64,000 nt of DNA, from NCBI GenBank assembly GCA_002868905.1, contig PKUA01000004.1, positions 1 to 64,000 of the forward strand, in the 5' to 3' direction. Within the stretch, counting starts at the first letter, position 1; each line of letters opens with the position of its first letter. The position numbers and the translations under genes are program-made. This DNA is from Desulfuromonas sp. (GTDB taxonomy: Bacteria; Desulfobacterota; Desulfuromonadia; Desulfuromonadales; Geothermobacteraceae). The notes under the pieces are model-generated. The model made no database searches. It was not told the origin of the DNA and saw only the letters and a list, made by a program, of their open reading frames with translations. Below are positions 1 to 64,000 of the stretch, in pieces.

Positions 1-177
1 CAAGGGTTTCATGCTGCTTGATAATTCGAGAACTGAACCGTACAGGGCCACTGAATGTAAATGCAGAGGATGCTCAGCATCAAAATTGAACTCTGCAGCT
101 AAGTCTAGTAACTTCAGAAGAAGCTCGTCGTAAAACGTGAAGACTATATTAAATTTGTCCATATTATTTAGAGGCAT
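1..177 (-). CDS. hypothetical protein, N-terminal fragment cut by the window edge
   Basis: An open frame of 59 codons starts with ATG at 177 and runs off the left edge. The visible part begins MPLNNMDKFNIVF and contains YDELLLKLL and LYGSVLELSSS. The pattern of an acidic/hydrophobic N-terminal helix followed by a 'LYG..LELSSS' helix recalls DUF5677-type proteins, but the fragment is too short to assign. A second ATG at codon 6 (MDKF) is equally possible as start. The composition is AT-richer than the core genes further right, in line with an accessory flank. Confidence 0.5.
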   Translation of the reverse strand, partial: MPLNNMDKFNIVFTFYDELLLKLLDLAAEFNFDAEHPLHLHSVALYGSVLELSSSMKPL

Positions 178-609
178 AACTTGGTTTTAGACGGACCCTC
201 ATAACAAACAGAAATGAGGTTCCTGTCCGTATAAGAACCTACAATTCAATAGGAATATTCAAAATTTCTCTTTAAAAATTAGCGAGTTGAATGATTGAAA
301 AATATTCCTGGGAGTTTATACGGACCCGCCTATCCATCACCTGAGGTCCGGCGGCGAGTAATCTTTCCCACCGATAGTTCATAAACAACAAAGCCACCCA
401 CTTTTGACAGCAGATGGCTTGTAGTCATTGATCGATAATCCCCCTGATTCTCAGAAACCCAGCAATATAGGACACTGGCACTATACGGGAATAAGTCCAT
501 ATCGTCAAAATTCAGACCGTCCCAAATGTTGTGTCAGAAGGTATCAGTAGCCTGAAACCAGCCCCTGTGGACCACTCCCGCAAACCCTGCTCCTGACACA
601 CACGGAAAA
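178..609. other. gene-free AT-rich stretch
   Basis: No supportable open frame occurs between the fragment at the left edge and the brnTA remnant. Base composition is visibly AT-rich between about 180 and 320. It contains the nested inverted repeat listed separately. Confidence 0.6.
225..325. repeat. nested inverted repeat
   Basis: The 10-mer GTCCGTATAA at 225-234 has its exact reverse complement TTATACGGAC at 316-325. Inside it, AGGAATATT at 251-259 pairs with AATATTCCT at 301-309. The two pairs are nested, so a cruciform or long imperfect hairpin is possible. I saw no transposase. It may be the end pair of a very small non-autonomous element or a decayed attachment region, but this is inference. 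Confidence 0.45.
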
Positions 610-829
610 TCAGGAAGCCCACTTCATGTCGAGCTTTCTGTGTTTTTTCATGCAGTCCTGGAGGTAGAGATTGATCAGGCTTTGGTAGGGCACTTCCGTC
701 TCTTCTGCCATCTCCTTGAAATAATCAATGACATCCGGCCGCAGCCGGAGTGTGACTTGTTTTTTTTAACTGTTTGGCATACGGGTTACGCCGCTTCTTC
801 ATTTTTGAGAGATCATACTCTTTTTCCAT
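610..829 (-). pseudogene. brnA: BrnA-type antitoxin, frameshifted
   Basis: From ATG at 829 the frame reads MEKEYDLSKMKKRRNPYAK, the usual opening of BrnA antitoxins. It then hits a run of eight A (minus strand; T run at 760-767 on plus). With seven A the frame would continue QVTLRLRPDVIDYFK and on through a MAEETEVPYQSLINLYL ribbon-helix-helix-like segment to a TGA at 610-612. With eight A the protein ends about 35 residues in, and the DNA-binding part is lost. The full antitoxin would be about 72 residues, the family's usual size. The homopolymer makes transcriptional slippage, phase variation or a sequencing error real alternatives to a dead gene. Confidence 0.75.
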
Positions 830-1117
830 GGATTCACCTTTGATAATGGGTTGCTTCATCTCTGTTGCCTTCCGTGCCGAGATGATCCGAATCACGGATT
901 CTTCGGATCGGTAGCAATGACATACCAGCAGCAACTTCATATCTGAACTCAGCCCAAGCAACAGGAACCGATCCTCCCAGTCCGAATGTTCATCGTCGTA
1001 GAACTCGATCGCAGCCTCATCGTAAAAGACCGTTACCGCCTCCTCAAATGATATCCCATGTTTGTTCAGATTGACCTTGGTCTTCACTGGATCTCATTCG
1101 AAATGCAGCTCATTCAT
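830..1117 (-). pseudogene. brnT: BrnT-type toxin with an in-frame stop at its conserved Trp
   Basis: BrnT toxins are small ribonucleases that open roughly with F-x-W-D-P-x-K. Here ATG at 1117 gives MNELHFE, then TGA at 1094-1096 exactly where Trp is expected, then DPVKTKVNLNKHGISFEEA. The rest fits BrnT: DDEHSDWEDRFLLLG and the C-terminal IRIISARKAT. Translation could restart at GTG 1087, losing only about ten residues. There is no stop before the antitoxin start, so the toxin frame runs directly into BrnA, which is unusual because the two are normally separate chains. Both partners of the pair are damaged, which suggests decay after antitoxin need was lost. Confidence 0.75.
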
Positions 1118-1245
1118 ACCTACAATATATTTACGTTGTAATTACGTGTCGATTTTCAACAGCAAGCTCAGCAGAATCAGGCAACAGGAGGGGTTCACAT
1201 AATACGCCACGAAACCTAAACCTCAAAGGATGAAAGGAGTACCGA

Positions 1246-1416
1246 ATGGACGCAGAAAAAAACGGCATGCGGGTTGGCTATGCCAGGGTCAGTACAGTCG
1301 GCCAAAAACTTGACGTTCAATTGGACCGCCTGTCTACCACTGACGCGCCGCTGATCTCGATCCAAGGTGAAGGGGTGCCCACTTTTGGGGATAGTAGGCT
1401 CCCCGTGCCAGACTAG
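1246..1416 (+). pseudogene. serine recombinase (resolvase/invertase) N-terminal stub
   Basis: ATG at 1246 follows a GGAG at 1236-1239. Residues 8-26 read MRVGYARVSTVGQKLDVQL, the N-terminus of the resolvase/invertase catalytic domain, including the catalytic Ser in YARVST and the Q.LDVQ.DRL helix. After DRL the similarity stops and the frame ends at TAG 1414-1416 after 56 codons. A full enzyme has 180-200 residues, so about 85 percent is missing. It lies between the broken brnTA pair and core genes, consistent with the scar of a lost mobile element. Confidence 0.75.
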
Positions 1417-1451
1417 AACGAATCAATTCGCTCGCCAGATCGTTAAAGCCT

Positions 1452-3062
1452 TTAGCGAATTTCAGGATGCTCCCGCAAAAATCGCAACCACCCCTCCTCC
1501 ACCTGGTTCTTTGCTTCGCCTTCGCCCTGAACCACCCGCACAAACCGCTCCTGCTCTGCATCGATCGGTTCGATTTCACCCTTCCCCAGCGCCACCAGGT
1601 AGCGCCCCATAATCCGGATCACATACCGGGTGAAGGGTTCGTAGCCGTCGCTTAGCGGGACATCGAAGCCGCCGAGGTCAAATTGGGCGAGGTGGTCTTC
1701 CGGGAAGTAGCTCTTGACTGTTGCAATCCGGGCGAACAGGTAGTCGATCATCTTCGGGTCCTGCAGAATACCGGTGTGGCTGCTGTCGAAGCCGAACTGC
1801 TGGCGCGACTGCCTCTGCGCTTCGGGGCGGAGCTGGCTTGCCAACGGGACCACGCCGTCGCTGTTCTTGCTCAGTTTCAGGGCGTCGGGATTGTCGAAGG
1901 CGTAAAGGAGCTGGACGTTGAGTGATTCTGGCAGCGGGTTGCGAAACAGCTCCTGGATGAAGCGGCTTTGCGGATTGACGTCGCGCCAGGAGGGGAGGAC
2001 GATCAGGCCGTGTTTTTCTCCCGTGGCGGCGGACGGGTGTCCGCCGAACGGGGTGGCGATGGTGGCCAGCAGGGAGACATGGTTTTCGTCAGGGCTGTCG
2101 TGGTAGCGGTTCAGCGCTTCGCGTACCACCAGGCCTCCCATGCTGTGGGCGACGATGATCATCGGCATCGGCCCCTGCCGGACGACCTTGCCGGCGAGAA
2201 AGATCCGGTAAAAGAATTCGGCGAACTGGTCGAGGTCGCCACCGGAGGGGTAGTAGAAGAACCAGGGTTTGTAACGCGTTCGGTCGAGCCGATCGATGAT
2301 CGACGTGAAGTTGCGGGGCGTGCCGCCGATGCCATGGACGAAAACGACGGGGATCTTGTGGCCGGCATCCTCTTCCAGGGCGTAGAACATGGTCGGAGCG
2401 CGTTCCAGGAAGGAGGCGGGGTCGTACATGCCGAGGGTCGCCATGTTCTCGGCGAAGATCGGGTCGTCGAGGCTGCGAATTGATCCGGTCGGGTAGAACA
2501 GGGAAGCCTGCAGTTCGGTGTCGTCCGGCCGCGGAATCGCCTCGGCCCAGGCGACCCGGCTCGGTTCGGTCAGGGCAAAGTCGACGCCGTCGCGGACCTT
2601 GTCCGGCGAGGTCTGCCGATTGAGGATGATGTGTTTCCGGCCGACAACTTCGCCGCTGTCGAACGTGCCGTTTGCATTATGATCGGAGTAGACCAGCAGG
2701 TCGAATTCTCCATCCGGCAGGTTGAGTCCGTAGTGGGTCCCGACGCCAATGAAGAACATGGTGTCGACCCGTTCATGCGGTTTGAACCGGCTTGAGTAGG
2801 CTGCGATTGCCATCGGCAGGTCATTATGGCGACCGCTCGGGTCGAGGGTGCGGCCAAGGACAAAGTGGGTGTCTCGGTCGAGCATGTGCTTGAGGTTGAC
2901 CTGGCCCGGCTCGGCCTGCTGGATGCGGGCGTATTCGGCCTGCACCGAGGCGTATTTCAGGTAGGAGCAGGAGCAGAGCAGGGGGAGCAGCAGCAGGATG
3001 GGGAGCACGTGGCGCCAGAGGCCCTTGCATGTTATCACCCGCAGGAAAGCGTCATGTTTCAT
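1452..3062 (-). CDS. lipoprotein alpha/beta hydrolase
   Basis: 536 residues. The start at 3062 overlaps the upstream LUD gene stop as ATGA, which decides it against a longer in-frame ATG at 3116. The N-terminus has a hydrophobic run ending LPLLCSC with Cys32 as likely lipidation site, so it should be anchored in a membrane facing the periplasm. The hydrolase core has the oxyanion-type HGIGG at 243-247 and the nucleophile motif HSMGG around Ser307. Later NSDGVV and SSHTG can supply the acid and the catalytic His. Residues about 30-225 form a separate N-terminal region of unknown role with no motif I recognise. Substrate is unknown; esterase, lipase or acyltransferase are all possible. It is translationally coupled to the LUD gene. 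Confidence 0.8.
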   Translation of the reverse strand: MKHDAFLRVITCKGLWRHVLPILLLLPLLCSCSYLKYASVQAEYARIQQAEPGQVNLKHMLDRDTHFVLGRTLDPSGRHNDLPMAIAAYSSRFKPHERVDTMFFIGVGTHYGLNLPDGEFDLLVYSDHNANGTFDSGEVVGRKHIILNRQTSPDKVRDGVDFALTEPSRVAWAEAIPRPDDTELQASLFYPTGSIRSLDDPIFAENMATLGMYDPASFLERAPTMFYALEEDAGHKIPVVFVHGIGGTPRNFTSIIDRLDRTRYKPWFFYYPSGGDLDQFAEFFYRIFLAGKVVRQGPMPMIIVAHSMGGLVVREALNRYHDSPDENHVSLLATIATPFGGHPSAATGEKHGLIVLPSWRDVNPQSRFIQELFRNPLPESLNVQLLYAFDNPDALKLSKNSDGVVPLASQLRPEAQRQSRQQFGFDSSHTGILQDPKMIDYLFARIATVKSYFPEDHLAQFDLGGFDVPLSDGYEPFTRYVIRIMGRYLVALGKGEIEPIDAEQERFVRVVQGEGEAKNQVEEGWLRFLREHPEIR

Positions 3063-3694
3063 AATCCCCACTCCCCCTCGATCAGCACGACCTTGATCCG
3101 CCCCGGTGGGAAGCACTTATCGATGATCGTCCAGGTGTTGCAGATCCGTTTGGGTGAGCTGCAGTCGTGGCAGTAGCCGGATTTGGCACACGGGGTCGGC
3201 ATATTGTGACGCTTGGCATTCAGTGGTGCGGCGTGGTTCTTGACCCGGTCGATGGCGGTGGGGAGGTCGGGGACGATCTTGTTGGCCCCGGCGAAGATCA
3301 CCACCTTCTTCGGCCCGAACTGAAGCGCGGCGGTCCGGTTGCCGATCATGTCGAGGTTGACCAGCTTTCCGTCCGCGGTGACCGCGTTACTGCCGGTCAG
3401 AAACAGGTCGGTCAGCAGCGCCCGGCGGCGCCGCTCGATGATCTCGGCCGGGGTCGTCTCGGGGTCGAAGGTCTTGATCACTTCAATGGCGGGGTCGGCC
3501 AGCAGCTCGTCGAGAACCCCGGTGGAGTGCATGGTGAGGGAATCTCCCCACGAGACCAGTTTGTGCTTGATCGTCGGCAGGATTCGGTCGAAGAAAACCA
3601 GCTTGGCGTGCGCCGGTTCGTTGGCGAGATAGACGTCGAAGCCATTGCGGGTCAGGGCTTCGGCGGCTTGCTGCAGTTGTGGAGAGGCCGGCAT
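3059..3694 (-). CDS. LUD-domain (LutC/YkgG-like) protein
   Basis: 211 residues from the second of two adjacent ATG codons (3694; the first is at 3697), which sits at proper distance from AGGGG. The LUD fold is seen in SWGDSLTMHSTG near residue 55, LTGSNAVTADGKLVNLDM and FAGANKIVPDL. This family includes LutC/YkgG subunits of lactate-utilisation complexes. The C-terminus has a cysteine set, TPCAKSGYCHDC and KRIC, that could hold metal. No LutA or LutB homologue is nearby, so a role in lactate oxidation is not supported. The partner here is a lipoprotein hydrolase whose start overlaps this stop by four bases. Confidence 0.8.
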   Translation of the reverse strand: MPASPQLQQAAEALTRNGFDVYLANEPAHAKLVFFDRILPTIKHKLVSWGDSLTMHSTGVLDELLADPAIEVIKTFDPETTPAEIIERRRRALLTDLFLTGSNAVTADGKLVNLDMIGNRTAALQFGPKKVVIFAGANKIVPDLPTAIDRVKNHAAPLNAKRHNMPTPCAKSGYCHDCSSPKRICNTWTIIDKCFPPGRIKVVLIEGEWGL

Positions 3695-3877
3695 CATCTC
3701 CCCTCTTGAATCAGAAAGCCGCAGGTCAGCATCGGCTGTTCCTGCGGCTGTTGGTGACGCGTCGTCGCTGCAAACCACCCTCCGTAACTATTAAAAAATA
3801 CAGGGCATTATGGCAGCTACAGGGGAAGTCGTCACCCTGTTGCGGAAGCTTGGTTGGTCGCAGAGAGTGCCCCGTCG

Positions 3878-4291
3878 TCAGGCCAGTCTTGCGGCACAAT
3901 CGTCGATCCAGGCCAGGACCTCAGAGACTTTGAACGGTTTCTTGAACAATGTATAGCCAAGGTCGTGCACTTCTTTTTGGAGTTCGGGGAGCATGGCGGA
4001 GCCGGTCAGGATCGCCTTGTTGGCGTCCTTGGCCTTGCAGCCTCGCGCCCGTTGCAGCTTGAAAAATTCGAGGCCGGTCATATTCGGCATCATCTGATCG
4101 GAAAGGATGACATCGGCGCAGGGGGTTTTGCTCGGGCAGGCGGTTTCTTGTTCCTTGAAAACCGGGCAGAGGGTCGGATCGGAGAATACACTGACCTTAT
4201 GCCCTCTTGAATGCAGGGCGTGCTTCAACAGGTTGGCCAGGGCGGGATCGTCTTCAAACACGATGATACGGAGTCCCCCGTTTTCAATCAT
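3878..4291 (-). CDS. single-domain response regulator (CheY-like) with Cys-rich insertion
   Basis: 137 residues. The start at 4291 follows GGAGG by seven bases and beats an in-frame ATG 15 codons upstream. The receiver is complete: acidic pair in FEDDPAL, phospho-acceptor Asp in ILSDQMMP, Thr in ILTGSAM and Lys in FKKPF. No output domain follows, so it should act by protein contact. Between beta-2 and beta-3 there is an insertion LCPVFKEQETACPSKTPCAD with three Cys, and RGCK follows later. Four such Cys could bind a metal or sense redox state. I recall similar Cys-bearing receivers in related bacteria, but I know of no characterised function. No kinase gene is adjacent. Confidence 0.8.
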   Translation of the reverse strand: MIENGGLRIIVFEDDPALANLLKHALHSRGHKVSVFSDPTLCPVFKEQETACPSKTPCADVILSDQMMPNMTGLEFFKLQRARGCKAKDANKAILTGSAMLPELQKEVHDLGYTLFKKPFKVSEVLAWIDDCAARLA

Positions 4292-4398
4292 GCTGCATCC
4301 TCCAATTTGGTAAAGTGCCCCTCCCCGTCGCTGCAACCCGGCCAGATTAGTAAATTATCACCTTGGGATGCAATGTTTAAATTCATAGAGAAGGAGAA

Positions 4399-4617
4399 TT
4401 AGCGGCGGGGTGCGCTCTCCAGGAGCGGTTCGAGGAATTTCTCGTAGGTCACCTGCTGCTTGGCGGTCAGCAGGTCGACGTTCCCCTCGTTATCGAGCAG
4501 GAAGGTGGCGACGCCGACGACTGTGCGCAAAAGGTAGCCGGTCCCCTCGACCTTCTTCTCGAGTTCGCGGGTGCGTCGATTCAACAGATTTTCCAGTTCG
4601 TCCAGGTCGACGTACAT
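4399..4617 (-). CDS. small hypothetical protein
   Basis: 72 residues, starting at 4617 behind AGAGGAGAAAG. It lies 13 bases after the thioesterase stop and is probably co-transcribed with it. The sequence is mixed charged and helical (LDELENLLNRRTRELEKKVEG, then a hydrophobic TVVGVATFLLDNEG) with no signal peptide or clear membrane segment. I do not recognise a family. The coding frame is supported by a good ribosome site and tight packing. Confidence 0.6.
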   Translation of the reverse strand: MYVDLDELENLLNRRTRELEKKVEGTGYLLRTVVGVATFLLDNEGNVDLLTAKQQVTYEKFLEPLLESAPRR

Positions 4618-4630
4618 TCACTTTCTCCTC

Positions 4631-5104
4631 TTATTTGGTTTCGGAGTCGCTCCGGGACTCCTTCTTCCCGATCGGGATGATGCGGAAATCCTCGGTGCGG
4701 GGGAGAGCTTCGAATTGGTCTATCAACTCCTGCGGTGGCGGTGCGACCCGCCGCTGCCTCAGGTCGAGCCAGGCGCCGTCGACCTCGAGCACGGCGCAAA
4801 TCTCCTTCCCGCGCAGGATGCGGTGACGCATGCTCCACTTGCGATGATCCTCGGAGCCAGCGGAGAGGCGGACGTCAATCAGCAGTTCGTCACCGATGTT
4901 GAGTTCGCGCCGGAAGCGGGCTTCCTCGCGGAACAGCAAGGGCCCGATGCCACGCAGTTTCATCCAGCCGATACCGACACCGTGTTGTTGCAGGAAAGCG
5001 ATCCGGGCCTGGGCGGCGTAGTCGTAGTAAGCCGAGTGCCGGACGTGACCGTTCGGATCGAGGTCGGACCAGCGGACGATGATTTTCTGAGTGAAAGCTT
5101 CCAT
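4631..5104 (-). CDS. acyl-CoA thioesterase, 4HBT (hotdog) family
   Basis: 157 residues from ATG 5104. The start matches the beginning of the family domain (MEAFTQKIIVRWSDLDPNGHV). The catalytic Asp of hotdog thioesterases lies in WSDLDPNGHVRHSAYYDYAAQAR. The rest fits a FadM/YbgC-like fold, with GDELLIDVRLSAG and SMRHRILRGKEICA. It probably releases a fatty or aromatic acid from CoA in the cytoplasm; the substrate cannot be read. A terminator at 5208-5244 separates it from the ABC operon upstream, so it begins its own unit with the 72-residue gene. Confidence 0.8.
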   Translation of the reverse strand: MEAFTQKIIVRWSDLDPNGHVRHSAYYDYAAQARIAFLQQHGVGIGWMKLRGIGPLLFREEARFRRELNIGDELLIDVRLSAGSEDHRKWSMRHRILRGKEICAVLEVDGAWLDLRQRRVAPPPQELIDQFEALPRTEDFRIIPIGKKESRSDSETK

Positions 5105-5201
5105 GAGATCTTCCCGGGGATATCCACTTGCACGGTTGGTCGCAATCAGGGCCGACTGATCGCATCTGCTTACCACCATTTGCGCCGATTTGCAATCGGT
5201 C

Positions 5202-5244
5202 GCAGACAAAACGGCAGGGTCTGCCCCAGCGGACCCTGCCGTTT
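5202..5244 (-). terminator. intrinsic terminator of the Gld-like ABC operon
   Basis: A perfect 13-bp stem joins AAACGGCAGGGTC (5209-5221) to GACCCTGCCGTTT (5232-5244) with a 10-base loop. On the minus strand it is followed by TTTTG. It lies 34 bases after the stop of the GldG-like gene. Confidence 0.85.
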
Positions 5245-5278
5245 CATTCCCGATATAGCGGTCCGGAGCTGGTCGAAC

Positions 5279-7180
5279 CTAGTTCATGCCACGGCCGCGG
5301 CTGCGTCCGATGACCCACGACAAGAAGGCGATCAGTCCGATCAGGCCGGGGACGAAGGCGATGTTGAACGCCTTGAGCATCATCCCCAGCTCTTCGATGT
5401 CGGCCCGGAGCTGGTACTGCACATCGCGCAGTTGCTTGCGAATCCGGACCTTCTCGGCGACGAACTTATCGACTTCCGCCTGCTGCTCAGGCGTGAGCTG
5501 GGGGGAGCCTGAGTCCTGGCGCTGCGCCTGCAGTTCATTGAGCTTGGCCTCGGCATCCTGCAGCCGGGTAACAAGCTCCTGCTCCTTGGCACGATAGCGC
5601 AGCTCGGCGCGTTGCTGGATTTCCGCGACCAGCTCGAACGGGCGCTGGAAGCTGCCGCGGCTCCGAATCGCGATCAGGTCGGTGCTCCCGGCGAGGGAGT
5701 CGATGGCGTTGTGCACCAGGTCGAGGTTGTTTGAGGTCGGCGTCGCCAGGCGTTGACCGAAGAAGTTGCTGATCTGCACCCAGAACCGATCCTGCAGCAG
5801 GTCGGTGTCGGCAATGACGATCACGTGGATCGGTTCCTTGCTCTCTGTCAGCGGTTCGCTCGCAGACTCTTGGGTTTCACCTTCTTTATCTGACTCGCTT
5901 TCGGCCGGTGCTTCAACCTCGGGAGGACCGTCGGGGAAAGAGGTTCTGGCAGGGCCGAACAGGCGTGCCGCCAGGGTGTAGCGTTCGCCGCTCGGTTCGA
6001 AGTTGGCGAGCAGCTTGGCCGGGTTCGCCTGGAAAGCGATCTCCGGAAGCTCAATCAACATTGACTCTGTACTGCTCTGCAGCAGCGGGGTGAACTCGAA
6101 CCCGCTCCCCGCGACCGGCGCCAGCGCCCCGGCACTGGCGAGGTTGAGCTTGCCGAGTTGCGAGGTGACGCCGTCGTCGTGGTTGACGTTCTCCGGTCCC
6201 AGCGAGAGGTACGGCAGGTACTGCAGCACCTGCATCCGTCCGCTGCGGCCGGGGTAGGAGACCTGCTGGGCGGTGCGCAGGTCGCCGACAATTTTCTGTT
6301 TGCGCAGTTCGACCCCCCAGGCGGCGAGCAGTTTCTCGGCGGCAGGGTTCTCCTGGAGAATCGAGGCCGGGTTGCGGCGCGCGGTCGACTCGGTCAGCGG
6401 GTCAGCAAAGACCAGGGCCTTGCCCCCTCCGAGGACGAACTGGTCGGCGGCGTAGAGGGCTGGTTCGGACAGACCGAACGGGTTGACCAGCAGCAGGGTG
6501 TTGACCTCAGCAGGAATTTCCAGGTCGGCCTGCTGCAGCTCCCGGACCTCGTACTGCTGGCGGAGCTGGTCGAGGACCATCCACGGCTGCTCCATCCCCT
6601 GCGGGGTGAATCCACCCTGCAGCGGCACGGCGGAGAGAATGCCGAGCACCGGTTTCTCCGGGTGGGTGACACCATAGAGCAGTTCGCTCAGGTCGTATTC
6701 GAGAAACTCTTCCCGCTCGGGGGAGAAGAAGGAAATCGATTTGCTCGTTCCGTCGTCCGCTTTGGCGACCAGGCCGAAATAGAGGGCATCGCCGCCGCTG
6801 TTGACCGGAACCCCCTGCAGCCCGGCGGCGACAGCATCATCCTCAGCTTCGGAGAACGGCTTCGGGTCGATTTTTTCCAGGGTCAGCTTTTCACCGCTGC
6901 GCTGGGCGTATTCTTCCAGCAGGTCGGTGACCCGTTCGGCATAGGTTTCGATACCCGGTGCCTGCCGCAGGGCGTCTTCGGCGAGGTAGTAACGAAATGT
7001 GACCGGCCTGTCCAGTTTTTCGAGGATCGCCAGGGTCCCGGCCGAGAGGGTGTTAAGGTTGTTTTCGGTCAGGTCGAAGCGGGCCGAGCGGAGCAGGGTG
7101 CCGGCGGCCAGGTTGACGACGATGAACAGGACCAGGGCAAATAGCAGGCCCCGTCCCGAGAGCCATTGTTTCGGTTGCAT
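5279..7180 (-). CDS. GldG-like ABC-associated membrane protein
   Basis: 633 residues. Two ATG codons occur in tandem at the start; the second (7180) lies six bases after AGGAGGG. It has one N-terminal membrane helix (about 10-30), a large extracytoplasmic region, a low-complexity acidic linker (AESESDKEGETQESAS), a coiled-coil stretch near 540-610 rich in RLQDAEAKLNELQ, and a final membrane helix ending RSRGRGMN. This is the pattern of GldG/'Gld' ABC auxiliary subunits, named from gliding systems but common in non-gliding bacteria. The export substrate is unknown. It is the last gene of a three-gene operon with the permease and ATPase and is followed by a strong terminator. Confidence 0.8.
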   Translation of the reverse strand: MQPKQWLSGRGLLFALVLFIVVNLAAGTLLRSARFDLTENNLNTLSAGTLAILEKLDRPVTFRYYLAEDALRQAPGIETYAERVTDLLEEYAQRSGEKLTLEKIDPKPFSEAEDDAVAAGLQGVPVNSGGDALYFGLVAKADDGTSKSISFFSPEREEFLEYDLSELLYGVTHPEKPVLGILSAVPLQGGFTPQGMEQPWMVLDQLRQQYEVRELQQADLEIPAEVNTLLLVNPFGLSEPALYAADQFVLGGGKALVFADPLTESTARRNPASILQENPAAEKLLAAWGVELRKQKIVGDLRTAQQVSYPGRSGRMQVLQYLPYLSLGPENVNHDDGVTSQLGKLNLASAGALAPVAGSGFEFTPLLQSSTESMLIELPEIAFQANPAKLLANFEPSGERYTLAARLFGPARTSFPDGPPEVEAPAESESDKEGETQESASEPLTESKEPIHVIVIADTDLLQDRFWVQISNFFGQRLATPTSNNLDLVHNAIDSLAGSTDLIAIRSRGSFQRPFELVAEIQQRAELRYRAKEQELVTRLQDAEAKLNELQAQRQDSGSPQLTPEQQAEVDKFVAEKVRIRKQLRDVQYQLRADIEELGMMLKAFNIAFVPGLIGLIAFLSWVIGRSRGRGMN

Positions 7181-7193
7181 CATAACCCTCCTT

Positions 7194-7928
7194 TCACGAG
7201 GCCTTTTTGCGGCTGATGACCCAGGCCCCGAGATAGAGCCAGAAGGTAATGAAGGTCAGAAAGAATACGATATTGCGGAGGTCGAGCACTCCTTTGACGA
7301 TCGCCCGGAAGTGAGTCAGGAAACTGAGCGAGGCGATGCCGTCGACCACCAGTTCCGGTAGCCAGGGGCGGAAGAACTCGAGCACCAGCGGGAAGCCGGC
7401 AAGCAGAAAGGCGAAGCAGGCGACGGTCGAGAGCACGAAGGCGATCACCTGGTTGCGGGTCAGGGCCGAAATGCAGGCCGCGACCGCCAGGTAGGCGCCT
7501 GCCATCAGCAGGCTGGCGATGTAACCGGCGACGATCACCCCGTTGTCGGGCGAGCCGAGCAGGTTGACCGTGATCCAGACCGGAAAGGTCAGGCCGAGGG
7601 AGATGGCGATCATGCTCCAGGCGGCGAGGAACTTGGCAAGGACCGCCTCCCCCATGGAGACCGGCAGGGTCAGCAGCAGCTCGACCGTCCCGGTCTTGCG
7701 CTCCTCGGACCAGAGCCGCATACCGAGGGCCGGGACCAGGAAGAGGTAGAGCCAGGGGTGCCAGATGAAGAAGGGTTGCAGGTCGGCCTGCCCCCGCTCG
7801 AACATCCCGCCGAAATAGAAGGTGAAGGCCCCCATCAGCACCAGGAAAATGATGACGAAGACATAGGCGAGCGGCGTGGCGAAATAAGCCGCGAGTTCGC
7901 GTCGGAACAGGGTCTTGACATGGTTCAT
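7194..7928 (-). CDS. ABC-2 type permease (GldF-like)
   Basis: 244 residues with six predicted membrane helices, beginning MNHVKTLFRRELAAYFATPLAYV. The Y-F-x-T-P-x-A-Y-V opening and the segment WSEERKTGTVELLLTLPVS are typical of ABC-2 permeases of the GldF/NosY group. It overlaps the ATPase gene by four bases (ATGA) and is followed after 13 bases by the GldG-like subunit, so the three make one transporter. Substrate unknown. Confidence 0.85.
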   Translation of the reverse strand: MNHVKTLFRRELAAYFATPLAYVFVIIFLVLMGAFTFYFGGMFERGQADLQPFFIWHPWLYLFLVPALGMRLWSEERKTGTVELLLTLPVSMGEAVLAKFLAAWSMIAISLGLTFPVWITVNLLGSPDNGVIVAGYIASLLMAGAYLAVAACISALTRNQVIAFVLSTVACFAFLLAGFPLVLEFFRPWLPELVVDGIASLSFLTHFRAIVKGVLDLRNIVFFLTFITFWLYLGAWVISRKKAS

Positions 7929-8656
7929 GACACCCCTCCTTTGCCATCGGTCAGCGCGCGGAACGCGGCATCGAGGTTGGCGTGCTCGCCGCGCAATTCG
8001 GCAGGAGTGCCGTCGGCGACGATTTTCCCCCGATGGATGACCATCGCCCGGGTGCAGACGGCGTCGACCTCCTCAAGGATATGGGTCGAGACGATGATCG
8101 CCTTCTGCTCGGCCATGGTCTGCACCAGCTGACGCACCTCGTGTTTCTGGTTCGGGTCGAGACCGTCGGTCGGTTCGTCGAGGATCAAAACGTCCGGATC
8201 GTGCAGGATCGCCTGGGCGAGGCCGACCCGCCGTTTGAACCCCTTGGAGAGGGTCTCGATCGGTTGCTTCCAGACCGGTTCGAGATGCATCAGTGCCGCG
8301 AGCTCGGCCAGGCGTTGGGTCTTTTTCTCTCCGGTGTAACCGCGGACGCCGGCGATGAAGGAGAGCAGGGTGGCGGGGGTCATCTCCGGGTAGAGCGGAG
8401 CCCCCTCGGGGAGGTACCCGAGGTGCGCTTTGGCCACGATCGGTTGCCGGGTGATATCGGCACCGCAGATGCTGGCGGTGCCGGCGGTCGGCGCCAGAAA
8501 CCCGGTCAGCATTTTCATGGTCGTCGACTTGCCGGCGCCGTTCGGGCCGAGAAAACCGAGCACCTCGCCGCGCGGCACGCTGAACGAGAGGTCATCGACG
8601 GCGCACAGTGAACCGAACTCCTTGCGCAGCCCGTCGACTTCGATCAAAGCGGACAT
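7925..8656 (-). CDS. ABC transporter ATP-binding protein (GldA-like)
   Basis: 243 residues. The start at 8656 (MSALIEVDGL) lies six bases after AGGAGG; earlier in-frame codons lack this spacing. Walker A is GPNGAGKS, the signature is TLSKGFKRRVGLAQ (an SKG variant of LSGGQ, usual in this subfamily), Walker B is VLILDEPTDGLDP, and the switch His is in STHILEEV. It energises the permease and GldG-like subunit downstream. First gene of the operon, divergent from the cNMP-binding gene. Confidence 0.9.
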   Translation of the reverse strand: MSALIEVDGLRKEFGSLCAVDDLSFSVPRGEVLGFLGPNGAGKSTTMKMLTGFLAPTAGTASICGADITRQPIVAKAHLGYLPEGAPLYPEMTPATLLSFIAGVRGYTGEKKTQRLAELAALMHLEPVWKQPIETLSKGFKRRVGLAQAILHDPDVLILDEPTDGLDPNQKHEVRQLVQTMAEQKAIIVSTHILEEVDAVCTRAMVIHRGKIVADGTPAELRGEHANLDAAFRALTDGKGGVS

Positions 8657-8832
8657 AGACATCCTCCTGTTTTTTCTGGAATAGTCGTTCGGTTTCCGCC
8701 GAACAAACGGCTTCACATTAATCACCCGTTACCGGGCTGTCAAGGGGTGGGAATTGTTGGCGCAGCAGGTAAACTTGTGAAAGAATGAATCGGCTGGAGA
8801 TGATCGGTCGATTTCTATCGGAAGGACGAAAT

Positions 8833-9303
8833 ATGATGATGAATCTTGATTCGGAATGTTTTTGTAAGCGGCTGAAGGACGAACTGACCTTTCATTTTCT
8901 CCGCCATAAGGATATTCGCACCCTCTCTGATTTTCTCGGTTGTCGCCAGGTGCCGGCGGGGGAGGTGCTCTGGAAACAGGGTGACGCCTGTGAGTATCTC
9001 GCTTTTATCGCTTCGGGGCGGGTCGAGGTGAGCAAATCGACCGAATTCCCGGGCAAGAACGTCATTGTCGGGATCTACGGCGCCGGCAGCATCGTCGGCG
9101 AGCTCTGCCTGCTTAAAGACCAGCCGCGTGCCGTCAATGTCGCCGCGTTGGAAGCGACCGACCTGCTGATCCTCTCCAAGGAGAATTTCGAACAATTGAT
9201 GGAGCAACACCCTGACGTCGGCGCGCGCCTGCTCAAAGGGATGCTGTTGACTGTTTCAACCCGGCTCGACAAGGCGTTTGAAAGACTTACGGCGGTTTTT
9301 TAG
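8833..9303 (+). CDS. cyclic-nucleotide-binding domain protein without DNA-binding domain
   Basis: 156 residues from the first of three consecutive ATG codons, after GGAAGGACG. One Crp-like sensor domain fills the protein: VLWKQGDACEYLAFIASGRVEV, IYGAGSIVGELCLL and the PRAVNVAALEATDLLILS roll. GELCLL-x-DQPRAVNV occupies the phosphate-binding position, so cNMP binding is plausible. The chain ends after the long C-helix with no winged helix, so it cannot be a Crp-type regulator by itself. It is divergent from the ABC operon. Its partner is unknown. Confidence 0.75.
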   Translation: MMMNLDSECFCKRLKDELTFHFLRHKDIRTLSDFLGCRQVPAGEVLWKQGDACEYLAFIASGRVEVSKSTEFPGKNVIVGIYGAGSIVGELCLLKDQPRAVNVAALEATDLLILSKENFEQLMEQHPDVGARLLKGMLLTVSTRLDKAFERLTAVF

Positions 9304-9645
9304 GCGGGCGGCAAAAAAAGCGCGCCACTCAGGAGGGAGATGTGACGCGCAAAAAGTTGAGCGTTTGCGAGGTCAGGAAAGGTTCTCGTTTGGATAATCC
9401 GCCTGCTACAACGAATCATCTTGGGTAGAATTATAACCGACCACATCTCTTTTTCCACGTGGCAACACGAAAAAAAACACTCCCGAATAAACATGATAAA
9501 ACTGTGCGATTGCACAACCTGCAGCCATGACATTTTTTTTACAAACCTTTGACCTGCTCATGACGACTCCGTGTCCGGCTTGTGGTCAACTGGCATCAAA
9601 AGAGGCGACCACCAGTCCAATCTCATTCGTTGAAAGGAGTCTGTC
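9304..9645. other. intergenic region with one hairpin
   Basis: I find no credible gene here. A 77-codon frame on the minus strand has no ribosome site and no family pattern. The stretch holds a minus-strand terminator-like hairpin (separate entry), then AT-rich sequence and the ribosome site of the VWA gene (AAAGGAG near 9634). Confidence 0.6.
9313..9350 (-). terminator. terminator-like hairpin with T7 tail on the minus strand
   Basis: GCGCGCCAC (9320-9328) pairs with GTGACGCGC (9342-9350) with one G-T or mismatch position and a 13-base loop. On the minus strand seven T follow (9313-9319). No minus-strand gene ends here, so it is either an orphan terminator, the end of an unseen small RNA antisense to the intergenic region, or a chance structure. 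Confidence 0.4.
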
Positions 9646-10968
9646 ATGAAAAAGTTGGTTATACCCATGATCCTGTGCGCAATTCTCATTCCACAGTCCG
9701 CCCTTGCGGTTCCCCTGGTCCGCTGTGACTTAATCCCTGATCGAGGCGTACTTTCGGCCGGTCAGTTCGAAAAGGCGGTGGTGCAGATCTCACTGAACGT
9801 CGGTCACGTTCCGCCGCCGGCGGATCGGCCACCGGTCAACCTCGCCCTGGTGCTCGACCGGTCCGGTTCCATGAACGGTAGCAAGATCGAAAAAGCGAAG
9901 GAAGCGGCGATCGAGGCGTTGCACCGGCTGGCGCCGGGTGATTTGTTCTCTCTGGTGGTTTATGATCACACCGTGCAGACCCTGGTTCCGGCGCAGAGTG
10001 CAGCCAACACCGAGTGGATTGAAGCGAGAATCCGCAGTATCCGTCCAGGAGGGAACACCGCCCTGTTCGGTGCCGTCAGCCAGGGTGCGGCCGAAGTGCG
10101 CAGGAATCTGCATGGGGAGTATTTCCACCGGGTGATTCTGCTCTCGGACGGGCTTGCCAATGTCGGACCGAGTTCGCCGTCCGACCTTGCGCGGCTCGGA
10201 GTCGCCCTGCTCAAGGAGGGCATCTCGGTCACCACCGTCGGGGTCGGCACCGATTTTAACGAGGATTTGATGACCCAGCTCGCCGAACGAAGCGACGGCA
10301 ATCATTATTTCGTCGAATCGAGCCGTGACCTGCCGCGTATCTTCGCGGCCGAGCTTGGCGACGTTCTGTCGGTGGCGGCCCGCAGCATCCGAATCGATAT
10401 CGAACTGCAGGAGGGGGTGAGGCCGCTACGCCTGATCGGCCGTGACGGCAAGATCCGCGGGAACCATGTAGAACTCTACCTGAATCAGCTCTATGGCGGC
10501 CAGGAGAAATATGCTTTACTGGAGATCGAGGTTGACCCGACCGAGGCGGGCAGGATACGTGATCTGGCACGGGCGCGCTGTCGTTATGAAAATGCCCTGT
10601 CGAATCGTCCCGAAACTTCGGAGAGCCTTGCCCAGGTCCGTTTTTCGGCCAGCCGTGGAGATATCGTCAAGTCGGCCGACAAAAAGGTGCAGGAGGCCCT
10701 GGTAGAAAACGAGATGGCGGTTGCCCGGGAGAAAGCGGTCGACCTGGTCAACACCGGCAGGAAGGACGAGGCGGTCCGGCAACTGCGCGAAGAGAGCGCC
10801 AAGCTCAAGGCGCGAAGCGCCTCTCTCGGGTTCTCCGACCTTGCCACGGAAGCCGACTCACTCGATGCCGATGCCGAGGAAATCGCCGAGGAAGGTTTGA
10901 GCGCCCCGCGCAAGAAAGAGCTGAAGTCTGAGAGTTATAGAATCCGGACCCAGCAGAAGTCTTATTGA
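9646..10968 (+). CDS. secreted VWA-domain protein
   Basis: 440 residues with a clear signal peptide (MKKLVIPMILCAILIPQSALA). The VWA domain starts near residue 65; its metal site (MIDAS) is DRSGSMNGS with Thr in PGGNTAL and Asp in LLSDGLANVG. A Vault/inter-alpha-like beta region follows (RSIRIDIELQEGV), then a helical C-terminus rich in Lys/Glu/Ala from about 340. It probably mediates protein contacts in the periplasm or at the surface. Ribosome site AAAGGAG at proper spacing. The stop codon is directly abutted by a dispersed repeat. The histidine kinase pair follows after 200 bases, but there is no evidence of a functional link. Confidence 0.8.
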   Translation: MKKLVIPMILCAILIPQSALAVPLVRCDLIPDRGVLSAGQFEKAVVQISLNVGHVPPPADRPPVNLALVLDRSGSMNGSKIEKAKEAAIEALHRLAPGDLFSLVVYDHTVQTLVPAQSAANTEWIEARIRSIRPGGNTALFGAVSQGAAEVRRNLHGEYFHRVILLSDGLANVGPSSPSDLARLGVALLKEGISVTTVGVGTDFNEDLMTQLAERSDGNHYFVESSRDLPRIFAAELGDVLSVAARSIRIDIELQEGVRPLRLIGRDGKIRGNHVELYLNQLYGGQEKYALLEIEVDPTEAGRIRDLARARCRYENALSNRPETSESLAQVRFSASRGDIVKSADKKVQEALVENEMAVAREKAVDLVNTGRKDEAVRQLREESAKLKARSASLGFSDLATEADSLDADAEEIAEEGLSAPRKKELKSESYRIRTQQKSY

Positions 10969-11081
10969 GGCCGATGAAAAACCTCCAGCTGTTTCTCCCT
11001 GGGCTCATTGCGAGGCGTAGCCTCTGCTACGCGTCACGCTTCGACCTGCGGGCGCCTTGCCTCTGCAGTTTTTGATCAGCC
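10969..11081 (+). repeat. dispersed stop-codon-abutting repeat, copy 1
   Basis: This 113-bp element starts GGCCGATGAAAAACC immediately after the TGA of the VWA gene and ends TTTTTGATCAGCC. A second copy lies at 30485-30602 in the opposite strand, again immediately after a stop codon (dodecin). Shared inner blocks include CTACGC-TCAC and CTTCGACCTGCGGG. The two termini are partly complementary, so the transcript could fold back on itself. Confidence 0.8.
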
Positions 11082-11129
11082 CGGGAGCGAATTGAATTGG
11101 GAGATGACCATCCCCCTTAACCTGAACGT

Positions 11130-11154
11130 CCCCGCCCGATTCGGGCGGGGCGTC
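11130..11154 (+). terminator. GC-rich hairpin before the histidine kinase gene
   Basis: CCCCGCCCGA (11130-11139) pairs perfectly with TCGGGCGGGG (11141-11150) and is followed by CGTCCTT. The stem is strong but the T tail is poor. It may end transcripts from the VWA gene, or act as leader structure of the kinase gene 20 bases downstream. Confidence 0.5.
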
Positions 11155-11169
11155 CTTGACTGACTGCCG

Positions 11170-12840
11170 ATGAAATCGACCCGTCTGCTCATCATCGCCT
11201 GGTTGCTGCTGTTAGTGCCGACCCTGTTGCTCGGTGCCGCTGCCCTGCACCTGTTGCAGGGGGAGGAGCAGCGGCTGCAGGGGCAGGTTCGCGAGGCTGC
11301 TCAGAACCGGGCTCGGAGTGTCGCCGAAAGCATTGATCTGGCGGTGAGCGAGGTTCAGGACGGTCTACTGCAGACCTTACGTCAGCTCCCTAGGGATGGA
11401 TTGCAACAGCGGCTCGACGCATGGCAGCAGGGGAACCCCCTGGTCCGCAATGTCTTTATCTGGCAGGCCGAACGTGGCCTGTTGTTCCCCCCGCCGGAAC
11501 AGCCGGGCAACGCCGAGGAGGCGGCTTTTGTTCTGCGCTATCAGCCGCTTTTCTCGGGCGAAGAACCGTGGCAACAACCGAGTCCCGACGTGGCACCGAT
11601 AACTCCGTCACCGTCGCAAAGCAGCTATACCGAAGCTCGCAAAGAGCTCCGCTCTCTCGCTCAGCAGGCTCCGACCGTGGTGGCGGAAGCGGACGTGGCA
11701 GCCAAGTTGTCGGAGCCGGCAGGAACCGGAGGCTGGCGTTCCTGGTTTGCCGACAACCGTCTCCACCTCCTCGGTTGGTACGCTCCGGACGGGGAGGAAC
11801 GCCGCTATGGTGTTGAGGTGGAGCTGATGGCCCTGCTGGCTCGCATCGGCGGTACTCTGCCGCATGAAACCGATGGCGATGCCTTTCTGCTGCTCGACGG
11901 GGAGGGGCGGGTCATGCAGCGGAGCGGACCGGAACGAGAGAACGGGATGTCTGACGCGGTGGTTGAAATTGCTCTCCAGTCCCTGCCGCACTGGCGCCTG
12001 GTCGTCCATCCACGTACCGGTAGCGCCGGCGAATCGAGCGGTTTCCTCCTGGTCTCGTCGTTGCTGCTCGGGGCGGTCGTGTTGACGGTCCTGCTCGGCG
12101 GCACCACGTTGCTCTGGCAGGCGACCCGGCATCAGCGGGAGGCGCGCAGCAAGACCACCTTCGTTTCCAGTGTCTCCCATGAGCTGAAGACCCCGTTGAC
12201 GACGATCCGGATGTATGCCGAGCTCCTCGGCGAAGGGACCGTCACCGATGAACAGAAGAGAAGCGGCTACCTCGACGTGATTATCCGGGAGAGTCAGCGC
12301 CTGACACGCCTGGTCAATAACGTGCTTAGCTTCAGTCGCCTGGAACAGGGAAAGAAACTTTTCGCCCGGGAGCGTCTCGATTTGGTGGAACTGCTGCACG
12401 ATCTTCTCGACAGCCAGGTGAAACGGATCGACGACTCCGGGATGGGCCTTGACCGACGCTTGCCCCAGGGGCCACTCTCCATTGATTCGGACCGGGACGC
12501 CATCGAACAGATTGTTCTCAACCTGCTCGACAACGCACTGAAATACGCGGTTGAGGGCGAGGAACTGCTCATCGAGGTTGTCTCATCCAGCGCGGATGTG
12601 ACGGTCAGGGTCTGCGATCGTGGTCCGGGTATCCCCGCGGATCAAAGGGAGGCGGTTTTCAGCAAGTTTCACCGAATCGACACCTCCCTCACCAGTCGTC
12701 AGCAAGGTACTGGCCTCGGCTTGAGCATCGCACGTCAGCTCGCCCTGGGCCTTGGCGGTGACCTGGTTTGCACCGGCAGGGATGGGGGTGGAGCCTGTTT
12801 TGAGTTGAGCCTGCCAAGGAGTCGCCATGAAGAAAGATGA
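11170..12840 (+). CDS. membrane sensor histidine kinase
   Basis: 556 residues. Membrane helices lie at about 7-28 and 295-317, enclosing a large periplasmic sensor region without a recognised domain. The kinase core follows: H-box SHELKTPLTTIRMYAELL, N-box NLLDNALKYA, G1 DRGPGIP, F-box VFSKFHRID and G2 GTGLGLSIARQL. The 3' end overlaps the response-regulator start by 14 bases, so the two form a two-component pair (HisKA plus OmpR-like partner). The signal is unknown. Confidence 0.9.
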   Translation: MKSTRLLIIAWLLLLVPTLLLGAAALHLLQGEEQRLQGQVREAAQNRARSVAESIDLAVSEVQDGLLQTLRQLPRDGLQQRLDAWQQGNPLVRNVFIWQAERGLLFPPPEQPGNAEEAAFVLRYQPLFSGEEPWQQPSPDVAPITPSPSQSSYTEARKELRSLAQQAPTVVAEADVAAKLSEPAGTGGWRSWFADNRLHLLGWYAPDGEERRYGVEVELMALLARIGGTLPHETDGDAFLLLDGEGRVMQRSGPERENGMSDAVVEIALQSLPHWRLVVHPRTGSAGESSGFLLVSSLLLGAVVLTVLLGGTTLLWQATRHQREARSKTTFVSSVSHELKTPLTTIRMYAELLGEGTVTDEQKRSGYLDVIIRESQRLTRLVNNVLSFSRLEQGKKLFARERLDLVELLHDLLDSQVKRIDDSGMGLDRRLPQGPLSIDSDRDAIEQIVLNLLDNALKYAVEGEELLIEVVSSSADVTVRVCDRGPGIPADQREAVFSKFHRIDTSLTSRQQGTGLGLSIARQLALGLGGDLVCTGRDGGGACFELSLPRSRHEER

Positions 12841-13546
12841 CCATATCCTGCTGGCCGAGGACGATCCGAACCTGCGCCAGGGTTTGGTCGATACCCTCGA
12901 GGCGGCCGGCTACCGGGTTTCGGCGTTGGCCGATGGTGAAGAGGCCCTCGCTGCCTATCGCCGGGAGAGGCCGGACCTGCTGTTGCTCGACGTCATGATG
13001 CCGGGACTCAGCGGCTACGACCTCTGTCGCGAGATCCGGCGTGCCGATCGGACAACTCCGGTGATCATGCTGACCGCCAAGGGGGAGGAGATCGACAAGG
13101 TGATCGGCCTTGAGCTCGGCGCCGATGACTATGTGACCAAGCCGTTCGGGCTGCATGAATTGCGTGCCCGGATCGCGGCGGTGCTAAGGCGGAGCAGGGT
13201 CGCTGAACCGGCAAAGACAGAATACGACCTCCCCGATCAGGTTCGGTTCGGTTCTGCGATGGTCGACCGAAAAAGTTATCAGGCCAGGCTCGGGGAGAAG
13301 GAGAGCAGCCTGACCGCGCGGGAAATGAGGTTGATCGAGCTGTTTCTATGCCATCCGGGGGAGGTGCTCGATCGCAATCGGCTGCTTAACGGTGCCTGGG
13401 GGACCGACTATTTTGGAACGACCCGCACCCTCGATCAGCATATCGCCCAACTCCGGAAGAAAGTCGAACCCGACCCGGCACGTCCCCAGACCCTGTTGAC
13501 GGTTCACGGTGTCGGCTACCGTTATCTCCCCCCGGACGGGGAATGA
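12827..13546 (+). CDS. OmpR/PhoB-family response regulator
   Basis: 239 residues. Receiver: acidic pair in AEDDPN, phospho-Asp in LLLDVMMPGLSG, Thr in MLTAKG and Lys in TKPF. The C-terminal winged helix contains LTAREMRLIELFLCHPGEVLDRNRLL and ends with RTLDQHIAQLRKK and GVGYRYLP. It should bind DNA as a dimer when phosphorylated by the overlapping kinase. Targets are not evident from the window. Confidence 0.9.
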   Translation: MKKDDHILLAEDDPNLRQGLVDTLEAAGYRVSALADGEEALAAYRRERPDLLLLDVMMPGLSGYDLCREIRRADRTTPVIMLTAKGEEIDKVIGLELGADDYVTKPFGLHELRARIAAVLRRSRVAEPAKTEYDLPDQVRFGSAMVDRKSYQARLGEKESSLTAREMRLIELFLCHPGEVLDRNRLLNGAWGTDYFGTTRTLDQHIAQLRKKVEPDPARPQTLLTVHGVGYRYLPPDGE

Positions 13547-13621
13547 GCGTTTACGTCTTTGTCAGCGCCCCGCTATTTTGCTATGGTGACGTGGTAACGT
13601 GACCTCGACAGGAGAAACTTC

Positions 13622-14551
13622 ATGCATCCCGTTCTGATCATCGGCTGCGGGGATATCGGTATTCGAACCGGTCGTCTCGCCCTGGCTGCCGGCTTGCCGG
13701 TCTCCGGCCTGGTTCGTTCATCGGAAGGCGTCGACCGGTTGCGTCAGGCCGGTATCGAACCGTTGCAGGCCGATCTGATGGATCAAGCCAGCCTCGCAGG
13801 ATTGCCGACCCGCAACGCCTGGGTTCTCTACGCAGCTCCACCCCCGGGCGGGGGGCATGCCGATGCGAAGATCCGCCATTTCCTCGCTACGATCAAGTCC
13901 GGAGCCGAACCGGCCAAGCTGGTCTACCTCAGCACCAGCGGCGTCTATGGCGACTGCAGCGGAGCGGTGGTGACCGAGGCGACTCCGGTCAAACCGACGA
14001 GCGCCCGTGCCAGGCGCCGCTGGGACGCCGAGTGCTGCGTTCGCCAGTTTGGCGAGGAGCGGAGCGTGCCGACAGTCGTAATGCGGGTCACCGGTATTTA
14101 CGGCCCCCACAGGTTCCCTCTGCATTACCTGCTGCAGAAGCATCCGATGCTGCGCCGTGACGAGGCGCCTTTCACCAACCGGATTCACGCAGACGATTTG
14201 GCGCAGGTCTGCCTCGCCGCGCTGGAGAAGGGGCGCGATGGTGACCTGTTTAACGTCTGTGACGGGCAGCAGAGCAGCATGACCGATTATTTCATGGCCC
14301 TGGCGGATGTCTTCGGCCTGGAGCGTCCACCCGAGGTCGGGATGGAGGAGGCGAAGACGGTCATGAACCCGATGATGTTCTCCTATCTGCAGGAGAGTCG
14401 ACGGATGGAGAACGGAAAAATGCTCCGCGACCTCGGGATCACCCTCCGATATCCCGATCTGCAGAGCGGCCTGGCGGCGAGCGCCCGCGAAATGCTCGAA
14501 GAGCAGCCCGACCTGATCGAAGAGCTTGCCTCGCGCCTTGGCAAAAGTTAA
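13622..14551 (+). CDS. NAD-dependent epimerase/dehydratase-like SDR protein
   Basis: 309 residues, start after AGGAGAAACTTC. The Rossmann motif is IIGCGDIGIRTG at the N-terminus; YLSTSGVYGD carries the Ser and Tyr of extended SDRs, but the usual Lys three after Tyr is absent, and RVTGIYGPHRFPL follows. This resembles YeeZ-type SDR proteins annotated as NAD-dependent epimerases; the substrate is unknown. The next gene, protoporphyrinogen oxidase, begins 46 bases downstream on the same strand, so they are likely co-transcribed. Confidence 0.75.
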   Translation: MHPVLIIGCGDIGIRTGRLALAAGLPVSGLVRSSEGVDRLRQAGIEPLQADLMDQASLAGLPTRNAWVLYAAPPPGGGHADAKIRHFLATIKSGAEPAKLVYLSTSGVYGDCSGAVVTEATPVKPTSARARRRWDAECCVRQFGEERSVPTVVMRVTGIYGPHRFPLHYLLQKHPMLRRDEAPFTNRIHADDLAQVCLAALEKGRDGDLFNVCDGQQSSMTDYFMALADVFGLERPPEVGMEEAKTVMNPMMFSYLQESRRMENGKMLRDLGITLRYPDLQSGLAASAREMLEEQPDLIEELASRLGKS

Positions 14552-14597
14552 ACTTAGGAACGTTTCATCCAGACCACCAACCAAGGAAAACTGCCCC

Positions 14598-16004
14598 ATG
14601 ACAAAAATCGCCATTATCGGCGGCGGCATCTCAGGACTCTCCGCCGCCTTCGCCATCGAACGGATCGCCGCTGAAAAAGAGTTGCCGGTCAGCACCGTGG
14701 TGCTCGAGAAAAAGGAACGTCTCGGCGGCAAAATCTGGAGCATCAAGGATGAGGGGTTTCTCTGCGAGTGGGGGCCGAACGGTTTTCTTGACAACAAGCC
14801 GATGACCCTTGAACTGTGCGACCGGCTCGGCATCACCGATCGGTTGCTCCGCTCCAACGATAACGCTCGCAAGCGCTTTATCTATGCTGGTCGCGAGCTG
14901 CATCGCCTGCCGGAAAACGGCCCCTCTTTCCTCAAATCGAAGCTTATCTCCTGGCCCGGCAAGATCCGCCTTGCCTGCGAGACGGTGATTCCTCCGAGCA
15001 ACAGCAACGAGGACGAAACCCTGGCTGACTTCGCCCGTCGTCGCCTTGGGGCGGAGGCTTTGGAGAGGTTGATCGGTCCGATGGTTTCCGGCATCTTCGC
15101 CGGCAACCCGGAGACCATGAGCCTGAAGAGCTGTTTTCCGCGGATATACGAGCTGGAAAGGGAGTATGGCGGCCTGATCAAGGCGATGCTCAAACTGGCA
15201 AAACAGAAAAAGGCCGAGCGCAAGGCCGGCAAACAGGTCGCCTCCGCCGCCGGCCCCGGTGGCGTCCTGACCTCATTTACCGGGGGCATTCAGGATCTGA
15301 CCGAAGCGACCGGCGGGAAACTGCAGGGAGAGGTTAAAACCGGGACCGGCGTCAGCGGGATCAAGCGACACGACGACGGGTACGAGTTGACCCTGGACGA
15401 CGGCAGCAAGGTCGACGCCGACCTTGTGGTGACGGCCTGTCCGGCCTATGCCCTGGCGGAGATGTGCGCAGAACTCGATGATGGATTGTCAGATGTCCTG
15501 GGTCAGATCCCTTACGCGTCGATGAACGTTGTCTGCTTCGGGTTTGAACGGGAAAAGATCGCCCACTCGCTCGATGGGTTCGGCTACCTCATCCCGAAAT
15601 CGGAGGGGTGTTCCATCCTCGGGACATTGTGGGATTCGAGCATTTTCCCAAACCGGGCGCCCGAGGGGAAGGTGCTGCTCCGTTCGATGATGGGGGGGGC
15701 GGCTAATCCGCAGGCGTTCGATTTGAGCGACGACGAGGTGAAGCGGCGGACCTCGGCCGACCTGAAGCAGATCATGGGGATCGACGCCGAACCGGATTTC
15801 AGCCGGATATTCCGTCACCGTAATGCCATCCCCCAGTACACTTCGGGACACGCCGCCAAACTGGCGGCGCTCGAGGAGAGGTTGCAGCAGCAGCCGAACC
15901 TTCTGCTCACCGGCAATGCTTTTTTCGGTGTCGGTCTCAACGACTGCGTCAACGCCTCGAACAAGGTGGCCGAGAAGGTGATTGAACGAATTCAGGCGGG
16001 TTAG
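14598..16004 (+). CDS. hemG: protoporphyrinogen oxidase (HemY/PPOX type)
   Basis: 468 residues. Start at 14598 is where the flavoprotein homology begins (MTKIAIIGGGISGLSAAFA, the FAD-binding GxGxxG). KERLGGKIWS and EWGPNGFLDNKP are typical of oxygen-dependent type protoporphyrinogen oxidases, as are LIGPMVSGIFAGNPE, SSIFPNRAP and the C-terminal GNAFFGVGLNDCVNASNKVAEKV. It converts protoporphyrinogen IX to protoporphyrin IX, the penultimate haem step, which suits a genome rich in c-type cytochromes. In this group such enzymes may use an acceptor other than oxygen. Databases call it hemG or hemY. Confidence 0.85.
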   Translation: MTKIAIIGGGISGLSAAFAIERIAAEKELPVSTVVLEKKERLGGKIWSIKDEGFLCEWGPNGFLDNKPMTLELCDRLGITDRLLRSNDNARKRFIYAGRELHRLPENGPSFLKSKLISWPGKIRLACETVIPPSNSNEDETLADFARRRLGAEALERLIGPMVSGIFAGNPETMSLKSCFPRIYELEREYGGLIKAMLKLAKQKKAERKAGKQVASAAGPGGVLTSFTGGIQDLTEATGGKLQGEVKTGTGVSGIKRHDDGYELTLDDGSKVDADLVVTACPAYALAEMCAELDDGLSDVLGQIPYASMNVVCFGFEREKIAHSLDGFGYLIPKSEGCSILGTLWDSSIFPNRAPEGKVLLRSMMGGAANPQAFDLSDDEVKRRTSADLKQIMGIDAEPDFSRIFRHRNAIPQYTSGHAAKLAALEERLQQQPNLLLTGNAFFGVGLNDCVNASNKVAEKVIERIQAG

Positions 16005-16015
16005 AACAGGCTGCA

Positions 16016-16196
16016 GTAGAGACGCCCCGCTGGGGTGTCTTTGTTTGAAATGTTTCCATTGAGACGCCCCAGCGGGGCGTCTCTACAATTTTATACGAAC
16101 GGTGTTCCCCGGTAGAGACGTAGCATGCTACGTCTCTACGACCAAGTGGATATTCCCATCTTTTTGTAGAGGCGCCCCGCTGGGGCGCCTCTCTGC
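16016..16196. repeat. cluster of GTAGAGACG palindromic hairpins, cluster 1
   Basis: Four palindromes: 16016-16040 (GACGCCCC-GCT-GGGGTGTC), 16061-16086 (GAGACGCCCC-AGC-GGGGCGTCTC), 16112-16139 (fully palindromic around GTAGCATGCTAC) and 16166-16196 (GAGGCGCCCC-GCT-GGGGCGCCTC). The outer GTAGAGACG/CGTCTCTAC is kept while the inner stem varies with compensating changes. The first two together form an inverted dimer with a 20-base spacer. The cluster lies between two convergent transcription units (hemG and the c7 cytochrome). The 16112 unit is identical to one in cluster 2. Confidence 0.9.
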
Positions 16197-16203
16197 ATTC
16201 CAC

Positions 16204-16233
16204 AAAAAAAGGCCGCCCGCAAGCGGACGGCCT
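16204..16233 (-). terminator. intrinsic terminator of the c7 cytochrome gene
   Basis: AGGCCGCCCGC (16210-16220) pairs with GCGGACGGCCT (16223-16233), one mismatch, two-base loop. On the minus strand it is followed by seven T. It lies 28 bases after the cytochrome stop. Confidence 0.85.
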
Positions 16234-16260
16234 CGATCAGATTCTAATAAGCGTCTTTGC

Positions 16261-16527
16261 TTATTTTACGTGGCAAGTTTTGCAACCGGTCTTCATGCCC
16301 TTGCTCTTGTGGCAGGACTTGCAGAGATCCTTGTGGGCCATGTCCTTCGATACTTCGATTTTGGCCGGGGTGCCTTCGTGGCAGGCATCGCAGCCGAGCT
16401 TCTCGCCGTGAACTTTGTGGTCGAACGTGACATTGCCGTTTTTGGCTTCGTAGGTCACGACGTCAGAGGCATAGGCGATGGTGGCTGCAAACATAACCAG
16501 CAGAGCGACAACAAACAGCTTTTTCAT
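16261..16527 (-). CDS. periplasmic triheme cytochrome c7 (PpcA-like)
   Basis: 88 residues with a signal peptide ending in AYA-S. Three CXXCH motifs (CDACH, CKSCH, CKTCH) and extra axial His residues in VTFDHKVHGEKLGC and MAHKDLC match the c7/PpcA fold of about 70 residues. In Geobacter and Desulfuromonas these proteins shuttle electrons across the periplasm between quinol-oxidising membrane cytochromes and outer-membrane conduits. Lys-rich surface patches suit that role. The gene stands alone with its own promoter candidate and terminator. It is a plausible acceptor for the octaheme module at 43-48 kb. Confidence 0.9.
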   Translation of the reverse strand: MKKLFVVALLVMFAATIAYASDVVTYEAKNGNVTFDHKVHGEKLGCDACHEGTPAKIEVSKDMAHKDLCKSCHKSKGMKTGCKTCHVK

Positions 16528-16562
16528 ACAATTCCTCCTAGAGTGATTGAAAATTTCCCAAG

Positions 16563-16591
16563 ATCATGCAGAAAAAATGAGTACAGGTCAA
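16563..16591 (-). promoter_or_regulatory. sigma-70-like promoter of the c7 cytochrome gene
   Basis: On the minus strand TTGACC (16586-16591) and CATGAT (16563-16568) are 17 bases apart. The -35 matches five of six and the -10 four of six consensus bases. About 20 bases later comes the ribosome site AGGAGGA before the ATG at 16527. Confidence 0.5.
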
Positions 16592-16630
16592 GGAAAATTT
16601 TTTAATGCACTTATGGATTCAATCTGGGAT

Positions 16631-17134
16631 TTAATAATTTTTCCTCCTGAAAACGTCGGTTTTCAGGCTGGAGACCCGGTCGAGGAAAAGCAGGCCGTCG
16701 AGGTGATCGATTTCGTGCTGGATTGCGACCGCTTCGAAACCGCTGCAGCGCAAGACCCTCTCCTCACTGTTGCGGTCGGTAAACTGCAGCAGGATGTTCT
16801 CGGCACGGGTCACGTTGCCGGTGTAGTCGGGGACGCTCATGCACCCTTCCCGGAAGGTCTTGCGTCCGTCCTGCTCGAGGATCACCGGGTTGACCATGGT
16901 CAGCAGACCGTGATTGTTGTCTCTGCCGAACTTGCTGTGGGAGACGTCGACCACCACTGCGCGGCGGTTGACGCCGATTTGCGGAGCGGCCACCCCGACG
17001 GAGTGCCCGGAGTCCCGCATGGTATCGATCAAATCCTGCAGTAAGGCATCGACCGCCGCATCGATATCCTCAATCGGTTGGCAGACCTGTTTCAGGATCG
17101 GGTCGGGATAGACCAGAATGGAACGTACAGCCAT
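16631..17134 (-). CDS. def: peptide deformylase
   Basis: 167 residues from ATG 17134 (MAVRSILVYPDPILKQ). The three catalytic motifs are intact: GVAAPQIG, EGCMSVPDYTG and QHEIDHLDG, giving Cys, two His and the Glu that bind the metal and act as base. It removes the formyl group from nascent N-termini. The start lies four bases from the stop of the upstream ACT-domain gene, so both are co-transcribed. Typical def-fmt pairing is not seen. Confidence 0.95.
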   Translation of the reverse strand: MAVRSILVYPDPILKQVCQPIEDIDAAVDALLQDLIDTMRDSGHSVGVAAPQIGVNRRAVVVDVSHSKFGRDNNHGLLTMVNPVILEQDGRKTFREGCMSVPDYTGNVTRAENILLQFTDRNSEERVLRCSGFEAVAIQHEIDHLDGLLFLDRVSSLKTDVFRRKNY

Positions 17135-17138
17135 CGGG

Positions 17139-17678
17139 TTACAGCTCCACGGCGTCGATGGGCCGAACTGAGATGTCGACCTGCATTTCATTTTTAATCC
17201 GCGTCATGACCTGTTCCAATGTCTCGACGGTAACCCCGGCAGGAAGCACCGCTTCGATCATCATCACGTAGACCGGACGTTGTTCGCTGCCGATCAACTT
17301 GGTGTTGAGGTCGGTGATGTTGACCTGTCGCTCTCCGAGTTCCTTGGCAACCTGGTAGACGATCCCGGGTTTGTCCGAACCGTAGACAGAGATCATGCAG
17401 AGTTCGCCGCCGATCTCCGAACGTTTCTCCCCGCCCGGTCTCAGCACTCTCAGCAGCACTGACAGGTTGGATTCTTCCAGGGGGGCGAAAGCATCACCGA
17501 AGTCTTCCCGGGTCGAAATCTCCGGGTGAGAGATGATCAGCAGCATGGCGAACTGCCCGCCGAGAATCGAGCAACTTGAGTCAGCGATATTGCAGCCGAG
17601 TCGGAACAGGATTTCGGTGACCTCGGACACGATTCCGGGGCGGTCCCGACCGATGATTGTCAAGGCGAAGTGGGACAT
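17139..17678 (-). CDS. ACT-domain protein, GcvR-like
   Basis: 179 residues with two ACT domains, about 1-75 (MSHFALTIIGRDRPGIVSEVTE) and 95-175 (GELCMISVYGSDKPGIVYQVAKEL). D-R-P-G-I-V and D-K-P-G-I-V are the ligand-site loops. The architecture matches the glycine cleavage repressor family GcvR, which lacks a DNA-binding domain and acts through protein contacts and amino-acid binding. No gcv genes are in the window, so that role is only by family. It is the first gene of a unit with def. Confidence 0.8.
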   Translation of the reverse strand: MSHFALTIIGRDRPGIVSEVTEILFRLGCNIADSSCSILGGQFAMLLIISHPEISTREDFGDAFAPLEESNLSVLLRVLRPGGEKRSEIGGELCMISVYGSDKPGIVYQVAKELGERQVNITDLNTKLIGSEQRPVYVMMIEAVLPAGVTVETLEQVMTRIKNEMQVDISVRPIDAVEL

Positions 17679-17862
17679 GCGAGAGCTCCTTTCTCACGAT
17701 AGAGAGTCCAAAGACCTTCTATCACGCCGAACAGGTTTTGCCAACTCCGGTCATTCGGTTTTGTGAGAAATTCTCCCTCCGGCGGTTTCGGGGCGCAAGT
17801 TAAATGAGACAATCTTAATCAAGAATTGGGTGAAACCACGTATACAATGGTGGTGGAAACGC

Positions 17863-17893
17863 AAAAAGCCGGATGCAGTAGCATCCGGCTTTA
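17863..17893 (-). terminator. intrinsic terminator
   Basis: AAAGCCGGATGC and GCATCCGGCTTT form a 12-bp perfect stem around AGTA. On the minus strand TTTTT follows at 17863-17867. It ends the transcript of the hypothetical gene at 17920-18354. Confidence 0.85.
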
Positions 17894-17919
17894 CGAATTT
17901 TCAGTCACCTGTCATCGGT

Positions 17920-18354
17920 TTAGGAATCAACCACCCTGGTAACGCCTCGTTCTCCGGGGAGCCCGACACCCATCTGGCCTTCCATGTTGACCGTAGCAGT
18001 CCAGACCACCTCGGTCGAGTAATCGGGAGACTGCCAGGAAAACGAAATTCTCGTTCCGTTCTGGTCCGCTTCAATCTGGAAGTCAGAATGGAAATCGTAA
18101 ATAACTCCGCGTAGTTGATCCTCCCCACGCAGGGTTAGAGTGCCGGAGCAATCACGGCCAAACGGGTTGCGGATACGGATGGAGATATCCCTCCGTTCTC
18201 CACATTGAAGCTGCGCAGGGGCTTTGAGACGCATGGCCGCACTCCGGTCAGGATCGTTTTCCCCGGCCAGCTCAGTCTGGTGGTTGGCCCGGTCAGCAAT
18301 GCGACCGGCCAAAGCCCCTTTCAGGTATTGTTGTAAATCGAGTGTGTACTCCAT
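17920..18354 (-). CDS. hypothetical protein
   Basis: 144 residues from ATG 18354, preceded by GGGGGACACCA. The sequence starts MEYTLDLQQYLKGALAGRIADRANH and then becomes beta-rich, with alternating hydrophobic strands such as CGERRDISIRIRNPFGRDCSGTLTLRG and ISFSWQSPDYSTEVVWTATV. It looks like a single Ig-like beta-sandwich with a helical N-terminus, without signal peptide or membrane helix. I do not recognise a family. A good terminator directly follows, so it is a one-gene unit. Confidence 0.6.
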   Translation of the reverse strand: MEYTLDLQQYLKGALAGRIADRANHQTELAGENDPDRSAAMRLKAPAQLQCGERRDISIRIRNPFGRDCSGTLTLRGEDQLRGVIYDFHSDFQIEADQNGTRISFSWQSPDYSTEVVWTATVNMEGQMGVGLPGERGVTRVVDS

Positions 18355-18559
18355 TGGTGTCCCCCGAACCTGGTTTCCGCTCTCAATCTGCATATAGCAA
18401 GCCAATGAAGTTCAGTCGGAGAAAAAAGTTTGATAGAGACCGTAAATGCACGATTCATTAGCGAATTATAGTGAGTTTTTTGTTAGGGTTTGCATTGTGA
18501 TATCGCTTTTATTTTGAGGGGATGGTCATTTCCCTTAACTGTGCGGGCTTTTTCACGGG

Positions 18560-18826
18560 CTAATCAACAATCACAATCGAGGCGGAACTGTCAAAGGGAT
18601 TGGTTCGTACGGCGAGGGAATAAAGAAAGGGGAAATGGGCCTGGAGGCCTGCAAGCGAGGGTCGGAGGTGAAGTTCCTCTTTCAGATGGAGAACTGCCAC
18701 CAGCAACTCCGAGAAAATATCATGTTCGTGGAATAAGGGATTTTCCAACAGGCGCGAGAGCAGGTCGGATCGTTCCTGCAAAAACTCGCGAATGCCGGAG
18801 AAATCGACCCTGGTTGCGTCAATCCG
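18560..18826 (-). pseudogene. potassium-channel-like protein, C-terminal remnant
   Basis: An open frame directly after the ctaB stop encodes about 90 residues, including DFSGIREFLQERSDLLSRLL, ENPLFHEHDIFSELLVAVLHL, a shortened linker, then HFPFLYSLAVRTNPFD. This resembles the cytoplasmic C-terminus of two-TM ion channels found in related bacteria, ending in a YPFLFSL.RTNPFD-like motif. No membrane helices, filter or own start codon are present, and the linker between the halves appears deleted. The frame is open only because it continues from sequence inside ctaB in another frame. I rate it a remnant; family recall is from memory and unverified. Confidence 0.5.
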
Positions 18827-18848
18827 ATAACTGCGTTGTTTTAGAGGG

Positions 18849-19703
18849 TTACAAGGGTTGGAAATGGAGGACCTGGTCAAAGACCAGACAGCCCAGGGTG
18901 AGCAGCAGGAAGAGATTAAGTAGTACGAAGCCGCTTCGCCAGTCGCTGCGGGCCAGCATGCGCCATCCTGAAATGGTAAGGATTGGAGCGAGCAGAGTAA
19001 ACAGTGCAACCCCTGGCAGGGATTTAACCTGGCCGGTCAGTGGCAAGGTGACAGTCACGGCGGCAACTGCCAGCAACCAGAGTTGCAGGAGAACGCGGGT
19101 CTGCTCGGGTGACAGGGACGCGGCAAACAGCGGGAGTCCGGCACGTCTGAAGTCGTCACGGTGGTGCAGGACGAACAGCAGGGTGTGCGGAATCTGCCAG
19201 AGCAGGAGCAGGGCGGCAAGACTCCATATGCCAGGCTCGAACAGGCTGCCACCGCCGCAAACCCAGCCGATCACCGGAGGCAAGGCGCCGCACGGGGCTC
19301 CGGCGAAAACGGCAAGAGAGGTCACCCGCTTGAGTGGAGTGTAGACAAGGTTGTAAAACAGCAGGCAAAGCAGCCCGGTAGCGACCGCAATGACATGTCC
19401 GACGGACCACAAAAGGAACAGGGAGCCGAAGCCGAGCACGAGGGAAAATCCGGCGGCTGCAGCAGGGGAGATTTGCCCGGCCGGCAATGGACGGTTTTCG
19501 GTTCGCCGCATTCTGGCGTCGAGATCCCGCTCCTGAATTTGATTGATAATGGTGGCAGCGACGGCAAGCAAAAAAACGCCCGCAGATAGCGATGTCATCG
19601 CGGTCAGAGAGTGTTGCCCGGTACAAAGATAGCCGACCAAAGAGGAAAGCGCTACCAGGGCGGCCGGCCTGGGCCGACACAGTCGGACGAGGATTCGAGT
19701 CAT
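18849..19703 (-). CDS. ctaB: protoheme IX farnesyltransferase (haem O synthase)
   Basis: 284 residues, UbiA prenyltransferase family, with about eight membrane helices. The first Asp-rich site is NQIQERDLDARMRRTENRPLP and the second loop region is HHRDDFRRAGLPL; YTPLKRVTSLAVFAGAPCGALPPVIGW is typical of CtaB/CyoE. It farnesylates haem b to haem O for the oxidase encoded upstream. The start overlaps the stop of ctaC by four bases, so it is the last intact gene of the operon. Haem A synthase (ctaA) is not in the window. Confidence 0.9.
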   Translation of the reverse strand: MTRILVRLCRPRPAALVALSSLVGYLCTGQHSLTAMTSLSAGVFLLAVAATIINQIQERDLDARMRRTENRPLPAGQISPAAAAGFSLVLGFGSLFLLWSVGHVIAVATGLLCLLFYNLVYTPLKRVTSLAVFAGAPCGALPPVIGWVCGGGSLFEPGIWSLAALLLLWQIPHTLLFVLHHRDDFRRAGLPLFAASLSPEQTRVLLQLWLLAVAAVTVTLPLTGQVKSLPGVALFTLLAPILTISGWRMLARSDWRSGFVLLNLFLLLTLGCLVFDQVLHFQPL

Positions 19704-20917
19704 TTCCCGAGTCCCTCAAGGTAATCGATGATCGCCTCGACCTGGTCGGCGGAGAGGTGTCCGTAGGGAGGCATCATCCCCGGGTACCCTTCAACCAGTT
19801 CGGCGGACGGCTCGAGGATGGCGCGTTCGAGGTAGACACGGTCGGCGGTCAGCGAGCGGGTCTCGCCATCGACGCTCACGGTCCTTTGCGCACCGAACAG
19901 TTCTTTGAACGTCGGGCCGACCTTGGAGCTGCCGTCGTCCGAATGACAGCCGAGACAGCCGTTCTGCTGCACCAGGGCGGCACCGTCCGGCTTCGGCTTC
20001 GCCGGCGCAGCGGCTCCGGTCAGGTAGTCGAGAATCTGCACCAGCTCACCCTCTGGTATGCGCCCCTCGTAGCCCGGCATCACCGGTGGGTAGCCCTTGA
20101 CGATATCGTGCCCGGGTTGCAGAATCGAGCGCTCGAGGTAGTCGCGATCCGTAACCAGGGTCTTTTCGACCCCATCCTGCAGAACAGTCGCCTCCCGGCC
20201 GGACAATCCCTTGAAAGTCGGACCGACCATCTGGCTGCCGTCGAGAGAATGGCAGCCGAGGCAGCCGTGCTTGCCGAGCAGTTCACGTCCGAGGTCGGCC
20301 GTCTCGGGGGCGGCCTCCTGGCGAAGCCAGTGCTCGAACTCCTCCGGCGGCAGTGCTTCGATGCTGGTGGTCATATCGGCATGGCCGACACCGCAGTACT
20401 CGGCGCAGAAAATATCGTAGCTTCCCGCTTCCGGGGCGGTGAACCAGACATAATTCTCCATTCCCGGAACCATGTCCCGCTTGACCCGGAACGCCGGGGC
20501 GTAGAAGGCGTGTAGCACGTCGACGGAATGGAGATTGACCTTGACCGGTTGTCCGACCGGCACCCGCAATCGGTTGCTGGTCTGCCCCCCGGCGTATTCG
20601 AAGGTCCAGGACCACATTCGGGCGGTGGCCGAGATCTCAAGTGCGCCCTCGGGCACATTGCGCAGCGTGAGGAAGCTGGCCCAGCCGAAGTAGAACATCG
20701 CCAGGACGATCAGAGTCGGAATGACCGTCCAGACCACTTCGAGGCCGAGGTTGTGATCGACATCCGATGTCGGCTCCGGCTGCCGGGAGCGGTGGTAGCG
20801 GATGATGAAATAGATCATGGCGATGGTGATGCCGACCAGCATCACCAAGGAGATCCCCAAGATGAAAATGAAGACGGGATCGATCGCTTCCTGGGTTGTC
20901 ACCAGACTCGGGTTCAC
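19700..20917 (-). CDS. ctaC: cytochrome c oxidase subunit II with two fused cytochrome c domains
   Basis: 405 residues. Two membrane helices (about 14-40 and 60-85) precede the cupredoxin domain. The CuA site is complete: His in SVDVLHAF, then Cys171, Cys175, His179 and Met182 in FCAEYCGVGHADM. Two tandem c-type domains follow, CLGCH at 219-223 and 321-325, each with MVGPTFK- or KVGPTFK-like repeats and a downstream PxMPGY/PGMMPPY Met ligand. Ordinary caa3 subunits have one such domain; the second looks like an internal duplication. It accepts electrons from periplasmic cytochromes. Confidence 0.93.
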   Translation of the reverse strand: MNPSLVTTQEAIDPVFIFILGISLVMLVGITIAMIYFIIRYHRSRQPEPTSDVDHNLGLEVVWTVIPTLIVLAMFYFGWASFLTLRNVPEGALEISATARMWSWTFEYAGGQTSNRLRVPVGQPVKVNLHSVDVLHAFYAPAFRVKRDMVPGMENYVWFTAPEAGSYDIFCAEYCGVGHADMTTSIEALPPEEFEHWLRQEAAPETADLGRELLGKHGCLGCHSLDGSQMVGPTFKGLSGREATVLQDGVEKTLVTDRDYLERSILQPGHDIVKGYPPVMPGYEGRIPEGELVQILDYLTGAAAPAKPKPDGAALVQQNGCLGCHSDDGSSKVGPTFKELFGAQRTVSVDGETRSLTADRVYLERAILEPSAELVEGYPGMMPPYGHLSADQVEAIIDYLEGLGK

Positions 20918-20926
20918 GTCAGTTCC

Positions 20927-21214
20927 TCACCGGTAGAGCACATCGAAGAAAGTAAAGCCGATAAAGATCGCCAGGGTCAACAGGGCGACCAGCAAAAAAA
21001 CCTGGAACAGCGGTTTTTCGTACTTCATGTGCATGAAGACTGCAATCACCAACGACGACTTGACCGAAGCAATGCCGAGGGCGACCCAGATGTTAAGCTC
21101 TCCAAGGTCGATCTGGGCGGCTGCGACGGTGATAGCGGTCAGGATCAGCAGTGCAAGCCAGACCGCGATCAGCACCGGGTAGCCGATGATATGTCCCTTG
21201 TCGTGTTCACTCAT
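20927..21214 (-). CDS. ctaF: cytochrome c oxidase subunit IV
   Basis: 95 residues with three membrane helices; GIASVKSSLVIAVFMHMKYEKPL is the family signature of prokaryotic caa3 subunit IV. It lies between subunits III and II at 9- and 18-base gaps. It stabilises the complex and has no known redox centre. Confidence 0.9.
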   Translation of the reverse strand: MSEHDKGHIIGYPVLIAVWLALLILTAITVAAAQIDLGELNIWVALGIASVKSSLVIAVFMHMKYEKPLFQVFLLVALLTLAIFIGFTFFDVLYR

Positions 21215-21232
21215 GGCAACTCGCTTCGTCCG

Positions 21233-21832
21233 TTACAGGACCAGGTAGTAGAGCGGGAACAGGAAGATCCAGATCAGGTCGACCAGGTGCCAGTAGAGCC
21301 CTGCATTCTCCAGGGTTACGAAGTCGTCCCCGTTGACTTTGCCGGAGCGGACCAGGAACATGACCCAGGTCAGGATCCCCGCACCGATCAGCACGTGCAG
21401 ACCGTGCAGGCCGGTGGTCAGGTAGTAGAGACCGAAGAAAACCGACTCGCCCGGCGGGCCTTCTTGCAGGGACGGCGCCCCCGGGTAGATGCCGTGGTGG
21501 ATCTTGGCGCTCCACTCGAAGTATTTGTTGACCAGAAACAGCAGCGCCATGGCGATGGTGGCAACGAGCAGCTTTACGCATAAAGACCTGTTGCCACGTT
21601 GCAGGGCTGAGATCGACATCGCCACCGTCAGGCTACTGGTCAGCAGCACCAAGGTGTTGCCGCCGCCGAACCAGACATTGAGCTCACCGCCGCCGGTGAT
21701 GAATTCCTGTGGGTAGCGGTTGAGGTAGACCCCGTAGAGGATGAACAGTCCACCGAACAAAATCAGCTCAGTGAACAGGAACAGCCACATGCCGAGCTTG
21801 GCCCCGGTGTAATCCTTGTGTTGCTCAGTCAT
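21233..21832 (-). CDS. ctaE: cytochrome c oxidase subunit III
   Basis: 199 residues with five membrane helices: GMWLFLFTELILFGG, then FFGLYYLTTGLHGLHVLIG and a C-terminal YWHLVDLIWIFLFPLYY. All are diagnostic for haem-copper oxidase subunit III. The start overlaps the stop of ctaD by eight bases. The length fits the short five-helix form found in caa3 enzymes. Confidence 0.93.
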   Translation of the reverse strand: MTEQHKDYTGAKLGMWLFLFTELILFGGLFILYGVYLNRYPQEFITGGGELNVWFGGGNTLVLLTSSLTVAMSISALQRGNRSLCVKLLVATIAMALLFLVNKYFEWSAKIHHGIYPGAPSLQEGPPGESVFFGLYYLTTGLHGLHVLIGAGILTWVMFLVRSGKVNGDDFVTLENAGLYWHLVDLIWIFLFPLYYLVL

Positions 21833-23459
21833 CGGCGCGCACCCCCGCCTGTTTGAAATCGTACGGGCCGTGAGTCACGATCGGTTCTTCGGTAAAGTTC
21901 TCCAGCAGCGGCGGTGTCGCCGTCGCGGTCCACTCCAGGCTCGCCCCGCCCCACGGGTTGGTGCCGAACGGCTTGCCGCGGAACAGTCCGTAAAAGACAT
22001 TGGCGAACATCAGCAGCAGGCCGGCGGCCAGCACCCAGGAGGAGATCGTCGCCAGCAGGTTGAGATCGGCGAACTTCGGCACGTAATCGTAATAGCGGCG
22101 CGGCATCCCCTGCATGCCGAGAATCTGCATCGGCATGTAAAGGAAGTTGAAACCGATGAACATCAGGCCCCAGGCCCAGAGAGCGACCTTCTTGTTGTAT
22201 GTCCGGCCGTAGTATTTCGGCAGCCAGTAATGCATGGCGGCGAAGAAAGCGAAGCCGGTCCCGCCGAACATGACGTAATGAAAGTGCCCGACGACGAAGT
22301 AGGTGTCATGTACGTGTACGTCGGTCCCCGGGGCACCGAGGATCAGGCCGCCGAGGCCGCCGATGGAGAAGAGCAGGACGAAGGAGAGGGCGTAGACCAT
22401 CGGCGGGTCGAGCCGGATCGATCCTTTGTAGAGGGTGGAGACCCAGTTGAACACCTTGATCGCCGATGGGATGGCGACGATGAAGGTGAGCAGGGAGAAA
22501 ACCAGCACCGCCATGTCCGACATGCCACTGGTGAACATGTGATGTCCCCAGACCAGGGAGCCGGCTGCGGCGATGGCGATGGATGAGATGGCGATCGCCT
22601 TGTAGCCGAAAACCGGCTTACGGGCGAAGACCGGTATGATGTCGGAGATCACCCCCATCGCCGGCAGGATCATAATGTAGACCGCCGGATGAGAGTAGAT
22701 CCAGAACAGGTGCTGGTACATGATCGGGTCCCCGCCACTGGCCGGGTCGAACAGCCCGGTCCCAACCAGGCGTTCCGCCATGATCAGCACCAGGGTGATG
22801 GCAAGTACCGGCGTCGCCAGCACCTGCACCCAGGCGGTGGCGTAGAGCGACCAGGTGAAGAGCGGCAGTCGGGTCCAGGTCATGCCCGGCGCCCGCAGGC
22901 GGTGAACGGTGGTCAAAAAGTTCATGCCGGTCAGGATGCCGGAGAAGCCTAAAATGAAGACCGCGAACACCGCCAGGGAGACGTTGGTGGTGGTCCGGGT
23001 CGAGAACGGCACGTAGAAGGTCCAGCCGGTGTCTGGTGCGCCGCCCGCGGTGAACAGGGAAACCAGAGCCAACGTTGCCCCGATGGCGTAGAACCAGAAC
23101 GAGGCGAGGTTGAGACGGGGGAAAGCGACGTCTTCGGCGCCGATCTGGATCGGCATCACCAGGTTGCCGAAGGCCGCCGGCACGCCGGGGATGATAAACA
23201 GGAAAATCATGATCACCCCGTGCAGGGTGAAGGTGGCATTGTAACGCTGGGCGCCGAGGAAGTTGACTCCCGGCGCGATCAACTCCAGCCGGATCAGCAG
23301 GCCGAGCATCACCCCGACCAGGAAGAAGATGACGATCGACCAGAAATACATCAGGCCAATCCGCTTGTGGTCGGTGGAGAAAATCCAGGCCGCCAGGCCG
23401 CTCCGACCGCCGCTGTTGTCCCAGAACCCGCGCCCGGAGGTCGCAGTAACATCGCTCAT
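21825..23459 (-). CDS. ctaD: cytochrome c oxidase subunit I (A2-type)
   Basis: 544 residues; the start at 23459 (MSDVTATSG) lies just after the sco stop. Twelve membrane helices. Ligands are visible: His in FTLHGVIMIF, CuB His and the cross-linking Tyr in YSHPAVYI, the His pair in WGHHMFTSG, and the haem His residues in HDTYFVVGHFHYVMFGG. The D-channel Glu of A1 oxidases (HPEVY) is replaced by YSHPAV, the mark of A2-type enzymes such as those of Thermus and Rhodothermus. It reduces oxygen and pumps protons, so the organism has some oxygen-respiring or oxygen-detoxifying ability. Confidence 0.95.
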   Translation of the reverse strand: MSDVTATSGRGFWDNSGGRSGLAAWIFSTDHKRIGLMYFWSIVIFFLVGVMLGLLIRLELIAPGVNFLGAQRYNATFTLHGVIMIFLFIIPGVPAAFGNLVMPIQIGAEDVAFPRLNLASFWFYAIGATLALVSLFTAGGAPDTGWTFYVPFSTRTTTNVSLAVFAVFILGFSGILTGMNFLTTVHRLRAPGMTWTRLPLFTWSLYATAWVQVLATPVLAITLVLIMAERLVGTGLFDPASGGDPIMYQHLFWIYSHPAVYIMILPAMGVISDIIPVFARKPVFGYKAIAISSIAIAAAGSLVWGHHMFTSGMSDMAVLVFSLLTFIVAIPSAIKVFNWVSTLYKGSIRLDPPMVYALSFVLLFSIGGLGGLILGAPGTDVHVHDTYFVVGHFHYVMFGGTGFAFFAAMHYWLPKYYGRTYNKKVALWAWGLMFIGFNFLYMPMQILGMQGMPRRYYDYVPKFADLNLLATISSWVLAAGLLLMFANVFYGLFRGKPFGTNPWGGASLEWTATATPPLLENFTEEPIVTHGPYDFKQAGVRADD

Positions 23460-23466
23460 AATACCC

Positions 23467-24399
23467 TCAATGCTTCCGTTTTTTTCGCCCGCCGAAAGCG
23501 AGCGCGGCGAACAGTCCACCGGCGAGAAGGAGAACCGCCACCCCGCTGACCTGCAGGATGTTGAAGACGTACCCTTTTTTCTCCGGGTCGTAGCTGAAGC
23601 AGAGGCTCGCCAGACGGCGCACGGTGCTGCCGACCTTCCCCTCACCGGCTTCCATCAAGGCCAGGGTGACATCCATCGGCAGGTAACGGGTGCCGTAGAG
23701 ATAGCGGGTGATGGTGCCGTCGCTGTTCACCACGGCGACCACCACCGGGTGTACGAAATCGACCCCGACCCGGAAGAAGCGGTAGCCGAGAGCATCCATC
23801 AACCGGTCGATCTCCGGTTTTCCCCCGCTGATGAAGTGCCATCCCTGCTCGGGGAAAGCCCCGTGCATGGCCGCCCGGTAGATTTTTTCACTCGCCCTGG
23901 CGTCCTTCGGGGTCTCGGTCTCATCGAAGCTGACCGAAACCACCCGGTATTCGTCAGGCTTCAGGTCGAGTTTGCCGAGGACATCAGCCAGTCCCCCCTG
24001 GAGAAAATTGCAGACATTCGGGCAGCGGTAGTAGACCGGGGCGATGATGGTCGGTCGGTCGACCAGGTCGGCGAGGGTGACGGCACGTCCATCCTCGTCG
24101 ACAAACGGCAGATCGAGCGGAATTTTTGCGCCAAGTTTCTCCTCGACCTCCGCTTTCTGGTCGGTCGCGACCGGATGCACATGAGGCTGGGAGTCTTCTT
24201 TGCCCTCCATGGCATGGGGGGCGCCATGGTGCTCCATCTCCTCGTGCTGGCCCGTGTCGGCTTTCGCAGGGTCGGCCATGTGGTGCTGATGGGCCCCCGC
24301 TGATTTTGATTCCTCAGCGTGGTCCATGGCTGCCGGCAGGAGCGTCGGGCACGCCAGGAACATGAAAATGATGGATATAAGGGTGAGGTTTTTTTTCAT
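23467..24399 (-). CDS. SCO1/SenC-family copper chaperone, tail-anchored
   Basis: 310 residues. A signal peptide is followed by a His/Met-rich stretch (EESKSAGAHQHHMADP, MEHHGAPHAMEG) that could bind copper. The thioredoxin-like core has the copper/thiol motif YRCPNVCNF and the conserved distal His in DFVHPVVV. A C-terminal membrane helix (VSGVAVLLLAGGLFAALAF) anchors it. It delivers copper or reduces the CuA site of the oxidase encoded seven bases downstream. The His-rich insert and C-terminal anchor are less usual than the N-terminally anchored form. Confidence 0.88.
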   Translation of the reverse strand: MKKNLTLISIIFMFLACPTLLPAAMDHAEESKSAGAHQHHMADPAKADTGQHEEMEHHGAPHAMEGKEDSQPHVHPVATDQKAEVEEKLGAKIPLDLPFVDEDGRAVTLADLVDRPTIIAPVYYRCPNVCNFLQGGLADVLGKLDLKPDEYRVVSVSFDETETPKDARASEKIYRAAMHGAFPEQGWHFISGGKPEIDRLMDALGYRFFRVGVDFVHPVVVAVVNSDGTITRYLYGTRYLPMDVTLALMEAGEGKVGSTVRRLASLCFSYDPEKKGYVFNILQVSGVAVLLLAGGLFAALAFGGRKKRKH

Positions 24400-24550
24400 A
24401 TCAACTCATAGCATATCGGCTTCAGCCGGACCCGCAACCTGCAGAAATAACTGTCAAACACCTTACCCGACCCCGACATGCTATTCAAGACCAAAAAAGT
24501 CTGCTGAAGCAGTGTTGCCGGGCACCCGCCATTCTGCTAGCATGCGGTGC

Positions 24551-24742
24551 ATGGAACACTTGGAAGAGCGCATTATAGAACTGGAAATACGTTCCACCCA
24601 CCAGGAACGGCTGATCGAAGAGTTGAACGAGGTGGTGACCTCGTCCTGGCGCCGTATCGACCAACTCGAGCGGGAACTCCGTCTGCTGAAGGATGTTCTG
24701 AAAGATGTCGGCCCGGACTTAGTCGCTTCTCCCGATGAATAA
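24551..24742 (+). CDS. slyX: SlyX-like small coiled-coil protein
   Basis: 63 residues, all heptad-like: MEHLEERIIELEIRSTHQER, LIEELNEVVTSSWRRIDQLE and so on. This matches the SlyX family in length and in its IELE.R..HQE..IEELN pattern. ATG 24551 and ATG 24542 are both possible; neither has a strong ribosome site. It overlaps the rhodanese gene by eight bases. Biological role is unclear in all species. Confidence 0.75.
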   Translation: MEHLEERIIELEIRSTHQERLIEELNEVVTSSWRRIDQLERELRLLKDVLKDVGPDLVASPDE

Positions 24743-25247
24743 TCATTTCGATTTCAGCGAGATGCCCCGCATCCTCCTGGAAGCGGTTCTGATCTTGTCT
24801 CTCGGCATCACTGTCGGACTTGCTGTCAATCACCGCTTGGTCACGGACCTGCTGGAGGGGAATGTCGTCGCCCCGCAGGTCGCGACCGATGCGGTCCCGG
24901 CCGGGATTGAACTCCTGCCGCTGCCGGTCGATATTGCAACGGTTCAATCAGCCCTCACCAGTGGCAGCGTCCTGCTTGACGCACGCATCTCCGAACTTTT
25001 CAACGAAGAGCATATTTCCGGCGCCCGGAGTTTCCCTCTGGACGAGGCCGACACCCTCATCCCTGCCCTGATGGAGGAGCTCCCCCCGGAAGCAAGCCTG
25101 ATCACCTACTGCAATGGCTACGGCTGTCCCGACTCCTATGCCCTCGGCGTCAAACTTCTGGCTGCCGGATTCCGGAATGTCGCGGTCTTTGAGGGGGGTA
25201 TCCCCGAGTGGCGCGATGCCGGTCTGCCGATCGAGGGGGAGAAGTGA
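24735..25247 (+). CDS. membrane-anchored rhodanese-like protein
   Basis: 170 residues. One membrane helix (about 12-32) is followed by a linker and a rhodanese domain: VLLDARISELFNEEHISGARSFPL and the active-site loop with Cys in LITYCNGYGCPDSYALG, ending VFEGGIPEWRDAGLPIEG. It should face the periplasm or be membrane-tethered and carry persulfide sulfur. The gene is coupled at both ends, to slyX-like (8-base overlap) and to the MauE-like gene (GTGA overlap), so sulfur or thiol chemistry shared with that protein is plausible. Confidence 0.85.
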   Translation: MNNHFDFSEMPRILLEAVLILSLGITVGLAVNHRLVTDLLEGNVVAPQVATDAVPAGIELLPLPVDIATVQSALTSGSVLLDARISELFNEEHISGARSFPLDEADTLIPALMEELPPEASLITYCNGYGCPDSYALGVKLLAAGFRNVAVFEGGIPEWRDAGLPIEGEK

Positions 25248-25678
25248 AAACCTGGCAGCAATGGGCTTATCACGGTTGCCGTCTCGGTCTCGGTGGCCTG
25301 TTCCTTTATGCCGGCTTGCTCAAGGCCGATGATGTCCCTGCTTTTGCCGGGCAGATCGCCGCTTATCGCCTGCTCCCTTACCAGGTCAACTACCTGCTTG
25401 CCGCCACCCTGCCATATGTCGAGATTCTGGCCGGAGGCCTGCTGCTCGCCAACCGGCATATCCGACCCGCGTCTTTGCTGCTTGCCGCGATGACCCTGGT
25501 GTTTATTGTCGCACTGTTGAGTGTGATCGCACGCGGTTTTGAAATCGACTGCGGTTGTTTCGGGCCCCATGACAGTTCAACACCGCAGCAGGCTCTGCTG
25601 CGTGACCTCGGCCTGCTGGTCCTGGCGCATTTCACTTTCCACCTGCGCAACCAGTGTGTTGCTCGCAAGGGAGTTTGA
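25244..25678 (+). CDS. MauE/DoxX-like membrane protein
   Basis: 144 residues starting at GTG 25244, which overlaps the rhodanese stop as GTGA and follows GAGGGGGAG. Four membrane helices; the opening GCRLGLGGLFLYAGLLKADD and the cytoplasm- or periplasm-facing FEIDCGCFGP motif define the MauE-like DoxX group. In other bacteria MauE-type proteins support disulfide reduction or maturation of periplasmic proteins. The CGC pair near the rhodanese gene suggests a thiol relay, but this is inference. Confidence 0.8.
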   Translation: MKTWQQWAYHGCRLGLGGLFLYAGLLKADDVPAFAGQIAAYRLLPYQVNYLLAATLPYVEILAGGLLLANRHIRPASLLLAAMTLVFIVALLSVIARGFEIDCGCFGPHDSSTPQQALLRDLGLLVLAHFTFHLRNQCVARKGV

Positions 25679-25683
25679 GCGGC

Positions 25684-26733
25684 ATGGATCCGTGGCAAAA
25701 ACAGTTGATGGACGGGGTGGTCGACTGCAGCCGGATCGCTGAGCGCTTCGGTCTTGATGTCCGCGAGCTGCAATTGATCGCCGACCGCTATCCGCTCCGT
25801 TTGACCCAGCACCTGTGCGAATTGATCGAGCATCGGGACGATCCGATCGGCCGCCAGTTCCTGCCGAACCTGGCGGAGCTGCGGGACGACCCGGATACGA
25901 TGATCGACCCTTTGGCAGAAGCCGACCATTCCCCGGTTCCCGGCGTTGTGCACCGCCATCCCGACCGAGCGCTGCTGTTGGTGAACGGCAGCTGCCCTGC
26001 TTACTGCCGGTTCTGTTTCCGCAAGGGGAGGGTCGGCACCGGCGACCTCAAGACCAGTTTCAGTGAGTTGGAGCAGGCGTGCGATTATTTCGCCGGTTGT
26101 CGCGAACTACAGGAAGTCATCCTTACCGGCGGCGAGCCGTTGCTGCTGACCGATTTGCTGCTCGAAAACCTGCTGGCGCGGTTGCGCCGAATCGATCATG
26201 TCGGGCTGTTGCGCATCCACACTCGGATGCCGGTGATGCTGCCGGACCGGATGACGGATCACCTGGTTGAACTCCTGCGCCGCGTGCAACCGCTTTATCT
26301 CGTGATCCATGTCAACCATCCCAGGGAGCTTGCTCCGCAGATGCTTGAAGGGTGTCGGCGTCTGGCCGAATCCGGGGTGCCGCTCGCCAGCCAGACGGTG
26401 TTGCTCAAGGGGGTCAATGACGACGTTGCGACCCTGGAGAATTTGTTTCGGTCTTTGCTGCGCAACCGGATTCGTCCCTATTACCTCCACCAGGCGGACC
26501 TGGCTCGCGGTGCCGGGCATTTTCGCACCCCACTTGCGGTTGGACAGCGGTTGCTGGGCGAGCTGCAAGGGCGTCTCCCCGGACTCGCCCTGCCGCAGCT
26601 CGTGGTCGATCTGCCCGGTGGCAAGGGGAAGGTGCCGGCCCACACCGTCTCCCCCGGTCGCTCGGCCAGCGGGAGGGTTCGCTTTGTCGCCCCGGATGGG
26701 TGCCCGGTCGACTATCCGGATCTTGCGACCTGA
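25684..26733 (+). CDS. epmB: lysine 2,3-aminomutase-like radical SAM enzyme, probably EpmB
   Basis: 349 residues from ATG 25684. The radical-SAM cluster is in CPAYCRFCFRKGRVG; VILTGGEPLLL and HVNHPRELAPQ are family motifs. The PLP-binding Lys is expected in LPGGKGKVPAH near the C-terminus. The length suits EpmB (about 340) rather than full lysine 2,3-aminomutase (over 400). EpmB converts alpha-lysine to beta-lysine for EF-P modification. epmA and efp lie within 5 kb, which strengthens the call, though a free beta-lysine osmolyte pathway remains possible. Confidence 0.75.
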   Translation: MDPWQKQLMDGVVDCSRIAERFGLDVRELQLIADRYPLRLTQHLCELIEHRDDPIGRQFLPNLAELRDDPDTMIDPLAEADHSPVPGVVHRHPDRALLLVNGSCPAYCRFCFRKGRVGTGDLKTSFSELEQACDYFAGCRELQEVILTGGEPLLLTDLLLENLLARLRRIDHVGLLRIHTRMPVMLPDRMTDHLVELLRRVQPLYLVIHVNHPRELAPQMLEGCRRLAESGVPLASQTVLLKGVNDDVATLENLFRSLLRNRIRPYYLHQADLARGAGHFRTPLAVGQRLLGELQGRLPGLALPQLVVDLPGGKGKVPAHTVSPGRSASGRVRFVAPDGCPVDYPDLAT

Positions 26734-26737
26734 CGCC

Positions 26738-27352
26738 ATGACCTCCGGACGCTACCCGATCCCCGCCGGGCGATTTCGTTGCGAGATCGAGGTTCAACGG
26801 AGTCGGTTCATTGCCACGGTGCAACCGGTGACTTCAAGCAGAGAAGCCCAGGCTTTCGTCGCCGCCGTCAAGACTGAATTTCCCGATGCCAATCATAACT
26901 GCTGGGCTTATCTGCTCGGCCCACCCGGCAGTAGCGATCAGGTCGGTCTGAGCGACGACGGAGAGCCGCACGGAGTCGCCGGTCGACCGATGTTAACCGC
27001 TCTGCAGTATGGAGGGCTCGGTGACCTGGCGGTTGTCGTCACGCGTTTCTTCGGTGGAACCAAGCTCGGCAAGGGGGGGATGGTCAAGGCGTATACGGCG
27101 GCGGTGCAGGCGGCTCTACAGCAGCTGCCACGCGGTGAGCGGGTCGACTGGTCCGTCCTGCTGTTGACTCTCGATTACTCGTTGCTGACTCTTTTACAGC
27201 GATGTCTGGAGGATTTCGAAGCCGAGATGCTCGATATCAGCTATGCTGAGCTGGTGTCCTGCAGGCTCCGGTTGCCGCTGGAGCGTGAGGATGCATTTCG
27301 AAAAATGTTGGACGACCTCGGCTCCGGAAGTGTCGGAGTGGAAAAAGGGTAG
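26738..27352 (+). CDS. IMPACT/YigZ family protein
   Basis: 204 residues from ATG 26738, four bases after the epmB stop. N-terminal UPF0029/IMPACT domain: RSRFIATVQPV, NCWAYLLGP, LSDDGEPHGVAGRPML and VVVTRFFGGTKLGKGGMVKAYT; the C-terminal ferredoxin-like YigZ domain follows. These proteins are linked to translation control in eukaryotes and of unknown role in bacteria. Its coupling to an EF-P modification enzyme is notable in that light. Confidence 0.9.
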   Translation: MTSGRYPIPAGRFRCEIEVQRSRFIATVQPVTSSREAQAFVAAVKTEFPDANHNCWAYLLGPPGSSDQVGLSDDGEPHGVAGRPMLTALQYGGLGDLAVVVTRFFGGTKLGKGGMVKAYTAAVQAALQQLPRGERVDWSVLLLTLDYSLLTLLQRCLEDFEAEMLDISYAELVSCRLRLPLEREDAFRKMLDDLGSGSVGVEKG

Positions 27353-27416
27353 CCCCGGGCAGCAAAAGCCTGGGAGGGTTTCAGTGGCTTCGCATTTGGG
27401 CCAAAGTCGTAAAGTT

Positions 27417-28157
27417 TTATCGGCGCTGACTGCGCAGGACGCGCCGGTTGTGGTCTTGCAGTTCCTGGACGAGTTGGACAACCTCCGCTTCGCTCAGCAA
27501 GCCCTGCTCGACGAAATAGCGGCCGATTCTCTGCTGCAGGCCTCGTTGGCGCCGCAACAGGATGTCGACCTGTTGTTGGGAGAGGTAGCCGAGGGAGCGT
27601 GCCTTGTCGCCAAAGCGTTGACCCGCACCCGGTTGCCGGACGATCATGCCAACCATGTTCTCGGACAACCATCCCCAGCGGACCGCGAGGGCACCGATGG
27701 ACGGTCGTTGACGCCGTTGCCAGACCACAGCTGCAATCAAATCCTGGTAGGTTATCTTCCCCCTGTAATAAGCGAATATGCCAAATTCAAGAGGGTGTTT
27801 CGGCAGCGGTGCCCCTTCCGGGCGGGCGACGTGCTTTTTCGGGATATCCTGGTGTCGTGACTGTTCCGTTCTTTCTCGGGGAGAGGTCCGCGGACAGGGA
27901 CGGTGGCGGTCGGAGAGGAACTGCTGCAGCAATCGATACGCCTGGTGAATTTCGCGAAAACGGTCGTTTTGCTTTTGTCGCACCGTCGGTGAGGCTTCCG
28001 CAAACCGGTCTGGGTGATGTTCCTTGGCCCGCAGTCGAAACGCTGATTTCGCCCCGCTCAGTTGCAGATAGCCGAGGAATTCGGGGGAGAGAGAAATCTC
28101 CTGGCCGAACAGGGTGCGGCAGGCATGCATCAGCTGTTTTTCCATCACGGGGGTCAT
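27417..28157 (-). CDS. J-domain protein
   Basis: 246 residues. The N-terminus carries a divergent J domain with KEHHPDRF (the HPD tripeptide) in the usual helix II-III loop and FREIHQAYRLL as helix III. A basic low-complexity linker (about 85-115) leads to a C-terminal region with two similar helical segments, FGIFAYYRGKITYQDLI and GRYFVEQGLLSEAEV. HPD implies stimulation of a DnaK; the C-terminal part probably selects the client. It follows epmA by 43 bases and may be the end of the efp-epmA operon. It converges on the IMPACT gene. Confidence 0.8.
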   Translation of the reverse strand: MTPVMEKQLMHACRTLFGQEISLSPEFLGYLQLSGAKSAFRLRAKEHHPDRFAEASPTVRQKQNDRFREIHQAYRLLQQFLSDRHRPCPRTSPRERTEQSRHQDIPKKHVARPEGAPLPKHPLEFGIFAYYRGKITYQDLIAAVVWQRRQRPSIGALAVRWGWLSENMVGMIVRQPGAGQRFGDKARSLGYLSQQQVDILLRRQRGLQQRIGRYFVEQGLLSEAEVVQLVQELQDHNRRVLRSQRR

Positions 28158-28200
28158 GAGGCTCGAACCCTCCTCGCAAAGTCCGGATTGAGAGATCAGT

Positions 28201-29112
28201 CTACAACTCTTCGGGGGTAAATGTCACCACTTTGGCGATATCTTCGGCGCCGGTCAAAAGCATGACCAGTCGGTCGACGCCGAGAGCGATGCCGGCGGCC
28301 GACTCGATCCCCCCCAGTTCGGCCAGGAACTTCTCCGGGATGGGATAACCCGGCTTGCCCGCCGCGCTGCGCGCCGCCTCGTCCTGAACGAAGCGTTGAC
28401 GCTGCTCGAGCGGATCGGTCAGTTCGGAGAAGCCGTTGGCCAGCTCGAGGCCTGCGACATAGAGCTCGAACCGTTCGGCCAGGCGGGGATTGTCCGGTTT
28501 GCGACGTGCCAGGGCGGCGAGGGGGGCAGGGTAATCGTAGAGCAGGGTCGGTGTGGTCGTTCCGAGTTTTGGTTCAATTCTCTCGGCCAACAGCAGATCG
28601 AATTCACCGGCGTCAAGTGCCGCCGAGGCTGAAATGCCAGCGTAGCGCCGGAAGGCATCGTCGACTGTCAGTCTCTCCCACGCCGAAGCGACATCGATTT
28701 CCTGTTCCGCCCATGTCAGTACTCCGGATGGGACAAGGCGGCGCAGCAATCGTTCGCACTCTTCCATCAGGTCAAGGTAGGTTCCGTCCGTCCGGTACCA
28801 TTCGAGCAGGCTGAACTCCGGCAGGTGCCGGCGGCCACGCTCCCCCTGGCGCCAGCAGCGCCCGATCTGAAACAGCTTCGGGTAGCCGGCGGCGAGCAGG
28901 CGCTTCATGCAGAGTTCGGGGGAGGTCTGCAAAAACCAGTCGCCTGATTGTTCCGCATCGATGTGGGGCTCCGGGGCATTTCCCGGGAGGCGGTGCGGCG
29001 TCTCGACCTCAAGGTAGCCCTGTTCGACGAAAAAGGCCCGGATCGTTTGCACGATGCGGGCCCTCTGCTCGAGATTCTGCCGTTTGCGGGCCAGGGCCCA
29101 GTTCGGCTCCAA
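28201..29112 (-). CDS. epmA: EF-P lysine ligase (EpmA/GenX/PoxA)
   Basis: 303 residues, a class II lysyl-tRNA synthetase catalytic core without the anticodon-binding domain. Visible motifs: motif 2 QIGRCWRQGERGRRHLPEFSLLEW, LYVAGLELANGFSELTDP and motif 3 GIALGVDRLVMLL. It attaches (R)-beta-lysine to a conserved Lys of EF-P. The gene starts two bases after the efp stop, so enzyme and substrate are made together. Confidence 0.93.
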   Translation of the reverse strand: MEPNWALARKRQNLEQRARIVQTIRAFFVEQGYLEVETPHRLPGNAPEPHIDAEQSGDWFLQTSPELCMKRLLAAGYPKLFQIGRCWRQGERGRRHLPEFSLLEWYRTDGTYLDLMEECERLLRRLVPSGVLTWAEQEIDVASAWERLTVDDAFRRYAGISASAALDAGEFDLLLAERIEPKLGTTTPTLLYDYPAPLAALARRKPDNPRLAERFELYVAGLELANGFSELTDPLEQRQRFVQDEAARSAAGKPGYPIPEKFLAELGGIESAAGIALGVDRLVMLLTGAEDIAKVVTFTPEEL

Positions 29113-29114
29113 GA

Positions 29115-29678
29115 TTACTCCTTGACGCGGGTGACGTACTCCCCGGTCCGGGTATCGATCTGAATCAGGGTCCCTTCCTCGACAAAGGAGGGGACCTGGA
29201 GGTTATAGCCGGACGCAACCGTCGCCGGTTTGTTATTGCCGGCCGCGGTGTCGCCCTTGACCCACGGCTCCGCCTCGGTGACCCGCAGGTTAACGAAGTT
29301 CGGCAGGGTGACACCGATCCCCCGTTCGCCGAAAAGCAGGATTTTGACCTCCATGTTGTCGATCAGGAAATAGCGGTCGTCGCCAAGGACATCCTCGGTC
29401 AGGGTGGTCTGCTCGTAAGTCTTCTGGTCCATGAAGACATAACCCGCCTCGTCCTGGTAGAGGTACTGCATGTCCCGTTCTTCGAGTTGCGCCGGTTCGA
29501 AGCTCTCGCCGGAGCGGTAGGTCCGGTCGAACAGGGCGCCGGTCAGCATATTGCGCAGTTTGCACTTGTAGAGTGCCTGCCCCTTGCCCGGTTTGGTAAA
29601 ATCGAACTGGGCAATGACGTGCGGCTCGCCATCAATCAATATTTTAAGTCCTTTGCGCAGGTCACTGCAGGCATACAT
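29115..29678 (-). CDS. efp: translation elongation factor P
   Basis: 187 residues with the three beta-barrel domains of EF-P. The domain I tip loop reads FTKPGKGQA, with Lys32 as the residue to be beta-lysylated by EpmA. LRNMLTGALFDRTYRSGE and the C-terminal QVPSFVEEGTLIQIDTRTGEYV are highly conserved. EF-P relieves stalling at polyproline stretches. Divergent from the EfpL gene with a 177-base shared upstream region. Confidence 0.95.
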   Translation of the reverse strand: MYACSDLRKGLKILIDGEPHVIAQFDFTKPGKGQALYKCKLRNMLTGALFDRTYRSGESFEPAQLEERDMQYLYQDEAGYVFMDQKTYEQTTLTEDVLGDDRYFLIDNMEVKILLFGERGIGVTLPNFVNLRVTEAEPWVKGDTAAGNNKPATVASGYNLQVPSFVEEGTLIQIDTRTGEYVTRVKE

Positions 29679-29855
29679 AGCTTATGTCTCCTTGAGCTTG
29701 GTTTTGGTTCCGTGATTGCTCGTCTCCCCACAACCCCGGACGGGAAAGCGTGACATTAAAGCACAGGGGGGTGGTTCTTGTCATGGAAAAATTCCTTTTG
29801 GCAATCAGGGAGTTGTGCTATAAGGGCCGGCAGATTTAACCTTCTGGAGGAGCCC

Positions 29856-30419
29856 ATGCTGACCACCAACGATTTCAAAAAAGGCCTTATCATTCAGATC
29901 GATGACGCCCCCTGTCTGCTGCTCGACGTTTCGCAGCATTCACCCACCGCTCGCGGCGGTAATACCCTGGTAAAAACCAAGTACCGCAACATGCTTACGG
30001 GGCAGGTCCTGGAGAAGACTTTCAAGGCCGGAGACAAGGTCGATGAGGCCGATTTTGAAAAGCGGAAGGGTCAGTTTCTCTACCCGGATGGTGACGGCGG
30101 TGTCTTCATGGACCTGGAGAATTATGAACAGTACGAACTCGGACCTGAGCTTTACGAGCCGGTCAAGGGGTTTCTGCTGGAAGGGGTGGAGGTCTTGCTT
30201 GGCTTGTTCCAGGGTGGAGTGATCAACATCGAACCGCCGATGACCGTTGAATTGAAGGTGGTCGAGACCCCGCCGGCGATCAAAAACGCCACCGCCACCG
30301 CCCAGACCAAGGAGGCGGTCCTCGAAACCGGGCTGCGATTACAGGTCCCGGGCTACCTCGAAAGCGGCGAAACCGTGAAGATCGATACCAGAGAGAGTCG
30401 ATTCGTCTCCCGCGCGTAA
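29856..30419 (+). CDS. efpL: EF-P paralogue EfpL/YeiP
   Basis: 187 residues from ATG 29856, behind CTGGAGGAG. It has the same three-domain layout as EF-P, with TKYRNMLTGQVLEKTFKAGDKVD and VPGYLESGETVKIDTRESRFVSRA. Its tip loop is QHSPTARGGNTL, with Arg instead of the modifiable Lys, so it should not be a substrate for EpmA. EfpL in other bacteria rescues an overlapping but different set of stalling motifs. Both paralogues being divergent neighbours is unusual and convenient for shared control. Confidence 0.85.
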   Translation: MLTTNDFKKGLIIQIDDAPCLLLDVSQHSPTARGGNTLVKTKYRNMLTGQVLEKTFKAGDKVDEADFEKRKGQFLYPDGDGGVFMDLENYEQYELGPELYEPVKGFLLEGVEVLLGLFQGGVINIEPPMTVELKVVETPPAIKNATATAQTKEAVLETGLRLQVPGYLESGETVKIDTRESRFVSRA

Positions 30420-30446
30420 TTCTGCTCACCATTTCTCCAACAATCG

Positions 30447-30466
30447 TGGGGGCCTGTGCCCCCACA
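30447..30466 (+). terminator. hairpin downstream of efpL
   Basis: GTGGGGGC and GCCCCCAC form a perfect 8-bp stem with a CTGT loop, 28 bases after the efpL stop. There is no T tail, so termination strength is uncertain; it may act as an RNA 3' end stabiliser. Confidence 0.5.
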
Positions 30467-30484
30467 GTTGCTTGAGGCCATCAA

Positions 30485-30602
30485 GGCTGATCAAAAATCT
30501 TTAGATGCAGGCCCCCGCAGGTCGAAGAGTGAGGCGTAGCGACAGCTACGTCGCAGCGATGAAGACCAAGGGAACGCAGCAGATGAAGGTTTTTCATCGG
30601 CC
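30485..30602 (-). repeat. dispersed stop-codon-abutting repeat, copy 2
   Basis: Read on the minus strand it begins GGCCGATGAAAAACC right after the dodecin TAA and ends TTTTTGATCAGCC, as does copy 1 at 10969. It is 118 bp long, five longer than copy 1, with most changes in the middle. Both copies have the same orientation relative to the gene they follow. Confidence 0.8.
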
Positions 30603-30821
30603 TTATTTCAATTCGAATGATGCTTTGATGACGACCTGATACTCACTCACCCTGCCGTCGTCTCCAATGTGGCCGCGAACCTCCTGCACCTCGAACCAGG
30701 AGAGCTTCTGCAGGCTTGACGAGGCCTTGCTGACCGCCTGCTGGATGGCTGCCTCGATGCTTTCCGTTGCGACCCCGATGATCTCAACCTTCTTGTAGGT
30801 TCTTCCTTCTCCGTATGACAT
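30603..30821 (-). CDS. dodecin family flavin-binding protein
   Basis: 72 residues matching dodecin along the whole length: YKKVEIIGVATESIEAAIQQAV, SKASSSLQKLSWFEVQEVRGHI and VSEYQVVIKASFEL. The Trp in LSWFEV stacks the isoalloxazine ring and the following residues complete the site. Dodecins store flavin and other aromatic cofactors as dodecamers in the cytoplasm. Single-gene unit, converging on efpL. Confidence 0.9.
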   Translation of the reverse strand: MSYGEGRTYKKVEIIGVATESIEAAIQQAVSKASSSLQKLSWFEVQEVRGHIGDDGRVSEYQVVIKASFELK

Positions 30822-31286
30822 GACACCTCCCGTGGTTTAGAGCTTACTCTTTCAGATTAGCATCTCCTTTCCGTTTGAAAAGCGTCCCCACGCCCAATTT
30901 GGTGCTGGCCAGTTCGGCCTCGTTCCTCAGACGTTGTTTTTTTCGCAATTATGCAAAACGGCCGGAGGCCACTTGCAGCATTGCAAACGCCTTTTTCCCG
31001 CAAGGAATCATCGAGCCAAAAATCGTTTTATTTAAGACACTTAAGGCGTTATTCCCGAACTGTGAAACTCAAAAATCGAGAATGACATCTCGTTTCACTT
31101 CTCTTGCATAAATGCAAAAGGTGTGCGACCAGACTTGTCCGGTATTAAGTCCATAAGTTACCGAAAACATTAGATAAAAAATAGAAAAAATTTTTTGAAA
31201 CATTGTTTGGCATCGGGGTTGCTCTTTATGGGAGGCAGCGGCGGCCATCGAAGGCAGTGAAAAAGGTCGCACTTAATGGAGACGCA
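30822..31286. other. AT-rich regulatory region upstream of the OFA transporter
   Basis: No gene is supported over 465 bases. The stretch holds three TTGCA-type inverted repeats at 30942-30956 (imperfect), 30973-30986 (TTGCA-GCAT-TGCAA) and 31104-31117 (TTGCAT-AA-ATGCAA), and the sigma-54-like promoter at 31207. Their distance of 90-265 bases upstream suits activator sites for an enhancer-binding protein. Confidence 0.5.
31207..31223 (+). promoter_or_regulatory. sigma-54 (-24/-12) promoter candidate
   Basis: TTGGCATCGGGGTTGCT matches the consensus YTGGCACGRNNNTTGCW, with GG and GC 12 bases apart as required and both key doublets intact. It lies 64 bases before the small-ORF start at 31287 and 391 before the transporter start. 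Confidence 0.65.
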
Positions 31287-31613
31287 ATGACCTGTCCGTT
31301 TTTTCAAAAGCAAGAAGAACTCTGTGATGTCGGGCTTGGCTACATCTCACCCTACGACGTGAAGACCATAAGTTCTTACTGCTCCACCCATCATGCCGAC
31401 TGCATGCGTTATCGGCAACTCGACAGGGATCCTGCCAATCGGTGGCAGCTGCAACGTATCAATGCACAGGAAGAATCAACCCGCCGTTCTATCGCCAGGC
31501 GGCCGGTGAGTCCGATATCGATCAAGTTTCGTAACAAGTGGCCCATTTCACATCGCTTGAATTTGACGATTAGAGAGAGCCTTCAATATCCAACTACAAT
31601 CAAGGAGGAGATC
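31287..31613 (+). CDS. small Cys-rich reading frame, open into the transporter gene
   Basis: ATG 31287 follows GGAGACGC. The first 50 residues, MTCPFFQKQEELCDVGLGYI to about MRYRQLD, contain Cys at 3, 13, 32 and 39 and resemble small proteins opening MTCPFF that I recall from related bacteria. After that the sequence becomes basic and unlike any family. There is no stop before the transporter ATG at 31614, in the same frame, so translation from 31287 would yield a 538-residue fusion. The transporter has its own very good ribosome site, so separate or dual starts are likely. A lost stop codon could also explain it. Confidence 0.5.
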
Positions 31614-32903
31614 ATGGAAGAAACATCGAACCGCAGCGGCTGGATCGTTGCCCTCGCCGGCACAGGCATCAACCTCGCCCTCGGCATCCTGTACACCTGG
31701 AGCATCTTCAAGGGGGCGATCACCGACTCCATCGCTGCCGGCGGGCCGTTCAACTGGGACCTGGCCAGCGTCAATGACCCGTATGCGGTCGCCTGCCTGG
31801 TCTTCGCCGCCGCTATGATCATCGCTGGCAAACTGCAGGACAAGTTTGGCCCCCGCGTAACCTGTATTCTCGGCGGCCTTCTGGTCTCCGCCGGATTTAT
31901 CTGGATTTCCCAGACCACCAACTACTGGTCCTGGATCGTCGGGTTCGGTGTGCTGGCGGGTATGGGGATCGGCTTCGGCTACTCGGCCGCCACCCCGCCG
32001 GCATTGAAATGGTTCCCGCCGGCCAAGACCGGCCTGATTGCCGGGATCGTCGTTTCCGGTTTCGGACTCGCCTCGGTCTACATCGCCCCTCTGGCCAAGT
32101 GGCTGCTTGGCAGCTTCGGACTGCAACAGTCGATGATGTTCTTCGGCATCGGATTTGCCGCCGTCGTCTGCAGCCTTGCCATGTTGATCAAAAACCCGCC
32201 CCAAGCTGCCACCAGCGGGAAATCCGCTGCCAAGGTTGTTTCGGATAACGAAAAGAGCCCGATGCAGATCCTGAAGACCGGCAAGTTCTACACCTTGTGG
32301 CTCTGCTACTTCATCGGCGCCGGAGCCGGCCTGATGGTTATCGGCAGCGCCAAGGGCCTGGCCAAGGCGAGCATGGGGGAGATGGCATTCATGGTCGTGG
32401 TGATTATGTCGATCGGTAACGCTGCCGGGCGCCTGGTCGCCGGGGTGCTGTCGGACAAGCTGGGACGCGCCAACACCCTCGCCCTGATGCTGCTGTTCCA
32501 GGCGAGCATGATGTTTGCCGCCTACTTCGGTCTCAACGGTGATGCACAACCGGAAATCGTCGCCCTGCTGGTCACCTTCATGGTGTTCAACTACGGTACC
32601 AACCTTGCTCTTTTCCCCTCATTCACCAAGGATTACTGGGGGATGAAGCATTTCGGCATGAACTACGGCATCCTTTTCTCCGCCTGGGGTGTTGGCGCCT
32701 TTGTCATGGTCCGGGTTGCTGAGATGATCAAGGTGCAGACCGGAAACTTCAACAACAACTTCGCGGTCGCTACCGTCCTGCTGTTGGTTGGCGCCGTCAT
32801 GGCTTTCACCCTACGTCCGCACGAAGCCCGCGCGAAAGCAGCAGCCCCTGCGACCGACCTCATCGAGGAAGAGGATCTGGTCCTGCAGGAATCCAAGTCA
32901 TAA
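31614..32903 (+). CDS. OFA-family MFS transporter
   Basis: 429 residues from ATG 31614, three bases after AAGGAGGAG. Twelve membrane helices. The opening GWIVALAGTGINLALGILYTWS is typical of the oxalate/formate antiporter family, as are GKLQDKFGPRVTCILGG, WFPPAKTGLIAGIVVSGFG and the second-half loop GVLSDKLGRAN. Likely substrates are small carboxylates such as formate, oxalate or lactate; acetate-type uptake cannot be excluded. A sigma-54-like promoter and a strong terminator (32946) frame it. Confidence 0.85.
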   Translation: MEETSNRSGWIVALAGTGINLALGILYTWSIFKGAITDSIAAGGPFNWDLASVNDPYAVACLVFAAAMIIAGKLQDKFGPRVTCILGGLLVSAGFIWISQTTNYWSWIVGFGVLAGMGIGFGYSAATPPALKWFPPAKTGLIAGIVVSGFGLASVYIAPLAKWLLGSFGLQQSMMFFGIGFAAVVCSLAMLIKNPPQAATSGKSAAKVVSDNEKSPMQILKTGKFYTLWLCYFIGAGAGLMVIGSAKGLAKASMGEMAFMVVVIMSIGNAAGRLVAGVLSDKLGRANTLALMLLFQASMMFAAYFGLNGDAQPEIVALLVTFMVFNYGTNLALFPSFTKDYWGMKHFGMNYGILFSAWGVGAFVMVRVAEMIKVQTGNFNNNFAVATVLLLVGAVMAFTLRPHEARAKAAAPATDLIEEEDLVLQESKS

Positions 32904-32945
32904 CCGAACTGGGGCCTTCCCCCCCAGCCTTTTCTCATTGCCATT

Positions 32946-32974
32946 GCCCCGCCCTCCGGCGGGGCGTTTTTTTT
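32946..32974 (+). terminator. intrinsic terminator of the OFA transporter
   Basis: GCCCCGCC (32946-32953) pairs with GGCGGGGC (32958-32965), then eight T at 32967-32974. It starts 42 bases after the stop. Confidence 0.9.
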
Positions 32975-33124
32975 GGAGTAGAAAGGTATTTCCCTTATTT
33001 GATGTCGCAGGGGAAACCGTGTCCCGATTCCATGGCGGTCAACAAATGAGTTTGGGTTTTAACCAGGTTGGGTTAGAATGAAGAGCCTTAATTGTCAATT
33101 TTCGTGATTCAATGGAGGTTCCCT

Positions 33125-34894
33125 GTGGTTGATTGGCTTTGCTCCCGAATTTGCTTGATCGTTATACTCTTGATTCTTCCCGCCTTGTCCTTTGCCAGCG
33201 GCCTTAGTGACTTGAAACACGACTTCGCTCCCATCGATGGGGTGGTCGTCATGCCCGTCAGTGGCGAGTTCCTGGTCGATCTCGACGCAGCGCGTGGATT
33301 GGCGGTTGGCGACCTGCTTGCGGTGGTTGAGTCGGGCGAGCCGATCGTCCACCCGGTCACCGGCGAGTTGTTGGGACGGGTGGAGCAGGTCAAGGGATTG
33401 CTGCAGGTGACGCGAGTCAAAACCGGTTACTCCTATGCTCGGCCACTCGGGAAAACGGGGCAGTTGATCAAGGGGGACAAGATCCGCCGGTTTGCCAATG
33501 TCAGGACGGCGTTCTGGGACTATGACGGTGCGGGGGAAACTTTTTTTGCAAATTTAAAGCAGGCACTTCCTGATCTTGACTGGCAAAATTATGCGACCGC
33601 CCAGTCGAGTCGCCCACCGCAGCCGAAACCGTTGCCGGGGGGAGATCCTCCGCTGGTCTTCATCCTCCGCGCCGGAGAGCTCCAGGTACGCGGCGCCTCG
33701 TTTGAGGTGATCCGGTCCTACCCGGACGTGGCACAGGGAACGATCGAAACAGCACCGTCGCCTGAAAAACAACAGCCTGTCGCCACTTCCAAGGACAAAG
33801 TGGTACCAAATGTTGTTCCACCCAAGACTCCGACGGCTTCTGCCGTGAACGTTCCGGCTGTCAGGACCGAGGCGCCTGCCACAGGCATCATCGTTAAGCA
33901 GCAACAGGCCAGGCAGGGTCTCTGGGATTTGCGTAAAATGCGTGGTGATGCTGTCGGGATTGAGGTCGTCGACCTCGACGGAGACAGCCAACTGGAAACT
34001 GCGATTTTATTCCGCGATCATCTTGAGGTTGGTCGTTATTATGACGGTAACTATCAGGGGGTGGACAGGTTCGATTTGCCCTCCTTTGCCAAAGGGGTTG
34101 CTCTCGACGGTATCGACCTGGACGGCGATGGTAAGGTCGAGCTGTATCTCTCCCTGGTGAAGGATTTCAAATCGGAGTCTCTCGTTGTCGGACTGTCCGG
34201 CGGAGTGTTGCAGGTCAGGCAGGACAATATTCCTTTCCTGATGCGCCGTTTGATCATGCCGGATGGCGAAAAGATTCTCCTCGGGCAACAGCTTGAGGGT
34301 GGAAGCCGGATCTACGGCAGCAATATCTACCGGCTGGAAAACGTCGGCGGCCGGGTGACCAGCAGTGGCCGGTTTCAGTATCCGTGGCGTGCCACCCTCT
34401 TCGGCCTGCAACCTTTTCAGGTCGATGCCTCAGGGCTTCAATTCGCCAACCTCGGCACCGACCAGATCCTGCAGGTGCTGCTCCCCAACGGGGATATCGT
34501 GTGGGAGAGTTCCCAGGAGTATGGTGGAACCACGGTCGGTTTTGACATCGTTGATAATCCAGGCGGTGCTTCCTATGCGACGGAGCAGATTTTGATCAAG
34601 CCCCGCATCGAACCTGGCCCGGATGGGCTGCTGCTGGTCCCGCAAAACGATGGCAAGAGTTTTACCAGCCTGCTCTCCAATTTCGGGCCGAGTCGCCTGA
34701 TCGCCTTGCGTTGGCAGGATGGGCGGCTGCAGGAAGCCTGGAAAACGACCGATCAGGAAGGTGGGATGGTCGATTTTCGACTGGCCGATGCCGACAACGA
34801 CGGTACCGACGAGCTGGTGATCGCGGTGATCGACAGCACCCCGGGAGCCATGAGCAAAGGGCAGGGGCGTGTGGTGGTGTTTGAATTGCCGTGA
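33125..34894 (+). CDS. secreted FG-GAP/VCBS-repeat protein
   Basis: 589 residues. I choose GTG 33125, six bases after GGAGG, which gives a clean signal peptide (CLIVILLILPALSFASG). Residues 25-130 look like a beta-rich domain on vessel surface proteins (DGVVVMPVSGEFLVDLDAARGL). A Pro/Ala/Lys-rich linker around 210-260 follows. The C-terminal half has FG-GAP-like calcium motifs: VDLDGDSQLETAI, IDLDGDGKVELYL and ADADNDGTDELVI. It probably sits in the periplasm or outer membrane; function unknown. Confidence 0.75.
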   Translation: MVDWLCSRICLIVILLILPALSFASGLSDLKHDFAPIDGVVVMPVSGEFLVDLDAARGLAVGDLLAVVESGEPIVHPVTGELLGRVEQVKGLLQVTRVKTGYSYARPLGKTGQLIKGDKIRRFANVRTAFWDYDGAGETFFANLKQALPDLDWQNYATAQSSRPPQPKPLPGGDPPLVFILRAGELQVRGASFEVIRSYPDVAQGTIETAPSPEKQQPVATSKDKVVPNVVPPKTPTASAVNVPAVRTEAPATGIIVKQQQARQGLWDLRKMRGDAVGIEVVDLDGDSQLETAILFRDHLEVGRYYDGNYQGVDRFDLPSFAKGVALDGIDLDGDGKVELYLSLVKDFKSESLVVGLSGGVLQVRQDNIPFLMRRLIMPDGEKILLGQQLEGGSRIYGSNIYRLENVGGRVTSSGRFQYPWRATLFGLQPFQVDASGLQFANLGTDQILQVLLPNGDIVWESSQEYGGTTVGFDIVDNPGGASYATEQILIKPRIEPGPDGLLLVPQNDGKSFTSLLSNFGPSRLIALRWQDGRLQEAWKTTDQEGGMVDFRLADADNDGTDELVIAVIDSTPGAMSKGQGRVVVFELP

Positions 34895-34906
34895 TTTGAT
34901 TATTTT

Positions 34907-35034
34907 GTAGAGACGTAGCATGCTACGTCTCTACTCCGTTTATCCCCCACGAGATTGTTTTTTATGCGTTGTAGAGACGGGTCGGTGACCCGTCTCACCG
35001 ATCATCATGAGACGTCCCGGCGGGACGTCTCTAC
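34907..35034. repeat. cluster of GTAGAGACG palindromic hairpins, cluster 2
   Basis: Three palindromes: 34907-34934, identical to the unit at 16112-16139; 34971-34998 (GAGACGGGTC-GGT-GACCCGTCTC); and 35009-35034 (GAGACGTCCC-GGC-GGGACGTCTC). The last two form an outward-bounded dimer. As in cluster 1, the outer bases are constant and the inner pairs covary. It lies between the convergent FG-GAP and dnaE2 genes. Confidence 0.9.
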
Positions 35035-35067
35035 AGTTTCACCTCACACAGACGTTCGTCTGAACCA

Positions 35068-38000
35068 TCAATCCAAAAAACCGACCCAATCGACGGTCAC
35101 CGTCGGCACGTCGAACTCCGCTTCGACCTTCCCCTTGAGCAGGTAGGGGCGGGGCAGACCGAGCTGGCGGCAGTAGCGGTCATAGATAGCCGGGAAAAAG
35201 GTTGTTTCGTAGATTGCCGACTCGTCTTCGAAGGTGATGAATTGCATCGGCTGGTCGTGTTTGGTCTGCACGGTTTTCCCGGTGACCCACCAGCCGGCCA
35301 GAGTAATCCGCTTGCCGACCCGGCGCGGGATCTCCCGCGCCGGAATGGCTCCGGCGGCGAGGATGGCGTCGCGCCAGGGGGCCAGTGGGTGCTCCGTAGG
35401 AACGAACCCGAGCACCTCTTGCTCCTGCCGGTGTCGCTCCCGTTCGTCCAGCGGCGGCAACGTCGGTCCGGAGTCGACTGTCACGCCGAAGTTGAGACTG
35501 CCGGATGTGTGCTGCCGTTCGGCGGCAAGGGCTTGCCAGAGCAGCTCAGGGCGGCGTTCGGGCGCTTCGATCCGGTCGAAGCAGCCAGATTTGATCAAGG
35601 TCCGAACCTGGTCCGTCGGCAGGGAGGTTCGCACCAGAACGTCGGCGAAAGAGGTAAACGGCCCTTGTCGTTCCCTCTCGCGGATTAGCTCCTGCAGGTC
35701 GTTCTGGCGTAATCCCGCAACCTGCATCAGGCCGATCCGGACTTCTCTGCCACGGCCGGTGTACTGCCAGTCGCTGGCGTTGATGTCGGGCGGGGTGATG
35801 ACGAGGCCGAGGCGCCGACACTCGGAGAGGTAGGCGGAGGCGGAATAATATCCTCCCTGATTGCTGATCACCGCCGCCATGAACTCGGCCGGGTAGTTCG
35901 CCTTGAGCCAGGCCGATTTGCAGCTGACCAGAGCGTAGGATGCGGAGTGCGGCTTGCAGAAGGAGTAGCCGCCGAAGGAGAGAATCTGCTCCCAGACCTC
36001 GTCGAGCAGCGGTGTTCCCAGTCCGTTGTCTCTTCCCCCGGCGTAGAAGCGCTGGCGGTAATCCTCCAGGTTCTTCCCCTTGTGCTTATAACTGATGATT
36101 TTGCGCAGTTGGTCGCCGTGGTAGGGGTCGAAACCGGCCAGTGCCATCGCCATCTGGGTGATCTGCTCCTGGTAGACCGCTATACCGTAGGTCTCGGCGA
36201 GTACCGGATCGAGCAGTGGGTGCAAGGAACGCCACGGCTTGCCCCGCATGCGGGCGACGAATTCGAGGATGAAACGGTTGGCGGCCGGCCGGATAATCGA
36301 GCTGGCCATCACCAGATGCTCGAACAGGGCGTCCGGGGAGATGCCCGCGCCTGTTTCCGGTCCGAACATCCGGCGTAGCAGCTGGCGGGTGGCGGGCGAC
36401 TCGATGTAAAAGCAGCCCATGCTGGCGCCGCGACAGAGCAGTTCGCGGGTGGTCGGGTCGTCGAGCGGCCGCCAGGCGCCGTAGTCGATCCGGTTGCCGG
36501 TGTTGTGTTCGATGGCGGCCAGCGCGTCGCGGATCACCGCCAGGGAGCGGTTGCCGAGCAGGTCGATTTTGACCAGTCCGGCCATCTCCGCCTGATCCTT
36601 TTCCCACTGGATGACCGGCAGCCCCTTGGCGCTGACTTCGATCGGGACATGGTTGCGGATCTCGTCCGGAACGATCACCAGGCCGCCGCAATGCAGGCCG
36701 AGATGCCGAAGCTGCCGTCGCATCCGGGCCGCGATGCGCAAAATGAGCGGCCAGTCCCCCTGCAGGGTTTCGCCGCGGAACAAGGGGTGTTCATTGATCG
36801 CCGCCAGGGCCTGAGAAGCTCGCCAGTAGCCGGAGATGCGACGGGTTACCTGTTTGATCTCCAGGGCCGGAACGCCGAAGACCTTGGCGACCTCGCGCAG
36901 GGCCGAGCGCCCTTTGTAGCCGATCTGGTTGGCGACCATGGCGGCACGCTGCGCGCCGTAACGGGCAAAGGCGGCATCGAGAACACGGTCCCGCTCGTCC
37001 CAGGGGAAGTCGACGTCGATGTCGGGGTGGTCGAGACGGCCCGGATTGAGAAACCGCTCGAAGAAGAGGTTGAAGCGTAGCGGGTCGACATGGGTGATGC
37101 CGAGGGAGTAGGCGACCAGAGAGGCGGCGGCACTGCCGCGACCGCAGGTCCGCGGGGAGTGGCGGACCAGCTCGGCCACCACCAGGAAATAGTGGGCGAA
37201 CTGCTTGTCGCGGATGATGGCGAATTCTTTGCGTAACCGGTCGCGGATCGCCGTATCGACCTGGCCATAGCGTCGTTTCGCCCCTTCCAGTGTGCGTCGC
37301 TGTAAGTGAAACAGGGCCCGGCTGTCACGCATGTCGCGATAGCGGGGAAAGATAGTGGCGGGGTTGTCCCAGTCGGCCGCGCAGCGGTCGGTGATCCTGG
37401 CGCAGTTGGCGATAGCGTCCGGGCAGTGGGGGAAGCGCTCCTGCACCTGTTCCGGGTTGAGAAAGCGGTCGCTGCGGGTGGCGTGGGTGGCCGGATCGAG
37501 CTGATCGAGGGTGGTGTTGCCGGCGATGGCTCGCAGCACGCGGTGCAGGTCGAAATCGTCATCGGCGAGCAGCACCGACCGGCAGGTGGCGACCGGCGGG
37601 AGGTCGAGTTGCCGGGCGAGGCGGAGCGCGGCGTGCATCTGGTGACCGGGTGAAAGTTCGACGTAGAGTTCCCCTTTGCAACTGGGGCGGAGGGTTTGCA
37701 GCAGCTGCGGGTGGTCACTGAAGATGACCATGCCCTGGCGGTGGTGAAGCAATCCCGCAGCCAGGTCGAAGGCGGGATCACAGTGCAGCTTCGAGATGAG
37801 GTGGCAGAGGTTCGCGTAGCCGGTCCGGTTCATCGCCAGGGCCACGGCCCGCATGGAGCCATGAACCAGTTCACTGCCGACCAGCGGTGAGATATTGTGC
37901 TCCCGGGCGGCCCGGAGGAAGTGCGGGATACCGTAAAGGCCGTTGCGGTCGGTCAGGGCGAGGTGGCGCATGCCGGCGTCACGGGCGCAGCGACACAGTT

Positions 38001-38070
38001 CGTCCGGGGTGTGAATCCCCCAGTTGGGGGAGTAGCAGGAGTGCACGTGCAGGTGGGCAAACATGCTCAT
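35068..38070 (-). CDS. dnaE2: error-prone DNA polymerase DnaE2 (ImuC)
   Basis: 1000 residues. The N-terminal PHP domain starts HLHVHSCYSPNWGIHTPDEL and has LALTDRNGLYGI. The polymerase palm has the catalytic acids in PDIDVDFPWDERD. EQITQMAMALAGFDP and SYALVSCKSAWLKANYPAEF are C-family motifs, and an OB domain ends the chain. The length matches DnaE2/ImuC, shorter than replicative DnaE. Its start overlaps imuB by four bases. It performs translesion synthesis in the SOS response. Confidence 0.92.
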   Translation of the reverse strand: MSMFAHLHVHSCYSPNWGIHTPDELCRCARDAGMRHLALTDRNGLYGIPHFLRAAREHNISPLVGSELVHGSMRAVALAMNRTGYANLCHLISKLHCDPAFDLAAGLLHHRQGMVIFSDHPQLLQTLRPSCKGELYVELSPGHQMHAALRLARQLDLPPVATCRSVLLADDDFDLHRVLRAIAGNTTLDQLDPATHATRSDRFLNPEQVQERFPHCPDAIANCARITDRCAADWDNPATIFPRYRDMRDSRALFHLQRRTLEGAKRRYGQVDTAIRDRLRKEFAIIRDKQFAHYFLVVAELVRHSPRTCGRGSAAASLVAYSLGITHVDPLRFNLFFERFLNPGRLDHPDIDVDFPWDERDRVLDAAFARYGAQRAAMVANQIGYKGRSALREVAKVFGVPALEIKQVTRRISGYWRASQALAAINEHPLFRGETLQGDWPLILRIAARMRRQLRHLGLHCGGLVIVPDEIRNHVPIEVSAKGLPVIQWEKDQAEMAGLVKIDLLGNRSLAVIRDALAAIEHNTGNRIDYGAWRPLDDPTTRELLCRGASMGCFYIESPATRQLLRRMFGPETGAGISPDALFEHLVMASSIIRPAANRFILEFVARMRGKPWRSLHPLLDPVLAETYGIAVYQEQITQMAMALAGFDPYHGDQLRKIISYKHKGKNLEDYRQRFYAGGRDNGLGTPLLDEVWEQILSFGGYSFCKPHSASYALVSCKSAWLKANYPAEFMAAVISNQGGYYSASAYLSECRRLGLVITPPDINASDWQYTGRGREVRIGLMQVAGLRQNDLQELIRERERQGPFTSFADVLVRTSLPTDQVRTLIKSGCFDRIEAPERRPELLWQALAAERQHTSGSLNFGVTVDSGPTLPPLDERERHRQEQEVLGFVPTEHPLAPWRDAILAAGAIPAREIPRRVGKRITLAGWWVTGKTVQTKHDQPMQFITFEDESAIYETTFFPAIYDRYCRQLGLPRPYLLKGKVEAEFDVPTVTVDWVGFLD

Positions 38071-39230
38071 GCCGATACGGTCGCGAGGGCGCGTCCGCGC
38101 TGCACGATCTGCAAGCCGTATTTGCTCCGCAACTGGTCGAGTCCCTCCTGGAGCATGCTGTGCCGGCTTCGGGGGGCATCGAACAGGGAGAGTTGCGTCG
38201 GTGACAACAGTTCAAGGCAATCGAATCGCATGGCGCGAACCTGGGTGCGTCGCTCCCGGCATGTCTGCAGCAGACTGTCGGCGGCGATGAGCAGGATGGA
38301 ATCATCACAGGTCGGCGGCGTAAGTTGGAGGGTGCGGCAGTGGTTGACCCCGTCGATGTAATCGAGACAGAGCTGCAGTTTCTGACAGGAGAGCCGACGT
38401 TGCCGCAACAGCAGGCCGCACTCCTCGACCTGGCGACAGAGTTCGGCCTGCAGCAACAGCTCGCTGTTGGTTGAACGGGGGAGAATGCTGCCGGCGTTGA
38501 TCCGGGGTTGTGTACGACGCGGTGTTACCGGGGAAAAATCGATTCCGCGGGCTCGTTGGTACAACAGGGGGGCGAACGGTCCGACGACCGGAGCGAGCTG
38601 GGGGAGATCGAGCCGGGCCAGTTCGCTGATCTGGCGGAGGTTCAGTTCGTCGAGCAGGGTCCGCTGTCGTTTGTGGCCGATCCCCGGCAGCAGGGTGATC
38701 GGCAGCGGGGCAATGAACGCACCTTCGCTGCCGGGGAAGACGTCGCAGACTCCCGGGCGATGCAGGTAGCCGGCGGCGATGCGAGAGACCAGCTTGTTGC
38801 CGGCGACGCCGACCTGGCCGTCGAGGCGGAACCGCTGCCGGATATCGCGGTCGAGCCGGGCGGCGGCGTCGCGCCCCGGACCGAGCAGGCGGCTGCTGCC
38901 GCTCAGGTCAAGGAACAGGCGGCCGCCACCGGCCGGTTCCCAGACCGGGGTGTAGTCGCCGACCAGACGTTCCAGGGCCTGGCTGGCGCGACCCAGCAGC
39001 ACGGGGTCGGGCAGCAGCAGTTGCAGGCGGGGGCAGCGGCGCAGGGCGCGATGCAACGGCATCCCCGGCCAGACCCCGTCCTGTTCCGCCTCGGCCGAGG
39101 CGGCGACGAGAAGGGCCCGGTCCGAATGGGCGGGCGCGATGGCGACCGGCCGTTCGCGCAACTCGGGGCGCGCGACCCGGGCGACGGCGATCGGAAAACG
39201 GGGAATAGCGAGATGGAGAATGGCAGGCAT
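38067..39230 (-). CDS. imuB: ImuB-like Y-family polymerase homologue
   Basis: 387 residues, Y-family fold but with catalytic acids missing: the usual D-M-D-A-F-F opening is replaced by LAIPRFPIAVAR and the second acidic pair by FLDLSGSS (Asp without the following Glu). The helix-hairpin-helix LPGIGHKRQRTLLDEL is kept. A clamp-binding QLSLF occurs near the C-terminus (PTQLSLFDAP). This is what is expected of ImuB, an inactive hub tying DnaE2 to the beta clamp. It sits between lexA and dnaE2. Confidence 0.88.
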   Translation of the reverse strand: MPAILHLAIPRFPIAVARVARPELRERPVAIAPAHSDRALLVAASAEAEQDGVWPGMPLHRALRRCPRLQLLLPDPVLLGRASQALERLVGDYTPVWEPAGGGRLFLDLSGSSRLLGPGRDAAARLDRDIRQRFRLDGQVGVAGNKLVSRIAAGYLHRPGVCDVFPGSEGAFIAPLPITLLPGIGHKRQRTLLDELNLRQISELARLDLPQLAPVVGPFAPLLYQRARGIDFSPVTPRRTQPRINAGSILPRSTNSELLLQAELCRQVEECGLLLRQRRLSCQKLQLCLDYIDGVNHCRTLQLTPPTCDDSILLIAADSLLQTCRERRTQVRAMRFDCLELLSPTQLSLFDAPRSRHSMLQEGLDQLRSKYGLQIVQRGRALATVSA

Positions 39231-39250
39231 GACGGCACCGGCGGTGGATT

Positions 39251-39856
39251 TCAGGCGCAGTGACGGATAACCCCGACCACCACTCCTTCGATCTGCAGGT
39301 CGGTATCGGCAGGAACGATCAGGGGTTGCAGGGTCGGGTTGGCCGGGTGGAGTTCGACGCGGTCCCCGCGGTGTTGTAACCGCTTGACGGTCGCCTCTCC
39401 GTCGAGCAGGGCGACGACGATCTGCCCGTTGGTGGCAGTCGCCTGCTTGCGTACCACGACGTAGTCGCCGTCGAGGATGCCGTCGCCGATCATAGAATCT
39501 CCCATGACCCGCAGCACGAAGTGCTCGCCCGTCCCGACCATGGAGGCGGGGATGTCGAGGGTGTCAGGCGTGGTGATTGCCTCGATCGGTCGGCCGGCGG
39601 CGACTGTGCCGACCAGCGGCAGCTCAAGTGAGCCGCTTCTGGTCCGTGATGCGGCCGGGCGGAGGGAGCGGCGGGCGTTCCAGTCACGTTGCAGGTGGCC
39701 GCCACGTTGCAGGCGAACCAGGTAGTTCTGCACCGTGCCGAGAGAGCGGAAGCCGAAAGCGTCGGCGATCTCCTGCTGCGACGGTGCGTAGCCGTGCCGG
39801 TCGCGGAAGCCGGTAATAAAGTCGAGCAGTTGTTTTTGTTTCGGGGTGAGCGACAT
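39251..39856 (-). CDS. lexA: LexA repressor of the mutagenesis cassette
   Basis: 201 residues. N-terminal winged helix (YAPSQQEIADAFGFRSLGTVQ), cleavage site Ala-Gly in GTVAAGRPIEA, catalytic Ser in VMGDSMIGDGI and Lys in GEATVKRL. All autocleavage parts are present. It is the first gene of the lexA-imuB-dnaE2 operon, 20 bases before imuB, and probably represses it through the direct repeat just upstream. The genome may hold another LexA. Confidence 0.92.
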   Translation of the reverse strand: MSLTPKQKQLLDFITGFRDRHGYAPSQQEIADAFGFRSLGTVQNYLVRLQRGGHLQRDWNARRSLRPAASRTRSGSLELPLVGTVAAGRPIEAITTPDTLDIPASMVGTGEHFVLRVMGDSMIGDGILDGDYVVVRKQATATNGQIVVALLDGEATVKRLQHRGDRVELHPANPTLQPLIVPADTDLQIEGVVVGVIRHCA

Positions 39857-39889
39857 GGTGCATCCTTTGTATCGGTTGATTCAAGGATA

Positions 39890-39909
39890 TGCGTAAGTTT
39901 TGCGTAAGT
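39890..39909 (-). promoter_or_regulatory. candidate LexA operator (direct repeat, 11-bp period)
   Basis: TGCGTAAGT occurs at 39890-39898 and again at 39901-39909, exactly 11 bases apart (ACTTACGCA on the lexA strand). It lies 34-53 bases before the lexA start, where a self-repressing operator would be. A direct repeat with this period recalls the GTTC-N7-GTTC operators of alpha-proteobacterial LexA, though the bases differ. No second copy was noticed. Confidence 0.45.
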
Positions 39910-39959
39910 CAATAGGGCAAGGGATAATTTGTGGTGAGTTATGGAGAGAGTCAGGGTCA

Positions 39960-40110
39960 AAGTCCAACACCGTCGGGTCTCGGCCCGACAGCCGACCTAC
40001 TTTTTGTCAAAGACGGCAACAAAAAGTAGGCAAAAAATGCCGTCGCCCGCGGCGGGCATGTCGTGTGCGAAGCTCGCCAACTTTTTTGACCGACTTACGA
40101 ACCGACAAGA
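39960..40110 (+). repeat. hairpin-bearing intergenic repeat, forward copy
   Basis: The unit contains GTCGGG/CCCGAC near 39975, then CTACTTTTTGT paired with ACAAAAAGTAG, followed by GTCGCCCGCGGCGGGCATG and a CGCCAACTTTT end. The reverse copy at 40314-40442 has the same block order with a different hairpin (CCTCTTTTG/CAAAAGAGG). Frames across it are often annotated as small proteins, which I doubt. Confidence 0.7.
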
Positions 40111-40313
40111 CCCTTCCTCTTTTCACCAATGGCGAGGGCTTTTCGATGGCCCTCGCTCGGGTGTGCAATCGGTGTCCGATCAATGAAACGTCGATGTTAA
40201 CTTATTTGTGCCTGTGAAAGAGGCAGGATGCGGCCGGAACGGCCCGGGGCCCAAACCCGAACGGGCCCCGTCGATGCGGAGAAATGGCACCCCCCTGGTT
40301 AATAAACAGCGAT

Positions 40314-40442
40314 GTTGAAAAGTGGCGACAGTCACCCGCGAATGCCATGCTCGCCGCGGGCGAAAGGCCCTTTTCTGCATCCTCTTTTGGGCCAGCAAAA
40401 GAGGATGGCGTCCGGCGGGACGCGACCCGCCGACTTTGATTT
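40314..40442 (-). repeat. hairpin-bearing intergenic repeat, reverse copy
   Basis: Read on the minus strand: TCAAAGTCGGCGGGTCGCG, then ATCCTCTTTTG/CAAAAGAGGAT, GCAGAAAAGGGCC, CGCCCGCGGCGAGCATGGC and CGCCACTTTT. Block order and core GCCCGCGGCG-GCATG equal the forward copy. Confidence 0.7.
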
Positions 40443-40611
40443 GCCTGATGTTGTAACAGTTGCTTTGCCAAACTGATTTTTTTGAAAAACAGTAGGATGG
40501 AGTACGACTGTTTTTGTGCTTAACACACATAAGTAAGAACAATTGACAGTTCCCGATGCGCCCGATACATTCGACCCACCAGACTCGAAAAAGAGAAAAG
40601 GGAGAAAAACC

Positions 40612-42408
40612 ATGAATAATAATGACATGCTGCAATGGAACCTGTCCCCCCTCTACACCGCCCCGGACGATCCCGCCTGGGACCAGGACCTGCAGGAGGC
40701 GACGCGCCTGGCCGGGCAATTCCGGAAGGACTATCGCGGGAAGATGGGCAGTCCGGACCTGGACGCTGACACTCTCGCCTCCGCCCTGGAGGATTACCAG
40801 CAGCTGCAACGCAAGGTGTTGTTGCCGTATCTCTATGCCCAGCTCCTTTTTTCCGGCGACAGCGAGCCGGATCAGCACAAGCGCCTGGTCGCCAAGGTGC
40901 GGGAAGTCTGGGGAGGGATCACCGAGCAGACCCTGTTCTTTGAACTGGAGCTGCTGCAATTGGAGGAAGATCACTTCAATGGTTTGCTCAAGACGGACCA
41001 GGTGTCGCCATCCACCCATTACCTGCAGCAACTTCGCGCCCATGCCCCCTACACCCTGCAGGAGGAGGTCGAACAGGCGCTGAAGCGCAAGGATCTCTCC
41101 GGGCGGGAGGCGTTCGTCCAGCTGTTCGACGAGCTGACCAGCAGCCTCAGCTACCGTTTCCGGATGCCGGGAGAGGGAGAGGAGCGCGACGTCAGCGGGG
41201 AAGAACTGCTCGGTCTGCTCTACCACCCGGACAGAGCAGCGCGGCGTGACGCGTTCACCACTTTCCTGCAGAAACACGCGGACAATGCCCTGGTGCTGAC
41301 CAGTTGCTTTAACAATATCCTGCTCGACCACGGCAAGGAGGCGGAGCTACGGAGCTACCCCGATCTGATGACCCCGACCCATCTGTCAAGCGAGACCGAA
41401 CCGGAGATGGTCGAGCGGATGATGGCAGTCACAGAGGAGAACGTCGGCCTGGCCCAGGACTACTTTGCCCTGAAGCGACAGCTGCTCGACCTGCCGGAAC
41501 TGTACAACACCGACCTGTATGCCCCGGTCGGCAATTCCGGGCGCACCTTCACCATCGACGAGGCCCGTACCCTGGTTCACGATGCCTTCGCCAGCTTTTC
41601 CCCCCGCATGGCAGAGATGGCCGACGGGTTTTTTGCCGAGCGGCGCGTCGATGTCCTGCCGCGTCCCGGCAAGAGCGGCGGCGCCTTCTGCATGGGGATG
41701 ATGCCGGGCTATCTCCCTTACGTGCTGCTCAACTTCACCGGAACCCTGCGGGACGTCTCGACCCTGGCCCACGAGTTCGGCCACGGCATCCATTCAAGCC
41801 TCTCCCAGGGGCAGAACCTGTTTCAGTATCACGCCCCGTTGCCTCTGGCGGAGACGGCGAGCGTATTCGGCGAGATGTTGCTGACCCGGCACCTGCTCGA
41901 CCGGGAGAACGACCGACAGGTCAAGATCGAGCTGCTCTGCGCCAAACTCGAGGATATCATCGCCACCACTTTCCGCCAGACGGTGCTGACCCGGTTTGAG
42001 CAGGTGGCGCACCGTCAGCGCGGTGAGGGGCTGCTCTCCTCCGAGCAGCTCTGCGAGCTCTGGTGGAGTGAGAACGCCAAGCTGTTCGGTGACCAGGTGA
42101 CCATGATCGAGCCGTACCGCTGGGGGTGGAGCTACATCAGCCATTTCATCCATGCCCGTTTCTACTGCTACTCCTATGTCTTCGGCGAGCTTCTCGTTCT
42201 GGCGCTCTATCAGAAGTATCTCGAGGAGGGGGAGAGTTTCGTGCCGAAATATCTCGAACTGCTGTCGCAGGGGGGGAGCGCCAAGCCACAGGCTATGCTT
42301 GATCCGCTTGGCATTGACCTGTCGAGTCCCGATTTCTGGCAGAAAGGGTACGACTTCGTCCGGAGTCTACTCGATGAACTACGCGGATTGTTGCAACAGA
42401 ACGACTGA
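40612..42408 (+). CDS. pepF: oligoendopeptidase F (M3 family)
   Basis: 598 residues from ATG 40612, after GGGAGAAAAACC. The zinc site is TLAHEFGHGIHSSLSQ, with the third ligand in ETASVFGEML; YRWGWSYISHFIHARFYCYSY is the substrate-binding region of M3B enzymes. It cleaves short peptides in the cytoplasm. It converges on the asparaginase-like gene with 21 bases between stops. A frame upstream of the chosen start exists but without a ribosome site. Confidence 0.9.
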   Translation: MNNNDMLQWNLSPLYTAPDDPAWDQDLQEATRLAGQFRKDYRGKMGSPDLDADTLASALEDYQQLQRKVLLPYLYAQLLFSGDSEPDQHKRLVAKVREVWGGITEQTLFFELELLQLEEDHFNGLLKTDQVSPSTHYLQQLRAHAPYTLQEEVEQALKRKDLSGREAFVQLFDELTSSLSYRFRMPGEGEERDVSGEELLGLLYHPDRAARRDAFTTFLQKHADNALVLTSCFNNILLDHGKEAELRSYPDLMTPTHLSSETEPEMVERMMAVTEENVGLAQDYFALKRQLLDLPELYNTDLYAPVGNSGRTFTIDEARTLVHDAFASFSPRMAEMADGFFAERRVDVLPRPGKSGGAFCMGMMPGYLPYVLLNFTGTLRDVSTLAHEFGHGIHSSLSQGQNLFQYHAPLPLAETASVFGEMLLTRHLLDRENDRQVKIELLCAKLEDIIATTFRQTVLTRFEQVAHRQRGEGLLSSEQLCELWWSENAKLFGDQVTMIEPYRWGWSYISHFIHARFYCYSYVFGELLVLALYQKYLEEGESFVPKYLELLSQGGSAKPQAMLDPLGIDLSSPDFWQKGYDFVRSLLDELRGLLQQND

Positions 42409-42429
42409 GACGAGTCGGGGGCCCCGGCG

Positions 42430-42924
42430 CTAAAGCTCCTCGAAGCGGTTCAATGCAACGTTCTTTTTTGCTTTGTCCGGGTGGAAGATCTGTCCATTCA
42501 TGGCGATCCAGGCCCCGGCCGGGAGCAGCTGCACTGCAGTCAGGGCGCTAGCGATATTGAAGACGGCGTCGGATTGGCGGAAGCGGGCTGGCTGCATCGC
42601 CCCGGTCAGGACGACGGTCTTACCCGGAATGTTGAGCAAGGCTTGCCCGGTCTGCACCATGGTGTCAGTGCCGTGGGTGATGATGATCCGCATTGAATCG
42701 CTGGCTGCGACCGCCTGGCGGATGTCGGCCCTGTCCCGGTCGGTCATCTCCAGGCTGTCCTTGCGCATCAGGGGAGTGACCCGGATAGCGAGGGACACGT
42801 TCGCCTCGTGTAACATTTCGTCGATCTGCGATTCGCCGACCTGGAAACGGTCCTTGGCGTCGAAATAAACCTTGTCGATGGTCCCGCCGGTGGTGAAGAT
42901 TTCGATCTGCGTTTTCTGCTCCAT
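42430..42924 (-). CDS. half-size asparaginase-domain protein
   Basis: 164 residues from ATG 42924. It aligns with the N-terminal domain of L-asparaginases: IFTTGGTIDK with the nucleophilic Thr, and ITHGTDTMVQTGQAL with the second Thr-Asp pair, then VVLTGAMQPARFRQSDAVFN. The C-terminal domain (about 150 residues) that completes the fold is absent and the protein ends naturally, without a sign of frameshift. Single-domain forms exist in databases; activity is doubtful and substrate unknown. Confidence 0.75.
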   Translation of the reverse strand: MEQKTQIEIFTTGGTIDKVYFDAKDRFQVGESQIDEMLHEANVSLAIRVTPLMRKDSLEMTDRDRADIRQAVAASDSMRIIITHGTDTMVQTGQALLNIPGKTVVLTGAMQPARFRQSDAVFNIASALTAVQLLPAGAWIAMNGQIFHPDKAKKNVALNRFEEL

Positions 42925-43019
42925 GCGCTGTCGCCTCGTATTGTTTATCACCCATGCCGCTTCGCCGATCAACTGGTTGGTCTCAGCTTTGATTTTAGCA
43001 GGCTGATTGCCCCCCAACG

Positions 43020-43048
43020 AAAAAAGCCCCCGGAATTTTCCGGGGGCT
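43020..43048 (-). terminator. intrinsic terminator of the octaheme cytochrome operon
   Basis: AGCCCCCGG (43025-43033) pairs with CCGGGGGCT (43040-43048) around AATTTT. On the minus strand it is followed by TTTTTT. It lies 26 bases after the cytochrome stop. Confidence 0.88.
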
Positions 43049-43073
43049 TCGGTTTTTTGCGGGTACCAGACTG

Positions 43074-44237
43074 TTACCAGCTGCTCTCGAGGTCGGAGAG
43101 GATTTTCTTAAAATCGGCCCGAACCGAATCAAGGATGGTGCTGGCATACTCGCGGTTGTGAACACCACTGGTTCCGTCGTTGCGGACCAGTTTCAGGTTG
43201 AACAGCGCTTTCTGGTAGCGTTCCCAGGCCCCTTTGGTGTCGCGCTTGCGGGCATCGGCACCACGCAGCGCCTCTTCGACCTCGACGCGCATTTCACGCA
43301 AGCCGGCGATCTCCTTGGCAGTCGAGGACGACCAGTCATCAAAGATCTCGACATATTCGGCTTCGTGGCAGTCGGTGCAGGACTCTTTGGACGGGCGGTA
43401 GAGACCCTGATCTACGGCAGTGTGGCATTCCTGGCAGCCGATACCGGCTCCCCACATCAGACCCTCTTCGCCTTCAACTCCCTTGGCGCCGACCCCGCGG
43501 TTCATGTCGTATTGGGCTTCGTGGCATCCCTGACAGTCAGCCATCTGCGGGGCGCTGCTCCCCTCGTTCTCCTGGTGGCAGGTGACACACTTGTTCATCC
43601 GGTCAGTCTTGGTGCCGGGCTGATGCACCAGGCCGAAATGGCAGTCGCCGCACTTAAACTCGAAATTCTCGATATGCATCGCATGGTCGAATTGGGTGCC
43701 GCCGACGTAGGTATCGGCCATGATGTCGGGCAGACCCTTGTGCTCGCGGAACTCCGGGTTCTTGACATCGTCGAGCATCCGCATCTTGACGATCTTCATC
43801 AACTTGACCTTCTTGCGGTACTCCTGGTTCCCCTCGTCAGAGTGGCAGAAAAGGCAGTGTTGATCCGGGACCAGGTGCTCGGAATCAGGGTTGGCGAGGA
43901 TCTCAAGTTTCTCCTCTTTGGAGATGGTCAACTGCATATAGGTGTCTTTCAGACCACCGAGCTTCGCTTTCATGTAGCCGACTACCCCGGGGCGTCCGTG
44001 ACAGTCGAGGCAGGAGACGCCGGCGTCGCCGTGGGCCGAGTGCTCCCAGGAGTCGACCTCGGCCAGCGGACCGAAGCCCTTGGCCGGATGGCACATGTGG
44101 CAGAATTCCGGTTCGGAGGTCATATGCAGGATCTGCACGTTGACAAAACCAAAAACGGTCATCAATACGACGCAGATGATCGTGACGAGAACAATGTGTC
44201 GTTTACACCAGGCGAAAAAATCTTTGATGGAAGCCAT
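43074..44237 (-). CDS. octaheme NapC/NrfH-like membrane-anchored cytochrome c
   Basis: 387 residues from ATG 44237 (MASIKDFFAWCKRHIVL). One N-terminal membrane helix (about 14-36) anchors it. Eight CXXCH motifs follow, from CHMCH at 46-50 through CLDCH, CLFCH, CGDCH, CVTCH, CQGCH, CQECH to CTDCH, then a haem-free helical tail of about 100 residues. The opening part fits the NapC/NirT/NrfH quinol dehydrogenases, which have four or five haems; eight plus a long tail is larger than those. It may take electrons from the NrfD module encoded upstream and pass them to periplasmic cytochromes such as the c7 protein. Confidence 0.85.
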   Translation of the reverse strand: MASIKDFFAWCKRHIVLVTIICVVLMTVFGFVNVQILHMTSEPEFCHMCHPAKGFGPLAEVDSWEHSAHGDAGVSCLDCHGRPGVVGYMKAKLGGLKDTYMQLTISKEEKLEILANPDSEHLVPDQHCLFCHSDEGNQEYRKKVKLMKIVKMRMLDDVKNPEFREHKGLPDIMADTYVGGTQFDHAMHIENFEFKCGDCHFGLVHQPGTKTDRMNKCVTCHQENEGSSAPQMADCQGCHEAQYDMNRGVGAKGVEGEEGLMWGAGIGCQECHTAVDQGLYRPSKESCTDCHEAEYVEIFDDWSSSTAKEIAGLREMRVEVEEALRGADARKRDTKGAWERYQKALFNLKLVRNDGTSGVHNREYASTILDSVRADFKKILSDLESSW

Positions 44238-44420
44238 AACTCTTTGATCCTTTGCTGCAAAATGTTGTTTCCGTCGATTCGAAAGTGTATACAGTCGACA
44301 GATTGACCCGCAAAAAGATACCTGAGGGACCAAAGAAAAAGCAACAAAAAAGATTTAAAAATTAATCATTTAAAAAAGCTTAATCAAAAATTACCAGATT
44401 GAGGAAGAACTTATAAAGGG
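44238..44420. other. AT-rich leader of the octaheme cytochrome gene
   Basis: Very AT-rich (long A and T runs near 44340-44400) between the small membrane gene and the cytochrome. With the hairpin at 44421 just upstream, it may hold a separate promoter for the cytochrome. I could not identify convincing -35/-10 or -24/-12 boxes. Confidence 0.4.
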
Positions 44421-44448
44421 CGGCGACCGGCGATATTGCCGGTCGCCG
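44421..44448 (-). terminator. internal hairpin between the small membrane gene and the octaheme cytochrome
   Basis: CGGCGACCGGC (44421-44431) and GCCGGTCGCCG (44438-44448) form a perfect 11-bp stem with loop GATATT. On the minus strand it follows the small-gene stop by 10 bases and is followed by GCCCTTTATAAG, a weak tail. It may cause partial termination and lower expression of the downstream cytochrome. Confidence 0.6.
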
Positions 44449-44458
44449 TATGGGAAAA

Positions 44459-44644
44459 TCAGGAGGTAAAGCGCTCACTCATCCAGGCGATGACCGGCCA
44501 GGCGACGAGGGTCAGGGTGCAGGTAACGAATAGAGTGAAAACCAGGGTCAGGGTCGCGAGCCAGAAACGGGCCAGCGGGTTGTGGGTTCGACTTTCGGTG
44601 ATCCCCTGGGTCATGGATAATGTACGTGCAGTCGCGCTTGTCAT
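44459..44644 (-). CDS. single-TM micropeptide, third paralogue
   Basis: 61 residues: a polar N-terminus (about 20), then THNPLARFWLATLTLVFTLF and VTCTLTLVAWPVIAWMSERF. This aligns with the two tandem proteins at 47564 and 47777: NP-x-A-x-x-WL-x-x-LT-x-VF-x-LF-x-TCTL-x-LVAWPV-x-AW is shared by all three. One membrane helix, conserved Cys and Pro within it. The upstream ribosome site is weak and ATG 11 codons downstream is an alternative start. It lies between the triheme and octaheme cytochromes, which suggests a structural subunit or assembly factor. Confidence 0.8.
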   Translation of the reverse strand: MTSATARTLSMTQGITESRTHNPLARFWLATLTLVFTLFVTCTLTLVAWPVIAWMSERFTS

Positions 44645-44694
44645 TGCTTCAATCCAAATGAATTCGTTAATAGGTTCAAGGTTTCAGTGTCCCA

Positions 44695-45084
44695 TCAATG
44701 ATGAGCCGGTCCCTCTTCGTTGACCAGGCCGTGAGCCCGGCTGTAACCAATGACGCCAACGTGGCAGGTAGTGCAGCGTGTGTTGGCGTCGTAGGCGGTG
44801 TCGCCATCGTGGCAGGCGCCGCAGAACTCGCCGTCGGCCAGACCGGCCATGGTGAAGCTCTCCTCGTTCTCGGCCAGGCGGGCTTCCATTTCGAAAATGC
44901 CGTCGTGGCAGCTGTCGCAGTCCATGCCGTTGTCCTCGACGTGGAGTTGGTGGCTGAAAACCACGCCGATCACCGGTTTCATGTAATAGATGTCCTCGGG
45001 ATAATCCCCCTCGGCAAGTGTGGTAGCGGCACCCGCCAGCAGAAAGATCGAACTGCAGAGGATGGTGGTTAGGATCAGGCGCAT
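44695..45084 (-). CDS. periplasmic triheme cytochrome c3-like protein
   Basis: 129 residues from ATG 45084, behind AAGGAGGACATAACA. Signal peptide ending near ATTLAEG. Three CXXCH motifs (CDSCH, CGACH, CTTCH) with extra His in IGVVFSHQLHVEDNGMDC typical of class III haem spacing. A His-rich end (GPAHH). The position just after the ferredoxin gene suggests it takes electrons directly from the Fe-S subunit or pairs with the octaheme protein. Confidence 0.88.
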   Translation of the reverse strand: MRLILTTILCSSIFLLAGAATTLAEGDYPEDIYYMKPVIGVVFSHQLHVEDNGMDCDSCHDGIFEMEARLAENEESFTMAGLADGEFCGACHDGDTAYDANTRCTTCHVGVIGYSRAHGLVNEEGPAHH

Positions 45085-45113
45085 TGTTATGTCCTCCTTA
45101 CAGGGCGCGGGTA

Positions 45114-45866
45114 TCAACCGCGGGTGTAAAATACGTTTGGTTTGGTTCCGGCTTGCGGACGCAGGACCCAGACGGTCTTGGTCATCTGGTGTACTTCCTT
45201 GTAGACCCGGTCGGATGGGTTCGACAGGTCACCGAAGATACGCACGCCGGCAGGGCATGCTTCGGAACAGCCGGTGGTTTTCGCTCCCTTGCTCAGGCGC
45301 GATTCCCAGCAGAAGGTACATTTGTCAACCGCCCACTTCTCTTCGTTGAAATAACGGGCGTTGTAGGGGCAGCCGAGCTGGCACGACAGGCAGCCGATAC
45401 ATTTTTCGATGTTCATCATAACGATGCCGTTGTTCGGGTCTTTGTAGGTCGCCTTGGTCGGGCAGACCCGTGTGCACTGTGCCAGGTTGCAGTGGTTGCA
45501 CAGCACCGGGATGAACTCCCGCTGCTGGTCGAGAGCGCCGGCCACCTGGCGTTCGAGGATGTTGGTGCGGAATCCATAGCTCGGAACGCCGTTGGTCTCG
45601 GCGCAGGCGCTTTTGCACTTTTCGCAGTCGATGCAATTTTCGATGTGCATGATCATGCTGTAGTGCGGTTTGTAGGGATATTTCTCGACGAAACCCGAGG
45701 TCGAGGCGTAGACCTTGTTGACGGAGGAGACCGCCGAGAGGATGGTCCCGCCGGCGAAGACGCCGGTCACGGTCAACCCCATTTTCAGGAAGTGACGCCG
45801 CTCTTCGACCGAGCAGTTGTCAACGCCCTCGTTGGTCATTTTGTCAAGATTCTTAAGGTTTTTCAT
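45114..45866 (-). CDS. periplasmic four-cluster ferredoxin subunit (NrfC/DmsB-like), Tat-exported
   Basis: 250 residues. A Tat-type signal is seen at RRHFLKMGLTVTG, though the leading region is long and starts about residue 23. Four 4Fe-4S sets follow: CIDCEKCKSAC, CNHCNLAQCTRVCP, CIGCLSCQLGCP and CTFCWES...CSEACP. This is the electron-transfer partner of NrfD in polysulfide reductase, Nrf and Qrc-like complexes. It lies 51 bases after the nrfD-like gene. Confidence 0.9.
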   Translation of the reverse strand: MKNLKNLDKMTNEGVDNCSVEERRHFLKMGLTVTGVFAGGTILSAVSSVNKVYASTSGFVEKYPYKPHYSMIMHIENCIDCEKCKSACAETNGVPSYGFRTNILERQVAGALDQQREFIPVLCNHCNLAQCTRVCPTKATYKDPNNGIVMMNIEKCIGCLSCQLGCPYNARYFNEEKWAVDKCTFCWESRLSKGAKTTGCSEACPAGVRIFGDLSNPSDRVYKEVHQMTKTVWVLRPQAGTKPNVFYTRG

Positions 45867-45917
45867 GATGATTCAGCTCCCGTGCTTGATGTCAATCGTT
45901 TGGTGGCACAGACCGGC

Positions 45918-47135
45918 TTAATGATGGTCTTCGACCGGATAGCCATTGAAAATCTTCTCGCCGAGCAGGAACATGAAGCCGACGAACCCGAAGCCGCCGA
46001 CAACGATCATGAGTTCATGGACTGTCGGTGAATATTTGAGCAGTTCGGTCGAGCCGGTGACGCCGAGTCCCTGGAAGACCGGGATGACCTGGCCGACGAT
46101 AACCATGTTGTGACGCATGAAGAAGACACCGATCAGCATCAGGATCGCCGCGGTCAGCATCAGCTTCATGTTGGTTCCCTTGGAGAAGAGGTAAAGCCCC
46201 AGCGGAATCAGCAGGCTCAGCAGGATTTCTCCGCCCCAGAAACTGAGGGAGTATTCACCGGTCAACATCGCCATGACACCGACGTATTGCCCGTCCGGAT
46301 GGCCGGCGAGGGTCGCCACGGTGCGCCAGATGGTGAAAAAGGCGATGACGCATATCATCAGTATCGCAACCTTGCGGATGGCTGAGAGACAGTCCGGCAT
46401 TCCGGGATGCAGTGGCCCTTCGTTGATTCGTTCCGCCCAGAGGTGGAAGAGGATGAGGCACGAGCAGCCGACCATCACCCCCGAGGCGATGAAGAAGATC
46501 GGCAGGTAGGGACCGTGCCAGAATTCGCGGCCGTTGAGCAGACCGAAGACGCCGGCCAGGTTGCTGTTGGCGGCGAGTTCGCCGACGACGGCGACGAAAC
46601 CGCAGGCGACGGCGAGCTTGTATTTACCGAGCAGCAGGAAAATGAATTCGAAGATCATCACCCCGAGGGCGAGACCGTAAAGCGCCCCCATCCACCAGAT
46701 GTTGGAGGTGAAGTTGGGGGAGATGATGTTGTAGACCAGCATCCGGATCGGCACCTTGATCTCCGCGGCAATGACCAGGAAGCCGGCTGACAGGGTGATG
46801 ATCGAGAGAAAGACCGCCCGTTTGGCGATCGGCATGTAGGCCTTGACCCCGAAAATGTGGCCGATGGAGGAGACCAGGCAGATTCCGGTCGAGGTGATGG
46901 CGAAATAGACGTAGGTTGAAATCAGGATTCCCCAGGGGATCTGGCGAGAGACACCGTAGTAGACATGGTGTCCGCCGACGGTGGCCTGCAGTCCGGCGAT
47001 GGCGCCGGCTAGCATCATCAGTCCGGTCACCAGTAGAGCGAAATAGTAGGCATTGCTGCCCGACTTCAGACGGTCGACAAGCATGCTCTCCATGGCATTG
47101 AGAGTCAGGCCGGCAGTTTCAGCGCGCTGTGTCAT
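45918..47135 (-). CDS. NrfD/PsrC-like quinol-interacting membrane subunit
   Basis: 405 residues with about ten membrane helices, start after AAGGAGAAGGAACCATC. Family features are the NSNLAGVFGLLNGREFWHGPYLPIFFIASG and WAERINEGPLHPG segments and many buried polar residues for quinone binding. Partner ferredoxin and cytochromes are encoded directly downstream. With no molybdenum subunit nearby, the set looks like a quinol:cytochrome c oxidoreductase rather than a terminal reductase. Confidence 0.9.
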   Translation of the reverse strand: MTQRAETAGLTLNAMESMLVDRLKSGSNAYYFALLVTGLMMLAGAIAGLQATVGGHHVYYGVSRQIPWGILISTYVYFAITSTGICLVSSIGHIFGVKAYMPIAKRAVFLSIITLSAGFLVIAAEIKVPIRMLVYNIISPNFTSNIWWMGALYGLALGVMIFEFIFLLLGKYKLAVACGFVAVVGELAANSNLAGVFGLLNGREFWHGPYLPIFFIASGVMVGCSCLILFHLWAERINEGPLHPGMPDCLSAIRKVAILMICVIAFFTIWRTVATLAGHPDGQYVGVMAMLTGEYSLSFWGGEILLSLLIPLGLYLFSKGTNMKLMLTAAILMLIGVFFMRHNMVIVGQVIPVFQGLGVTGSTELLKYSPTVHELMIVVGGFGFVGFMFLLGEKIFNGYPVEDHH

Positions 47136-47205
47136 GATGGTTCCTTCTCCTTCGGGTGAATAATGCTAGGTTGAAGTGGTTTCTGTTGATTCGGAACCGT
47201 CTTTA

Positions 47206-47556
47206 TCAACCGATTTCATGGGCGACCTCCCGCGTGGCCAGGTTTTTGTTCAACTGATGCAGGAGCGTGTCGGGTTCCTCATCAACGCCGCAGAGTAGTT
47301 CGATTCCGCAGGTTGTGTATTCATCTTCGTCGGGAACCGCGCTGTCGGAGCAGGCGAGAACCCCGACACCTTGTTCCGCCAGCCAACGTGCCAGGCTTGG
47401 CTCGATGGCTGGGTTCCAGACTTCCAGTTGCAGGGCTGGTTCTGTTTCATCATCCGGAGTGCCAATGAAAAAGATCCTGCTCAATCCGTTCTGCGAGGTG
47501 TGCAAGGACCCGTAATACGGGACGGCAAGGTTGCACTGTTGCAGCTCGGTGGTCAT
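47206..47556 (-). CDS. NifX/NafY-like small protein
   Basis: 116 residues beginning MTTELQQCNLAVPYYGSLHTS. The layout fits the dinitrogenase Fe-Mo cofactor-binding family (NifX, VnfX, NifB C-terminus): LAVP strand, a middle strand with EVWNPAIEPSLARWLAEQGVGVLAC and then GIELLCGVDEEPDTLLHQL. The substrate-binding His of that family is not evident. No nif gene is nearby. In an electron-transfer operon it may bind a metal cluster or regulate assembly; the call is structural only. Confidence 0.6.
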   Translation of the reverse strand: MTTELQQCNLAVPYYGSLHTSQNGLSRIFFIGTPDDETEPALQLEVWNPAIEPSLARWLAEQGVGVLACSDSAVPDEDEYTTCGIELLCGVDEEPDTLLHQLNKNLATREVAHEIG

Positions 47557-47563
47557 AAGGACA

Positions 47564-47746
47564 TCAGCCTCCCAGACGGGCGCCGAGCCATGCGAGGACC
47601 GGCCAGGCGACCAGAACCAAGGTGCAGGTTGCGAAGAGGGCGAATACGACGGTCAAGACGCCGAGCCACACATTCGCCATCGGGTTGCGTTCGGCCTTGG
47701 CAGGAGCGTTAGCGGCAATGGTTTGTTGGTTTTGAGTCGCGGACAT
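47564..47746 (-). CDS. single-TM micropeptide, tandem paralogue 2
   Basis: 60 residues, ATG 47746 behind AAAGGAGGACAGCC. Polar N-terminus SATQNQQTIAANAPAKAERN, then NPMANVWLGVLTVVFALFAT and CTLVLVAWPVLAWLGARLGG, one membrane helix with Cys. About 85 percent identical to the next gene at protein level over the helix, and nearly identical in DNA from about 47581 to 47705 against 47799-47923. A recent tandem copy. The helix has a conserved W-P/W pair facing one side. Confidence 0.85.
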   Translation of the reverse strand: MSATQNQQTIAANAPAKAERNPMANVWLGVLTVVFALFATCTLVLVAWPVLAWLGARLGG

Positions 47747-47776
47747 GGCTGTCCTCCTTTCAATTCTTTATCTGGA

Positions 47777-47956
47777 TTAGCCCTGGAAGTTCGCGCCGAG
47801 CCATGCGAGGACCGGCCAGGCGACCAGAACCAGGGTGCAGGTTGCGAAGAGGGCGAATACGACGGTCAAGACGCCGAGCCACACATTAGCGATCGGGTTA
47901 CGTTCGGTTTTGGCCGGAGCGTTCATTGCGATTGTGTTGGTGTCGTTGCGAGTCAT
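47777..47956 (-). CDS. single-TM micropeptide, tandem paralogue 1
   Basis: 59 residues from ATG 47956, preceded by AAGGAGGACACC; an earlier GTG in frame lacks a ribosome site and falls in the promoter. Sequence MTRNDTNTIAMNAPAKTERN then NPIANVWLGVLTVVFALFAT and CTLVLVAWPVLAWLGANFQG. It is the first gene of the operon, 35 bases after a -24/-12-like box. No known family; length, single helix and repeated presence among respiratory genes suggest an accessory subunit of the complex. Confidence 0.85.
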   Translation of the reverse strand: MTRNDTNTIAMNAPAKTERNPIANVWLGVLTVVFALFATCTLVLVAWPVLAWLGANFQG

Positions 47957-47990
47957 GGTGTCCTCCTTGAGTTGTCTTGTCTTCGTAGTA

Positions 47991-48007
47991 TCCAAGAGGC
48001 GTACCAA
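47991..48007 (-). promoter_or_regulatory. sigma-54-like promoter of the respiratory operon
   Basis: On the minus strand TTGGTACGCCTCTTGGA compares with YTGGCACGRNNNTTGCW. The GG at -24 and spacing are right; the -12 GC is GG and the -22 C is T, so it is a weak match. It lies 35 bases before the ATG at 47956. An enhancer-binding activator gene directly upstream supports the reading. Confidence 0.45.
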
Positions 48008-48105
48008 AACTTAAAAAATTTTAAAAAAAAGAAAATACCTTATAATTTCCAATGGTTTGCGCGCTAAATAAAATTAAAAACCGCTCATAGAGGTGGCGCT
48101 GCTTG

Positions 48106-48122
48106 TGTTGCAGGGTGCAACA
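48106..48122. promoter_or_regulatory. candidate activator site TGTTGCA-N3-TGCAACA
   Basis: TGTTGCAGGGTGCAACA is a perfect 7-bp inverted repeat with a 3-base spacer. It lies about 115 bases upstream of the -24/-12 box, the usual distance for an enhancer-binding protein. The same motif (one base different at the end, plus spacer) lies before the activator gene at 49637-49653. Confidence 0.6.
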
Positions 48123-48240
48123 TTTGAAAATTTAAAAAGCTTTAATTTGAAAATATTAAAGAAGTGTGAGTCTGGCGGTGCGGGGGAAGTGCCCATAAAT
48201 TAAGAACTTCTTAAGTTTTGTCCTTAGGTAAAATTAATGA

Positions 48241-48276
48241 TGTTGCAGAAGTGTTGCGTTTGTTGCTAATGCAACA
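48241..48276. promoter_or_regulatory. TGTTGC repeats and palindrome between activator gene and operon
   Basis: TGTTGC occurs at 48241, 48252 and 48261, the last as TGTTGC-TAAT-GCAACA (48261-48276). Spacings are 11 and 9 bases, near one helical turn. It could be a second, weaker binding cluster for the same activator. Confidence 0.4.
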
Positions 48277-48285
48277 TGGCATTCG

Positions 48286-49611
48286 CTAGAGAATATCAAG
48301 CTTCTTCATCCAGCGCCAGAGGGTTGTGCGTTCGATACCGAGTTCCTTGGCAACCATGGTCCGATTGCCGTCGAATTGCTTCAGCAATTCGAGCAAGGTG
48401 TCCCGGTCGGGGCGACGATGAGAGAGACGGGCGGCTGGGGGGAGTTTTTTCGGGCTGAGGATCGATGCGGAGAGATGTTCCAGACCGACCTCTCCTTCAC
48501 GGCAGAGAATGACGGCTTGCTCAACGATGTTCATCAGTTCCCGGATGTTGCCGGGGAAATCGTACTTGATCAGTTTCTGCAGCGCTTCGGGCGAGAAGCC
48601 CCGAACGTGTTTGCCATATTGCTTGTTGAATCGGTCGACTGCCATGTCGATCAGCAGGGGGAGGTCGTCGTAGCGTTCCCGCAGCGGCGGGAGGGCGAGG
48701 GTGATGACGTTGACCCGGAAGTAGAGGTCTTGGCGGAAGGTGCCGGCCTGGACCATCTGCTCCAGGTTGCGATGGGTGGCGGTGACGAACCTGACGTCGG
48801 CTGTCTGGGGTTGCTTGGCCCCGAGGGGCTGAAATTCCCGATTCTCCAGCACCCGCAGCAGCTTGACCTGCAGCGGCAGCGGCAGGTCGCCGATCTCGTC
48901 AAGAAATAAAGTTCCACCCTGAGCCATCTCGAGGCGGCCGGGGCGGTTTTCCACCGCGCCGGTGTAGGCGCCGCGTTTGGCACCGAAAATCTCCGCCTCA
49001 AGCAGTTGTTCCGGTAGCGCGCCGCAGTTAACCACCACCAGTGGTCCTTGCTGGCGACTGCTCAATTCGTGCAGAGCCTTGGCGACCAGCTCCTTGCCGG
49101 CTCCGCTCTCTCCCTGGATTAGCACGGTTGCTTCGCTGGCGGCGACATCCGGGAGTTTTTCGAACAGCCGCCGCATGGCCGGATTACGGCTGACCATGCC
49201 ATGGAAATTGTATTTGCGCCGTGCCACGATCCGCTCGGGGTGAAATTCGGAGAAATCGCGAATGATCGCCACGGCGCCGACGGTATTGTCCTGACCGTCG
49301 AGTACGGTCGAAGCGGAGATGGCGACGTGGTGTTTGCGCCCGTCCCGATCGAGGATGTCCATCTCCCGGTTAAGGACCGGCTTGTGGGTCGCCATGGTCT
49401 CTCGGATCGGACAGTCGGTATCACAGATGCTGGTGCGCAGAACGTCGTGACACGGCTTGCCGACCACGTCGGTCGCATTGAAACCGGTGATCTTCTCGAC
49501 CGCCGAGTTGAAGGCGGTAATCTTAAACTGTTGATCCACGGTATAAATCCCGTCGGCCAACGCTTCCAGAATCTGGGCCTGGTGACCGGGGGGGAGATGA
49601 CTGAAAGGCAT
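48286..49611 (-). CDS. PAS-containing sigma-54 enhancer-binding regulator
   Basis: 441 residues, ATG 49611 after GAGGAG. PAS domain at about 10-125 with Cys54, Cys63 and Cys67 in CHDVLRTSICDTDC, which could ligate a metal or sense redox. The AAA+ domain has Walker A GESGAGK (167-173), the sigma-54 loop GAYTGA (214-219, usual GAFTGA with Phe to Tyr) and Walker B LFLDEIGD (235-242). The C-terminus has the Fis-type helix-turn-helix (MVAKELGIERTTLWRWMKKL). No receiver, so it works without a kinase. It likely activates the operon downstream and itself. Confidence 0.92.
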   Translation of the reverse strand: MPFSHLPPGHQAQILEALADGIYTVDQQFKITAFNSAVEKITGFNATDVVGKPCHDVLRTSICDTDCPIRETMATHKPVLNREMDILDRDGRKHHVAISASTVLDGQDNTVGAVAIIRDFSEFHPERIVARRKYNFHGMVSRNPAMRRLFEKLPDVAASEATVLIQGESGAGKELVAKALHELSSRQQGPLVVVNCGALPEQLLEAEIFGAKRGAYTGAVENRPGRLEMAQGGTLFLDEIGDLPLPLQVKLLRVLENREFQPLGAKQPQTADVRFVTATHRNLEQMVQAGTFRQDLYFRVNVITLALPPLRERYDDLPLLIDMAVDRFNKQYGKHVRGFSPEALQKLIKYDFPGNIRELMNIVEQAVILCREGEVGLEHLSASILSPKKLPPAARLSHRRPDRDTLLELLKQFDGNRTMVAKELGIERTTLWRWMKKLDIL

Positions 49612-49626
49612 GGAGAGAGCTCCTCA

Positions 49627-49664
49627 CTGTTTCATTTGTTGCAGATTGCAACGACTTGAAACAG
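49627..49664. promoter_or_regulatory. nested palindrome upstream of the activator gene
   Basis: Outer arms CTGTTTCA (49627-49634) and TGAAACAG (49657-49664) enclose TGTTGCAGATTGCAACG (49637-49653). Both share nearly the same centre. It ends 16 bases from the activator start codon, so binding here should block or tune its own transcription. Confidence 0.6.
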
Positions 49665-49785
49665 TTTAGCGAGAGCAGGTCCGGAGGGCAATAAAAAATT
49701 AATCCAATATCATTTAAAATGATTAAAGTTGATGAAGGTGCCTATTTCCATCAGGAATGCTGTTGTATTTCACTTGATTTCTGGC

Positions 49786-49822
49786 AAAAAGAAAGGGCAC
49801 GCCGGTGACGGCATGCCCTTTC
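49786..49822 (-). terminator. intrinsic terminator of the F0 operon
   Basis: GAAAGGGCACGCCG (49791-49804) pairs with CGGCATGCCCTTTC (49809-49822), with one mismatch position. On the minus strand TTTTTG follows. It lies 25 bases after atpE, so the F1 genes are not co-transcribed. Confidence 0.88.
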
Positions 49823-49847
49823 GAGTTTCTGCGTGTAGACGGCTTGC

Positions 49848-50120
49848 TTAGTGAGCGGCGCCGGCGAGTTGCAGAACCTGCTCGGTGAACGGGTTGGCGA
49901 ACAGGATGATCATCGCCACGACGAAGACGTAGATGGCGAGGGACTCGATCATCGCCAGACCGATCATCATGGTAGTGAGGATTTTACCGCTTGCGCCGGG
50001 ATTGCGAGCAACACCTTCAACAGCGCTCTTGATAGCAAGACCCTGACCGAGACCGGTCCCGAACGACCCGATCGCCATACCGAAGCCGGCAGCGATCATG
50101 CACCATGCAAAAAATTCCAT
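49848..50120 (-). CDS. atpE: ATP synthase F0 subunit c
   Basis: 90 residues, two helices. The first has the glycine-rich [24 protein letters not shown] loop and the second carries the ion-binding Glu in [12 protein letters not shown]. Gln in LGQG, the Glu-Ser pair and Tyr are those of Na-type rings, but the Thr or Gln after Ser is Leu here, so proton coupling is more likely. Start after GTAGGAAAATGG-type sequence at 50120. Confidence 0.93.
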
Positions 50121-50202
50121 TTTCCTACTCCTTTACCAGGTGGTTTGTTGTTCCCAGGCGAGGCTGGGACTTCGCCTTGCGGCGACGACTATCGTCAATT
50201 AA

Positions 50203-50898
50203 TTAGTGAGCTTCTTCCAGGGCGCCAGCGATGTAGATCATTGCCAGCAGGGTAAACACGAAGGTCTGAATGAACGCGATCAACACGCCCATGACCATCA
50301 TCGGCACTGGCAGCAGCAGCGGCACCAGGGCGAGGAAGATCATCAGGACAATTTCATGGCCGTACATGTTGCCGAAGAGACGCAGGCTCAGGCTTAAGGG
50401 GCGGGCCAGGTGACCTATAATCTCGATGATAAAGATCAGCGGCGCCAGCACCAGGATCGGTCCCATGAAATGCTTGAGGTAGGCCGGACCGTGCTCCTTG
50501 AAGCCGATGATGTGGGTCATGGCAAAGACGGTCAGCGCCAGCGCGGCGTTGGTGTTCAGGTTGGCGGTCGGCGGATAAAAGCCGGGGACCAGGGCGATCA
50601 GGTTGGAGACCAGGATGAACAGGGCGAAGGTCGCCAGCATCGGGAAGTAGGTCTTCCCTTTGGGCCCCATGGTCTCTTCGATCAGCCCTTCAATGCCGCC
50701 GATGATCGACTCCATGAAGTTCTGCGAGCCGTTCGGCACCATCTTCAGCCCGCGCGATGCAATCAGGGCGAGCACGATCAGCACAGCCATGACGAACCAG
50801 GCGTAGACAACGGCCCGCAGGCTGTTTTCGTCATGAATCAACGCGTCGAGGTGTAATTGCTTGGCGATCCACTCAAGGATGAGAAATGGATGTGTCAT
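50203..50898 (-). CDS. atpB: ATP synthase F0 subunit a
   Basis: 231 residues with five or six membrane helices. The essential Arg is in [40 protein letters not shown] and [17 protein letters not shown] are family motifs. It forms the ion half-channels against the c-ring. It lies 82 bases before atpE in the same operon. Confidence 0.93.
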
Positions 50899-50917
50899 GA
50901 TGCTGTCCTGCCTCCAT

Positions 50918-51277
50918 CTATAATGCTCGTTTAACCGTTGTCCAGAGAATGTTCAGGACAACGACCGACAACCCCGCCAGCAGCGCCAGCGGTGGAACCT
51001 TGATTTTTGCGATCAGCAGGAAGATGCCGCCGCCGAGGACCGCCAGCCGGATGATATAACCGAACTGAAAGCCGGAGCGTGATTTCTCGCCTGCCAGAAG
51101 TTTTTGCAGCGCACGGTAGCGCCAGTGATAACCGAAAATCGCCAGCAGCCCCCCCGCGACCACCCCGAGGGTGACGTCGGTGTCGCGCCAGAAGAGACTG
51201 GCGAGGCCGAGAATCCCGAGCAGCAGCCAGTTTCGTCGCGCCAGCTGCGTCAGCAGCTGGTCATCCCGGTTTGTCAC
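50918..51277 (-). CDS. atpI: ATP synthase subunit I-like protein (AtpI)
   Basis: 119 residues from GTG 51277, which overlaps the stop of the AtpZ-like gene by 17 bases and follows AACAGGACA. Four membrane helices ([55 protein letters not shown]). It resembles the AtpI/ATP-synt_I assembly helpers of the c-ring. Confidence 0.8.
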
Positions 51278-51527
51278 TGTCCTGTTGCTGTTGTTCTTCT
51301 TCTCGTGCCTGGCGGCGCAGTTCTCGTTCCGTGAGGATGTAGACATTCCGGAATCCCGAGGCAATGCCGAAGCCGAGGAAGATCAGTGTGCACCAGGGTG
51401 AACTGTCGAGCCATTTGTCGAGGTAGAATCCCATGGCCAGCCCGATCAGACAGGAGGCGACCATCGAAATTCCGACGCTCGATAAAAAACCTACAGATTT
51501 TATAAGTTGGCGTCGCTCTTCACCCAT
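51261..51527 (-). CDS. atpZ: AtpZ-like protein
   Basis: 88 residues from ATG 51527 (MGEERRQLIKSVGF). Two membrane helices (VGISMVASCLIGLAMGFYLDKW and TLIFLGFGIASGF) and a charged C-terminus with REEEQQQQD. It fits the AtpZ/AtpQ-like proteins that open many F-type operons and may form a cation channel with AtpI. The ribosome site is weak. Confidence 0.8.
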   Translation of the reverse strand: MGEERRQLIKSVGFLSSVGISMVASCLIGLAMGFYLDKWLDSSPWCTLIFLGFGIASGFRNVYILTERELRRQAREEEQQQQDSDKPG

Positions 51528-51752
51528 GGCAAATTGTATACAGCATACAGTCTTGGCCAAAAACCCACCTTTGGTATCACAGGGCGGGGTGGGAAGTCAA
51601 CCGGAAACTCGGTTCGCAGGAGTGTTCTCAGTCCTTTTGGCCGCAGCGTTGAATGTGGCGTAACCGAAGCAGAGATCCAGGTCATTTCGCTTGTCGCAGG
51701 CCTCTTGCCTGTCATCCCATGTTCACGAGTGAGCAACCTGGGGTGGACAAGC

Positions 51753-52655
51753 TCAGGTCGCATCTCCAAGCGCCATACGAATGGCTTTGTCGAGGGGAGT
51801 TAAGGAGAAGGGGACCAGTTTACGAATGGATTGATCACGGCAGATGACTTCATTGCCAAGACCCTCAAGAAGTGCTTCGACAACCTTACTGTCGAGGCGG
51901 CTCAAAAGGCCAACCCATCGCCCGACCCAACGGGAGGAAATCGATGGGACCGGCAGATACAGATTCACGGTATTGGCTACGGCAGCCATTCTCTCCAACA
52001 AAGTGTGGTAGCTGAGAACCTCTGGCCCGCCAATGTCGCAGGTTTGCCCCTGGATGCGCGGTTCGTCCAGGCACGCCGTCAAGTAATGAATCACATCCCG
52101 CAAGGCAATCGGCTGACAGCGTGTCTGCAGGAGGTCTGATTCAAGGAGGACCGGTTGAGTCCGCACCAGAAATCGGAGGAGTTCAAACGAGGCGCCGCCC
52201 GCGCCGATAATGATGGCAGCGCGGAAGGTGGTGAGTTCGAATGGGCCGCCGGAGAGGACACGGGTGACTTCGCCGCGACTGGCGAGGTGCCTGGAGAGGG
52301 AATTGGCCTGCTCGCCAAGGCCGGAGAGGTAAATGACATGGCGGACACCGGCTTTACTCGCGGCCTCAGTAAAATTCTCAGCCGCACGATGGTCAAGATC
52401 GCTGAAGCGTTTGGGGCCGGCGGACAAGGAATGGACCAGGTAGTAGGCTGTGTCGATGCCGTCAAAGACGGGTTGCAGCGTTTCCGGCTTGAGCAGGTCC
52501 CCCGACACTGCCTCAACGGCACAGGGTGTTGCTAAGCCCTGGTTGCGGACGAGGCAGCGGACTGACCTTTTTTGTTCCAGGAGCGCAGGAAGCAGGGCCT
52601 GTCCGACGAAGCCGGTCGATCCGGTCAGTAAGATTGTCGAATCACGGGACGTCAA
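51753..52655 (-). CDS. NAD(P)-binding NmrA/NDUFA9-like protein
   Basis: About 300 residues. The Rossmann motif is LLTGSTGFVGQALL at the N-terminus, then GDLLKPETLQPVF and VIYLSGLG, as in the atypical SDR family NmrA/complex-I NDUFA9-like proteins. The start is unclear: TTG 52655 has GAGG six bases before it; TTG 52667 is possible; a much stronger AAAGGAG at 52704-52710 lies before in-frame ATC 52700 and CTG 52694. Substrate unknown. Confidence 0.75.
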   Translation of the reverse strand: MTSRDSTILLTGSTGFVGQALLPALLEQKRSVRCLVRNQGLATPCAVEAVSGDLLKPETLQPVFDGIDTAYYLVHSLSAGPKRFSDLDHRAAENFTEAASKAGVRHVIYLSGLGEQANSLSRHLASRGEVTRVLSGGPFELTTFRAAIIIGAGGASFELLRFLVRTQPVLLESDLLQTRCQPIALRDVIHYLTACLDEPRIQGQTCDIGGPEVLSYHTLLERMAAVANTVNLYLPVPSISSRWVGRWVGLLSRLDSKVVEALLEGLGNEVICRDQSIRKLVPFSLTPLDKAIRMALGDAT

Positions 52656-52867
52656 TGGGAACCTCAATGGTTTCCGCGTGGGAAAATTCTGCAGACTGAT
52701 GTTCTCCTTTCAGCAAGTATAGTCGGTGATTGTCGATATGCAGGTTTTTTGCAGATCTTGGAAGTCCAGCAGCCTGGTTGGATCCCAGGCGATAAATTCG
52801 GGTGGAAGGCATGGAATAGTCCTGTCAACCGGATAAAATGAAACGAAACGATTCAAAGGGGGCGACT

Positions 52868-53272
52868 ATGACCGCATACTATTTCAAGTTGTATCTGTTG
52901 ACCGTGCCGATTTTTTTCGCCATTGATTTGATTTGGCTGGGCGTCGTGGCGCGGGGCTTTTACCAGAAGCACCTTGGGTACATTCTGAGCCCTGAAGTAA
53001 ACTGGGCAGCAGCCATTGTTTTCTACCTGGTCTACATCGTCGGCATTATCTTTTTCGCCGTGCGTCCGGCATTGAATGAACAGGCGTTGTTGACGGCCTG
53101 CCTGCTGGGGGCTTTTTTCGGTTTTATTACCTACGCCACCTATGACCTGACCAACCTGGCAACCCTGAAAGGCTGGCCCCTTATCATTGTGGTCGTCGAT
53201 ATAGCCTGGGGAACCCTGCTTTGCTCCCTGGTGGCTTCGGGAAGTTTCCTGGTTGGGCGCTGGTTGCAATAA
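52868..53272 (+). CDS. DUF2177 membrane protein
   Basis: 134 residues from ATG 52868 behind AAAGGGGGCGACT. Four membrane helices; FAIDLIWLGVVARGFYQKHLGY and FFGFITYATYDLTNLATLKGWP define the family. Related clusters in other proteobacteria place DUF2177 with cyclopropane synthase-like, DUF1295 and DUF2878 genes under stress sigma factors, matching this neighbourhood. It converges on the DUF2878 gene. Confidence 0.85.
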   Translation: MTAYYFKLYLLTVPIFFAIDLIWLGVVARGFYQKHLGYILSPEVNWAAAIVFYLVYIVGIIFFAVRPALNEQALLTACLLGAFFGFITYATYDLTNLATLKGWPLIIVVVDIAWGTLLCSLVASGSFLVGRWLQ

Positions 53273-53284
53273 TTTCGGATAGCG

Positions 53285-53815
53285 CTAATTGAAACTGCGA
53301 TATGTGCCTGGTTGTCCGGTCCTCGCCAGCCAGAGAAGAAAAGGTGTGACGGCTGCCCAGACGACGCCCAGGCAAGCCAGGCTAAGCCATATCGGGTCGG
53401 AGAAATTCGCCGCCCCCAACCGGACGCCTGCGTAATAGGCAAGCGGGCCCCCGACAAAACCAAAGAGAGAGGCCAGCAAGTACCGCCCCTGAAGCCAGCT
53501 CAGGGCAAATCGAAACAGGGTCGCAAATTGGGCCCAGATGACAAAGACCCACAGCGGCAGCCAGAACGGCCAAGCAGAATCAACCGTAAAGGTTAATATG
53601 CCGACGGCTTGTTGGGTCGAGTCGATGATAGCACCAAGCAGACACGCCTGAATCATCAGGCGTAGTTCGGTCCCCCTGTTTTTAACCAGCAACAGGTGCA
53701 AACCGCACAAGGCCAGCGCACAAAATGCCCCCGTCACCGCATAACCGTGTGCAGCGCCAAGCACGCAACAAAACCAGCCGATTTGATAGAGAGCCAGATT
53801 GATGAGAGTGGTCAT
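53285..53815 (-). CDS. DUF2878 membrane protein
   Basis: 176 residues with about five membrane helices and little polar sequence, including DSTQQAVGILTFTVDSAWPFWLPLW. It overlaps the upstream fusion gene by four bases (ATGA) and ends the four-gene operon. Function unknown; the family travels with cyclopropane synthase-like genes. Confidence 0.8.
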   Translation of the reverse strand: MTTLINLALYQIGWFCCVLGAAHGYAVTGAFCALALCGLHLLLVKNRGTELRLMIQACLLGAIIDSTQQAVGILTFTVDSAWPFWLPLWVFVIWAQFATLFRFALSWLQGRYLLASLFGFVGGPLAYYAGVRLGAANFSDPIWLSLACLGVVWAAVTPFLLWLARTGQPGTYRSFN

Positions 53816-55794
53816 GAAGTCGTCGACCTGTCATTTCGTTGAGTCAATACCAGCTGGGTCAGGTCGATCAATCCACTGTTAAAGCCGGCTTCGCAATAGG
53901 AGAAGTAGTAATCCCATTTGCGCAGGAAGCTCTCGTCGAATCCCATTTCAAGATAGCGCTGTTTTTCCGCGAGGAAGGTCTCACGCCACAAACTGAGGGT
54001 TCGGGCATAGTCATCAGGATGATTTTCCAGTCCGCTCATTCTCAGGTTGGTTGATTTCCCCAGAATCGCATTCATGACACCGACAGATGGAAGGTGCCCT
54101 CCCGGGAAAATGTGCTTGCGGATCCAGTCGGAACTGTAGCGGTAGGCGTTATATTTATGGTCGGCCATGGTAATGACCTGAATCACAGCCTTGCCGCCGG
54201 GGGCAAGCGCCTTGTCGCATGCAACGAAGAAAGACTTGAGTCCGGCATGCCCGACAGCCTCCAGCATTTCGATGGAGACGATTTTATTGAATGTCCCCTC
54301 AATGTGCCGATAGTCGCAAAGTTGAATGTCGACCAACTCCTCGAGGTTGGCATCGCGAACCCTCTGGCGTGCCAGCTGGAGCTGCTCCTGCGAGACCGTA
54401 ATGCCCGTAACCCGGCAGCCGATTTCGCGAGCGGCACGAACGGCGAAGCTCCCCCAGCCGCAGCCTATTTCCAGGACGTGGTCAGTCTTGTCAATTTCAG
54501 CCAATTGGATGATTCGATCGATCTTGTTCTGTTGGGCAGTGGCGAGGGAATCTTCCTCACTCTGAAACAAACCGGATGAATAGGTCATCGATTCATCCAG
54601 GAAGGTGGAGAAAAACGTGTTGCTCAAATCATAATGTTCCCGGATGTTTTTGGAGCTTCCCGAGACTGTGTTGGGACGTAGCAAATGCAGGAGGAAGTTG
54701 ATATTCCTGCCGATGAATGCCGTGGGAAGAAGTTTGTCATTGAGGTCGTGTTCGTTGGCCGCCAGATGCGTCAGCAAAGCGGGAAGGTCAGGGGACGACC
54801 ATTCCCCCGCCATGTAGGACTCGCCAAAGCCAATATCCGAAGCCGTCATGGCTCGGCGGAAAAAACGGGCGGAATGAATCGTGAGCTGAACTGATGGCAC
54901 GCTGCCCGGAACGCCGCAAATGTGATGGGTGCCGTCAGGCATGGTTAAGGTCAGCTCCCCTTGCCGCAGTTTTTTGAAAAATGTCAGGACCAGAACTTGC
55001 CCAAGGCGAGAAAACCAGCTGGGGGATGTCTTGCGAATCGTTAATGGACTGGCAGGTTCGGGTCGGGTAAACACGGGTAACCTCCTTTGCCAGCAGAGCC
55101 TGGCCGCTTGCCAGAGAATTCTCGGCATGGTCATTGCCGCCATAATCGGGTGTCTCAACACGGTTTTCAGGAGACTCCCTTCGGTCAGCGGGGTCCCTTT
55201 CCCCTGCAACTTGGCAACAAGGTGCAACTGGTTTTTAAGGTAATAACTCAGCTTGATTTCGACTGCGTCGGTGGGCGCTGAGAGTTCAAAGTCATAGTGC
55301 CCGGTACGGGGGAAAAAGGGGGAGACGTGAAATACTTTCTCGGCGGTAAATCGGGCCTTGCCATTCCCCTTGTCTCCGGGTGAATTTCGTAAGAGATAAA
55401 GGTGCATATCGCCAAAGGTATTGTTGACCTGAGAAACGACACATGTCAGCTGATTTTCCTTGTCGTAACAGTAGAAGAAACTAACCGGATTGAAAATGTA
55501 GTGGAAATAACGCGCCGATGTGACAAGCATCACCCTTGCCGGGACCTCAATACCATTTTTCTCCAGCAGCGTCGTCAATTTATCCCGAATCGGCTCGGAA
55601 CCCCGAAACAGGTAGTCACGATCATGGATTGCGACGGGCCGCAGGCAGTTGTAGCCAAACAGCCGGTTGCTCTCGGATAATTCGGGCAAATCATCCAGGT
55701 CGAGACCGTAGAAGTAGTGCGGATAGCGGAAGCTGTGCTGTACCGGTCGGGCCCGGGAATGTATGACCTCGCCGTGGTAAATCTTCGAGATCAT
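53812..55794 (-). CDS. DUF1365-cyclopropane fatty acid synthase-like fusion
   Basis: 660 residues. Residues 1-235 are a DUF1365 domain (KIYHGEVIHSRARPVQHSFRYPHYF, YIFNPVSFFYCYD). From about 270 on comes a SAM-dependent synthase of the cyclopropane fatty acid family: the SAM loop VLEIGCGWGSFAVRAA, EMLEAVGH, FPGGHLPS and the substrate-side YFSYCEAGF. These two domains are normally separate, adjacent genes. Fusion supports joint action on membrane lipid acyl chains. Upstream and downstream genes overlap by four bases, so translation is coupled. Confidence 0.88.
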   Translation of the reverse strand: MISKIYHGEVIHSRARPVQHSFRYPHYFYGLDLDDLPELSESNRLFGYNCLRPVAIHDRDYLFRGSEPIRDKLTTLLEKNGIEVPARVMLVTSARYFHYIFNPVSFFYCYDKENQLTCVVSQVNNTFGDMHLYLLRNSPGDKGNGKARFTAEKVFHVSPFFPRTGHYDFELSAPTDAVEIKLSYYLKNQLHLVAKLQGKGTPLTEGSLLKTVLRHPIMAAMTMPRILWQAARLCWQRRLPVFTRPEPASPLTIRKTSPSWFSRLGQVLVLTFFKKLRQGELTLTMPDGTHHICGVPGSVPSVQLTIHSARFFRRAMTASDIGFGESYMAGEWSSPDLPALLTHLAANEHDLNDKLLPTAFIGRNINFLLHLLRPNTVSGSSKNIREHYDLSNTFFSTFLDESMTYSSGLFQSEEDSLATAQQNKIDRIIQLAEIDKTDHVLEIGCGWGSFAVRAAREIGCRVTGITVSQEQLQLARQRVRDANLEELVDIQLCDYRHIEGTFNKIVSIEMLEAVGHAGLKSFFVACDKALAPGGKAVIQVITMADHKYNAYRYSSDWIRKHIFPGGHLPSVGVMNAILGKSTNLRMSGLENHPDDYARTLSLWRETFLAEKQRYLEMGFDESFLRKWDYYFSYCEAGFNSGLIDLTQLVLTQRNDRSTTS

Positions 55795-57059
55795 AGTTTA
55801 ATCCCCATCGTTTCACCGACAGCAACGGCCGAGCGCACGGCGTCTTCGTGGAAACCATAGCCGAAGTAGCTGCCGCAGAAATAGCTGCGCATCTGCCCAT
55901 TGAGCTTGGGCAACTCTTTCTGGGTCGCCATGGAGTCGAACGTGTACAGGGGGTGATGGTAAGTCATTTCGGCGATAACTTTCCCAGGGGCAATCGGGTC
56001 GGGGTTGTTGAGGGTCACGCAGTAATGCTGGGCGCTCCTCAGGCCCTGCAGGCGATTCATATAGTACGTGACAAAGACTGGAGGGCTCTTATCACCATTT
56101 GCTAACCGCCTGAAGTTCCACGCCGATCTTGCTTTCTCTAATGGTGGCAATAAAGAGCTGTCGGTATGTAAGACCGTCTTGTTTTCCTGGTATTGCCAGG
56201 GTGAAAGGAGCCTGGTTTCCTCAGCGCTCGGTTTGTCCAGCAGGCGGAGGGCCTGGTCGGCGTGGGTGGCAACCACCACCCTGTCGAAGTTTGTCCTGGT
56301 CCCGTCATGGTGTTGCAGCTCAATCTGGTCGTCATTGCGAACAATCGATTGAACACCGGCTTCCAGGTTGAGAGTGCCTTGAAAGTTTTCCATGAACCGC
56401 TTGACGTAGGAATGGCTCCCCCCGACGACTGTTTTCCATGTGGGCCGGTTTTTCAAGGAAAGCAGCCCGTGGTTCCGGAAAAAATCGAGAAAAGACTTTG
56501 CCGGGAAAACCCCAACCTCTGCGGGAGGCGTTGACCAGATGGCGGCCGCCATCGGCACCAGGTAATTGTCTCGCAGGTAGTTGCTGTAGCCGTGTAGTCG
56601 GAGATAATCCATCAGGCTCACATCCGAAAGGTTGTCGGCAGCCAGATCCCTCTGGGCCTGTTGGCAAAAGGCTTTGATCTCAAAAAGAAAACGGTAGAAG
56701 CGTGGGTTGACGAGGTTGCGTCGCTGAGCAAAAAGGCCATTCAGGTCAGATCCCCCATAAATCAAACCGCTCTGCCGGCATTCGAGGCCAAAGGACATCT
56801 CCGAGACCCGCGTTGGGACATCGAGTTGGGCCAGAAAATTTTCGAAATTCGGGTAGGTTTGATCGTTGAGGACGATGAATCCGGTATCGACCGCCAGGCC
56901 TGTATCCGGCCCTTGCGTGATCTCGATCGTATGGGTGTGCCCCCCGAGATAACCGTTTTTTTCGAAGAGGGTCACCCGGTGTTTGCGTTGCAGCAGGTAG
57001 GCCGCAACGATGCCGGCCACCCCGCCGCCGACGACGGCGATGCGTTCTCCCTCAAGCAT
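55791..57059 (-). CDS. FAD-dependent amine-oxidase-like protein
   Basis: 422 residues from ATG 57059, six bases after GGAGG; an ATG six bases earlier overlaps the upstream stop. FAD motif IAVVGGGVAGIVAAYLL and FEKNGYLGGHTHT; YCGSYFGYGFHEDA at the C-terminus is typical of the family that accompanies DUF1365 and cyclopropane synthase genes. In Rhodobacter a related flavoprotein takes part in furan fatty acid formation (recalled, not verified). It is the second gene of the operon. Confidence 0.82.
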   Translation of the reverse strand: MLEGERIAVVGGGVAGIVAAYLLQRKHRVTLFEKNGYLGGHTHTIEITQGPDTGLAVDTGFIVLNDQTYPNFENFLAQLDVPTRVSEMSFGLECRQSGLIYGGSDLNGLFAQRRNLVNPRFYRFLFEIKAFCQQAQRDLAADNLSDVSLMDYLRLHGYSNYLRDNYLVPMAAAIWSTPPAEVGVFPAKSFLDFFRNHGLLSLKNRPTWKTVVGGSHSYVKRFMENFQGTLNLEAGVQSIVRNDDQIELQHHDGTRTNFDRVVVATHADQALRLLDKPSAEETRLLSPWQYQENKTVLHTDSSLLPPLEKARSAWNFRRLANGDKSPPVFVTYYMNRLQGLRSAQHYCVTLNNPDPIAPGKVIAEMTYHHPLYTFDSMATQKELPKLNGQMRSYFCGSYFGYGFHEDAVRSAVAVGETMGIKL

Positions 57060-57061
57060 TC

Positions 57062-57835
57062 TCATCCTCCGCGACCTGGAAACCAGGGGAAAAAAGCGTT
57101 GGTTTGTTTGCGGTACAATTCAAATTCCGGGTTCCCTTCGTACTTTTCCTCGAGCATCGGGATGCCGGAGACCTTCAGCAGGAGAAATCCGATCAAGAGG
57201 GGGCTGACAATGCCGATCATTCCCTGACTCGCCCCGAGACCGATCAAGAAGATGCCCCACCAAAGGAGCGCTTCGCCGAAATAATTCGGGTGCCGGGTGG
57301 TTTTCCAGAGGCCATAACGCATGATCTTTCCCCGGTTGGCAGGGTCGCTCTTAAACCGGAGCAGCTGCCAATCGCCCAACGCTTCGAAGAAAAACCCGAA
57401 AAACCAGATAAAAGTACCGACCAGATCCGGCCAGCCGAGAGTTTCACCGGGCGAGGTGACGACGAGTAATGCCGGGGTTGACACAGCCACCACCACGAGC
57501 CCCTGAAGCATGAAGATTTGCAGGAAACTTCGCCAGACAAACGTCTCTCCCCACTCTTCACGCCACTTGCGATAACGGAAGTCTTCTTCATGCCCTCTTT
57601 TTTTGAAGAATAAATGGATCGCCAGGCGCAGGCCCCAGATGGTTAAGAGAAGCAGGATAAGCCACTGCCGGGGATGTCCGGAACCATAGATCAGGTAGCT
57701 ACCCCAGCAACCGACGAGAAAGGCGGTCCCATAAAAGATATCGACAACGCTGTTGTCCTTGATAGTCAGGGCGAAACAGAAGATCAAAGTCATATAGACA
57801 AGGACCAATATACTTGCGATTAAAAAGGTCGCCAT
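57062..57835 (-). CDS. DUF1295 (steroid 5-alpha-reductase-like) membrane protein
   Basis: 257 residues with about six membrane helices. The family signature lies in GLWKTTRHPNYFGEALLWWG and GNPEFELYRKQTNAFFPWFP. These proteins resemble lipid double-bond reductases and methyltransferases of isoprenoid tails. First gene of the operon, divergent from the chalcone-isomerase-like gene. Confidence 0.85.
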   Translation of the reverse strand: MATFLIASILVLVYMTLIFCFALTIKDNSVVDIFYGTAFLVGCWGSYLIYGSGHPRQWLILLLLTIWGLRLAIHLFFKKRGHEEDFRYRKWREEWGETFVWRSFLQIFMLQGLVVVAVSTPALLVVTSPGETLGWPDLVGTFIWFFGFFFEALGDWQLLRFKSDPANRGKIMRYGLWKTTRHPNYFGEALLWWGIFLIGLGASQGMIGIVSPLLIGFLLLKVSGIPMLEEKYEGNPEFELYRKQTNAFFPWFPGRGG

Positions 57836-58006
57836 TTCTTGATGAAGTGTCCATTGATTTTTAGTTAATGATCAGACATTCTACCTTTTGGGCTAATAGT
57901 TGCAAGCTTCCTGCGCCAAAACACATAAGTGAATGGTTTCTCTGCTACAATCAAGTTTCAAGACTTTGGATAGTGGTTTTCTTTTGCCGGGATAGAAAGG
58001 AATGGC

Positions 58007-58588
58007 ATGAAGAAATTATTCGCCTCCCTTTGGGTTGTTTCAGTGGTAACTCTCTTATGGGTGTCCCCTTCGCTCTGTGCAAGCACTACGGTCAACGGCG
58101 TGGCCTTTTCAAAAAGTGTTGAAACGAAGACCGAACCGTTGTTTCTTCGTGGCGCATCTTTGTTCCGCTGGTCTATGATTTTCGATGTTTACGTCGGGGC
58201 CATTTATCTCCCTTCAAACATTCCGACGAATCAGTGGGTGGCCGATATCCCCAAGCATCTCGAGATCTGTTATTTAAGGGACATCCCGGCGGAGGGTTTC
58301 ATCGAAAGTTCGGAAGAGCACCTGCGGAAGGTGCTGTCGCTGAATGAATACCAGGGAATCGAACCTCGCCTCGGGGAACTTTTTGGTTTATTCCGGGATG
58401 TCAAAGAGGGTGATCGCTACGCCTTGACTTACCAGCCTGGGATTGGTACGACACTAAGCCTCAACGGGGAAATTCTCGGGACCATTTCAGGCCATGATTT
58501 CGCTGTCGCATATTTTGGGATTTGGCTGGGGGAACAGCCCTTACAGAAAAAATTTCGTGATGAGCTCCTGGGTGCCACCGGTTCGTAA
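58007..58588 (+). CDS. secreted chalcone-isomerase-like protein
   Basis: 193 residues, signal peptide ending SPSLCA. The CHI-like fold is indicated by LFLRGASLFRWSMIFDVYVGAIYLPS and FAVAYFGIWLGEQPLQKKFRDELLG. The catalytic Arg of plant chalcone isomerase is not evident; bacterial members bind lipids or hydrophobic ligands. It opens a plus-strand group with MipA, PPOX, SOUL and DUF1499 genes, all periplasmic or stress-linked families. Confidence 0.82.
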   Translation: MKKLFASLWVVSVVTLLWVSPSLCASTTVNGVAFSKSVETKTEPLFLRGASLFRWSMIFDVYVGAIYLPSNIPTNQWVADIPKHLEICYLRDIPAEGFIESSEEHLRKVLSLNEYQGIEPRLGELFGLFRDVKEGDRYALTYQPGIGTTLSLNGEILGTISGHDFAVAYFGIWLGEQPLQKKFRDELLGATGS

Positions 58589-58715
58589 GTTTTATCGGGC
58601 TTTGTCATCCTGAGAATGCCTCTAAACGAATTACCACGGTGTTTTTATGGTGATCCCCCGGTTGGGGAAAAAGATCGATCGGTCAATGCCGACGATGGGA
58701 AAGCGGGAACGAACC

Positions 58716-59516
58716 ATGGAATTGATTTCGGTAAGGGAAACAAGAGGTTTGAATCCGGGTATGCTCTTCAGGCAGGTTTTTCTCGCTCTGGTTTTGCTGC
58801 TGGTCGCAAACAGCGCGATGGCCGAAGGGGCTCCTGGCCCTCCTCCGGGAAAATGGTCGCTCGGAATTGGGGCCGGTGTCAGCTCGAGCCCTTACCGCGG
58901 TGTCGGCAGTGAAACGATGCCTTTCCCTCTGCTTGTGTACCGGGGGGAGCGGTTGTTCTTCCGCGGCATCGAACTGGGTTATCGATTGTTGCAACAGAAT
59001 GGATACGAAATTGCGGTTCTGGCGAAATATCGATTTCAGGGCTACGACGGGCATGACAGTTCTTACCTGCGGGGGATGGAGGACCGGCAGGGAACTTTGG
59101 AGGGGGGGCTGCAAGCGTCCAGGAAGACGGCGTATGGGCAGTTTCGCCTGACCCTCCTGGGGGACCTCTTCGGTGAGCATAAGGGCTATGAAGCAGATGC
59201 GGCGTACAGCAAAAGTTTTCATTTTGAAAAGCTTATCGTCAAACCGGCCATAAGTGTCATTTGGCAAAGTTCCCAGTTGGTCGACTATTATTACGGTGTC
59301 ACCCGACAGGAGGAAACCGCGACCCGACCGTTTTACAAAGGTGATTGGTCGGTATTGACGCAAGTTGGCTTGACGGCGATTTACATGTTGAACGGGCAAT
59401 GGGCCATCAATGCTCGCGCGTCAATGACTCGACTCCCTGACGAGATCGTTAACAGTCCTATCGTCGATGATCGGATGGTGGCAAGTGGGTTTGTGGGTGT
59501 CATTTATCGATTCTGA
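58716..59516 (+). CDS. MipA/OmpV-family outer-membrane protein
   Basis: 266 residues from ATG 58716; a shorter start at 58761 gives the cleaner signal peptide (MLFRQVFLALVLLLVANSAMA), and neither has a good ribosome site. The mature part opens WSLGIGAGVSSSPYRGVGSE and ends SGFVGVIYRF with terminal Phe, as in OmpV/MipA beta-barrels. Role unknown; members act in outer-membrane scaffolding or uptake. Confidence 0.82.
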   Translation: MELISVRETRGLNPGMLFRQVFLALVLLLVANSAMAEGAPGPPPGKWSLGIGAGVSSSPYRGVGSETMPFPLLVYRGERLFFRGIELGYRLLQQNGYEIAVLAKYRFQGYDGHDSSYLRGMEDRQGTLEGGLQASRKTAYGQFRLTLLGDLFGEHKGYEADAAYSKSFHFEKLIVKPAISVIWQSSQLVDYYYGVTRQEETATRPFYKGDWSVLTQVGLTAIYMLNGQWAINARASMTRLPDEIVNSPIVDDRMVASGFVGVIYRF

Positions 59517-59746
59517 AAAAAATCTTCCCGAAGGAGGCTCCAGGGACCTTTTTGCTTGAAGTTTGAATTTCCTGGGACTGCGAGATTTGAGGCGGTCCAG
59601 GCGGGTCGGCATCATCCAATTCCCGGAAGCAGGAATTTCCGGAAGCCAGGGTGCATGTCAACCCCGATCCGATATGATTGAATCATCGCCCGCCATAAGG
59701 CTGACCGCGCCAACGACTCACAGGCCATTGAATCAAGGAGCAAGCC

Positions 59747-60142
59747 ATGCAACTCAAAAACTATTTCGAAAACAATCACGGAACCGGTGTCATGTCGACG
59801 GCTGGCCGGGACGGGAATGTCGCCACAGCCATTTATGCATCACCGCAAATTCTGGATGATGGAACCCTCGCATTTATCATGCGAGATCGGCTCACCCATA
59901 AAAACATCAATGAAAATCCCTATGCCGCTTTTATGTTTATTGAGGATTCCGCCGGCTACAAGGGTGTCAGGCTTTATCTGAAAAAAGTCAAAGAGGACGA
60001 CAATGCAGAGCTGATCGCAAAAATGACGCGGCAATCCCTCTCTCCCGAGGAAGATGCTGCCATGGGGCCGAAATTCATTGTTTACTTTCAGGTCGAGAAA
60101 GCCCTGAAGCTTGTCGGGGGCGATGACGTTGTTTTGGATTAG
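59747..60142 (+). CDS. pyridoxamine 5'-phosphate oxidase-like split-barrel protein
   Basis: 131 residues starting MQLKNYFENNHGTGVMSTAG. The split-barrel flavin fold shows in VATAIYASPQILDDGTLAFIM and KNINENPYAAFMFIED. Such proteins bind FMN, F420 or haem; the cofactor cannot be read. Good SD (AAGGAGCAAGCC) before the ATG at 59747. Followed by a haem-binding SOUL gene 48 bases on. Confidence 0.82.
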   Translation: MQLKNYFENNHGTGVMSTAGRDGNVATAIYASPQILDDGTLAFIMRDRLTHKNINENPYAAFMFIEDSAGYKGVRLYLKKVKEDDNAELIAKMTRQSLSPEEDAAMGPKFIVYFQVEKALKLVGGDDVVLD

Positions 60143-60190
60143 CGGGGAAGTTGGCACGCTCGGTTTTTCGGCATGCCTTTGGGAGTCATA

Positions 60191-60817
60191 ATGCACGGTT
60201 TCTGTAAAGTCCTGATATTTGCAGTCATCTTGGTTTTCTCCGGAGATCTCGCTTTGGCTTATGAAGAACCTCGATACAGTGTCGTCCAGACCTATGACGA
60301 TTTCGAATTACGACAGTATGAACCTTTTATTGTCGCGGAGATCGTTGTCGATGGTGCGTTTGATGAGGTTGGAGGCCAGGCATTCCGGGGGTTATTTGCT
60401 TACATCAGCGAAGACGAGCGCCCTCAAGGCAAAATTGCCATGACCGCGCCGGTTATCCAGCAGCCGGTGCCGAAAGAGACCACACAAGAAAAGACCCGGA
60501 GTACGCAGGAACCGGAGAAACCCAGATACCGTTTTGCGTTTGTCATGCCCGCCCAATACAGGCTGGAAGACCTGCCGCTGCCCAAATCCGCAGAGATCCA
60601 AATCGATCAGAAGCCGGTGAGGCTCATGGCGGTGCGGCGGTATTCCGGCACGTGGAGTGAGGAGCGTTATCGGGAAAACGAACACATCCTTATGGCCGCG
60701 CTCGCAAGAGAGGGCATGCGGATTTTGGGGGAGCCGATTTTCGCACGTTACAATGCGCCTTTCAGCTTATGGTTTCTGCGGCGGAATGAAGTCCTGATTG
60801 AAGTGCAGCTTCCTTGA
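60191..60817 (+). CDS. secreted SOUL haem-binding family protein
   Basis: 208 residues from ATG 60191, GGGAG six bases upstream. Signal peptide ending DLALA-Y. SOUL fold: YSVVQTYDDFELRQYEPFIVAE, FRGLFAYI and IAMTAPVI, with an insert rich in charged residues (KETTQEKTRSTQEPEK). The C-terminus has YNAPFSLWFLRRNEV. These bind haem or porphyrins weakly. It lies in a group of small exported proteins. Confidence 0.85.
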   Translation: MHGFCKVLIFAVILVFSGDLALAYEEPRYSVVQTYDDFELRQYEPFIVAEIVVDGAFDEVGGQAFRGLFAYISEDERPQGKIAMTAPVIQQPVPKETTQEKTRSTQEPEKPRYRFAFVMPAQYRLEDLPLPKSAEIQIDQKPVRLMAVRRYSGTWSEERYRENEHILMAALAREGMRILGEPIFARYNAPFSLWFLRRNEVLIEVQLP

Positions 60818-60845
60818 GGGCCGTGCTTCAGGCGCGAGGTTTCCA

Positions 60846-61313
60846 ATGCAAAAGGCTAAAAACCGGATATTTCACCTGGTCCTACCCGCGTGTCTATTGC
60901 TGGTGTCCTGTGCCACCAGCCCGCCCAGAGAGCTTGGACTCGCAGGTGCGAAGTTTCTCCCCTGCCCGGACAGCCCGAATTGTGTTTCAAGTGATTCACT
61001 CGAAAAAAAGCATGCCATCATTCCTTTGACCTTCGGCTTGAACACAGAGAGGGCCTGGGAGGTTTTGCCGGACCAGGTCGTGCAACTCCCCCGCACCCGA
61101 ATCGTCACCTCAAAGCCCAACTACTTCCATGCCGAGTCCCGGAGCTCTGTATTTGGTTTCGTCGATGACCTCGAGTTTCATTATCGGCCTGAGCAAGGGG
61201 TGATCGCCGTCCGCTCGGCATCCCGAAGCGGATATTTTGATTTTGGGGTCAATCGATCGCGCCTTGAAACTCTGCGGGAGGCTCTCGTCGATCAGTTTCC
61301 GGGCGGGAAATGA
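60846..61313 (+). CDS. DUF1499 lipoprotein
   Basis: 155 residues from ATG 60846. Lipoprotein signal with LLLVSCAT as lipobox. The DUF1499 core is CPDSPNCVSS near residue 40, and VDDLEFHYRPEQGVIAVRSASRSGYFDFGVNRSR. Family function unknown. Closely follows the SOUL gene (28 bases). Confidence 0.83.
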   Translation: MQKAKNRIFHLVLPACLLLVSCATSPPRELGLAGAKFLPCPDSPNCVSSDSLEKKHAIIPLTFGLNTERAWEVLPDQVVQLPRTRIVTSKPNYFHAESRSSVFGFVDDLEFHYRPEQGVIAVRSASRSGYFDFGVNRSRLETLREALVDQFPGGK

Positions 61314-61443
61314 TTTTGTATCGACGGTGAAATCAATCGCATTATTCCCGTTTGACTCCACAATTGCAGTCATTTAGCATTGAGAGAGACCCGCCACTTT
61401 TTTGGTCCATCGCCAATAACCTCGAATTGCCGGGCGGTCGTTG

Positions 61444-63774
61444 ATGAAACGAAGCATCGCCAAAGATTTCAGTTTCCTGAGTTCCCTGTTCATCCTGCTG
61501 TCCGCCATCCTTATCGGCAGCCTGCTCGCGGCCGTCGATTATCGCCGGTACGTCGAGGAGAGCCAGGATATGCATGACCGGCTTCTCGCCGAGAGGAAAC
61601 ACCAGCTCGAGGACCGGGTTCGCCAGGCGGTCGAATTCATCAACTTCTACCGTGAGCAGGCCGAGGAACGTCTCAAGGCGACTATCAAGGATCGTACCTA
61701 CGAGGCTTGCGCCATCGCCTCGGGGCTGGTCGCCAAGTACCGGGACCGATTCGATTCCGCAACCATGCGCGACCTAGTGCGTGACAGCCTGCGACAGATC
61801 CGCTTCAATGACGGTCGCGGCTATGTCTTCGCGATCAACGTAGATGGCGTCGTGGAATTGAACGCCGATAAGCCCCACTTCGAGGGAGAGAATTTTAACA
61901 ATATCCAGGATCGCAACGGCAACTTCGTGGTCAGAGATATGTTCGAACTGGCCGCCAGAGAGGGGGAGGGGTTCTCCAGCTATCTCTGGAGCAAGCCGGG
62001 AAGCGCAGGGAACGGCCATCTCAAATTCGCCTTCGTCAAATTCTTACCCGAGCTGGATTGGGTGATCGGAACCGGCGATTACCTCGAAGATGTCGAACGG
62101 GACCTGCAGCAGGAAGTCATCCAGAACCTGGTCCACCATGAGCCGGAAGGCGAGCATTACCTCTTCGCGGCGACCTGGGATGGTGACGTCCTGGTCGGCC
62201 CCGGTGCCGGGAAGAACATGTTCGGGATCAAGGATGCCAACGGCATGTCCGTGGTACAGGAGCTGATCGCCAGAGCTAAGCTGGGTGGCGGCTTCGTGCA
62301 ATATGTCATGCCTCCTGTCGACGGGTACTCCTCCGTGCCGAAGCTCAGCTATGTCGAAGGGATTCCGGAGTGGCGCTGGTACGTCGGGGCCGGTGAAAGC
62401 CTCGAGAACATCGAGGTCGAGCTGGTGGAGCTGCAACGAGATTTTGCGACAGGACTTTTGAGCAAAGTCTCTTATATCGCCCTGGCAACGCTGGCTGCCC
62501 TGCTGCTGAACCTCGGTATCGCCAGGTATGTGATCGCCAGGCTCCGGAAGCAGACCGAATCGTTCGTCGGTTTCTTCCAGCAGGCGGCGGAGAGCCCGGT
62601 CACCCTCGATCTCGACGCCCTGGTGCATGACGAATTCCGCAGGATCGGCGCGGCCGCGAATACCATGCTCAATGACCGCAACCAGGCGCTCGCCGCCTTC
62701 CGGGAGAGCGAGCAGCGTTTCCGTCTCGCCTTCGAGACCATACCGGACCCGGTGGTGCTGGCGCGACTGCAGGACGGCGGCATTGTCGACGTCAACCGGG
62801 CCTTCGAAGAGACCACCGGGATTACCAAGGCCGACGCCCTCGGTAAAAACTCCGCCGAGATCGGGGTCTGGGTTAACCCGGAGATGCGGCAGATTTTCCG
62901 CTGCCGTCTTCAGGACGACGGCGAAGTGATCAACCTCGAAGAGGCGTTTCGGGTCAAGGACGGCGGGGTCAGGACCTGCTCGCTCTCGGCCAAGGTTTTC
63001 ACCATCAGGGATGTCCCCCACATCCTGATTATCGTGCGCGATATCACCGCCGAGAAACAGGTGGAAAATGCGCTGCGCGACATGGACCGGATCAAGAGCG
63101 AATTCATCTCCACCGCGGCCCACGAATTGCGTACCCCGCTCGCTGCGATGATGGGGTACACCGAGTTGTTGAAAGACCCAAGCATGGTCGACTCCGTCTC
63201 CGACGCGCAGCGGGACGGCTTTCTTGAGGAGATCTATGACCGAGGTGAAGCGCTGAGCCGTATCATCGACGACCTGCTCGATATCAGCCGGATTGAAAGC
63301 GGGGTGCCGATCGAATTGAACCGTGAACCGGTCGATTTAACGGAGTTGCTCGGCAAGTCGATCAGGCTGTTCCGGGCGCAGTCCGATTCGCACAGCTTCC
63401 ATCTCGACATGGCCGACGATATAGGCCTGGACACGATCAAGGTCGATCGGTACCGGATCAACCAGGTGCTTGAAAACCTGTTGAGCAACGCGGTGAAATA
63501 CTCTGCGGCCGGGTCGGAAGTGCGGGTCGGCTGTCGGAAGGTGGATGGTTCCATCGAGATCAGCGTAGCCGACCAGGGGATCGGCATGAGCCCGGAGGAG
63601 ATGAGCCGGGTGTTCGACAAGTTCTACCGCGCCGATTCGTCCGACACCGCCGTCAGTGGGCTCGGCCTTGGTATGAGCATCGCCAAACAGATCGTCGAGA
63701 GTCACCAGGGGAGGATCTGGGTGGAGAGCAAGAAGGGGGAAGGGTCGGTTTTCAGGTTCAGTTTGTCGGCTTGA
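61444..63774 (+). CDS. Cache-PAS sensor histidine kinase
   Basis: 776 residues from ATG 61444 (a TTG lies just before). Membrane helices at about 13-31 and 338-358 enclose two Cache-type repeats: GRGYVFAINVDGVVELNADKP and LPELDWVIGTGDYLEDV, then EHYLFAATWDGDVLVGP and IPEWRWYVGAGESLENI. A HAMP-like linker, one PAS domain (about 425-545), then HisKA (TAAHELRTPLAAMMGYTELL) and ATPase (NLLSNAVKYS, GLGLGMSIAKQIV) follow. It should sense a small carboxylate in the periplasm. No response regulator is adjacent. Confidence 0.9.
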   Translation: MKRSIAKDFSFLSSLFILLSAILIGSLLAAVDYRRYVEESQDMHDRLLAERKHQLEDRVRQAVEFINFYREQAEERLKATIKDRTYEACAIASGLVAKYRDRFDSATMRDLVRDSLRQIRFNDGRGYVFAINVDGVVELNADKPHFEGENFNNIQDRNGNFVVRDMFELAAREGEGFSSYLWSKPGSAGNGHLKFAFVKFLPELDWVIGTGDYLEDVERDLQQEVIQNLVHHEPEGEHYLFAATWDGDVLVGPGAGKNMFGIKDANGMSVVQELIARAKLGGGFVQYVMPPVDGYSSVPKLSYVEGIPEWRWYVGAGESLENIEVELVELQRDFATGLLSKVSYIALATLAALLLNLGIARYVIARLRKQTESFVGFFQQAAESPVTLDLDALVHDEFRRIGAAANTMLNDRNQALAAFRESEQRFRLAFETIPDPVVLARLQDGGIVDVNRAFEETTGITKADALGKNSAEIGVWVNPEMRQIFRCRLQDDGEVINLEEAFRVKDGGVRTCSLSAKVFTIRDVPHILIIVRDITAEKQVENALRDMDRIKSEFISTAAHELRTPLAAMMGYTELLKDPSMVDSVSDAQRDGFLEEIYDRGEALSRIIDDLLDISRIESGVPIELNREPVDLTELLGKSIRLFRAQSDSHSFHLDMADDIGLDTIKVDRYRINQVLENLLSNAVKYSAAGSEVRVGCRKVDGSIEISVADQGIGMSPEEMSRVFDKFYRADSSDTAVSGLGLGMSIAKQIVESHQGRIWVESKKGEGSVFRFSLSA

Positions 63775-63951
63775 GATGTGTTTTGCAAAACATATAGAAA
63801 ACGGATATGCGCCCAGGGGGGTATGGCCCACATATTTCTCCGTCGGGTTTTTCTCTGCTGAACGAAAGAATGTGAGTTCAGGTTCAATTGTGGGGATCGG
63901 GATTGTTACGGCCCTCCGTGATCAACCTTGTAAAGGACCATGAGCCTGAAT

Positions 63952-63983
63952 AAAAAAGGCTCACCCGGAACCGGCTGAGCCTT
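63952..63983 (-). terminator. intrinsic terminator for a minus-strand unit beyond the window
   Basis: AAGGCTCA (63956-63963) pairs with TGAGCCTT (63976-63983), with an inner CCGG/CCGG pair. On the minus strand TTTTTT follows. Its gene would lie to the right of the window. Confidence 0.75.
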
Positions 63984-64000
63984 TGCGGTCAGAAGGGATT

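Follow-up and report, generated by a model that had tools for sequence, protein, structure and literature searches.

Why does a respiratory gene cluster of a Desulfuromonas species carry three copies of a gene for a very short membrane peptide, two of them nearly identical and in tandem, and does the near-identity of their membrane helix reflect recent duplication, selection or another process? We addressed these questions in a 64,000-nt stretch of contig PKUA01000004.1 (hereafter the window), starting from an original prediction that was made from the letters and open reading frames. The three genes are referred to as sp1, sp2 and sp3, and all features are listed in Table 1.

Three sp genes in a quinone:cytochrome-like cluster

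On the minus strand, a gene for a PAS-domain sigma54 activator is followed by sp1, sp2 and the genes for a 116-aa protein (p116), an NrfD-like membrane subunit, an FeS subunit and a triheme c7-type cytochrome, and then by sp3 and an octaheme cytochrome gene. Because no molybdoenzyme was found among the scanned cluster genes, the gene content appears to be that of a quinone:cytochrome module and not of a reductase. The position of sp3 after the c7 gene is that of sp in the operons of the related genomes G001-G004. G001, G003 and G004, the nearest relatives, each have one sp gene after the c7 gene, yet in sequence that gene resembles sp1 and sp2.

Table 1. Features of the sp cluster (positions in the window; features in descending order of position).
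Feature	Position	Strand	Remarks
Third palindrome	49637..49653	.	1 mismatch; just upstream of activator gene
PAS-domain sigma54 activator (enhancer-binding protein)	48286..49611	-	PAS, Sigma54_activat, HTH_8
Second palindrome	48261..48276	.	TGTTGCTAATGCAACA
Palindromic upstream activator site, predicted	48106..48122	.	TGTTGCAGGGTGCAACA; 99 nt from -24 element
sigma54 -24/-12 element	47991..48007	-	TTGGTACGCCTCTTGGA; ~35 nt upstream of sp1; significant within composite motif
sp1	47777..47956	-	59 aa, single-TM; first gene of cluster; AGGAGG Shine-Dalgarno upstream
Homogenised block in sp1	47793..47923	-	Repeat comparison and synonymous-site counts
sp2	47564..47746	-	60 aa, single-TM; tandem partner of sp1
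Homogenised block in sp2 (helix-coding DNA)	47580..47710	-	Repeat comparison and synonymous-site counts
116-aa protein (p116), distant kin of Nitro_FeMo-Co/NifX-like proteins	47206..47556	-	hhalign probability 83%, E 9e-6
NrfD-like membrane subunit, 405 aa	45918..47135	-	PF03916 E 2e-24
FeS subunit, DsrO/TtrB-like ferredoxin domains	45114..45866	-	Domain matches
Triheme c7-type cytochrome	44695..45084	-	Domain matches
sp3	44459..44644	-	61 aa; diverged third copy; downstream of c7 cytochrome gene
Octaheme cytochrome, NapC/NirT anchor and c7 domains	43074..44237	-	Domain matches
Intrinsic-terminator-like hairpin	43023..43050	-	Strong; 3' of octaheme gene; likely operon end

Repeat family comparison paired 47580-47710 with 47793-47923 at 95% identity over 131 nt and placed a third copy at 44475-44605, within sp3, at 62% identity. 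Both sp1 and sp2 encode NVWLGVLTVVFALFATCTLVLVAWPVLAWLGA and sp3 retains TCTLTLVAWPVIAW, in agreement with the predicted diverged copy at 44459. The near-identity that had been predicted over about 125 bases was also recovered, but with a 5-nt slip in the second copy: 47581-47705 pairs with 47794-47918 at a register offset of 213 nt (118/125 identical), whereas 40/125 positions match against the predicted 47799-47923 (offset 218). The sp reading frames look like genes: strong AGGAGG Shine-Dalgarno sites were read directly 5' of sp1 and sp2, codon-usage scores are positive, and each of the four related genomes from the same taxonomic family has homologues. Single-sequence AlphaFold modelling of sp2 residues 1-59, which confirms a helix only, placed it at residues 21-57 with a mean pLDDT of 74.

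Elsewhere in the same assembly, the search for close sp copies returned a 38-aa diverged reading frame and two contig ends. Contigs C50 and C83 (L015 and L016) open with the same 99 nt and then diverge; the shared stretch ends an sp2-like gene whose last 11 aa are identical to those of sp2, so that at least two more sp copies seem to have fallen into assembly gaps. The 38-aa member, LLSWPFIAWLASLRA (C48:22352-22459; L017 8344-8460), lies beside a cold-shock-like gene and resembles a 35-aa reading frame in G118:C69.

Two other minus-strand regions of the window were noted by eye. Adjoining DnaE2-type polymerase-, ImuB- and LexA-like genes at 35068-39856 possibly form an SOS mutagenesis cassette, and a haem-copper oxidase-like cluster at 19700-24399 includes a CoxB-like protein with two extra cytochrome c domains.

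Uneven divergence of sp1 and sp2

Over the helix region, sp1 and sp2 have no amino-acid changes and 3.0 changes in 27.3 synonymous sites, whereas their ends are synonymously saturated (12.2 of 17.7 sites changed; Fisher p=2e-4 for helix vs ends). Protein-level selection does not yield such a contrast at synonymous sites, and fast protein evolution leaves dS unraised. Because the helix synonymous sites are nearly unchanged and those of the ends saturated, the pattern argues for a homogenised DNA segment rather than for selection acting between the pair, and its simplest reading is that gene conversion or segment copying recently homogenised the helix segment within an older pair. A recent duplication of the whole gene, with ends that diverged fast afterwards, would agree with the 95% identity of the block and with the similar Shine-Dalgarno sites of the two genes; it is at odds with the saturated ends, which fast protein evolution would not produce, and we consider it improbable. 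Of the recent tandem duplication in the original prediction, what stands is a helix-coding segment that is recent or homogenised, within a pair that appears older. Homogenisation was not general for the A/B pairs within genomes of the f3 genera (p=0.18).

Since the synonymous sites of the block are also nearly unchanged, the conserved helix of this pair, from which selection had been predicted, is no proof of selection. Comparisons outside the pair nevertheless bear the claim out: sp1 and its G004 orthologue have a dN of 0.106 and a dS of 1.72 over the helix, and in G241 the helices of a pair of tandem paralogues have 12 of 30 synonymous but 1 of 81 nonsynonymous sites changed. These orthologues and paralogues indicate that purifying selection on the helix is real, with a dN/dS that does not approach one. 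The sp1/sp2 pair is a warning that helix conservation between tandem copies may stem from DNA homogenisation and not from selection.

A family of single-helix proteins

The sp genes belong to a family of 45-65-aa proteins with one helix and the pattern [AG][WY]P-x-x-A-[WYHF], or a close variant, near the C-terminus. Of the genomes searched with profiles, 43 of 121 in the order and 44 of 200 in the class contained sp, and the order set used for the NrfD and CbcL counts below comprised 88 sp loci, 35 of which are tandem, spread over 46 genomes. Neither Pfam nor NCBIfam has a model for the family, and no description of it was found in a literature search that had most subscription papers outside its reach; the family and its regulon are new here. 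More lysine and arginine residues lie N-terminal to the helix in 92 of 103 members, and these charges suggest that the N-terminus is cytoplasmic and that the short C-terminal tail with its W-P kink is probably periplasmic.

In a protein tree built from 48 columns, a length that limits support, one member of the f3 pairs grouped, with good support, in a clade separate from the other member, and G117 and G118 had triples that corresponded position by position. Because of this separation and correspondence, the heterotypic arrays appear to be old, with pairs and triples mostly ancient.

Electron-exit oxidases as neighbours of sp

Searches from the neighbouring genes showed that sp lies within 5 kb of 14 of 18 close NrfD homologues (50% identity or more, one of the 18 partial; 0.09 expected) and of none of 25 distant ones (p=4e-8). 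Four relatives of the same subfamily had no sp nearby, and no convincing sp was found with more distant NrfD homologues of other phyla. Starting from CbcL-like genes, sp was found within 10 kb of 24 of 86 (0.46 expected), about 60 of these genes in the order having no sp nearby; the genomes are related, so that both the NrfD and the CbcL counts are of non-independent events. The CbcL-like neighbours have nine CXXCH motifs and about six transmembrane helices, as described for CbcL (PMC9129911). Among the f3 genera, frequent neighbours of sp are a second NrfD module and ImcH-like genes, the latter (PF03264, E 2e-6) likened by description to ImcH, a multiheme NapC/NirT protein of about 490 aa.

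Cluster membership and class-wide synteny thus support the predicted respiratory micropeptide with a single transmembrane helix. The predicted NrfD-like partner fits the 14 of 18 modules, but with CbcL-like and ImcH-like oxidases also as neighbours, partnership may be wider. If sp were a structural subunit dedicated to the NrfD-FeS-cytochrome complex, copies elsewhere would be relics. The frequent presence of sp in modules of this NrfD subfamily, often within the gene cluster, speaks for such a role, but where this NrfD is missing from a genome or locus, sp arrays still occur with CbcL-like or ImcH-like genes and with a sigma54 promoter of the arrays' own, and stand-alone copies are conserved and not decayed. 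We regard this reading as unlikely.

A composite sigma54 motif

The -24/-12 element, the upstream activator site and the activator gene expected of a sigma54-dependent operon are all found in the sequence at sp1. Taken by itself, the sigma54 consensus shows no significant excess in the window (153 matches vs 150 expected). The composite motif that precedes sp1 consists of TGTTGC-N4/5-GCAACA and, after about 99 nt, TGGCAC-N5-TTGGA. In the 868 kb of loci that were fetched, it occurred 22 times, each time upstream of an sp unit (22/22; shuffle mean 0.2), a measure of specificity inside loci that had been chosen for containing sp. An unbiased count is given by the strict motif in 277 genomes, with 35 matches vs 1 for the reversed control. 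Most of the 35, by gene names assigned by eye, precede sp or p116-family genes, some precede NifX-like/Mrp-like gene sets (G045, G107 and G110), and a few, such as one before a ClpB-like gene, look like chance. The motif was absent from the sp loci of the f3 genera. The third palindrome, before the activator gene, suggests possible autoregulation. The composite motif defines a regulon that is open to immediate testing.

At two loci, L179 and L181 (in G028 and G037), a composite sigma54-like motif stands before a ClpB-like gene and no sp was found in either genome; these motifs are either chance matches or another target of the activator.

The close tie of sp to this motif and to p116/Nitro_FeMo-Co-like genes would also suit peptides that act more generally in membrane stress or signalling as part of a redox regulon, have Nitro_FeMo-Co- or orange-protein-like partners and do not bind oxidases. 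The motif before NifX-like/Mrp-like gene sets points the same way, as do the orp operons of D. vulgaris, which excerpts of the published account describe as sigma54-controlled and equipped with palindromic activator sites (PMC3897727). The repeated synteny of sp with several kinds of electron-exit oxidase argues against this role, which we judge quite unlikely.

Cassettes of the promoter plus two sp genes have been duplicated (L124/L125, L111/L112, L113 and L122) with no obvious insertion sequence. Near-identical copies lie at unrelated loci (e.g. 97% over 457 bp and 100% over 531 bp), several of them away from any respiratory gene. L124 and L125 cease to match close to the second stop codon, beyond which their terminator-like sequences differ. 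Such dispersed cassettes (97-100% identical), as well as draft contigs ending at sp genes, could be explained by hydrophobic peptides that are selfish or resemble type I toxins. This reading is very improbable, because sp is conserved inside respiratory clusters and subject to sigma54 control and strong purifying selection, because its heterotypic pairs are ancient, and because a plasmid search gave no sp match and the region no Rfam RNA.

Proposed role of the sp peptides

Our preferred explanation, to which as a whole we give a probability of roughly 0.55, is that the sp proteins are co-regulated and serve electron-exit quinol oxidases, the membrane complexes through which electrons leave these cells, as accessory helices; by analogy with TorE/NapE, the accessory-helix role is the most likely and best-supported reading. 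The PAS-type sigma54 activator would bind TGTTGC-N5-GCAACA and fire the promoter at 47991-48007, giving what may be a single operon mRNA that begins with sp1-sp2. The peptides would insert beside quinol-oxidising electron-exit complexes of the inner membrane (NrfD-FeS-c7-NapC8 here, CbcL-like and ImcH-like enzymes at other loci) and lend stability to their anchoring or assembly as TorE/NapE does for TorC/NapC. Tandem heterotypic copies would be an old habit of the family, and homogenisation of the sp1/sp2 helix segment a recent event in this genome. The spread of the family, the synteny with NrfD, CbcL and ImcH types, the motif, the selection on the helix, the lysine and arginine bias and the TorE precedent support this explanation; against it count the cassettes away from respiratory genes, the CbcL-like and NrfD genes without sp, the f3 loci without the motif and the presence of three unrelated oxidase types among the neighbours, which would be odd if sp were a dedicated subunit.

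More speculatively, one sigma54 regulon across the class of Geobacter/Desulfuromonas-type bacteria might supply interchangeable heterotypic helix adapters to several unrelated quinol oxidases (NrfD type, CbcL-like and ImcH-like), the supply of peptide helping to set which inner-membrane exit is used; we hold this extension to be tentative and, as it stands, unlikely. The family is a concrete, testable candidate component in the choice and assembly of Geobacter-type inner-membrane electron exits.

Comparison with known systems

Terminal oxidases have micropeptide subunits, CydX among them, which serve respiratory complexes as short accessory proteins with a single helix. The sp proteins are likewise short single helices, but their cluster has no cytochrome bd gene and they gave no profile match.

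In excerpts of the account of the D. vulgaris orp operons, these are served by the sigma54 activator DVU2106, have palindromic sites upstream, one of them at -88, and include Nitro_FeMo-Co-type proteins (PMC3897727). A sigma54 promoter, upstream palindromes and Nitro_FeMo-Co-type proteins are therefore shared with the sp cluster, in a comparison of layout and not of site sequences, whereas single-helix peptides and electron-exit oxidases, as in the sp cluster, are not mentioned in those excerpts (PMC3897727).

TorE/NapE proteins (PF06796) have about 56 aa and one helix, are conserved only in the hydrophobic stretch, and are encoded beside a NapC/NirT-type multiheme cytochrome, the anchoring of which they are reported to reinforce while raising efficiency (PMC6134056). 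Membership of sp in this family was rejected: PF06796 had no match among 32 sp family members at E<=1 or at sp loci, the best match in the same genome, at another place, reached 11.8 bits against a cut-off of 25, and the cluster genes scanned include a NapC/NirT octaheme cytochrome but no molybdoenzyme. The sp proteins differ from TorE/NapE in their conserved W-P residues, their tandem arrays, their sigma54 motif and their additional location beside CbcL-like and NrfD genes. They resemble TorE/NapE in small size, a single helix and a gene near a NapC/NirT-type multiheme cytochrome; TorE/NapE is their nearest experimental precedent.
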